Source: Polyangiaceae bacterium (GTDB lineage Bacteria > Myxococcota_A > Polyangia > Polyangiales > Polyangiaceae). From it: a stretch of DNA of 36,089 nucleotides. Under the pieces are notes generated by a model. That model worked only from the letters and a program-made list of their open reading frames with translations, was not told the origin of the DNA and did no database searches. The position numbers and the translations under genes are program-made. The DNA lies in the NCBI GenBank assembly GCA_020846005.1, contig JADLEQ010000105.1, positions 1 to 36,089 on the forward strand. The letters are read 5' to 3'. This document shows, piece by piece, positions 1 to 36,089 of the stretch. How positions within the stretch are numbered: the first letter of the stretch is position 1; each line of letters starts with the position of its first letter.

Positions 1-150
1 CCCCGCGCTCCCGCCCGCGCCCGCGCTCCCGCTCGCCCCCGCGCTCCCGCTCGCCCCCGCGCTCCCGCGCGCCCCCGCGCTCCCGCCCGCCCCCGCGCCG
101 CCGCTCCCGCCGGCCCCCGCGCCGCCGCTCCCGCCCGCCCCCGCGTCGTC
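1..150. repeat. GC-only tandem repeat encoding a Gly/Ala/Ser linker
   Basis: The stretch is built of degenerate 12-24 bp units of C-rich sequence (G-rich on the coding minus strand) that keep the frame and encode GAGGSGGA or GSAGA units. The unit lengths are multiples of three, so gain or loss of a unit would change linker length without a frameshift. Confidence 0.7.
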
Positions 151-240
151 CTCCTCGCCGCAGCCCGCGAGCGGGAGCCCGACCAGGGCGCCCGCCGCCA
201 GCGCACCCAGCTCCAAGAACCGCTTCCTCGTCACCTGCAT
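1..240 (-). CDS. Gly/Ala/Ser-rich lipoprotein, N-terminal part only
   Basis: The reverse strand opens with ATG at 240, preceded by a good GGAGG ribosome binding site, and stays open for 80 codons to the window edge. The first 27 residues are a lipoprotein signal: basic start (TRKRF, loosely twin-arginine-like), hydrophobic stretch, and lipobox L24-A-G-C27. After GEEDD the chain is only GAGGSGGA / GSAGA repeats, the flexible linker seen in many myxobacterial surface lipoproteins. The functional domain lies outside the window. It follows the pilY1 operon in the same direction after a 94 bp gap, so it may be cotranscribed or have its own promoter. Function unknown. Confidence 0.75.
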   Translation of the reverse strand, partial: MQVTRKRFLELGALAAGALVGLPLAGCGEEDDAGAGGSGGAGAGGSGGAGAGGSAGARGSAGASGSAGASGSAGAGGSAG

Positions 241-334
241 GGGCCTTACCTCCGCGGGGAGCCTAGCGTCGCCTACCCCGTACCGGAAGCCTCCGCGCGT
301 CTCCTGCGCCCGGCGCGCTCCGGGGCGCGCTGGC

Positions 335-883
335 TCAGCGGTTCTGCTCCGGGTCGACGCCGGCGCCGCCGGGCTGCATGCCGGCGCGCCTCCAGCGCTC
401 TTCGTTGGTGAGGCCGTCCGTCGTCGGGGGCGGCGTCGCGTCCTTCACCACCAGCCGCGTGCGCCCCCGCTCCCGGATCACCTCGATCCGGTAGACCCGG
501 CTCGAGTCCGCGCCGAGCGAGACTCGCGGGAAGACGGTGCGCGCCGCGCCGGCCTCCACGTGGGTGGTGCTGACCCGCGCGCGGACGAAATTCGCGACCG
601 CCTCCGCCTCGACGCTCCCCACCGCGTGCACGGCGTCCGGGAAGCGGCGCTCGACGGTCATCCCCCGCGGGATCGGGAGGCCGAACGCGTCCTGCCCGCT
701 CGCCGCCAGCTCGCCCGGGGCGAGGCGGTCGGGGCTGGCGCCGCTCGCGGCGCCGCTCGCCGTCTCTCGCGCCGTCGGGCCGGGCCCGCCGCTCGGCTGG
801 GCGCCCTCGATCGCGCAGGCGCTGGCGCCGATCACCAGCGCGCCCGCGAGCGCCAGCCGTCGCACGTGCTCCCGGCCGCTCAC
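335..883 (-). CDS. Small lipoprotein coupled to pilY1
   Basis: This 182-residue protein starts at a GTG that overlaps the pilY1 stop (GTGA), so it is probably made by translational coupling. Residues 1-23 form a short lipoprotein signal (VRRLALAGALVIGASAC). Then come an Ala/Ser/Pro/Gly-rich linker and a compact C-terminal region of about 100 residues with alternating hydrophobics (VERRFPDAVHAVGSV, RVYRIEVIRERGRTRLVVKD) ending in a polar tail. I do not recognise a named family. Being last in the minor pilin/PilY1 operon suggests a periplasmic or outer-membrane role in pilus tip assembly; this is inference. The longer open frame upstream is only a shadow of pilY1. Confidence 0.75.
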   Translation of the reverse strand: MSGREHVRRLALAGALVIGASACAIEGAQPSGGPGPTARETASGAASGASPDRLAPGELAASGQDAFGLPIPRGMTVERRFPDAVHAVGSVEAEAVANFVRARVSTTHVEAGAARTVFPRVSLGADSSRVYRIEVIRERGRTRLVVKDATPPPTTDGLTNEERWRRAGMQPGGAGVDPEQNR

Positions 884-3800
884 TCGACGAGCGCCGCCCA
901 AGAGCTCTGCCGCGAGACGCTCGGGGGAGGTGGCAACGTGACCTCGAGGACGCGCGTCGCGCCGCCGGCCACCTGCGTCCCGCCCGACGCGCCGCCGTGC
1001 ATCACCAGGCGGAACTCGCCTGGGTTCACGTTGGTGAGGGACGTGTGGGCCCCGTAGCCGAGGAAGGCATCCGAGAACGACGTGTCCACCTCGTTGCAGC
1101 TCGGGAGCTGGGCGATGCCCACGCCGAAGATCGTGGCTCCCGAGAGGAGCGCGTTCGAGTCGTCGATGTACGCCACCAGGTTGGTGCCGTCCGGGAAGCG
1201 CGGCTGTCCGCCGTCGCCCGGCGTCCCCGCCGTCTCCGGGATCACGTAGTGGAGCCCGTAGATCCTCGCCGAGCCCGCGCTGCACGCGTCGCCCGAGGTG
1301 GGGGGCGCGTAGGTGGAGAAGTAGAGCACCCCGTTGAAGAGGCTCATCGTCCCCGAGACCCGCATCCCGCTCGAGAACGACTCGTACCAGTTCGCCTTCG
1401 ACTTGTAGGCCACGCCGGCGACCGTCTCGGTGAGCGACCAGACGTAGTTGGTGCCGGTCGTCGCCGAGAGATCCTCTTGATCGCCGGTCGAGAAGGCGAC
1501 GGTGATGCGGCCCGTGTCGTCCACGCTGAGGATGGGGGGCGTATTCACCGGCTGCCCGGCGTCGTACGCCGCGCCCGAGTACGCATCGAAGAAGAGCTTC
1601 ATCGTCCAGTCGTCCGGGTCGGGGCTCGACACGTCGACGCGCCACACGCCACCGTCCGCGTCGCCGACGAAGATGCGATCCGCGATCGCGCCCGTCTCGG
1701 CAGGGAACGCCACCGGCTGGCCGGTGATGGGCGAGTCGAGCGGCGCCTTGGTCGCGCCCGAGATCACCACGTCCGGGTCGAGCAGCGGCGCATCCGCCGC
1801 GTTACGCCGGAAGGTCCGCACGATCTCGCCCGTGTCGAGGCGCACGATGGTCAGCGCCCGAGCGCGGCCGATCGTCGTCGGGTCGTAGCAGCGGACCGAG
1901 GCCCGCGCCGCGAACGCAGAGTCCACGGTGGCGGTCGAAGACGCTGCGCGCGCCATCCCTGGCTGGCCGTCGCCGTCGCAGTCGCCGCCCACGGGAGACG
2001 CGAAGCCACCGGGGAGGACCGCCACCGCCACCTCGAGCGGATCGCTGGTCGGCGTCGGCTTGAGGAAGAGCGTCGTGATGAGCGGGGTCGAGCCGCCGCC
2101 GCCGAAGAGCGGCTGCGTGCCGGAGTCCGTGGTGAGCTGCCAGAGGAGGCGAGGTCCCGCGACTGGATCGGTCACGTCGAGCGCGAAGTACCCGGGGAGC
2201 GAGCGGCCGAAGCCCTGCACCAGCGCGGTGCGCCAGAGGTTCGTCCCGGTGCGAGCGGCCGGCGTGTCGCGGTCGAAGGCGTAGGTCGTGAGGCCGCCGT
2301 AGGCGCCGCCGAGGCTCCGCGCGACCACGTCGCGGGTGACCGGCGCGCCGTCGAGCAGGACGGTGTGCGCCGGTGCGGACGTGTCGCCGCCGCTGTACAT
2401 GCTCTGCAGGCGGGGGAGCACGGCGGGAGGCAGGAACGCCCAGAGCTCGTTGTTCTCGAGCGAGTCCACCTTGTCGGTGTCGCCCGGTCGCGGCGCCACG
2501 CGGAAGGCGTGGACGAAGCCGTCCGTCGTCGAGGTGTAGAGCACCATCGGGCGCCCCTTCGGCGCGTTGGCCGCGGCGATCGTCGGGTTGGCCGCGAAGC
2601 GCGCGTACGACTCGTCGCGGAGGAATTCGTTCGGCGTCCCCACGATGCGGGGCGTCGAGTGGAAGATGCCGCCGAGCAGGTTGCAGTCGGTGGCGCCCGG
2701 CACGGCGCAGCGATGATACGAGGTGCCGTTCGACAGCCCGACGAGCCACTGCATGATCCGCGAGCGACACGCGGCGTCCGTCGCCAGGCCGCAGGTGCCC
2801 GCCGTCACGCCTAGCGCGGTCGCCGGCGTCGCCGTGACGAACGTCGACGCGGAGGCGTTGTACGGGGTCCCGACGCGCACGCCGAGGCCGTCCGGATCGG
2901 CGGAGACGAGCGGCCGGATCGTGGCCGACGACGCGGTCGTGGCGTGGACCGAGAAGAACCGCCGCGCCGCGCCGCTGCCCGAGTCGAGGTTGGCGGCGAA
3001 GTCGTCCCCCGCCGTCGGATCGACCGGCTGCAGCTCGGGGTTCACGGTGGGGGGCGAGGTCGAGTTGTCCGTGACGCAGATGAACCGCTGGCGCTCGAGC
3101 GCGCCGTTCCACACGGAGAACTTGTTCGGCTGGAACGAGCTCAAGAAGCGGAACGAGCCGCCGAACGGGTCCCGAACGCCGCCCGCCGCGCCGAACACGG
3201 GGACCGTGCGGCTGGTCGTCGTCGAGCTGATCTGGGCGAGGATGGCGTTCAGCGCCGCGCGGAGCCCCGGGAGATCGTTGGCGAAGTGCGCGCGGGTGGT
3301 GCCGCCGTTGTACGCGATGCGGTTCAGCGTGCAGCAGGCTTGGAGCTTGCTCTCGTTCGGGTGCTGGGCGCACAGGCCGGTCGGCTGCTCCAGATCGGCC
3401 TGCGTGAGGGTCGTGCAGTCGACCGTCGTCGGGCCCGGCAGGGTGATGTTGGTGAGCGCGAACCCGACGACGAACGTCTTCACCGCGCCGGAGGTCTGCG
3501 TGGCCAGATCGAGCGCCGTGTCCTCGGGCTTCTCGTAGGGGCACTCGTCGACGGTGCCGCCGTCGACGCTCGCGCCCTCGCAGTACGGCCGAAGATCGAG
3601 GTTCGGCTGGCCGTCGGACAACAGGATGATGAAGTTCTCCCGGCACCCGCCCTGGACCTTGGGATCCGAGCGCGGGCTGACCGCCCAGGTACCCCGGGGA
3701 TCGGTCGCGGTGTCGTCGAACAGGTAGGACCGCGCGTCGTCGAGCATCCCCGCGATGGGGGTAGCGCCATATGGCCGGCTCTGGAGGAGCACCCGCTGGA

Positions 3801-4662
3801 CCTCGTCGTTGCGGCCGGAGGCGTTCGGCGCCTCGCTCGGGTCGCCGAACGTCACCATCCGGCCCTCCCAGGGCGGCGCGCCCGCGTTACGGCCGCCGAC
3901 CTCCATGGCCTGAGCCGGGTCCGTGCAGCCGACGGGGCGGCCGGTGGCCGAAGCGCCGACGAAATAGCTCCACGTCCCGCGGCTCCCGGCGGAGTAGTTC
4001 GGCGATGACGCCGACGCGTACCCCACCGAAGCGTCGGTGTGCGTGTCGAAGGTCATCAGCCCGAACCGCACCCGCGTGCTGTACGTGTCGATGAGGCCGT
4101 CCGCCCACTGCGCCGAGCTCCCCTGCATGTTGAACCAGGTGCCGGTACACTCCGCACCCGCGCTGGGGAAGGCGCCCGTGTAGTTCCACGCCCACGCCTT
4201 GAAGGAGGCCGCGGGGAAGTCGAAGACGCTGCCGGTGACCGCCGCCGGGAGACTCCCGGCGCCCGGCCCGCACCCCGTGGAGCCGCTCAGCGGCCGGTGA
4301 TATGGTACCGGGTAGCGGTAATCCGGGGGGGCGGCGCCGGAGAGCCCGTAGGTCACGTACTCGTCCTGGAACCGCCCGCCCGCGCGGGGCAGCGCGTGGC
4401 AGCTGTAGTCCTTGATCGAGCCGGTCAGCACCTCCAGGAGCTCGACCCAGCGGCTCTTCTCGCTGCCGGCCACGCCGGGGGTGCAGACTGGCGTCGAGTC
4501 CGAGCCGGACTTGTACTCCATCGAGCCGGAGGAATCGACGAGCAGCAGGACGTTGGGCGGCGGCGGATCCACGTCCGTCTGCGCGCTGGCGTGGCCGGTG
4601 AACACCCAGCCCGCCAGCGCCGCGCTGCCGCCGACCAGGATTCGAGGGAGGGGGTTCTTCAT
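880..4662 (-). CDS. pilY1: PilY1-like type IV pilus tip adhesin
   Basis: This 1260-residue secreted protein has a signal peptide ending near residue 28 (HASA-QTD). A VWA domain follows, with MIDAS motif D43-S-S-G-S47 and a later LLSDGQPN strand near 347. From about 660 comes a PilY1-type beta-propeller, recognised by HSTPRIVG, LYTSTTDGFVHAFR, ELWAFLPPAVLPRL, HTVLLDGAPVTRD and DADGGVWRVD. DCDGDG at 894-899 resembles a calcium-binding loop. Cysteines are numerous, as expected for an extracytoplasmic protein. In known systems PilY1 caps the pilus with the minor pilins and promotes extension and adhesion. It lies 16 bp after pilX in the same operon. Length is within the family range. Confidence 0.93.
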   Translation of the reverse strand: MKNPLPRILVGGSAALAGWVFTGHASAQTDVDPPPPNVLLLVDSSGSMEYKSGSDSTPVCTPGVAGSEKSRWVELLEVLTGSIKDYSCHALPRAGGRFQDEYVTYGLSGAAPPDYRYPVPYHRPLSGSTGCGPGAGSLPAAVTGSVFDFPAASFKAWAWNYTGAFPSAGAECTGTWFNMQGSSAQWADGLIDTYSTRVRFGLMTFDTHTDASVGYASASSPNYSAGSRGTWSYFVGASATGRPVGCTDPAQAMEVGGRNAGAPPWEGRMVTFGDPSEAPNASGRNDEVQRVLLQSRPYGATPIAGMLDDARSYLFDDTATDPRGTWAVSPRSDPKVQGGCRENFIILLSDGQPNLDLRPYCEGASVDGGTVDECPYEKPEDTALDLATQTSGAVKTFVVGFALTNITLPGPTTVDCTTLTQADLEQPTGLCAQHPNESKLQACCTLNRIAYNGGTTRAHFANDLPGLRAALNAILAQISSTTTSRTVPVFGAAGGVRDPFGGSFRFLSSFQPNKFSVWNGALERQRFICVTDNSTSPPTVNPELQPVDPTAGDDFAANLDSGSGAARRFFSVHATTASSATIRPLVSADPDGLGVRVGTPYNASASTFVTATPATALGVTAGTCGLATDAACRSRIMQWLVGLSNGTSYHRCAVPGATDCNLLGGIFHSTPRIVGTPNEFLRDESYARFAANPTIAAANAPKGRPMVLYTSTTDGFVHAFRVAPRPGDTDKVDSLENNELWAFLPPAVLPRLQSMYSGGDTSAPAHTVLLDGAPVTRDVVARSLGGAYGGLTTYAFDRDTPAARTGTNLWRTALVQGFGRSLPGYFALDVTDPVAGPRLLWQLTTDSGTQPLFGGGGSTPLITTLFLKPTPTSDPLEVAVAVLPGGFASPVGGDCDGDGQPGMARAASSTATVDSAFAARASVRCYDPTTIGRARALTIVRLDTGEIVRTFRRNAADAPLLDPDVVISGATKAPLDSPITGQPVAFPAETGAIADRIFVGDADGGVWRVDVSSPDPDDWTMKLFFDAYSGAAYDAGQPVNTPPILSVDDTGRITVAFSTGDQEDLSATTGTNYVWSLTETVAGVAYKSKANWYESFSSGMRVSGTMSLFNGVLYFSTYAPPTSGDACSAGSARIYGLHYVIPETAGTPGDGGQPRFPDGTNLVAYIDDSNALLSGATIFGVGIAQLPSCNEVDTSFSDAFLGYGAHTSLTNVNPGEFRLVMHGGASGGTQVAGGATRVLEVTLPPPPSVSRQSSWAALVE

Positions 4663-4678
4663 GGGAGGCTCGTCGCGG

Positions 4679-5332
4679 TTAGCGGGGGAGGGGACCCACG
4701 GTGACGTGGGCCCGGAGGGTCTGTACGCCGACGGTGCGGGTGGTGGCTTCGGTGCAGGTCGAGTTGTCGCCGAAGGTCGCGTTCGGGCGCACCTGGCCCA
4801 TCGCGGTGAGCGTCAGCTCCAGGTAGCGGAAGGTCGTCCCCGTGCCGCCCACGTCCGTCCCCGCGACGGGCCGATCGGCGGGCCCGGGGTCGGTGAGCTC
4901 CACCACGAAATTGCCGTCGATCGGATCTCCGTAGGCGACCGTCGAGAGGCTGTCCGTGAGCAGCGTCCCCCCGACGGAGGCGACGCGCTGGTCGAGCTCG
5001 CCCTTGTAGAGCTTGTAACAGGCGGGCTTCACGCCCGCGACGATCTGCGGCTGGTCCTTCGTGGCGACGCAGTCGTCCGGCGTGGTCGACCCGAGCTGCT
5101 CGACGTAGGCGCTCCCGGCGCCCGAGCCGAGCTCGGCCATCGTCGTCACGGCGCCGAGCTCCGCGACGTACTGCGTCTGCACCGCCTGCCGCGCGTACCC
5201 GGCGCCCGCGGTGACGATGCTCGTCGAGCGCGCCGCGAACACGCCGACCGCGGACAGGAGCATCACCGCGAGGACGACGACGAAGACCGCCGCGCCGCGT
5301 TGCTCGCGCCGGCGAGCCGCTCGCCTCACCAT
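4679..5332 (-). CDS. pilX: PilX-like minor pilin
   Basis: This protein of 217 residues has an N-terminal basic segment (RRAARRREQRG) followed directly by one hydrophobic helix (AAVFVVVLAVMLLSAVGVFAA). This is the PilX layout, which lacks the classical G-FTLVE processing site. The rest is a polar domain with few cysteines, typical of a pilin head. ATG at 5332 lies 7 bp inside the end of pilW. Gene order pilV-pilW-pilX-pilY1 matches minor pilin operons of other bacteria, and that order supports the call more than the sequence does. Expected role: part of the priming complex at the pilus tip. Confidence 0.82.
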   Translation of the reverse strand: MVRRAARRREQRGAAVFVVVLAVMLLSAVGVFAARSTSIVTAGAGYARQAVQTQYVAELGAVTTMAELGSGAGSAYVEQLGSTTPDDCVATKDQPQIVAGVKPACYKLYKGELDQRVASVGGTLLTDSLSTVAYGDPIDGNFVVELTDPGPADRPVAGTDVGGTGTTFRYLELTLTAMGQVRPNATFGDNSTCTEATTRTVGVQTLRAHVTVGPLPR

Positions 5333-6579
5333 GTCACCCCCGAGTGGTTGCGGAGCGCCACGTCGGCCTGGAAGGTGCGGACCCTCGCGTAGGGCCCCGC
5401 CCCGGCGGCGCCGAGGGCGACCCGGTAGAGGCGGGTGCCGTCGTCGTGGGGACCCGGGCGGTCCGGAGCGCGGGTACGGACGGCGAGCCTCGCGCGGACG
5501 CCGCGCACGCGCTGGGTCGCCGGGGTCGCCGAGGTCCCGCCGAAATCACCGAACGAGAGCGACGTGCCCGCCTCGCAGCCCACCCCGTTCGTGCACCGCA
5601 GGTGGGTCAACACGGGATCGACGCCCGAGGTGCCGAGCGTGTCCACGACCGTGAGGCCGAGATCGAGATCCACGGTGTACTCCGCCACGAGCTCCTCGGT
5701 GCCTGCGATCGCCGCCGAGTCCACCGTGGACGTGGCGGTGAGCTCGCCCCGGACCAGCTCCGTCCGGTCGGTGTCGAACCCGGGGACGACGGCGTAGGCG
5801 TCGTCGAGCTGGTCGTAGGCGGCGGTGGCAGCGATCGGGCGCACGTCGTAGCGGATGAAGTTCACCACGTTCGCGAGCGCGCCGACCTCGTTCACGTGGA
5901 GGCCGCACGTCGTCCCCGACGCCCGGAAGGTGAGCGGGATGGAGTCCTTGAGGACGACGTACGGCGCCGTCGCGCTCCACACCGCTGTGGAGATGATGCC
6001 GAAGTGGGTGCGGCCGGTGCGGTCGATGATGCGCATCCCGCGGTCCGTCCCGAAGACCGCCTGGAGCGTCTCGTTGGACGAGATGCCCGCCCGCGCGATG
6101 GGTCCGCTGTTCGGCTGGAGGTAGACCCGATACGTGGTCCCGCTCACCTCCACCGTGGTGATGGGGAACTGCTCGCCCGACGCGAAGCTGCCCGCGAGGA
6201 CGACGCGGTCCGGCGCGAGGTTGTTCGCGGTGAGCGTCGGGTTCGTCGCCGAGCCGCCGTCGACGACCTTGAGGCTCGTGAGCTGCTCGAGGAGGCCGTC
6301 CGCCCAGGTCGCGGGCGCGTAGCCGCAGACCGACGGGTCGCTCCGCACGTTCGGCGAGCTGAGGAACCCGGCGCGGGCGAGATCGAGGCGTAGCCGCTGG
6401 AAGCCGACGAGCCCCGAGAACGTCGCCGTCGCCAGCCGCGACTCGCGCTGGTGGAAGGTCGTCCCCTCTCGGGCGAGCGAGAAGACCGCGACGGCCACGA
6501 ACAGCCCGCCCGTCAGCGCCACCATGAGCTCGACGAGCGTGAAGCCGCGGGCGCGGTCGTAGCGGAGGGGGGGACGCAT
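5326..6579 (-). CDS. pilW: PilW-like minor pilin
   Basis: This protein of 417 residues has a type IV prepilin leader RARG12|F13-TLVE17, with the conserved Glu at +5, and a hydrophobic helix to about residue 33. The large C-terminal domain fits PilW, the biggest of the minor pilins. The start ATG at 6579 shares one base with the stop of the upstream gene (TGATG). In-frame sequence upstream of this ATG overlaps pilV and is not part of the gene. Predicted to be processed by PilD and inserted in the inner membrane before pilus assembly. Confidence 0.88.
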   Translation of the reverse strand: MRPPLRYDRARGFTLVELMVALTGGLFVAVAVFSLAREGTTFHQRESRLATATFSGLVGFQRLRLDLARAGFLSSPNVRSDPSVCGYAPATWADGLLEQLTSLKVVDGGSATNPTLTANNLAPDRVVLAGSFASGEQFPITTVEVSGTTYRVYLQPNSGPIARAGISSNETLQAVFGTDRGMRIIDRTGRTHFGIISTAVWSATAPYVVLKDSIPLTFRASGTTCGLHVNEVGALANVVNFIRYDVRPIAATAAYDQLDDAYAVVPGFDTDRTELVRGELTATSTVDSAAIAGTEELVAEYTVDLDLGLTVVDTLGTSGVDPVLTHLRCTNGVGCEAGTSLSFGDFGGTSATPATQRVRGVRARLAVRTRAPDRPGPHDDGTRLYRVALGAAGAGPYARVRTFQADVALRNHSGVTW

Positions 6580-7223
6580 CAGGGGGCCGTGTTCTGCCGG
6601 ATGGCGCTCGCCTTGTGGACGAAATAGTAGGAGCCCGCGGTGGTGCCGACGCTGGCCGCGGCGATCGACGCGTCGCACACCGGCTTGGTCGCGTCCACGC
6701 CCCCCGCGCCGCCCTCGCGGAGCCAGAAGACGCGGACCTCGGCGCGGACCACGCCGTTGCCGGACATCAGCGTGTCGTCGCGATAGAGCCAGCTCAGCCG
6801 CAGGTGGGTGCAGAACACGGCGTCGCCCATGTCGGCGTCCGCGACCGGGTTGCCGAGCGGATCGAAGCCGGGGCCCATGCGCAGCGGTGTCGACGAGTGG
6901 GGCCGCCACCAGATGCCGTTCCCGCCGCCGGGGTTGCCGCCGGTGCACGCCGCGTTCACGCCGCACAGCCACGTGGTGTCTGCGAGATCGGAGGTCGTCC
7001 GCCGAGGGGAGGGGTGGTTCCACGAGGCGGCGTCGGCGACGAGCTTCTCCTCCCAGGCCTGCGCGATCGCGGTGGCGATGGCGACGTTGCGCGCGTGACG
7101 GTTCGCGGCCGAGGTCACCTTGTGCAGCGCGATGACGCCCGTCACGCCGATCGCGAGGATGGCGACCGCCATCATGAGCTCGACGATGCTGTAGCCCCGG
7201 AGGGGCGCGCGCCGGCGGCTCAT
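6579..7223 (-). CDS. pilV: PilV-like minor pilin
   Basis: This protein of 214 residues has prepilin leader APLRG10|Y-SIVELMMAVAILAIGVTGV, the usual PilV pattern (Y or M-like residue, then S/T-hydrophobic-E). The body contains AIAQAWEEKLV and a few cysteines. ATG at 7223 overlaps the stop of the fimT-like gene as ATGA, which fixes the start; an upstream in-frame extension exists but lies within that gene. Predicted tip-complex minor pilin. Confidence 0.88.
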   Translation of the reverse strand: MSRRRAPLRGYSIVELMMAVAILAIGVTGVIALHKVTSAANRHARNVAIATAIAQAWEEKLVADAASWNHPSPRRTTSDLADTTWLCGVNAACTGGNPGGGNGIWWRPHSSTPLRMGPGFDPLGNPVADADMGDAVFCTHLRLSWLYRDDTLMSGNGVVRAEVRVFWLREGGAGGVDATKPVCDASIAAASVGTTAGSYYFVHKASAIRQNTAP

Positions 7224-7924
7224 CCGGCACCTCCGATCCGTGCCGCGCCGTTCGGCGGCAGGAACACCCACCGCGTCAGGCCGACCGGGTTGTTCGAGGT
7301 GTCGTGGCGGTACACGGACGCGCGCGCGAGCCCGCCCGCGGGGAGCCACGCGCCCACCGCCCCCAATCGCCAGAAGCTCCTGCCGAGGGGCGTGTAACAG
7401 ATGTCGAGATCGGAGTCGTCGGTCGCGGTGCCCGAGCCGTCGTAGGGGCGGTACATCCGGACGCGGAGGGCGTCGAACGTCTGGTTGTTCGACGGCACGA
7501 ACAGGTTGATCACCGTGGAGTCGGTGTCATCCCACAGGGGCGCGGTGCAGCTCGAGGCCGGCAGCGGCGCGCACGTGGCGCCCGCCACGGCCGCGCCCTG
7601 CATCGCCTCGCGCACCTGGAACGCGCCGGCGGAGTCCGTCGCCTTGGAGAAGCGGACCATCACCGCGCTGCCGCGACCGAGCGCCCGCATCCGGGCGTCC
7701 CGGAACAGGTTGGTCACGCGGTTCGTCGCCTCGAGCGTCCGCGCGTTGCGCATCCTCGTCCGCAGCGAAGGCACCGCGATCACCGCGAGCGCGGAGATGA
7801 TGATCACCACGACCATCAGCTCGATCAGCGTGAAGCCTCGCGCCGAGCGACGCGCTGCGTCGAAGCCGGGACGGCGCCCCGCCGGCGTGGTGACCGGCGA
7901 GGAGGGCGAGCGAGGGATCCGCAT
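7220..7924 (-). CDS. fimT: FimT/FimU/GspH-type pseudopilin, first gene of the operon
   Basis: This protein of 234 residues has prepilin site ARG30|F31-TLIE35-LMVVVIIISALAVIAVPSL and a GspH/FimT-like head with several cysteines. The 29-residue leader is unusually long, but no other in-frame ATG/GTG/TTG occurs between the ATG at 7924 and the processing site. It opens the minor pilin operon; pilV follows with an ATGA overlap. A sigma-54-like promoter ends only about 12 bp upstream of the start, implying an almost leaderless transcript. It could equally be named fimU or gspH. Confidence 0.88.
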   Translation of the reverse strand: MRIPRSPSSPVTTPAGRRPGFDAARRSARGFTLIELMVVVIIISALAVIAVPSLRTRMRNARTLEATNRVTNLFRDARMRALGRGSAVMVRFSKATDSAGAFQVREAMQGAAVAGATCAPLPASSCTAPLWDDTDSTVINLFVPSNNQTFDALRVRMYRPYDGSGTATDDSDLDICYTPLGRSFWRLGAVGAWLPAGGLARASVYRHDTSNNPVGLTRWVFLPPNGAARIGGAG

Positions 7925-7936
7925 CCGACCCCGCAG

Positions 7937-7952
7937 AGCAAGCGCCGTGCCG
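7937..7952 (-). promoter_or_regulatory. Sigma-54 (-24/-12) promoter of the minor pilin operon
   Basis: On the minus strand this reads CGGCACG-GCGC-TTGCT. It matches the sigma-54 consensus TGGCACR-N4-TTGCW at every specified position except the first T, with the required GG-N10-GC spacing. The predicted transcription start (about 12 bp after the -12 GC) falls near 7926, next to the fimT ATG at 7924. The main pilin gene pilA of Myxococcus xanthus is known to be sigma-54/PilR dependent, so the placement makes biological sense. Confidence 0.7.
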
Positions 7953-8015
7953 GCCGCCGCTCAGGCTGGAGGGCGGTTGCGCGCGGGAAATCGGCCAGGA
8001 ACCGCGGGACGCACG

Positions 8016-8046
8016 GCAAGGATTGCAACACTCTGCAAGGGTTGCA
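8016..8046. promoter_or_regulatory. Paired inverted repeats, probable enhancer-binding-protein sites
   Basis: Two dyads lie 19 bp centre to centre: GCAA-GGA-TTGC (8016-8026) and TGCAA-GGG-TTGCA (8034-8046). Their inner arms also form TTGCA-N6-TGCAA. Relative to the predicted pilin-operon start near 7926 they sit at about -95 and -114, the usual distance for NtrC/PilR-type activators of sigma-54. They could alternatively be an operator for the divergent lipoprotein gene at 8104. Confidence 0.5.
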
Positions 8047-8103
8047 TAGCCGGATGAAACTGCGCGCCCGTACAGCGTCTTGCGGCGCGTCGGGGGCGAG
8101 GTC

Positions 8104-9213
8104 ATGCGTCGGCACATGCCCCGCGCCCGGCTGGCCCCGCTCACCACGCTCCTCCTGCTCCTCGGCTGCGCGCGGCGCGAGGACGCGGCGCGCGAGCAGG
8201 GGCAGGCGCCGCCGCCCCCAGCCGCGGCCTCGGCCGGCGCGTGCGCGGGCGGGGGCGGGGGGGTCGCCGACCCGGGGAGCGCCGGGCTCTTCCCTCGGGT
8301 GGCGGCCGGCTACTGCGTCGACCCGAACGGCGAGACGCGCGCGTTCGGCCAGTCGGCGCCGTCGCCGCTCGAGGCGGTCTGCCTGCAGGTGCTCGACGGC
8401 GAGTGTGAGGTGTATCGGCGCTACGGGTTGGCCCGCGCGGTCACCCTCCGGTACGTGGACGGAGGCGGTACGTCCGGCACCGTCGACGTGAAGCTCTCGC
8501 GCTTCGGCTCGCGGGAGGGCGCGTTCGGGTTCTTCACGAAGCGTGTGGTCGCCGACTCCGATCCGGCGCGCACCAACCTCGCGGGGCTCGACGCCGGCGG
8601 CGCCGGCGCGCTCGGTAGCACCATCGCCTACGTGTGGCGCGGGGACCACGTCCTCGAACTCACCTACGCGAACGATCAGGAGGCGCCCGCCGCGCTGAAG
8701 GCGAGCGCGGCCCGGGTGCTGCCGCCGCTGGCCGCGGCGATCGGCGCGCTGCTCCCGGGCGAGCTGACGCTCCCCGAGGCCGTGACGAAGCTCCCCGCCG
8801 CGGGCCGCCTCCCGCTCGGGATCGCGTTCCAACCGCGCGACGCGCTCGACGTACCTGGGCTCGGGCCGGGCGCGGTGGCGTTCCACGCCGACGGTGGCGT
8901 CCGCTACCGCACGCTCGCGCTCGTGCGCGCGGACGACGCGGCGGCGCGGGACGTGATGGCGACGCTCCGCCGCCTCGGCGGGGCGCGCAAGCGCGAGGGG
9001 CTGCCCTTCGAGGCGGTGGTGGTCGCGTTCGGGGACGGGGTCGACGCGCCGCGCGTCGAGTGGGTGATCGGGCGCGTCGGCTCGGCCGTCCTCGGGATCG
9101 GCGATGAGCCGCTCGCGCGCCCGGCGGCCGACGCGGCGGCCGGCTCGCCACTCTCGGCCGACGCGAAGGCCGAGCGGCTCCGCGCGTGGGCGGCGCCCGC
9201 GACGAAGCCGTAG
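8104..9213 (+). CDS. Lipoprotein, DUF6599-like
   Basis: A protein of about 369 residues if started at ATG 8104; ATG 8116 and TTG 8080 are alternatives in the same frame. A short signal (RLAPLTTLLLLLGC) ends in lipobox L-L-G-C, so a membrane-anchored lipoprotein is expected. After an Ala/Pro/Gly linker the domain contains VTLRYVDGG..VDVKLSRFGSREGAFGFF, resembling the DUF6599 pattern (a strand, then a DA-x-GIFS-like segment). That assignment is from memory. No enzyme motif is visible. It diverges from the pilin operon and lies 53 bp before the acyl-CoA dehydrogenase, which seems to have its own promoter. Confidence 0.72.
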   Translation: MRRHMPRARLAPLTTLLLLLGCARREDAAREQGQAPPPPAAASAGACAGGGGGVADPGSAGLFPRVAAGYCVDPNGETRAFGQSAPSPLEAVCLQVLDGECEVYRRYGLARAVTLRYVDGGGTSGTVDVKLSRFGSREGAFGFFTKRVVADSDPARTNLAGLDAGGAGALGSTIAYVWRGDHVLELTYANDQEAPAALKASAARVLPPLAAAIGALLPGELTLPEAVTKLPAAGRLPLGIAFQPRDALDVPGLGPGAVAFHADGGVRYRTLALVRADDAAARDVMATLRRLGGARKREGLPFEAVVVAFGDGVDAPRVEWVIGRVGSAVLGIGDEPLARPAADAAAGSPLSADAKAERLRAWAAPATKP

Positions 9214-9266
9214 CGGGGAGCGCGTGGTGGGTTCCGTTTCGGTCGGCAAATGCTAGTCGACGCGCC

Positions 9267-10412
9267 GTGAACTTCGACCTCCCCGAGTCCCACCGAATCC
9301 TCCGCCAGGCCGTCCGCGAGTTCTGCGAGAAGGAGGTCCGCCCCTACGCTCGAGAGTGGGACGCCGAGGAGCGGTTCCCGATGGAGCTCGTGCCCAAGCT
9401 GGCCGAGCTCGGCCTGCTCGGGATCCGGATCCCGGAGGCGTACGGCGGCGCCGGGATGGACACGCTCGCGTACGCGGTCGCCGTCGAGGAGTGCGCGCGG
9501 GTCGACGGCTCGCTCGCGCTGACGGTCGCCAGCCACAACGGCCTCGGGACGGGTCACCTCCTCGCCTTCGGCACCGAGGCGCAGAAGCAGCGCTACCTCC
9601 CCAAGGCCGCGAGCGGGGAGTGGCTGGCCGCGTGGGCGCTCACCGAGCCCGGCTCCGGCTCGGACAGCGCCGGGATGCTCACGACCGCCGTGCGCGACGG
9701 GGACTCCTGGGTGATCGACGGCACGAAGATGTTCATCACCCAGGGAGGCGTAGGGGGGTTCTGTGTGGTGCTCGCGCGCACGAACCGATCCGTGCCGGCC
9801 CAGCGCGGGATCACCGCCTTCATCGTCGACGCTGGGACGCCCGGGTTCCGCGCCAGCCGCAAGCTCGAGAAGTACGGGTGTCGCTGGAGCGACACCGCCG
9901 AGCTCACCTTCGAGGGTGTCCGCGTCCCGGACTCGCAGCGCCTCGGCGCCGTGGATCACGGGTTCTACGACACCATGAGCATCCTGGATCGGGGTCGGGT
10001 GTCCATCGGGGCGATGGCCCTCGGCCTCGGGCGCGGCGCGCTCGAGCTGGCGATCCGCTACGCGAAGGACCGCCGCGCCTTCGACCGCCCGATCGCGGAC
10101 TTCCAGGCCATCCAGTGGAAGTTGGCGGACGCAGCGACCCAGCTCGACGCCGCCGATCTCCTCATCCGGCGCGCGGCCTGGCTCGCCGATCGGGGGGAGC
10201 CCTATTCGCGGGAGGCGAGCATGGCGAAGCTCCTGGCGAGCGAGGCGGCGACGCGCGCTTGCAACGACGCGGTGCAGATCCACGGTGGCTACGGGTACAC
10301 GCGGGAGTTCGAGGTGGAGCGCCACCTGCGCGACGTGAAGCTGTGCGAGATCGGCGAGGGGACGAGCGAGGTGCAGCGGATGGTGATCGCCAAGCACCTG
10401 CTCCGGGCCTGA
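9267..10412 (+). CDS. Acyl-CoA dehydrogenase
   Basis: This flavoenzyme of 381 residues oxidises acyl-CoA to trans-2-enoyl-CoA, passing electrons to ETF. Domain signs in order: the N-terminal helical domain (RQAVREFCEKEVRPYAREWD), the FAD/substrate motif WALTEPGSGSD, the beta domain (DGTKMFIT), RRAFDRPIADFQAIQWKLAD, and the C-terminal signature QIHGGYGYTREFEVERHLRD ... IGEGTSEVQR. The catalytic Glu is the E before GTSE. GTG at 9267 is chosen because the family N-terminus begins right there; the longer frame would run back into the previous gene. There is no ribosome binding site, and TGCTAGTC lies 7 nt before the GTG, suggesting a leaderless start. Chain-length specificity cannot be read; short-chain or branched-chain type is likely. 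Confidence 0.95.
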   Translation: MNFDLPESHRILRQAVREFCEKEVRPYAREWDAEERFPMELVPKLAELGLLGIRIPEAYGGAGMDTLAYAVAVEECARVDGSLALTVASHNGLGTGHLLAFGTEAQKQRYLPKAASGEWLAAWALTEPGSGSDSAGMLTTAVRDGDSWVIDGTKMFITQGGVGGFCVVLARTNRSVPAQRGITAFIVDAGTPGFRASRKLEKYGCRWSDTAELTFEGVRVPDSQRLGAVDHGFYDTMSILDRGRVSIGAMALGLGRGALELAIRYAKDRRAFDRPIADFQAIQWKLADAATQLDAADLLIRRAAWLADRGEPYSREASMAKLLASEAATRACNDAVQIHGGYGYTREFEVERHLRDVKLCEIGEGTSEVQRMVIAKHLLRA

Positions 10413-10423
10413 GGCACGGCCGC

Positions 10424-10455
10424 CGGGCGCTCGTCGCGGCGCCGGAGCGCGCCCG
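10424..10455. terminator. Possible hairpin between convergent genes
   Basis: A 7 bp stem CGGGCGC / GCGCCCG with an 18 nt loop lies between the converging acyl-CoA dehydrogenase and parvulin genes. There is no U-tract. In DNA this GC-rich such stems occur by chance, so support is weak. Confidence 0.3.
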
Positions 10456-10460
10456 CCGCG

Positions 10461-11003
10461 CTACTCCGTGCGCTGGATCACGTGGAAGCCGAACGCGGTC
10501 TCCACGACCTCGGAGATCTCTTGCGCGTCCAGCTCGAAGGCGGCGTCGGCGAACGCCTTCACCACCTGGCGGCGGGTGATTCGGCCGATGCTCCCGCCCC
10601 GCTCCTTCGCGCCCGGCTCGTCGGAGTACTCCGTGACCAGCGCCTCGAAGTCCTCCCCAGCGCGCGCGCGCGCGAGCGCCTCCACGGCCCGCTCCCGCGC
10701 GGCCTCCTTGTTGCGCGTGATGGAGGGCGGCGCGCGCATGGCCCCCGCGTACTGGACCAGGAGGTGGCGGACCGCGATGGCCGGCTCGGCGCGCTCGGCG
10801 CCGCCCGGCGCGGCCGTCTCCTCCGGCTCGAGCGGCGGCGCCTGGGACACCGGGGGCGGGGGCGGCGGAGGGACACGTGGCGGCTCGCCCGGCCCCTCGT
10901 GCGTCGTGACCACGCACGCGGCCGCGCCGCCGCACAGCGCCGCGGCGACCGCGAGCCACGCCGCGCGCCCGCGCGCGGTCGCGCTGCTGGAGGGCGGCGT
11001 CAC
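10461..11003 (-). CDS. Parvulin-type peptidyl-prolyl isomerase lipoprotein
   Basis: This protein of 180 residues starts at a GTG overlapping the stop of the preceding parvulin gene (GTGA). A lipoprotein-like signal ends with A-A-A-C30, followed by a proline-rich linker. From about residue 75 a parvulin (rotamase) domain follows: [11 protein letters not shown], long helix with [52 protein letters not shown]. Parvulins isomerise X-Pro bonds and act as periplasmic chaperones. The C-terminal domain is clearly a close duplicate of the one in the gene before it, but the membrane anchor differs. Confidence 0.88.
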
Positions 11004-11851
11004 TCGGTCCGCTTGATCACGTGGAAGCCGAACGGAGTCTCGACGATACCGGACAGCTCGCCCACCTTCAGCTGGAAGGCCGCGGCGGAGAACGCCGGGA
11101 CCATCGCCTGGCGATTGAACTTCCCGAGCGCGCCGCCGCGCTGGCCCGCGCCTGGCTCGTCCGAGAACTCGCCGACGAGCTTCGCGAACTCCTCGCCCTT
11201 CTTCGCGCGCGCGAGCGCCTCCTCGGCGCGCTTGCGCGCCTCCTCTTTCGTGCGGGTGGCGGTGGCGCGCGTCGCGCCCTGGTAGGCGACGAGGAGGTGG
11301 CTCGCGGCGATCTGGCCGTCCGGCGGCACGGGCGCGGCCTCGGCGGAGGCGGCGGGCTGGGTCTCGTGCTCCCCACTCTTCTCGTGCTTGCCGAACCCGC
11401 GCATCCCGCCGATCAAGCCGACGCTCAGCAGCAGGATGAGCACGGCCCACGGCGCCCAGTCCGGCAGCCAGTCGTGCTCGTCGACGTGCTGCTCCGCCGG
11501 GGGCTCGCCCGCCGGCGGCCTGCGGGTCGTGGCCGGGCCGGGCGCGATCGGCGGCCCCCGGCGGCGCGCCCCGGCCGAGGAGGCAGGGGCCGACTTGCCC
11601 GCGCGCCCCTGCGACGGCGGTGCGCCCTTGCCCTTCCTCGGGGGCGGGGCGGGCTCGTCGTCCTCGTCGTCGAGGTCCTCGTCGTCGTCGAGGTCCTCGT
11701 CGTCGTCGAGGTCCTCGTCGTCGCCGAGGTCCTCGTCGTCCTCCTCCTCGGGGCGGCGGCGCGATGACGCTCCGTCGCGGGAGCTCGCGTCCTGGCCCCG
11801 GGCTGCCTTCGAGCCGGCGGCCTTGCTTGCGGGGGTCTTCGTCTTCGCCAT
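11000..11851 (-). CDS. Membrane-anchored parvulin with acidic N-terminal tail
   Basis: A protein of 283 residues: a basic start, an acidic repeat at about 36-66 built from (D)DDEDL units, a Pro/Lys/Arg-rich linker, one transmembrane helix at about 132-151 ([18 protein letters not shown]), and a parvulin domain at about 182-283 ([39 protein letters not shown]). With a single helix and no cleavable signal, the acidic tail is predicted in the cytoplasm and the isomerase domain in the periplasm. ATG at 11851 is 5 bp after the MaoC stop; the long upstream open frame is a shadow. Part of the maoC-parvulin-parvulin operon. Confidence 0.88.
11672..11743. repeat. 18 bp tandem repeat encoding DDDEDL units
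   Basis: The unit gaggtcctcgtcgtcgtc on the plus strand recurs about four times at 11672, 11690, 11708 (one change) and 11726 (partial). It codes, on the minus strand, for the acidic tail of the membrane parvulin. The unit is a multiple of three. Confidence 0.8.
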
Positions 11852-11856
11852 GCGCC

Positions 11857-12696
11857 TCAGCCGATCTCCGCCCACGCGCTGGTGATCACGGGCTCCGGGC
11901 GATCCGCAGCGTACGCCATCACGGCGACGCGACCGCCGCCCAGATCCCAGCCCTTCGTCGTGATCGCCTCTCCGGGCCAGACCGGCTTGCGGAACTGGGC
12001 CTCGTAGGTCTTGATGCGCTGCGAGTCGCCGCCCGCCGCGTGCCGGGCGACGGCGCGCGCCACGAACCCGTACGTGCAGAGCCCGTGGAGGATGGGACCC
12101 TGGGGGAAGCCCACCATCGCCGCGAAGTCGGGGTCGGCGTGGAGGGGGTTCATGTCGCCGCTCAGCCGGTAGAGCAGCGCCTGCTCCGGGGTGGTGGCCT
12201 CGGTGTGGATCCAGCTCGGCTCCGCCCCTGCCGGGACCTCGGGCACCTCCCGCTTGGGCGGCGGGTCGCCGCCGAAGCCGCCCTCGCCCCGGTAGATGAT
12301 CCCCCACTCCGTCTCGAACAGGAGCTTGTCCCCGAGGCGCGTCTCCGTGGTGATGACGCACTGGGCCATCTTCTTCATGTCGTAGATGCCCGCGATCCGC
12401 GCGACCGTCTTCAGCGTCCCCTCCGAGGGGATCGGCGCGTGCATGCGGACCACCTGGCTGCCGTGCACGATCATCGCGGGGTTCCCCTGCGTCTTGCCGA
12501 GGCACTCCCCGATCGCCATCATCGGCGGGATCACCGCGAAGCTCGGGAACACCTTCGGGCCCTTGCCCTCGTAGAGGTAGTCGAGCTCGTCCCGCTTGGC
12601 GCCGATCCCGAGCGCGTAGCGAACGACCGTCCGCCAGTCGTATTCGAACTCCGTCGCGGTCGAGGTGAAGCCAGCGGAGGTGAGGTCGAGGGACAT
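11857..12696 (-). CDS. MaoC-like enoyl-CoA hydratase 2
   Basis: This protein of 279 residues has the double hot-dog architecture of (R)-specific hydratase 2 (as in the MFE-2 hydratase unit). It adds water to trans-2-enoyl-CoA. The first hot-dog half covers about 1-140 ([32 protein letters not shown]). The second half carries the hydratase signature [17 protein letters not shown] with the Asp/His pair, then [13 protein letters not shown] at 12696 has an AAAGGAG site 8 nt upstream, one of the few clear ribosome binding sites here. It leads the operon with the two parvulins, with no obvious functional link to them. Confidence 0.93.
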
Positions 12697-12830
12697 GCAG
12701 CGTGCTCCTTTGCGAGCCGGCGGGGATAGTTTCGCCTCCGCGCGTCGTCAACGGCGCGCCCCGCGGCGGAGCGCCCGGCGCGACGCCGGGGCGCGGCCCC
12801 CGCCCGGCCGATTCACGCGGGGCGCCCACG

Positions 12831-13577
12831 ATGGTAGCGGAGGGTCGCGTGGAGCCGGGCCTGGTGGAGTCGATCGCGCGTGGCGTGGGCGCGTCCGGTG
12901 ACGACCTCGCGCGGCTCGGCGCCGGATGGGCGCGCGTGACGCCCAGCCTGGTGCTCGTCCCCGCGCTCGGGCTCCGGGCGCTGCCCGCCGCGGCCCGGGT
13001 AGTGCTCGGTGGGGTGCTCGCCATGATCTTGATCCCGGCGATGCCCGCGCCGCAGGGTCCGGCGGGGGCTCCGCTCGAGCTGCTGACGGAGGCGGCGCGC
13101 GGCCTCCCCGTCGCCGCCACCGCTGCGGCGCTGCTCTGGGCGGCGTCTCAGGCCGGCGGCCTCATCGACGATCTGAGGCGGGAGCGAGGCGCGGCCGCGC
13201 TGCCCGTGGTCGAGTCGGGCGCTCCGGCGACTGGCGCGCTGTTCTCGATGCTCGCGTCGATCGCGTTCCTGGAGACCGGCGGGCCGGCGCGCCTCACCCG
13301 CGCCCTCGCCCAGGCGCCGCCGCCGACGGCCGCGGCCGCGGTCGAGGTGGCGGCGCACCTGGTCGCGGGGATCGAGCTCGCCCTGGCGCTGGCGGCGCCG
13401 CTGGTCGTGGTGTCGCTCGTCACCGAGCTCGGGGGCGCGCTGGTGGCGCGCGCCGCGACCCCGGCTTGGATCGACGCGCTGCTCGCGCCGGCGCGCTCGC
13501 TCGCCGTCCTCTGCGCGCTCGCGCTCGTCCTCGAGCGGATCGCGGAGCTACTGGTGGTCCTCGGCGCCCGCGCGTGA
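12831..13577 (+). CDS. SctT/FliR-family type III export apparatus protein
   Basis: A hydrophobic protein of 248 residues with several membrane segments ([100 protein letters not shown]). The order of segments, the polar loop after [13 protein letters not shown] and the length (FliR about 260) fit the SctT/FliR export gate subunit. Normally it sits beside SctR, SctS and SctU; here no such neighbour is adjacent, but an SctU-like gene lies about 11 kb away. GTG at 12849 is an alternative start. The 3' end overlaps the converging CBS gene by 30 bp. Flagellar versus secretion type cannot be decided from this gene alone. Confidence 0.75.
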
Positions 13578-14051
13578 GGCGCCGGGTGCGTCGCCGAGCT
13601 CTCGCACGACGGTGAGCAGGTCGAAGGCGCTCACCACGCCGACGATCTCGGCGCCTTCGGTCACGAAGACGCGGTGGATGCGACCCCGGAGCAGGGTGTC
13701 CGCCACCTCGCTGACCGGCGCGTCGGCCGAGATCTCGAACACGAGCGGCGTCATGAGCTCGCGTACGGTCGTCTGGGACGCCTGGCGCACCTCGAGCCGG
13801 AGCAGCTCCTCCGTCGCCAGGCTGTGCTCGAGCCCGGAGCCGTACACCGCGTGCGCGTCGATCTCCGCCCGCGCGCCCCGGTCCTGCAGGAGGTCGGTGC
13901 TGGAGACGACACCGACGAGCTTCCCGTGGCCATCCGCGACCGGCGCGCCGCTGATGCGGTGGGCGAGGAAGAAGTCGGCGAGCTCGTCGGTCGTCCAGTC
14001 GGCCTCGGCCACGTACACGTCGCGGGTCATCACGTCTCGGGCGGTCTTCAT
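13548..14051 (-). CDS. Two-CBS-domain protein
   Basis: This stand-alone CBS-pair protein has 167 residues. CBS1 spans about 5-60 (ARDVMTRDVYVAEAD...HRISGAPVADGHGKLVGVVSSTDLL) and CBS2 about 92-150 (VRELMTPLVFEISADAPVSEVADTLLRGRIHRVFVTEG.EIVGVVSAFDLL). Such proteins bind adenine nucleotides and regulate partners or transport, but no partner is evident. ATG at 14051 is preceded by GGAG; the long upstream extension has no family match. A strong sigma-54-like promoter stands 34 bp upstream, suggesting regulated expression. Its end overlaps the sctT-like gene by 30 bp tail to tail. Confidence 0.92.
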   Translation of the reverse strand: MKTARDVMTRDVYVAEADWTTDELADFFLAHRISGAPVADGHGKLVGVVSSTDLLQDRGARAEIDAHAVYGSGLEHSLATEELLRLEVRQASQTTVRELMTPLVFEISADAPVSEVADTLLRGRIHRVFVTEGAEIVGVVSAFDLLTVVRELGDAPGASRAGAEDHQ

Positions 14052-14084
14052 GGGGGGCTCCGGGGAGAGGGGCGATCGGGCGAC

Positions 14085-14100
14085 TGCAATGGTTGCGCCA
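14085..14100 (-). promoter_or_regulatory. Sigma-54 (-24/-12) promoter of the CBS gene
   Basis: The minus strand reads TGGCGCA-ACCA-TTGCA, matching TGGCACR-N4-TTGCW except G for A at the fifth base, with exact GG-N10-GC spacing. The predicted start near 14074 leaves a leader of about 23 nt containing the GGAG site before ATG 14051. Confidence 0.68.
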
Positions 14101-14243
14101 GCGGCCTCGGGAGCGGCGCCGGCGCCGCGGGCGCCTTGCGTTCGTCTCCGCGACGCGCGCACCGACCGCGGCGACGCGGGTCGCGCGCGCACGAAGTGCG
14201 CGGGTGCGCGCTTTCGTCTCGCCGTGGCGCCGCGCGCCAGCGA

Positions 14244-16172
14244 TCAGAGCGACACGCGGTACGCGATGTCGAGGCCGGCCTGCAGCACGAGCGCGGCGCC
14301 GGTGATCGACGACTCGTCGCCCAGCACGTTGGTCGCCGCGGTGTCCGGGAGGCGCCAGCGGCTGAGCTGCACGGCGCCCCCGACCGACCAGTGTGAGGTC
14401 ATACGGTAGCTCGCGCCGGCGGCGATCCCGACCGACCACCCCTCGGTGCGGATCACGACTGCGCGGGGACCGATCAGCGCCGCGCCCGGGCCGGACGACC
14501 GGGACCCATCGAACCGATCGCTCACGACCACGAGCCCCGCCGCGGGCCCCACCCACGCCTCCACGAACCTCCCTCGGAGGGCATAGTACCGCGCGAGCCC
14601 CTCGAGCACGAAATAGCGCCGCGTGTGATCGCGCTCGATCCCCTCGGGGTCGGCGATGGGTGGCGCGGCGGAGGGGATGAGGCCCAGCGTGAGGCCCGCG
14701 CCGAACGCGAGGTCCGGGCGGGCGCGGTAGAGCTGGCGGATGTCCAGGGCGAAGCTCGCGTCGCCGCGCACGCAGCCCGTCACGTCGCGCGTGCCGCAGA
14801 CGTCCGCGCCGGGCAGCGTGAGCGCGCCGACCCCGAACTCGGCGAGCCCGCTCGGACGCTCGTCGAGCCCGAGCTGGGCGAGGCGACCGTCCTGCGTGTC
14901 CGGGCGCGTCGCCGCGGGTGCCGGGGCGCCGGGCGGGGGCTCGGGCTGGGTCGCGCGGGCCGGGGCGGCGGAGAGCGCGCAGCCGAGCGCCACGAGCGCG
15001 AGCCCGCCCGGACCTGCGCGTCGACCCGCCGAGGCGGTCGGCGGCGACGGCGCGGCGTCGCCGGCCTCGGGCGGAGAGCGCGGCGCGCCCGCGAGCCTCG
15101 CCGCGAGCTCCGCGCTCGGGGTGAAGCGCTGCGTGGCGTGTCCCTCGCGGGAGCCCGTGGACGCCGGTTGGGAGGGCGCCAGCAGCCCGGTCGCCACGGC
15201 GACCTCACGGAGCTCCCGGGCGAAGCTCCAGCCGTGCTCGGGGCGCGCGACCGGCGCTTTCTCCAGACACCGCGCGATGAGCCGCGCGAGCGCGTCGGGT
15301 GCCTCGGCGGCGGCCGCGAAGGCCCGGACATCTGGGGCGGGATCCCGCGCGTGCTGGACGAGCACGGCGACCGGGTTGTCGGCCTCGAAGGGGCCGCGGC
15401 CCGCGAGGCACTCGAACGCCACGACGCCGAGCGAGTAGACGTCGCTCGCGGGCGTCGCGCGCTCGCCCCGCGCGCCCTCCGGCGAGACGTAGCGCGCGGA
15501 GCCGAGCACCGAGCCCTCGCGCGTGGCGAAGCCGTCCTCCCCAGCCTCCGTGCGCGCCACGCCGAAGTCCACCAGCTTCACGAAGTCCGGGTCCTCGCCG
15601 CGCCGGACGAGCATGACGTTCTCGGGTTTCACGTCGCGGTGGACCACCCCGGCGGCGTGCGCCGTGCCGAGCGCGTCCGCGAGCTGCAGCAGGACGTGCA
15701 CCGCGCGAGCGATCGCGACGTGGCCTCCTCCCGCGGCGAGCGCCGAGCGCAGCGAGATGCCGTCGAGCAGCTCGAGCGCCATCCACGGGATGGGCGGGCG
15801 GCCGTCCTCGGCCGGGGGGATCGTCCCGGCGGTGAGCACCGTCACGACGTTCGGGTGATCCAGCCGCCCCGCCACGCGCGCCTCGCGCCGGAACCGGGAC
15901 AGCGCGGCACCGTCGCGCGCCAGCTCGGGGTGGAGCAGCTTCACCGCGACGTCGCGCCCGACGCTCTGCTGGTGCGCGCGGTACACCCTCGCCATCGCGC
16001 CGAGGCCGATCAGCGCGGAGAGCGTCAGATCGCCGCCGACGAGCTGGCCGAGGTACGGGTCGTCGGCCGGCGGCGCGCGCCCGGTGAGCGGCGTGCCGTC
16101 CCGCGGGCAGTAGAGCGCGTTCGGGCCGTAGCTCTGGCCGCAGCGCGCGCACGGGCGGGGGCCGGCGCTCAT
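14244..16172 (-). CDS. Ser/Thr protein kinase fused to a membrane segment and beta-rich C-terminal domain
   Basis: This protein has 642 residues. A small zinc-ribbon-like start (C8-x2-C11 ... C22-x2-D25) precedes a Hanks-type kinase at about 49-330: glycine loop [11 protein letters not shown]78, HRD 178-180 in [11 protein letters not shown] 202-204, SPE 230-232, so catalysis is likely intact. After a Pro/Ala linker comes a hydrophobic segment at about 388-405 ([19 protein letters not shown]) that looks like a signal peptide with an AxA end. The last 200 residues alternate hydrophobic strands ([67 protein letters not shown]), as in outer-membrane-type barrels. No ATG or well-placed GTG allows a separate gene, so it reads as one fusion. 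ATG 16172 is chosen; TACGGT 11 nt upstream may be the -10 box. Confidence 0.85.
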
Positions 16173-16183
16173 CGTCCGCGCCC

Positions 16184-16189
16184 ACCGTA
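16184..16189 (-). promoter_or_regulatory. -10-like box before the kinase gene
   Basis: TACGGT on the minus strand lies 11 nt before ATG 16172 in the 142 bp divergent gap to scpA. No convincing -35 was found. Confidence 0.35.
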
Positions 16190-16314
16190 GCACGGCCGCC
16201 GCGCGGGCGACCGGCCGGCGCGGAGGGCGGCGCCGCGAGCCCTCGCGGGGCCCGCGGGCGCGTCCTGGTGCGTTTGGCGACGACGGGCGGCGGCGCATCG
16301 TGTATGGCGCGCCC

Positions 16315-17340
16315 ATGTCCAGCCCCGAGACCCCGGCGCCCGAGGAGGCGGCGACCCCGGCGGACGCGCCCGCCGGCGCCGCCGGCGACGGGGCCGGCGT
16401 CGGCGCGAGCGGGGGCGCGGGCGCAGGCTACCGGATCGAGCTCCCGATCTTCGAGGGGCCGCTCGATCTGCTGCTGCACCTCATCCAGGCGCACGAGCTC
16501 GACATCCGCGACATCCCGATCGCCTTCGTCGCGAAGAAGTACGTCGAATACGTGACGTTGATGCAGGAGCTCGACATCGACGTCGCCAGCGAGTACCTCG
16601 TGATGGCCGCGACGCTCGCGCACATCAAGTCGAAGATGCTGCTGCCCGCGCCGCCGGAGGGGCAGGAAGACGCCGAGGACGAGCTCGAGGCCGATCCGCG
16701 CGCGGAGCTCGTGCGCCGCCTGCTCGAGTACCAGAAGTACAAGCTCGCGGCCGAGCAGCTCTCCGATCGCCGGTTGCTGGGCAGGGACGTGTTCGAGCGC
16801 GGTGTCCCCGTGGCGGGCAGCGGAGCGCCGCCGCCCTTCGCGCACACCGAGACGTTCGCGCTCTTGCAGGCGTTCCAGGCGGTCCTCGAGAGGACGCGCA
16901 AGCTGGCGGACCACGCGATCGAGGTCGATCGGATCACGATCACCGAGCGCATCACCGAGGTCGCGGACCTGCTGCACGCGCGGGGCCGCGTCCGCTTCGA
17001 GGCGCTGTTCGAGGGCCAGCACACGCGGGCGGAGCTGGTCGTCACGTTCCTGGCGCTGCTCGAGATGACCCGCCTCAGGATGACGCTGGTGTTCCAGGCG
17101 GGGCCGCTCGAGCCGCTCGAGATCGAGCTCGCGGTGCGCGAGGAGGGCGACCCGGGCGTCGAGGCCAGTGGCGACGGCTCCGGAGCCGTGCACGAGGCCA
17201 CGGCCGACGCCGGGCTCGGCGACGAACTCCAGGTCGAGGACGCGGGAGAGCCGGGCGGCGGCGCGCGGCTCGACCAGGACGCCGATCTGGACGCGCGCGA
17301 GGAAGTGGATTTCGACACCGACGAGTCGGACGAGGGCTAG
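16315..17340 (+). CDS. scpA: Segregation and condensation protein A
   Basis: This 341-residue kleisin subunit of the SMC-ScpAB condensin is involved in chromosome compaction and segregation. The N-terminal SMC-binding part is typical: [41 protein letters not shown], then [21 protein letters not shown]. The C-terminal winged-helix region follows ([26 protein letters not shown]...[15 protein letters not shown]). An Ala/Gly/Pro-rich prefix of about 37 residues and an acidic tail of about 65 residues extend the protein beyond the usual 250 or so. ATG 16315 is preferred over the in-frame GTG 16300. The stop TAG abuts the scpB ATG. Confidence 0.95.
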
Positions 17341-18639
<1,299 letters not shown>

Positions 18640-18645
18640 CACGCA

Positions 18646-18663
18646 GGGCGCCGGTGCGCGCCC
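18646..18663. terminator. Hairpin between converging scpB and HTH genes
   Basis: GGGCGC-CGGTGC-GCGCCC forms a 6 bp stem with a 6 nt loop 6 bp after the scpB stop, in the 35 bp gap between convergent genes. There is no T-run; it is a plausible bidirectional termination site. Confidence 0.4.
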
Positions 18664-18674
18664 GCCGCGTCACC

Positions 18675-19022
18675 TCACGTGGCGCCGTCGCGGCGGCGCT
18701 CCACGAGCGCCACGACCTCGGCGAACAGCTCCGGGTCCTCGCACAGCCGCCGGAGCACCTTCGCGAGGCGCGGATCCTCGAGCCGGTCGAGCGCCCCCGC
18801 GGCGTCGCCGGAGGGCGGCGCCGGCGATCGCCGGCGGGTGGGGACGGCGCCAGGGCCCCGCTCCCCGAGCGCTTGGAGCTGGTCGACGTGGCGTTTCGTC
18901 GGGAACCGCTCGCCCGACTCCCACGCCACGAGGTCGTTCGGCTCCGCGCCGATCGCCAGCGCGAGGTCACGTACCCCGCACCCGAGCCTCTTGCGGAGGG
19001 CGGCGATCTCGGGGCCGGTCAC
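18675..19022 (-). CDS. Small XRE-type HTH protein
   Basis: This protein of 115 residues starts at GTG 19022. The first 55 residues form an XRE/Cro-like helix-turn-helix: GPEIAALRKRLGCGVRDLALAIGAEPNDLVAWESGERFPTKRHVDQLQAL, with the diagnostic WE-x-G-x3-PT. The rest is a Pro/Arg linker and a helical C-terminal part (DPRLAKVLRRLCEDPELFAEVVALVERRR). There is no ribosome binding site; TATCTC lies 7 nt before the GTG (leaderless-type). It diverges from the lamin-tail lipoprotein gene with only 51 bp between, so it may control that gene or itself. Targets unknown. Confidence 0.82.
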   Translation of the reverse strand: MTGPEIAALRKRLGCGVRDLALAIGAEPNDLVAWESGERFPTKRHVDQLQALGERGPGAVPTRRRSPAPPSGDAAGALDRLEDPRLAKVLRRLCEDPELFAEVVALVERRRDGAT

Positions 19023-19073
19023 GCCTCGCGAGATATCACGCAACCGAGCCCGCCGGCACCCGACCGGAGGGAC

Positions 19074-20561
19074 ATGCACAGGTGGTCCACGATCGTGCTG
19101 ACCGCGGCCGCCTGCGGGCCGCCCCGGCCCGACCTGCCGGACCGCCCGGGCGGCTCCCACGCAGGCGGGACGGCAGAAGAGGTCGAGGTGAGCCCGCGGC
19201 TGGACGCCGGCGTGGCGCGAGTCCCTCGCGTCCGCGTCGGCGCGTCGATCGCGCGCGGGCTCGACCCGGGTGGAGTCTGGCTGTTCACGGACGAGCTGTC
19301 CGAGTACCACGAGCGACGTGTCCGGAGCGGCGACCTGCCGTCCACGCTCGTGGCGCGCGAGGTGCCGGCGCGGGTGTGGCTCGCGCCCGACGGCGCGCTC
19401 CAGCTCGCGCCGCTCCGCGTGCTCGAGCCGGGGCGTCGCTACTCGGTCGGCGCGCGGGGCGTCGGGACGCTCGGCGGCTTTCCGATCGATCCCGACGCGC
19501 CCGCGCCGCTGGAGCTGCTCTGGCCGCCGAGCGCGGGTGACCTCGAGGTCCGGGTGGGTGGGGCGAGGTGGGTGTACTGCGGTGCGGCAGGCCCCGTAGC
19601 GGCGGCGCCGGTGCTGCTCGAGCCGGGCGCCATCGCCGCGGAGGTCGTCGGCGGTCTCGCGGGGCCGAGCGCCCCGGCCGACGACTGCCTGACGATCGTC
19701 CTCGACGCTGCCGCGCTCGAGGGCACGGAGCTCCTGGCCCCGGTGGAGGTGCTGGGTATGGGTCTCGAGCCGCTCCTGGTCGCGGGGGTCGAGGCGCCGC
19801 CGGCGTCGGTCGGCGCGTGTGGCGAAGGAGACTCGGCGGCGGCACGCGGGTGCGTGCGCGCGGAGGATGACCGGGTCGTGCTGTTCTCCGGTGAGCCCGC
19901 GCTGTGGGTCGTGGAGTCGCCCGGCGGCGTCGTGCGGCTCGCGCTCGGGGCCGGGGAGCGCGCCGTCGCGCGGGGTTGGTCGCCCGCGTCACGCGCCGAG
20001 GTGCGGTTCGCGGCGCTCGACATCGCCGGAGACTGGCGCGAGACGACGCTCGGGCTCGAGTTCGGGGCGCCGCGCGCGCGCGTCGTGGTGAACGAGGTGC
20101 TGGCGAACGCGCTCGGGGCCGAGCCCTCACAGGAGTGGGTGGAGCTCGTGAACGACGGGGCCGCGCCGGTCGACCTCGCGGGCTGGAGCCTGGAGGACGT
20201 TGGGGGTGTCGCGCTCCTCCCCGCCCACGTGCTCGCGCCGGGCGCGTTCGCGCTGGTCGTGCCCGAAGGGTACGACGCTGCCGCGCCGTTCGACATCGCG
20301 CCCGCCCCCGGGACGCCGCTCCTGGTCGTCCCCAAGCTCGGCAAGTCCGGGCTCTCCAACGCGGGCGAGCCGCTGTTGCTGCGCGACGCGGCAGGAGCCG
20401 TGGTGTCGCGCTTCCCCGCGCGCGAGGCGGACACCGCGGGCACGAGCCAGGCGCGCGGGGCGCCGTGGCTCCTCGACGACGATCCGGCGGCGTTCGGCCC
20501 CCACGCCGCGCCGGGCGCGTCCCCGGGCGCCCCGAACGTCCTCGCCTCCGTGGACGACTGA
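19074..20561 (+). CDS. Lamin-tail-domain lipoprotein
   Basis: A protein of 495 residues with a very short lipoprotein signal (MHRWSTIVLTAAAC14). The middle part is beta-rich with an Ig-like flavour (VPRVRVGASIARGLDPGGVWLFTD). From about 336 a lamin tail domain follows: VVVNEVLANALGAEPSQEWVELVNDGAAPVDLAGWSLED, then LAPGAFALVV and the customary SPGAPN ending. LTD domains occur in many secreted or surface bacterial proteins, where they are thought to mediate attachment. ATG 19074 has GGAGG 3 nt upstream. An open frame continues upstream through the scpB region and is not part of the gene. Confidence 0.85.
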   Translation: MHRWSTIVLTAAACGPPRPDLPDRPGGSHAGGTAEEVEVSPRLDAGVARVPRVRVGASIARGLDPGGVWLFTDELSEYHERRVRSGDLPSTLVAREVPARVWLAPDGALQLAPLRVLEPGRRYSVGARGVGTLGGFPIDPDAPAPLELLWPPSAGDLEVRVGGARWVYCGAAGPVAAAPVLLEPGAIAAEVVGGLAGPSAPADDCLTIVLDAAALEGTELLAPVEVLGMGLEPLLVAGVEAPPASVGACGEGDSAAARGCVRAEDDRVVLFSGEPALWVVESPGGVVRLALGAGERAVARGWSPASRAEVRFAALDIAGDWRETTLGLEFGAPRARVVVNEVLANALGAEPSQEWVELVNDGAAPVDLAGWSLEDVGGVALLPAHVLAPGAFALVVPEGYDAAAPFDIAPAPGTPLLVVPKLGKSGLSNAGEPLLLRDAAGAVVSRFPAREADTAGTSQARGAPWLLDDDPAAFGPHAAPGASPGAPNVLASVDD

Positions 20562-20569
20562 GCGCGGCG

Positions 20570-20588
20570 CCGGCGCGCCCCGCGCCGG
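20570..20588. terminator. Bidirectional hairpin between lamin-tail and pmbA genes
   Basis: CCGGCGCG-CCC-CGCGCCGG is a perfect 8 bp stem with a 3 nt loop, 8 bp after the plus-strand stop and 28 bp before the end of the converging pmbA. It is followed by GGGGAAACCC. It is one of the better terminator candidates in the window, though without a T-tract. Confidence 0.5.
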
Positions 20589-20615
20589 GGAAACCCGCCG
20601 CCGGCGGCCGGCCGG

Positions 20616-21986
20616 CTAGGCGTCGCCCCCCGCGATGGTCATCGTCGCGACGCGGAAGGTGGGGGACGCGGTCGCCGTGCGGGTGTCGAGATCGTCCGCC
20701 ACGGCGTCGATCGATCGCAGCATGGTGTCGAGGTTCGACGAAATGGTGACCTCGCTCACGGGCTGCACGACGCGGCCGTCCTCGATCCAGAAGCCGGAGG
20801 CGCCGCGGGAGAAATCCCCCGTGACGGCGTTGAAGCCGAAGCCCATCATCTCGGTGACCAGCAGGCCGCGGGCCGTGCTCGCGAGGAGCGCGGCGCGGCT
20901 GAGCGCCCCGGGCTGCAGGACGAAGTTGCTCGTGGTCGCGCTGGGGGTGCCCCCGCCGCGCGCCGCGCTGCCCGTCGGCGCGAGGCCGAGCTTGCGGGCG
21001 GCGTAGGCGTCGAGGAGGTAGGTCCGGAGCACGCCGGCCTCGATCACGAGGTTCCGGCGCGACGCGAGCCCCTCACCGTCGAACGCGCGGGAGCCGGGGC
21101 CGCGCGGGACGAGCGGATCGTCGATCACGGTGACGAGCGGCGAGGCGACCTCCGTCCCCACCCGGTCGAGCAGGTAGCTCGAGCGCCGCCAGAGCGCGCC
21201 GCCGAGCAGGCAGCCGGCGAGCGTGCCGAGGACCGAGCGCGCGATGTCGGCGTCGAACACCACCGCCGCCTGCGTCGTCGGCACGCGCCGGGCGCCGAGC
21301 TTCGCCAGCGTGCGCCGCGCCGCCTCGACGCCCACCGCCTCGGGCTCCTCGAGCGCGCTCAGATGGCGCCGCGACGCCCAGTGGAAGCCTCGCCGCTTCT
21401 TGCCGCCCTCGTCCTCGACCACCGGCGTCACCGTGATCGACGCGCTCGAGCCGCGCGAGACCCCGACGAAGCCGCTCGATAGCACCAGCGCGCGCTCCCC
21501 GGTGGAGCGGCTGAAGGTCGCGCCTTCACTGAGCCGCAGCCGCGGATCGTGGGCCATCGCGGCCGCCTCCGCCCTTCGCGCCAGCTCGATCGCGCGATCC
21601 GCGCCCACCTCGCCGACGGCCGGGTCGTAGAGGTCGAGCTCGGGGAACGGCGGGCGGGCGAGCAGCGCGGGATCGGCGGGGCCCGCGTAAGGGTCCGGCT
21701 CCGTGAGCTCGGCCAACGCGAGCGCGTCCGCCACCAGACGCTCGAGGCCCGCGTCCGAGACGTCGCTGGTCGCCGTGACGGCCGCGCGCTGCCCACGGAA
21801 CACGCGCAGCGCGACGCTCCGGGTGCCCGCCTCCTCGAGCAGCTCCGTCTGGCCGAGGCGCACCCGCGCCGTGAGCTCCCAGCCCGAGCCGGCCGTGGCC
21901 TCGGCCACGTCGGCGCCGGCGCGGCGCGCGTGCTCGACGACGCGCTCCGCGAGGGCGACGAGCGAGGGCGACGTCGGGCCCGTCAT
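20616..21986 (-). CDS. pmbA: PmbA/TldE-type subunit of the TldD/TldE protease
   Basis: A protein of 456 residues, close to E. coli PmbA (450). N-terminal part: ALAERVVEHARRAGADVAEA, then RVRLGQTELLEEAGTRSVALRVFRGQRAAVTATSD. C-terminal signature: LPVTVIDDPL-like PLVTVIDDPLVPRGPGSRAFDGEGLASRRNLVIEAGVLRTYLLDAYAARKLG and GLLVTEMMGFGFNAVTGDFSRGASGFWIEDGRVVQPVSEVTIS. TldE lacks the HExxxH zinc motif, and none is seen here, which favours PmbA over TldD. With TldD it processes peptides (microcin maturation, antitoxin degradation in E. coli). No tldD lies beside it. ATG 21986 is chosen; GTG 22025 is an in-frame alternative. Confidence 0.93.
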   Translation of the reverse strand: MTGPTSPSLVALAERVVEHARRAGADVAEATAGSGWELTARVRLGQTELLEEAGTRSVALRVFRGQRAAVTATSDVSDAGLERLVADALALAELTEPDPYAGPADPALLARPPFPELDLYDPAVGEVGADRAIELARRAEAAAMAHDPRLRLSEGATFSRSTGERALVLSSGFVGVSRGSSASITVTPVVEDEGGKKRRGFHWASRRHLSALEEPEAVGVEAARRTLAKLGARRVPTTQAAVVFDADIARSVLGTLAGCLLGGALWRRSSYLLDRVGTEVASPLVTVIDDPLVPRGPGSRAFDGEGLASRRNLVIEAGVLRTYLLDAYAARKLGLAPTGSAARGGGTPSATTSNFVLQPGALSRAALLASTARGLLVTEMMGFGFNAVTGDFSRGASGFWIEDGRVVQPVSEVTISSNLDTMLRSIDAVADDLDTRTATASPTFRVATMTIAGGDA

Positions 21987-22154
21987 CGGGAGACCACCAA
22001 GGCGAGAGCGGCGTACATCACCCACGTCCTCGCGCCGGGCGCTGGGCCTGTCAACGGCGACGCGCGGCCGGCGCGGGATCCGACGCGCGCCGAGGCGTCG
22101 CCGGTCGCGGGAATGGCGCGGGCTCGGCGTGCGCCGGAGGCGACCGGGGCCGCC

Positions 22155-23180
22155 TCACTCCCAGACCTCCTGCGCACGCGCCGGCCGGGACACCGCCGGC
22201 GAGGTTCACGCGTCCACGAGTCGCGTCGTGCGCGAGCGCCGCCCGCGTGAGCGGACCGGGCCCGGTGGTCGCCCGCAAGCCCCAAGCGGTGCCGCCCCAC
22301 TCCTGGGTCGCGCCCGTCGAGTCTCCGCCGAAGATCACCGCCTGGCCACGCGCGGGGTCGTACGCCAGCCCGTGGCCACGACGCGGCGACGGCGCGCTCG
22401 CGGCGGCCTCCGCCGAGCTCGTGCCGTCCCACGACCCGGTCTCAGCGACGAGGCGATCGACCGGGGTGTACTGGGGGGTCGTATGGGATGCCGACCTCCT
22501 CCATCACGGTGCGCTCCCGCGCCGCGCCGTGGGCCATCACGCGCGGTTCACGCGCCGCAGGTCCGTCGAGGAGCCGTCCGGGCCAGCTCGTGCCATCCCA
22601 CTCCCACGTGGTGCGGTCGATCGGTCGCTCCCCGTGTCGCCACGCTAGAGCATGACCCGTTGGCGTGACCGATCGTAGACCCAGGCGCCGCCCTCCCGAG
22701 AACCGGGACCGCTCGTCGCTACGACCGACCCCGCGCTCCCATCCCAGGCTGGGGTATCTGCCGACGCCCGGTTCCACCCAGCACACAGACCGTGCAACGA
22801 GCAGCGTCGCCGAAGGCCATAGGGTGCAGTGGCCACCGCAGCTCCGGGCCGTCGGCGCGCCGCTCCCACTGCCAGGCGTCCCGCTCCCGAGTCTCGCGGC
22901 TGGGGAACGTCGCCCCGGGCTCCTGCCTGGCGAACGACGCCGCCCGGCCGCGGCGTCGGTCGTACGCGAGCCCGCAGCGGGTTCTCGCCGATGGCCCGGA
23001 CGTCGCGCTTCGATTCCAGTACCTGCCGTCCCACTCCCAGGTGTCGGCGGTCGGGCTGGCCTCGCTGCCAGCGCTCGCGCCAGACACCACGAGGCGTCCG
23101 CGTGCCGAGTCGAACACCCTGTCGACGCCGCCCCCCAGCGGGCCGCTCTGCACGAGGAGCGTGAGGGGGAGGCGCGCGGG
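22155..23180 (-). pseudogene. Broken kelch-type beta-propeller gene
   Basis: About 1 kb without an intact gene carries kelch-like blades on the minus strand, scattered over several frames. Near 23130-22730: GGGVDRVFDSARGRLVVSG, TWEWDGRYWNRSATSGP, GLAYDRRRGR, CVLGGTG. After a frame change near 22745: TPAWDGSAGSVVATSGPGSREGGAWVYDRSRQRVML then a stop. Near 22620-22510: TTWEWDGTSW, DGPAAREPRVMAHG. Near 22430-22190: GSWDGTSS, RRGHGLAYDPARGQAVIFGGD, TQEWGGTAWGL, HDATRGRVNLAGG. Finally, in yet another frame, SRPARAQEVWE and a stop at 22155. At least four frame changes are needed to join them, so decay is far more likely than sequencing error. Ends are approximate. Confidence 0.72.
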
Positions 23181-23250
23181 AGTCGAGGCGGGGGCGCGCC
23201 TGAGCCAGCCGGCGAGCCGCCGCCCGCGGGCGGGGCGCTCGATCGCGTGC

Positions 23251-23256
23251 TAGCGT
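23251..23256 (+). promoter_or_regulatory. -10 box (TAGCGT) of a leaderless-type start
   Basis: GTGC-TAGCGT ends 5 nt before ATG 23262, leaving no room for a ribosome binding site. The transcript probably begins at or next to the start codon. Confidence 0.5.
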
Positions 23257-23261
23257 GGCAC

Positions 23262-24848
23262 ATGACGTACGCGGCGGCGCGAGGGTGGGTCGGCGGGGTT
23301 GCGCTCTTCGTGGTGGGGTGCGCTGCATACGGAGAGGACAGCGGCCCGACGGTGGGGGGCGGGCCACCGCGCGGTAGCGGTGCGAGAGCGGGGATACCCA
23401 GCGGGGGCGGACCTGTCGGCTCCGGGGGCGCTGCTGCCTCGGCCGGGCAGGGAGCGGGCTCCGGTGGAGGGGGCGCGGCCTCGAGCGGGGGGCGGGGAGG
23501 CGGCGCGGTGACAGCCGGGGCGTCCGGCGCGGCAGGGTCGCCCAACGCCTGCGAGGGCCTCGACACCAGCCGCGACAGCGTCCTCTACCTGAGCCCGGAC
23601 GACGCGCAGTCGATGGCGTCGCCGGTGATCTTGCGGCGGCGGATCGAGGCGCATGAGGACTGGCGGCTCCACCGCGGGATCGTGCGCCCGTACGAGTTCC
23701 TCAACTACTACGATCTCGGGTACGAGCGCGCCGCGCCCGGGACGGTGGCGCTCTCGGCGGAGGCGACGGCCGCCGAGCCGGGGCAGCTCGCGCTCACGCT
23801 GGCGGTGTCCTCGCCAGCGTCGCCGGCCGAGCGCCGGCCGATGAACCTCACCTTCGTGCTCGACACCTCGGGGTCCATGCTCGGCGCGCCCATCTCGCTC
23901 CTGCGGCAGTCGGTGCTGAAGATCGCCTCCCAGCTCCGCGTCGGCGACCGCGTCTCCATGGTCACCTGGGACACCTCGCAGTTGGTCCTCCTCGAGCAGC
24001 ACGCCGTGATGGGGCCGGAGGATCCCGCCGTCGTCGCGGCCGTCGAGTCGGTGAACGCGGTGGGGGGCACCGACCTCTCCGCGGGGCTGGCGCGAGGCTA
24101 CGCGCTCGCCAGCGCGATCTTCGACGCCGAGCACCTGAACCGCGTCATCTTGATCAGCGACGGCCAGGCCAACGCCGGCATCACGGACGCCGAGGTGATC
24201 GGCGCCGGGGCGGCGCTCAACGACGGCGACGGCATCTACCTGGTCGGCGTCGGCGTGGGAGAGGGCGTGAACGACACCTTGATGGACGAGGTCACGGACG
24301 CCGGGCGGGGCGCGTACGTGTACCTCGACACGTCGCGTGAGGTGGACCACATCTTCGGCGAGCGCTTCGACGAGGTGATGGACGTCGCCGCCCGCGCCGT
24401 CCAGATCGAGCTCACCGTCCCCTGGTACCTCAGGATGCAGAGCTTCTTCGGCGAGGAGTTCTCCACGAACCCGCGCGTCGTCGAGCCGCAGCACCTCGGG
24501 CCAGACGACGCGGTCGTGCTCCACCAGACGCTCGCGGCGTGCGCCGCGGAGCACCTGGACGGCGCTGACCCGGTGTCGCTCGTCGCGCGGTGGAGCACGC
24601 CGGTCTTGCACGCGCCGCGGAGCGTCTCGCTCACGACGACCGTGGGTGCGCTCACCCAGGCCCCGGCGCCCCACCAGCCCAAGGTCCGCGCCATCCTCGC
24701 CTACGCCATCGGGCTCGCGACCGCCTCGGCGCCAGAGCTCGCTCGCGCCATCGAGCTGGCGGACTCGATCGACCCGGACCGGCTGGACCGCGATCTCGTC
24801 GAGGTGCGACGGCTCGCCGAGCTGGCTCGCCGGGACCTCACGCCGTGA
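23262..24848 (+). CDS. VWA-domain lipoprotein, YfbK-like
   Basis: This protein of 528 residues carries a signal ending in V-V-G-C20, making it a lipoprotein. A Gly/Ser/Ala linker covers about 30-95. Residues about 130-160 (VRPYEFLNYYDLGYE) match the conserved segment before the VWA domain of YfbK-type proteins. The VWA domain starts near 193: MNLTFVLD201-T-S-G-S205 (MIDAS), GGTDLSAGLARGY (MIDAS Thr) and VILISDGQANAG, so metal binding should be intact. The C-terminal part resembles the YfbK tail. Substrate unknown; such proteins act as extracytoplasmic adhesion or scaffold modules. The start at ATG 23262 is supported by the signal peptide; the upstream open frame crosses the pseudogene. Confidence 0.9.
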   Translation: MTYAAARGWVGGVALFVVGCAAYGEDSGPTVGGGPPRGSGARAGIPSGGGPVGSGGAAASAGQGAGSGGGGAASSGGRGGGAVTAGASGAAGSPNACEGLDTSRDSVLYLSPDDAQSMASPVILRRRIEAHEDWRLHRGIVRPYEFLNYYDLGYERAAPGTVALSAEATAAEPGQLALTLAVSSPASPAERRPMNLTFVLDTSGSMLGAPISLLRQSVLKIASQLRVGDRVSMVTWDTSQLVLLEQHAVMGPEDPAVVAAVESVNAVGGTDLSAGLARGYALASAIFDAEHLNRVILISDGQANAGITDAEVIGAGAALNDGDGIYLVGVGVGEGVNDTLMDEVTDAGRGAYVYLDTSREVDHIFGERFDEVMDVAARAVQIELTVPWYLRMQSFFGEEFSTNPRVVEPQHLGPDDAVVLHQTLAACAAEHLDGADPVSLVARWSTPVLHAPRSVSLTTTVGALTQAPAPHQPKVRAILAYAIGLATASAPELARAIELADSIDPDRLDRDLVEVRRLAELARRDLTP

Positions 24849-24867
24849 GCGCGCGCGCGAGGTGGCC

Positions 24868-25884
24868 TCAGGGGGGCGCCTCGCCGTGCTCCGCGAGATC
24901 TCTGAGGATCTCGGCGACCGCCTCGTAGAGCGCCTCGGGGATCTCGTCGCCCACCGCGAGCTCGGCGAGCGCCCGCGCGACGGGGATGTCGCGCACGACC
25001 GGGACGCCCCACTGATGGGCGGCCTCGATCATGCGTCGCGCGAGATCGCCGTCGCCCTGCGCCAGCACGCGCGGCGCCTCGTCTCGCTCCTCGTCCCAGG
25101 CGAGCGCGGTCGCCAGGTGCGTGGGGTTGACGATGAGGACGGTCGCCTCGCGCACCGCGGCCACGCTGACGCTCGCGAGCAGCTCTTGGTGGGCGCGCTT
25201 GCGCGCCGCCTTGAGCTCCGGATCGCCCTCCGACTCCTGGTGGTCGCGCGCGACCTCCGTCTTCGTCATGCGGAGCCGCGCCAGCCACGCGCGACGGACG
25301 AGGAGGAGGTCCACGGCCCCGAGCGCGAGCCCGACCACCGCCGCCCACGTCGCGACGCGACCGATGACCGCCGCCGCCACCGGCGCGGCGCTCCTCGCGT
25401 CGCCGACCGCGTTCGCCGCGGAGCCGAGCTCCGTGGTCGCGACGCGGACCGCGACCCAGCCCACGAACGCCGCGCCCGCCGCGGCGCGCGCCAGGGTGAA
25501 CAGCCGCTGCGACGAGACGAGCCCGCGGAGCCCCCGGACCGGATCGAGGCGCGAGGGATCGGGCGCCACCCGCCCGATGGCGAACACGCCTCCGGCCTGG
25601 ACGCCCTGCACCGCGCCGGCCGCCAACGCGACGGCGGCGACCAGCGGCACGGACAGCGCGAGCACGTCGGTGGCGAGCTCGGCCGGCGTCGCGACGGCGC
25701 CGGCGATCGCCGCCGGGATCCTGTGGCCGAGGCGCGCGGCGAGCGCGTCCGTCGCGGCCGGCAGGAGCGCGACGGCGACGACGAAACCCGCCGCCTGCGC
25801 GAGCGGCGCCGAGACGGCCACGTCGCCCTCGCGCTGGGCGCGTCGCAGTCGGCTCGGGGTCGGCTCTTCGGTGCGCTCCGTCAT
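24868..25884 (-). CDS. SctU/FlhB-family type III export protein
   Basis: A protein of 338 residues. It begins with the family signature RTEEPTPSRLRRAQREGDVAVS (6-25), has four hydrophobic segments within about 28-200, then the cytoplasmic linker MTKTEVARDHQESEGDPELKAARKRAHQELL, and the autocleavage motif N253-P-T-H256 in ATVLIVNPTHLATAL, followed by the switch domain (LARRMIEAAHQWGVPVVRDIPVARAL). Cleavage between Asn and Pro is known to switch substrate specificity, and all motif residues are present. It is the last gene of a six-gene operon, 18 bp after the M48 gene, with no other export genes nearby. The sctT-like gene lies 11 kb away. Flagellar and secretion forms cannot be separated with certainty. 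Confidence 0.93.
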   Translation of the reverse strand: MTERTEEPTPSRLRRAQREGDVAVSAPLAQAAGFVVAVALLPAATDALAARLGHRIPAAIAGAVATPAELATDVLALSVPLVAAVALAAGAVQGVQAGGVFAIGRVAPDPSRLDPVRGLRGLVSSQRLFTLARAAAGAAFVGWVAVRVATTELGSAANAVGDARSAAPVAAAVIGRVATWAAVVGLALGAVDLLLVRRAWLARLRMTKTEVARDHQESEGDPELKAARKRAHQELLASVSVAAVREATVLIVNPTHLATALAWDEERDEAPRVLAQGDGDLARRMIEAAHQWGVPVVRDIPVARALAELAVGDEIPEALYEAVAEILRDLAEHGEAPP

Positions 25885-25902
25885 GCTGCCGCCCCGCCGC
25901 GC

Positions 25903-26943
25903 TCAGAAGAGCGGGTACTGCCCGCCGGTCAGGCGGAACGCCGCCGCCGCTTGCTGGATCACCGGCGCGCGCAGCGCGGGCGGCGGGTGCGTTCGCTCGA
26001 AGCCGAAGAGCACGTCGATGGGGCTCGCGGAGTCGAGGCCGGCGAAGAACTCCATGTTGAGGAGCGCGCCGCCCTCCGTCCAGCCGGCGTCGGCGCGGCG
26101 GGCGCCAGCCGCCAGGGTGTCGTCCACGCCCCACACGTCGGCCGCCAGCTCGTTGGGTTGATTCAGGAGGGGCACCGCGCTCCCGAGGAGGCCCCCGATC
26201 TCGCCCGGGCTGAGGCCTCCGTTGCCGGTGCAGGGCAGGTGGCCGAGGTGGTGGTGCGCGAGCTCGTGACCGAGGACGAACGCCACCTGCTCCTCGAAGA
26301 GGCGCGCCTGGCGGGCGAGCTTGCGGGCGTCGGCGCGGTGCTCGGGGGCGAAGAACCCCGCGGGCGGACGCACGAGCGGCTGGCCCGGGCGCTGCTCGCG
26401 CGCGATGAGCGCGATGTAGGCCGGGGTCGTCCGGGTGCCGAAGGTCTCGTCGGTGGCTTTGCACTGCGCGAGCCACGCCTGCACCTCGAGCAACCCGTCG
26501 CTGATCGCCATCGCGGCCTTGCCGCTCGTCGAGCACGCGGCGTAGGCGTTCACCTCGCCGGGGCGATCGTCGACCACGAGGGGGATGCCGGCGACGCGCG
26601 CGCCGCGCTCCGGCGGGAGCGCAGCGACGAGCTCGGCGAGGATGACCAGCGCCCGCGCGCGCATCCACGCCACGTCGAGCGCTCCGATCGGATCGCGCCC
26701 CGGTGGGAGCGGAGGCGCGCCGGGCGCGATCGGCCCCGGACCAGCCGGCGCAGGCCCGGGGCCGGGCGGCGCGGGGACACACCCGGGAGCCGGACAGGGC
26801 ACCGCGCACGGGGCGCCTGGCGCACACGCGCCGGGCGCCTCGGCCGGCCGCGCGCCCGATGATCCTTCGACGCACGCGCCCGCGCCGAGGCCGAGGGCGA
26901 CCAGGGCGCAGGCGGCGACCCGCCGCCGCGCGCAGCTCGTCAT
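25903..26943 (-). CDS. M48-type zinc metalloprotease lipoprotein
   Basis: This protein of 346 residues has a signal ending at about C24 (GLGAGAC), then a Cys/Pro-rich linker to about 82. The peptidase domain has H226-E-L-A-H230 in FVLGHELAHHHLGH and the downstream ligand E265 in NELAADVWGVDD (ExxxD), the M48 (Ste24/HtpX/BepA-like) arrangement. It probably works in the periplasm or at the outer membrane in protein quality control. ATG 26943 overlaps the preceding small gene as ATGA. The presence of several cysteines in the linker (about C40, C46, C50, C55) is unusual. Confidence 0.9.
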   Translation of the reverse strand: MTSCARRRVAACALVALGLGAGACVEGSSGARPAEAPGACAPGAPCAVPCPAPGCVPAPPGPGPAPAGPGPIAPGAPPLPPGRDPIGALDVAWMRARALVILAELVAALPPERGARVAGIPLVVDDRPGEVNAYAACSTSGKAAMAISDGLLEVQAWLAQCKATDETFGTRTTPAYIALIAREQRPGQPLVRPPAGFFAPEHRADARKLARQARLFEEQVAFVLGHELAHHHLGHLPCTGNGGLSPGEIGGLLGSAVPLLNQPNELAADVWGVDDTLAAGARRADAGWTEGGALLNMEFFAGLDSASPIDVLFGFERTHPPPALRAPVIQQAAAAFRLTGGQYPLF

Positions 26944-27143
26944 TCAGCCGCCTCGCCCTCCGTGTCCCCCGGCTCCTCCGGCCCCGTGCCGGCCGCGCTG
27001 GCGGACGCGGACCCCCACGGAGTGACCTCGGGTCGCTCGTACTCGGGAGGGGGGCCGGGTGGAGGCGGCGGGCGCCCCGCGCACGCCGCGCCGACGACGG
27101 CGCCGCCGCAGACGACGAGCACGGCCCACCCCGCGCGGCTCAC
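26940..27143 (-). CDS. Tiny lipoprotein (67 residues)
   Basis: Starts at GTG 27143, overlapping the previous stop as GTGA, and ends inside the M48 start (ATGA). The signal MSRAGWAVLVVCGGAVVGAAC gives a lipobox G-A-A-C, followed by a proline-rich and then Ser/Ala/Glu-rich tail with no fold signature. The perfect coupling on both sides is the main reason to accept it as real. Function unknown. Confidence 0.68.
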   Translation of the reverse strand: MSRAGWAVLVVCGGAVVGAACAGRPPPPPGPPPEYERPEVTPWGSASASAAGTGPEEPGDTEGEAAE

Positions 27144-27409
27144 AGCTCGATCCCCCCCGCCCCCGGGGGACTCCCGGGGGCCGGTTCGATGGGGGATGGG
27201 GTACCGGGCGCCTCGTCGCCGTCGCTCTCGGGCTCGGGCGGACCCTCGAGCAGCGCGGCGGACGCGCTCGCCGCGCGCGCGCCGACGGCGCCCGGGGGCG
27301 CCGGCGCGACGCGCGCGCTCGTGGCGGGCGGAGGCGGATCCCCCGGGCGCTCGCCGCAGCCGAGCGCGACCACGAGGGCGGGGAGCCAGAGCGAGGCCGC
27401 GCGCGTCAC
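27140..27409 (-). CDS. Small lipoprotein (89 residues)
   Basis: GTG 27409 overlaps the SDR stop (GTGA). The signal RAASLWLPALVVALGC ends in lipobox A-L-G-C. The remainder is a low-complexity Pro/Ala/Gly/Glu tail ending GAGGIEL. It is coupled to genes on both sides. The longer upstream open frame is a shadow of the SDR gene. Function unknown; perhaps a structural periplasmic lipoprotein. Confidence 0.68.
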   Translation of the reverse strand: MTRAASLWLPALVVALGCGERPGDPPPPATSARVAPAPPGAVGARAASASAALLEGPPEPESDGDEAPGTPSPIEPAPGSPPGAGGIEL

Positions 27410-28437
27410 GGCCACCGCTCCTCGTCGACCGCGGCGAGCGTCTGCTCGAGGTCGTGGCGGGGCCGGTAGCCGAGGACCTCGCGCGCGCGGGAGTCGTCCA
27501 CCATGCAAACGTAGCGCACGAAGTCGAGCTCGGGGGCGGGGAAGCTCGTCATCCCGAGCCGCCACAGGCGATCGAGCGTCGCCTTGGCCAACGTGTGGGG
27601 GACGGGCAGCGTCGGGCGGCCGAGGAGCCGGAGCGCCTCGCTCAGCGCGACGGGGGGCGGGCCGGCGACGTTGAACACCCCGCTCACCCCCGGCTGCAGC
27701 GCTCGCAGGATCGCCTGGACCACGTCGTCTTGGTGGACGGCCTGCACCATCGGGTCGAAGCCGAGCAGCCGCGGCGCGACCTGGAGGCGCAGGTAGTTGC
27801 TCGGGGCGTTGCGGACCGTTCCCAGGATGTGAGCGGGGCGCAGGATCACCGTCTCCGTGCCGGGGTGCTTCCAGAAGAACGACTGTGCCAGCATGTCGAG
27901 GCTCACGAGGTCTCGCATCTCGCTGAAGGCGCCGGCGCCGAGGAGCGGCGCCTCTTCGGAGAGGAACTGGGGGTTGTCCGGGCGAGGTCCGTAGACGTTC
28001 GCGCTCGAGAGCAGGACGACCTTCGGGATGTCGAACTCCCCGACGTAGTCGAGGAGCTTCTGGAAGCCGACGACGTTCCACGTGTGGTGCTCCTCGGCGC
28101 TGCGTGTCGGGTCGTGCATGACGCCGAGGTGCACGAGCGCTCCGATGTCGGGCCCACGAAACAGGTCGCGGGCCTTCTTTCGACGCAGATCGATCTCGTG
28201 GTGCTCGAGATCCTTCGGGCGATCGGGGAACGGCCGCCGGTCGAGGCCGATCACGCGGCGCTCGCGGTGCAGCGCACGCACGACGCGCCGGCCGAGGCGC
28301 CCGACGCACCCGGTGAGCACGACCGCGCCCTCCGCGATGCGGCGCGCCGCCTCCGGCGACGGCTGATCGTCGCTGCGGCGGAGCTCCCGCCGGCGCGCCG
28401 GGGTGCGCCGGCGCTCGGCGCCCGGGGGGATCGTCAC
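27406..28437 (-). CDS. Extended SDR (NAD-dependent epimerase/dehydratase-like)
   Basis: A protein of 343 residues. The Rossmann motif T42-G-C-V-G-R-L-G49 follows AVVL, with acidic D66 at the end of strand 2 (VIGLDRRPF), suggesting NAD(H). LLSSANVYGP carries the usual Ser region. Where the catalytic Tyr-x3-Lys is expected the sequence is F171-SEM-R175, so the standard proton relay is missing. The C-terminal half (GVFNVAGPPPVALSEALRLLG, YRPRHDLEQTLAAV) is typical of sugar or lipid-modifying extended SDRs. GTG 28437 overlaps the acyltransferase stop, implying a joint role in lipid or envelope chemistry; substrate unknown. It may bind nucleotide without classical catalysis. Confidence 0.88.
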   Translation of the reverse strand: MTIPPGAERRRTPARRRELRRSDDQPSPEAARRIAEGAVVLTGCVGRLGRRVVRALHRERRVIGLDRRPFPDRPKDLEHHEIDLRRKKARDLFRGPDIGALVHLGVMHDPTRSAEEHHTWNVVGFQKLLDYVGEFDIPKVVLLSSANVYGPRPDNPQFLSEEAPLLGAGAFSEMRDLVSLDMLAQSFFWKHPGTETVILRPAHILGTVRNAPSNYLRLQVAPRLLGFDPMVQAVHQDDVVQAILRALQPGVSGVFNVAGPPPVALSEALRLLGRPTLPVPHTLAKATLDRLWRLGMTSFPAPELDFVRYVCMVDDSRAREVLGYRPRHDLEQTLAAVDEERWP

Positions 28438-29360
28438 CGGAACAACCCCTTCCGTTCGCGCAGCCCGCGGTCGATCATGCGCTGGATCGTCTGCTGTACG
28501 ACGAAGACCTTCTCCTCGATCGCGGCGTCCTCGTCGTCCGGATCGCCGGTGAAGCGCATCGGCTCGCCGAACCACAGGCGGTACTTCACCGGCAGTGGGA
28601 GCTGCATGCCCGGGACGAAGAACTGCGGGACGACGGGGAACACCGGCATCCCGAGCGCTCGGGCTGCCCACCGGAGATTCCCGAGGTTCACGTACTGCTC
28701 CTCGGCGCCGACCACCGCGATCGGCACGATGGGGGTGTTCGTCTCGATGGCGAGGCGCATGAACCCGAGCCCGAACTCGGTGAGCTGGTATCGCTGGCTG
28801 AAGGGCTTGCTGATCCCGCGTGTCCCCTCGGGGAAGACGAGCAACGGCTCGCCCATCTCGAGCAAGCGCCGGGCGTTCTCCGGCACGCCTACCACCTGGC
28901 CGACGCGGCTGAAGAAGGTGGACACGAACGGCAGCGTCTGCGTCCACTTCTCCACCATCGCGCGGATGACTCGGGGCGGCTCTGCATCGAGGAACAGCGT
29001 CGCCCCGATCACGAGGCCGTCCAGCGGGACCTGGCCGCTGTGGTTCGCGATGAGCAGCACGCGCCCCTCGGGCAGGTGCTCCAGGCCGTGGACCTCCGTT
29101 CGGAAGTAGAACCGGTGGAAGAACGCGGCGGCGACCAGCGCGTACTTCGCGGTGTCGGCGTCCAGCCCGAAGGGGTCGCCGCCCAGCGCGAGGTAGCGCT
29201 CGCGCAGGCGGCGGGTGCGGTCATCGAAGTCGGGGCCGAGCAGCTCGAGGGAGAGCTCGTCGGCGCGCCGGAGGGCGCGCGCTACCGTCCGCTGCGCGAA
29301 CGGGAGCACGTCCGTCGCGGCCACGTCGACCAGGCGGATCAGCGCTGAACGCTCGCGCAC
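28434..29360 (-). CDS. PlsC/LPLAT-family acyltransferase
   Basis: A protein of 308 residues with the acyltransferase motifs NH107-SGQVPLD114 (the H/D pair with wider spacing than the H-x4-D of PlsC, as in the DGAT-like branch) and FPEGTRG 176-182, then TPIVPIAVVGAEEQYVNLGN. It transfers acyl groups to a glycerolipid or related acceptor at the inner membrane. It is the first gene of the operon ending in sctU. It starts at GTG 29360, which has no ribosome binding site but a TAGAGT box 6 nt upstream. Confidence 0.92.
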   Translation of the reverse strand: MRERSALIRLVDVAATDVLPFAQRTVARALRRADELSLELLGPDFDDRTRRLRERYLALGGDPFGLDADTAKYALVAAAFFHRFYFRTEVHGLEHLPEGRVLLIANHSGQVPLDGLVIGATLFLDAEPPRVIRAMVEKWTQTLPFVSTFFSRVGQVVGVPENARRLLEMGEPLLVFPEGTRGISKPFSQRYQLTEFGLGFMRLAIETNTPIVPIAVVGAEEQYVNLGNLRWAARALGMPVFPVVPQFFVPGMQLPLPVKYRLWFGEPMRFTGDPDDEDAAIEEKVFVVQQTIQRMIDRGLRERKGLFR

Positions 29361-29366
29361 GCGCCG

Positions 29367-29372
29367 ACTCTA
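29367..29372 (-). promoter_or_regulatory. -10 box (TAGAGT) for the acyltransferase-to-sctU operon
   Basis: On the minus strand CGAC-TAGAGT ends 6 nt before GTG 29360. This fits a leaderless-type start; no clear -35 was seen. Confidence 0.5.
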
Positions 29373-29419
29373 GTCGCGAACCGCCGCCGCGCCGAGGACT
29401 CGCTGTGGCGCGCCCCGGC

Positions 29420-29438
29420 CGGGCTCCCTTGGAGCCCG
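29420..29438. promoter_or_regulatory. Perfect palindrome in a divergent promoter region
   Basis: CGGGCTCC-CTT-GGAGCCCG is an 8 bp inverted repeat with a 3 bp centre. It lies between the divergent acyltransferase operon and the LD-carboxypeptidase gene, about 48 bp and 29 bp from their respective -10/-35 elements. It could be an operator shared by both; alternatively an RNA hairpin. Confidence 0.45.
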
Positions 29439-29466
29439 CTCGTGGGCCGCGCGTGCCCGCGCGCGG

Positions 29467-29495
29467 TTGCCCCGGGCGCGGCGACGGGCCATCTT
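29467..29495 (+). promoter_or_regulatory. -35/-10 promoter of the LD-carboxypeptidase gene
   Basis: TTGCCC and CATCTT are spaced by exactly 17 bp, and the -10 ends 6 nt before GTG 29502. It is the best housekeeping-type promoter match in the window and again predicts a leaderless transcript. Confidence 0.5.
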
Positions 29496-29501
29496 CGGCC
29501 C

Positions 29502-30404
29502 GTGCGCTCCCCGCCCGCTCTCGGGCCTGGCGACCGGGTCGCCGTGGTCGCGCCGTCGAGCCCGTTCGACCGGACGGCGGTGTTCCGCGGCATGGCCTTC
29601 CTCGCGACGCGCTACCGGCTGCGCTTCTCGGCGTCGTTCGTCGCGCGGCGCGGGTTCCTCGCCGGCGACGACGCGCGCCGGCGTGACGAGCTCGCGGCGG
29701 CGCTGGTCGCGCCGGACGTGCGGGCCGTGCTGGTCGCGCGCGGTGGGTACGGCCTCGGCCGGATCGTGCACGAGCTGCCGTGGGACGCCTTCCTGCGGGC
29801 GCCGCGCTGGATCGTCGGGTTCAGCGACGCCACCGCGCTGCACGTCGAGTGCGCGCGGCTCGGCGTCGCGTCGCTCCACGCGGACAACGTGAGCGGGCTG
29901 GGGCCCGGCGACGCGCGGGCGCGTGCGCGCTTCGTGGACGCCCTCGAGGCGCCGAGCGCGGTCCGCGCCCACCCGGCGCTCGACGTGTGGCGGCCAGGTC
30001 GGGCGGAGGGCGTGTTGGCTGGCGGCAACCTCACCCTGCTCCACGCCTGCGCGGCGGCGGGGCGGCTCGCCCTCCCGGCGGGCTGCATCCTCGCCGTCGA
30101 GGACGTTACAGAGGCTCCCTATCGGATCGATCGCATGTGGACCGCGCTCGTCGTGGGCGGCCACCTCCGGCGCGTCGCGGGGATCGTCGTGGGCGACTTC
30201 ACCGACTGCCCGCCGGGGCGCCACGGCGTCGCGGTCGCCGAGGTGCTGCGCGAGCGCCTCGGCGCCCTCGGTGTCCCGGTGGCCGCGGGCGCCCCGTTCG
30301 GGCACGGAGAGCGCAATCACCCGCTCCACCTGGGGGCGCGCGCCGTGCTGGACGCCACCGGTGACCTCGCGCACCTCTCTTGGCGGCTCGGCCCGGGCGA
30401 GTGA
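29502..30404 (+). CDS. ldcA: LD-carboxypeptidase (S66 family)
   Basis: A protein of 300 residues that removes terminal D-Ala from murein tetrapeptides in peptidoglycan recycling. Motifs: LGPGDRVAVVAPSSPFD at the start, ARGGYGLGRIV, IVGFS108-DATALH with the nucleophile Ser, VLAGGNLTLL, AVE200-DVTEAPYRIDRMW with the acid, and GH268-GERNHPLHLG with the His. All three triad members are present. GTG 29502 is selected because family homology begins there and a promoter lies just before; an in-frame extension to 29442 has no similarity. The first half is slightly short compared with E. coli LdcA (304). Confidence 0.92.
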   Translation: MRSPPALGPGDRVAVVAPSSPFDRTAVFRGMAFLATRYRLRFSASFVARRGFLAGDDARRRDELAAALVAPDVRAVLVARGGYGLGRIVHELPWDAFLRAPRWIVGFSDATALHVECARLGVASLHADNVSGLGPGDARARARFVDALEAPSAVRAHPALDVWRPGRAEGVLAGGNLTLLHACAAAGRLALPAGCILAVEDVTEAPYRIDRMWTALVVGGHLRRVAGIVVGDFTDCPPGRHGVAVAEVLRERLGALGVPVAAGAPFGHGERNHPLHLGARAVLDATGDLAHLSWRLGPGE

Positions 30405-30486
30405 CGTCTCGCGCAGGGGCGTCGACGCGCGTGGGGGCGGGGTCACGCTGCGGCGCCCGACGCTCGCGCCCGGGGGCGCACGCTGC

Positions 30487-30492
30487 TAGGGT
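30487..30492 (+). promoter_or_regulatory. -10 box (TAGGGT) for proA
   Basis: TGC-TAGGGT lies 19 nt before the proposed ATC start of proA, and GGAGG at 30502-30506 sits between them. A transcript starting near 30499 would include the ribosome binding site but exclude the upstream in-frame GTG at 30431. Confidence 0.45.
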
Positions 30493-30511
30493 ACCGCGCC
30501 CGGAGGCCCCC

Positions 30512-31758
<1,247 letters not shown>

Positions 31759-31762
<4 letters not shown>

Positions 31763-32217
31763 AGACCAGAAAGAAGCCCGTGAAGCGCGCCCCCCGAGGG
31801 AACGCGCCGCCCAAGATGCCCCGCCGCTCCGGCCCGCTCGTCCCGGCGGCGGCGGCCGAGAGCCGCAAGATCGCGCTCCTGGCCGCAGAGGCGGCCCTCG
31901 ACAAGAAGGCGCTCGGCGTCCAGATCGTCGACGTGACGGGCCGCGTGGACTACGCGGACTTCCTCGTGCTGATGTCTGGCCAGAGCGATCGACACGTGGC
32001 CGCCATCGCGCGAGGCGTCGAGGAGCACCTGCTCCGCACGGGCCACCGCGCCATCTCCGTCGAGGGGCTCCCGGCGGCGCAGTGGGTCCTGCTCGACTTC
32101 TTCGATGTCGTGGTCCACGTGTTCCACCAGGAGTCGCGGACGCTCTACGATCTCGACGGCCTATGGATGGACGCGCAGCGCGTGGCGGTGCCCGAGCGCA
32201 CGCCGGACGCTCCCTGA
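31759..32217 (+). CDS. rsfS: Ribosomal silencing factor RsfS
   Basis: A protein of 152 residues of the Iojap/RsfS family, which binds uL14 and blocks 30S-50S joining on starvation. A basic extension of about 35 residues (KTRKKPVKRAPRGNAPPK) precedes the core: ALLAAEAALDKKALGVQIVDVTGRVDYADFLVLMSGQSDRHVAAIARGVEEHL, then EGLPAAQWVLLDFFDVVVHVFHQESRTLYDLDGLW. ATG 31759 overlaps the proA stop. In many genomes nadD lies between proA and rsfS; here it is absent. Confidence 0.95.
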
Positions 32218-32226
32218 GAGCCTCCG

Positions 32227-32655
32227 GTGCGCTTCGTCATCGTGGCGATGGGGACGCTGAAGGACCGCGGTCTGCGCGCCGTAGCCGACGACTACGCCCG
32301 CCGGATCCGGCGCCACGTCCCGGTCGACGAGGTGGAGGTGCGGGAGCCTGCCGCGCTCGCGCGAGCGATCCCGCGCGACGCTCTCGTCGTGGCGCTCGAG
32401 GTGGGAGGGGAGTTGCTCTCCAGCGCCGAGCTCGCCCGCCGGGTCGAGCGGTGGGGGAGCCAAGGCAAGGGCAAGGTGGCGTTCGTGATCGGGGGCGCGG
32501 ACGGCATCCCGCGGGAGCTGTCGAGCGCGGCGCACGCGCGCCTCAGCCTGTCGTGTCTTACGCTGCCGCATCGGCTCGCGCGCGTCCTGCTCCTCGAGCA
32601 GATCTACCGCTCGATCGCGCTGCTGCGTGGAGAGCCCTACCCCCGCGAGGGATGA
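32227..32655 (+). CDS. rlmH: 23S rRNA pseudouridine-1915 N3-methyltransferase RlmH
   Basis: A protein of 142 residues of the SPOUT class. It shows the start RFVIVAMGTLK, the knot motifs LVVALEVGGELLSSAELA, VAFVIGGADGI and LTLPHRLARVLLLEQIYR, and the usual genomic place 9 bp after rsfS. It starts at GTG 32227. The C-terminus reads GEPYPREG, whereas RlmH proteins generally end in a YH(R/K) motif; the His is replaced by Pro here. Confidence 0.95.
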   Translation: MRFVIVAMGTLKDRGLRAVADDYARRIRRHVPVDEVEVREPAALARAIPRDALVVALEVGGELLSSAELARRVERWGSQGKGKVAFVIGGADGIPRELSSAAHARLSLSCLTLPHRLARVLLLEQIYRSIALLRGEPYPREG

Positions 32656-32674
32656 GCCCGGGAGTCGGCGGCGC

Positions 32675-33088
32675 GTGACCCCTCCTTCGGACCCGATCTT
32701 CCTCCCGCCAGCGCCCGGGCTCGCGGCCGAGGGCGCGCCCCGCGCCGTCCCGGCGGGGGTTACCTTGCTCCGCGTGCTGGGGGTGGTGCAGACGTTCCAC
32801 GTCCTGACGCTGCTCGCCTACGCGGGGATCGTGGGCGGTACCGCTGCCGGGGCTGGCTCCGCCGCGTCGGAGCCGATCTGGATCGTGGTGGCGGGCCTGC
32901 TCGTCATCGCGGGGCTCGCCGGCCTCGGCTGCTGCGTGGTGGTCATCGCAGCGCCGCGGCGCCCCTGGTTCCACACCGCGGGGCTCGTCTTCACGGCGCT
33001 GTCGATGATGTGCGGCTGCTGGCCGCTCGCCATCGCCGTGCTCGTGATGTGGCTGCGCCCGGAGGTCCAGGAGTGGTGCCGGCGGTAG
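32675..33088 (+). CDS. Small three-helix membrane protein
   Basis: A protein of 137 residues with hydrophobic segments at about 33-55 (VLGVVQTFHVLTLLAYAGIVGG), 68-92 (IWIVVAGLLVIAGLAGLGCCVVVIA) and 100-125 (TAGLVFTALSMMCGCWPLAIAVLVMWL). The cytoplasmic N-terminus is proline-rich. No family is recognised. GTG 32675 has GGGAG 10 nt upstream and is 19 bp after rlmH, so it may be cotranscribed. An in-frame ATG at 32627 lies inside rlmH and is less likely. Confidence 0.7.
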   Translation: MTPPSDPIFLPPAPGLAAEGAPRAVPAGVTLLRVLGVVQTFHVLTLLAYAGIVGGTAAGAGSAASEPIWIVVAGLLVIAGLAGLGCCVVVIAAPRRPWFHTAGLVFTALSMMCGCWPLAIAVLVMWLRPEVQEWCRR

Positions 33089-33113
33089 GTGGGGCGGGCG
33101 CTCCCGGCGCGCC

Positions 33114-34130
33114 TCACCAGCGCCGCACGAGCGAGAGCGACCCCCCCGCCCGATCGACCCGCGGAGCGACTGCGGCGAGCTCGCGGCCGTCACCGCTCGT
33201 GAAGACGAAGTAGCCGCCGAGCCCGACGCCCGCGATGCCGGCGACCAGCAGACCGGTCGTGAGGGCGCCGAAGGTCGCGCCCGAGCTCGCGGCGTCCTTG
33301 CCCTCCTGGTTGCAGTAGCCCTCGCCAGGGAAGCAGTTGTTCTCGTTGGTGCTCTGTGCCGAGAGCGTCATCGCCCCGGTGACGCCTGCCCCCGCGAGGG
33401 CGGCGATCCCGACGCCGCCGACGATGAAGCCGAGCGTCCTCGTGTCGCCGCCGGCGGGCGCCGGCGCGGCGCCCTCGGGGCGGACGGCCCGAGCGCCGGA
33501 CGGGGGAGCGCCCTGGTCCGGCCCAGCGCCGGCCGGCTCGCGGGGGGCGACCTCGAAGGTCTTCCGGTCACCCTCCTTCAGGCGGATCTTGAGGCGGCTC
33601 TCCCGGTGCCCGGCGGCCGTGACGATGAGCTCGTGCTCACCCGGGTCGACCGGCAACGGGACACCGAAGCTCCCTTCGGAGAAGGTCGCGCCAGCGAAGG
33701 TGACCCGCGTGCCGGCGGGCGCGCGCTTCGCGAGGCGAATCACGAGGCGGGGCACTCGCGGCTCGAGCGCGCTCACCCGCTCCTGCGCGACGGCGCGTCG
33801 CTCGTCCGACTCGGGCAAGTCCCCGATCGCCGAGCGGAAGAGCTCCCACGCCGTCGCGAGGCGGCCGCGCTTCTCCTCGCAGTCAGCGAGGTTCAGCCGC
33901 GTGCCTGGCGCCGGGTCCAGCCGGTCGCTCTCGCGGAAGCGCTTGCACGCCGTCTCGAAGTCGTTCTTCTCCATGGCCGCGCGGCCCTGGTCGAAGAGCG
34001 CCTCCGCCGCAGCGGCTTGCGCCGATGCGCTCGGCGCCATCGACAGTGCCGACAGCGCCGCTGCCACCCCGAGGACGCGACGGCCCCCGTGCGCCCTCCG
34101 TGCGATCCTGGCCCACCACCGACTCGTCAT
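33114..34130 (-). CDS. TPR/PEGA-like envelope protein with a C-terminal membrane pair
   Basis: A protein of 338 residues. The signal peptide ends near residue 33 (PSASA-QAAAA). Residues about 38-105 look like TPR helices (EALFDQGRAAMEKNDFETACKRFRESDRLDPAPGTRLNLADCEEKRGRLATAWELF). A PEGA-like beta domain follows (VPRLVIRLAKRAPAGTRVTFAG...LPVDPGEHELIVTAAGHRESRLKIRLKEGD), then a Pro/Ala linker and two hydrophobic segments (LGFIVGGVGIAALAGAGVTGAM, FGALTTGLLVAGIAGVGLGGYFVF) flanking a two-Cys loop. This layout is frequent in Polyangiales, often near Ser/Thr kinases, and here it diverges from one. Precise role unknown. ATG 34130 is chosen; TACTCT is 6 nt upstream. Confidence 0.83.
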   Translation of the reverse strand: MTSRWWARIARRAHGGRRVLGVAAALSALSMAPSASAQAAAAEALFDQGRAAMEKNDFETACKRFRESDRLDPAPGTRLNLADCEEKRGRLATAWELFRSAIGDLPESDERRAVAQERVSALEPRVPRLVIRLAKRAPAGTRVTFAGATFSEGSFGVPLPVDPGEHELIVTAAGHRESRLKIRLKEGDRKTFEVAPREPAGAGPDQGAPPSGARAVRPEGAAPAPAGGDTRTLGFIVGGVGIAALAGAGVTGAMTLSAQSTNENNCFPGEGYCNQEGKDAASSGATFGALTTGLLVAGIAGVGLGGYFVFTSGDGRELAAVAPRVDRAGGSLSLVRRW

Positions 34131-34136
34131 GCCGCC

Positions 34137-34142
34137 AGAGTA
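34137..34142 (-). promoter_or_regulatory. -10 box (TACTCT) of a leaderless-type start
   Basis: On the minus strand GGG-TACTCT ends 6 nt before ATG 34130, with no ribosome binding site between. Confidence 0.5.
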
Positions 34143-34233
34143 CCCGGAGCGGCGGCGCGATGCCAGGGGGGCCGCCACCGGGCGGCCGCGGGCGCCGGGC
34201 CCGGTAGCGGCCGGGCGGACGGGCCGTGCGACC

Positions 34234-34253
34234 GGGCGGGCGGGCGGACCGGG
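34234..34253 (+). other. G-quadruplex-type motif in a divergent promoter region
   Basis: Four G3 tracts with loops of 1, 1 and 6 nt (GGG at 34234, 34238, 34242, 34251) lie on the plus strand in the 171 bp gap between the PEGA-like gene and the kinase gene. GC richness makes this less remarkable than usual. Confidence 0.4.
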
Positions 34254-34280
34254 CGCATGGGCGGGCGGCTCACCGGCTGC

Positions 34281-34286
34281 TAGAGG
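34281..34286 (+). promoter_or_regulatory. -10-like box before the second kinase gene
   Basis: CTGC-TAGAGG lies 15 nt before ATG 34302. AAGGGG at 34294-34299 could serve as a weak ribosome binding site, so this gene may have a short leader. Confidence 0.35.
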
Positions 34287-34301
34287 TGGGCGCAAGGGGT
34301 C

Positions 34302-35777
34302 ATGCACGACGACACCGAGGACGAGGCCACCGACCGCGCGAGAGCCCGGGTCGGCACCACGCTGGCCGAGAAGTGGACGCTCGATCGGCTCCTCGGTGTG
34401 GGCGGAATGGCCGCAGTGTACCGGGCCACGCATCGTAACGGGAACGAGGTCGCGCTCAAGCTGCTGCACCCCGAGCTCTCGCGGGAGCCGGGTATCCGGG
34501 AGCGGTTCCTGCGCGAAGGCTACGTCGCGAACAAGGTGAAGCATCCGGGCGCCGTCACCGTGTTCGACGACGACGTCACCGCGGACGGCGCGGCGTTCCT
34601 CGTGATGGAGCTACTCCATGGCGAGACGCTCCAGGCGCGCCTGGACCGAATGGGGGGGCGGCTACCGGCGGGCGAGGTGCTGGGCCTCGCCGAGCAGCTC
34701 CTCGCCGTGCTGGGCGCTGCCCACGCGAGGGGCATCGTTCACCGTGATCTCAAACCCGAGAACCTATTCCTGTGTGAGGACGGCAGCCTCAAGGTGCTGG
34801 ATTTCGGCATCGCTCGGCTGCGCGAGCTGAGCGGCGACCCGGCCACCGCCACGCAGACGGGCGGCATGCTCGGGACGCCGGTGTTCATGGCGCCGGAGCA
34901 GGCCCGTGGGCGCTGGGACGAGGTCGATGCACAGACGGACCTGTGGGCGGTGGGCGCCACGCTCTTCACGATGGTGAGCGGGCGCTTCGTCCACGAGGCC
35001 GAGACGCTGAACGAGGTGCTCGGGCTCGCGATGACCCAGCGGGCCCGGTCGGTGACGAGCGTGGAGCCCGCGGTGCCGCCGTCGCTCGCGCAGATCATCG
35101 ATCGCGCGCTCGCCTACGAGAAGCCTACGCGCTGGGCCGACGCTGGCGAGATGGGGGCGGCCGTCCGTGCCGCGGAGCGCGCGCTGGCGGGCGGGAGCGC
35201 TTCGCCCCGGGTCGAGGCGTCCCCCGCCGATTCGCCTTCGGCGGACGCGACGCTCGTCTCCGTGGCCGTCCCCGCTGGCGGGGCGTCGCCGGCGAGGCCG
35301 TCCTCGGCGACGCTCACCACGGGGCGCGGCGTGGCGTCCGAGGCGACGCCGCGGCACGCCGGCATCGAGCCTGCGCCGTCGCCGCGCGGGTCGTCGGTCC
35401 GTCGAGCGGTGGTCGCCGGCGGCGCGATCACGCTGGCGGCGTCCGCGGGGGTCGCCGTGTGGATGGTGCGAGGCGGGGCCGGGACGGGCTTCGACGTGGC
35501 CGCCGTTCCCGTACCCGGGCAGCCCTCGGCGGGGGGCGCTGCGGTGCCGGGATCGGCCGTGCTGGCGGCCCCGTCTTCGCCGGGAGCGCTGGTGGGGCCG
35601 GTCCTGGGTGTCGACGACCTCGCGGTGACCGAGGAGCCGAAGAAGCCGCCCGATCCCCCGCGGGCCGCCGCGCCGGCTCCCCCGTCGGCGAGGCCGGCCG
35701 CGCCCCCCGGGCCCATGGTCGCCGCGCCTCCGGCGGCATCCCAGCGGAGGCCCGATCCGTTCGCGAAGCGGCGCTGA
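34302..35777 (+). CDS. Membrane-anchored Ser/Thr protein kinase
   Basis: A protein of 491 residues. Hanks-type kinase domain about 26-295: glycine loop LLGVGGMAAVY, K53 (VALK), HRD 147-149 in HRDLKPEN, DFG 167-169, APE 197-199, DLWAVGATLF. All catalytic residues are present. A Ser/Ala/Pro-rich juxtamembrane stretch follows, then one transmembrane helix at about 369-389 (AVVAGGAITLAASAGVAVWMV) and a Pro/Ala-rich outer tail of about 100 residues without a recognisable sensor domain. PknB-like topology with the kinase in the cytoplasm. It is divergent from the PEGA-like gene, a frequent pairing. Substrate unknown. Confidence 0.94.
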   Translation: MHDDTEDEATDRARARVGTTLAEKWTLDRLLGVGGMAAVYRATHRNGNEVALKLLHPELSREPGIRERFLREGYVANKVKHPGAVTVFDDDVTADGAAFLVMELLHGETLQARLDRMGGRLPAGEVLGLAEQLLAVLGAAHARGIVHRDLKPENLFLCEDGSLKVLDFGIARLRELSGDPATATQTGGMLGTPVFMAPEQARGRWDEVDAQTDLWAVGATLFTMVSGRFVHEAETLNEVLGLAMTQRARSVTSVEPAVPPSLAQIIDRALAYEKPTRWADAGEMGAAVRAAERALAGGSASPRVEASPADSPSADATLVSVAVPAGGASPARPSSATLTTGRGVASEATPRHAGIEPAPSPRGSSVRRAVVAGGAITLAASAGVAVWMVRGGAGTGFDVAAVPVPGQPSAGGAAVPGSAVLAAPSSPGALVGPVLGVDDLAVTEEPKKPPDPPRAAAPAPPSARPAAPPGPMVAAPPAASQRRPDPFAKRR

Positions 35778-35831
35778 GCAGCGGATCGCTCTCGCTCCCG
35801 CCCCCTCGCGCCCGCGCGGCGCCGCCGCTCG

Positions 35832-36089
35832 TCAGCGCGAGCGGCCGTTGGAGAACTCCGCGGCGGCGCCCTCTGAGCGGATGAGGTCGCGGGCGTCGCG
35901 GTTGCACTGGGAACCGGAGACGAGGACGCGCAACTCGGCGGGGGCGAAGGCCGGGGCGAGGAGGCGAGCGGAGCGGAGGAGCTCGTCGACCTCGTTGCGG
36001 GTGAGGCGCGCGCTGACCTCGCCGAGGACGGCGAGCGGCGCGCCGGAGGGGAGCTTGGCGCGCAGGACGAGGTCGAGCTCGCCGACGAC
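35832..36089 (-). CDS. C-terminal part of a PD-(D/E)XK-like protein
   Basis: The minus strand is open from the right edge to a TGA at 35832 (85 residues): VVGELDLVLRAK...PLAVLGEVSARLTRNEVDELLRSARLL...LRVLVSGSQCNRDARDLIRSEG. The pattern E-x-D, then a strand, G-E-V-S, then a helix beginning T-x-x-x-V resembles proteins of the restriction-endonuclease fold in which E-x-K is the catalytic end. Here the Lys position is Ser. The N-terminal part, including the true start, is outside the window, so the family and activity remain unsure. Confidence 0.55.
   Translation of the reverse strand, partial: VVGELDLVLRAKLPSGAPLAVLGEVSARLTRNEVDELLRSARLLAPAFAPAELRVLVSGSQCNRDARDLIRSEGAAAEFSNGRSR

Follow-up and report, generated by a model that had tools for sequence, protein, structure and literature searches.

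PilY1 and the minor pilins decide whether type IV pili are primed and what the pilus tip binds. What controls the operon that encodes these proteins in a Polyangiaceae bacterium, and is it controlled together with the main pilin? In the 36,089-nt stretch of DNA analyzed here (the window), a preliminary description had read a sigma-54 promoter with paired upstream dyads and had proposed that a regulator of the NtrC/PilR type switches the tip genes, perhaps along with pilA. Our analysis bears out the promoter and its enhancer. It also suggests that transcription begins almost at the first start codon and that the activator is probably a protein other than PilR.

The operon comprises five genes, all on the minus strand. 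The first encodes a fimT/fimU-type minor pilin of 234 aa (7220..7924), identified by its N_methyl motif (PF07963) and its orthologues. A pilV-type minor pilin follows (6579..7223), its start overlapping the fimT stop (ATGA), then a pilW-type minor pilin (5326..6579) that overlaps the pilV stop, and a pilX-type protein (4679..5332) that overlaps the pilW stop and was assigned from position and synteny, having no Pfam match. The last gene encodes a PilY1-like tip adhesin of 1260 aa (880..4662), named from its place in the conserved gene order; it has no Pfam match at E<=0.001 and is 30-52% identical over most of its length to the proteins at the equivalent position in relatives. Across the intergenic region lies a divergent gene for a DUF6599 protein (8104..9213, plus strand; PF20244, E=3.6e-21), whose start codon is uncertain. 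The order fimT-pilV-pilW-pilX-pilY1 with the divergent DUF6599 gene is kept in nearly all loci examined. As a divergent neighbor of the pilus-tip operon in most relatives, the DUF6599 protein may have a function connected with the pilus tip. The same contig also encodes a FliR/SctT-type export protein (Bac_export_1, PF01311; window positions 12702-13577).

The promoter core before fimT, CGGCACG-GCGC-TTGCT, is read on the minus strand at 7937..7952, where CGGCACGGCGCTTGCT (7952-7937) has exact -24/-12 spacing and departs from the consensus TGGCACG-N4-TTGCW at the first base alone among the scored bases. It lies 12 nt from the fimT ATG, in agreement with the distance of about 12 bp described before. 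The 5.7-Mb genome contains 15 copies of the pattern GGCACGNNNNTTGCW, as against 2 of the reversed control pattern; thus most such sites are probably real. The genome encodes one RpoN and ~24 strong enhancer-binding proteins. The fimT site therewith combines GG/GC spacing, conservation, an encoded RpoN with activators, and an enhancer within ~80-150 bp upstream, the features by which a sigma-54 promoter is recognized.

Conservation in close relatives was one ground on which the preliminary description had let its reading stand or fall. Orthologues of fimT are present in most of the 59 related genomes searched, and all 39 orthologous fimT-pilV-pilW-pilX-pilY1 loci carry a sigma-54 site upstream of fimT, with no variation at the G-G, the A and the TTGC. 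In these loci the best sigma-54-like site scores 13-16 of 16 and the second best 9-13. Taken more broadly, a site scoring >=13 was found in 63 of 64 loci of the order Polyangiales and in 26/29 loci from other classes of the phylum; at the same threshold the background was 3/93 on the reverse strand, 7/165 in same-strand downstream windows and 5% in shuffles. The family and order labels used here are those assigned by the tool, with the name Polyangiales taken from one named relative together with the literature. The dyads are likewise kept, as a tandem upstream activating sequence (UAS) discussed below.

In the window this UAS is a 34-bp element, ATGCAACCCTTGCAGAGTGTTGCAATCCTTGCCG, at 8014..8047 on the minus strand, extending from about -88 to -121. 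It contains a perfect distal dyad, TGCAA-CCC-TTGCA (TGCAACCCTTGCA, 8034..8046), centered at about -114, and a proximal dyad with one mismatch, TGCAA-TCC-TTGCC (TGCAATCCTTGCC, 8015..8027), centered at about -95, so that the two lie 19 bp apart on the same strand, just as first reported. The dyads taken alone would be weak evidence, because TGCAANNNTTGCA, which has a single exact copy in the genome, before fimT, is not enriched there at one mismatch (25 matches, versus 46 for the control). On the same counts the single dyad was rejected as the motif of a large regulon. What makes the dyads convincing is that both their position and their distance from the promoter are conserved. When the sequences lying upstream of the sigma-54 sites in the 39 loci were searched blind for motifs, one 34-bp motif emerged, roughly [CT]GCAAnnnTTGCATAGCnn[CT]GCAATCnTTnC, in 37 of them, with a total score of 1124 versus 390-429 in shuffled controls; each of its repeats is one of the two dyads already described. 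From the end of the UAS to the sigma-54 site the distance is 61-65 bp in 32/39 loci. The other 7 have a different spacing, some of these motif calls being weak or misaligned, and two loci (G003 and G013) have no recognizable UAS. The strict motif matches 17 times in the 59 genomes and once in the control. Thirteen of the 17 are the fimT promoter, and the remaining four, all in relatives, had no clear sigma-54 or pilus context on inspection. In other classes, weaker repeats following the pattern TGmAAnnnTTkCATAG can be seen before fimT.

The promoter with its paired enhancer is therefore real and conserved, far from what chance would give, and the tip operon is very likely under sigma-54 control, with expression of fimT and the genes behind it predicted to depend on RpoN. 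We hold with considerable confidence, from sequence comparison, that an activated NtrC/AtoC-class protein, probably not PilR, acts from this enhancer on the sigma-54 promoter to drive a near-leaderless operon mRNA. In this scheme the activator would bind the TGCAA-N3-TTGC dyads between -88 and -121 as two neighboring dimers. By looping it would contact RNA polymerase-sigma-54 at -24/-12, about 61-65 bp downstream, and remodel it, with transcription beginning at about 7926. The polycistronic fimT-pilV-pilW-pilX-pilY1 mRNA would have its 5' end about 2 nt ahead of the fimT AUG and be translated in near-leaderless fashion, the later genes starting translation through their overlap with, or closeness to, their neighbors.

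Which protein acts at the enhancer can be approached through the candidates that the genomes offer. Beside fimT, a search for GAFTGA and Walker motifs in about 41 loci, over regions of up to about 11 kb, found no activator genes, and a UAS scan around the activator genes of this genome, aimed at autoregulation, gave best scores at noise level. One candidate for the activator is an AtoC-like regulator encoded elsewhere in the genome (G000:C21:17774-19123, locus L199), acting through AtoC-like half sites. Among the enhancer-binding proteins of this genome that were compared, its HTH is closest to that of E. coli AtoC (score 118, next 102). The verified AtoC sites, GCTATGCAGAAAATTGC (PMC3118216), resemble the reverse complement of the UAS, GCTATGCAAAAGTTGC, although the half-site spacing differs by one base. 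Nearly every genome of the family that bears fimT has an orthologue 72-83% identical. Of the genomes lacking fimT, two (G005 and G021) were found to have the L199-type regulator only as a form without the receiver domain, one has a diverged version and two have none. This support is correlative, however, and the comparison across genomes covered two regulators. Moreover, the gene lies away from the pilus genes, and its product carries GAFTDA instead of GAFTGA. One genome, G009, keeps the orthologue without a full-length fimT match, and three (G023, G024 and G032) have fimT and no detected orthologue, all four assemblies being incomplete. The L199 protein is a weak candidate, suggestive only, and we would sooner expect another activator than this one. 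As a protein in its own right it belongs to a highly conserved NtrC/AtoC-class group (positions 1263-2666 of L199 on contig C21, with orthologues at L248-L277), in which GAFTDA is replaced once by GAFTHA.

A second reading makes PilR the activator, switching fimT together with pilA. In this genome two pilin genes directly follow the gene for a PilR-like regulator (receiver, AAA+, HTH_8), whose orthologues are present in most genomes with fimT and absent from all those of the set that lack it; pilA likewise has a sigma-54 site. That co-occurrence, however, is expected for any pilus-linked gene, and the upstream sequences of the two promoters differ. In relatives, a sigma-54 site often lies 12-20 nt from the start of the pilin gene that adjoins pilR, and in several loci the dyads ahead of this gene are GTGAC-N6-GTCAC instead of the fimT UAS. 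The pattern TGAC-N6-8-GTCA was found in 6/22 pilA loci and 0/39 fimT loci, whereas repeats of the GCAA-N3-TTnC type were found in 21 of the 39 fimT loci and in none of the 22 pilA loci. The fimT UAS itself is absent from the pilA upstream regions, where the best score is 1.3 as against >20 in most fimT loci. Across this genome the UAS was found once, at fimT, even when one mismatch was allowed. The earlier suggestion that PilR switches the tip genes with the main pilin thus lacks support; at the level of upstream binding motifs, joint control of fimT and pilA is rejected, and we consider PilR an unlikely activator. With different dyads at pilA and a UAS that is unique in its genome, a separate enhancer-binding protein is likely, and the activator of the tip operon is probably other than that of pilA.

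The pilA side of this comparison yields several observations of its own. Dyads of the form GTGAC-N6-GTCAC precede the pilA sigma-54 site at L227, L229, L233, L235, L240 and L243, and this sequence is a probable PilR site of the order. In the present genome, the PilR-like regulator followed by two prepilin genes occupies positions 10062-13046 of locus L126 (contig C106), and a degenerate sigma-54-like site, TGGCGCGGAACGTGCT, precedes the ATG of the first prepilin gene by exactly 12 nt. At about 12440-13400 of L128 (contig C55), immediately upstream of pilB, there is an extended run of short direct repeats whose reading frames are full of VHHGVGPSRRGSITAW-like units; a sigma-54 scan of the pilB/pilT region gave nothing convincing.

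The most surprising part of the locus is the placement of its start codon. Counting 12 nt from the C of the -12 GC puts the predicted transcription start at 7926 on the minus strand, giving a leader of 2 nt and an mRNA with the 5' end GGAUG. From the stop upstream to the prepilin cleavage motif, the reading frame offers no ATG, GTG or TTG other than the fimT ATG (7924-7922). The preliminary description noted neither this short leader nor its return throughout the order. From the -12 element to the first usable fimT start, the commonest distance in the order is exactly 12 nt (20 of 63 loci), and in 50 of the 63 the distance is 12-20 nt. In other classes, fimT genes with a single possible start have that start >=32 nt from the -12 element. 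Nor is the arrangement confined to fimT. At independent consensus sigma-54 sites of this and related genomes, a start codon lies at 12-16 nt in 16/42 cases, against a null of 5.5% (P about 3e-10), and in 11/42 when ATG alone is counted, against 1.4%. Many pilA genes also have start codons 12-16 nt past the -12 element. Almost none lie <10 nt from it, and the starts pile up just past the predicted +1. Since start codons at 12-16 nt are shared by fimT, pilA and 16 of 42 further sites, near-leaderless sigma-54 transcripts look like a rule. These counts are evidence, rather than proof of leaderless translation, that +1 probably lies where sigma-54 rules predict and that near-leaderless messages may be common in the regulon; we infer the exact +1 and the mode of translation at fimT on the same basis. 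Two TGGCACG-N4-TTGCA sites at L027 and L028 (contigs C97 and C98), directly before GCGCGC repeats near contig ends, are probably repeats rather than promoters.

A leader of 2 nt has no room for a Shine-Dalgarno site. Conversely, were transcription to begin further upstream, the GGGG stretch a few bases before the fimT ATG would be a possible place for one, and some other near-start sites have G-rich stretches too. Such features would suit another upstream promoter with a normal leader and Shine-Dalgarno site, the sigma-54 site near the start then being a roadblock or a secondary input. However, start codons that pile up past +1 and almost never fall <10 nt from the -12 element are what is expected if +1 sets the limit, and an enhancer that is conserved and keeps its distance implies activation. 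We find the upstream-promoter account improbable. That the dyads serve the divergent DUF6599 gene and have nothing to do with the sigma-54 site would fit their place in the intergenic region shared with that conserved gene, but it is largely refuted already and very improbable, as the distance from UAS to DUF6599 start varies from -13 to about 300 bp while that to the sigma-54 site is fixed, and as the UAS is kept where the fetched upstream region gave no DUF6599 match (e.g., in G016).

The preferred reading, a sigma-54 promoter under its own activator with its start codon just past +1, has several implications. First, a promoter that is nearly unchanged across the order, with an enhancer distinct from that of the main pilin, would mean that tip composition and fiber supply are switched separately. 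Second, the near-leaderless sigma-54 arrangement, if true, would make activator-controlled genes independent of Shine-Dalgarno initiation and would link the class of sigma factor to the mode of translation. We found no description of such a link, and no literature on leaderless sigma-54 transcripts in this group, in open-licence PubMed Central. More broadly, we lean toward the view that much of the sigma-54 regulon of the Polyangiales, the tip operon and the main pilin included, is near-leaderless, with the start codon at ~+3 to +7 set by the -12 element in place of the leader of 20-35 nt that is predicted for this operon in other classes, and that the tip operon has its own dedicated activator, not PilR. 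Finally, the 34-bp UAS offers a probe for identifying that activator.

It is useful to compare this operon with known systems. In M. xanthus, two pilY1 clusters are direct targets of HsfA, an NtrC-like regulator (PMC9109919), so that there too minor pilin/PilY1 operons of a myxobacterium are under an NtrC-class response regulator. HsfA affects the two clusters in opposite ways, and a heat-shock gene and secondary metabolism are also under its control; in the text searched, no sigma-54 core, tandem UAS or leader appears. A survey of myxobacterial PilY1 proteins places those of the Polyangiales in a clade of their own, in a text without promoter analysis (PMC13190605), and in a survey of sigma-54 the pseudopilin group COG2165 is reported to be mildly enriched in Polyangia (PMC12316311). 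NmpR acts on the expression of pilR, whose product drives pilA (PMC6211767). Like the PilSR-sigma-54 systems at pilA in M. xanthus and P. aeruginosa (PMC6211767, PMC6058289), the fimT operon appears to combine sigma-54 and an activator of the NtrC class in the control of pilus genes; unlike them, it has different dyads and serves the tip complex rather than the main pilin. The orthologous type of operon in P. aeruginosa, fimU-pilVWXY1E, is under two-component control as well, but is activated by FimS-AlgR and Vfr, sigma-54 being unnamed among the activators in the passages at hand (PMC5979040). At the atoDAEB promoter of E. coli (PMC3118216), AtoC half sites GCTATGCA...TTGC are likewise paired upstream of a sigma-54 promoter, and the half sites of the UAS resemble the GCTATGCA type; the AtoC sites, however, have a spacer one base longer than that of the fimT UAS, are mutually inverted and serve a metabolic target. 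Lastly, leaderless mRNAs of Sinorhizobium meliloti and Deinococcus-Thermus (PMC3616915, PMC12340547) similarly begin at the start codon or right beside it. There they arise from other promoters or at low frequency, whereas here the -12 element of sigma-54 would set the position of the start codon at a large part of the sites.
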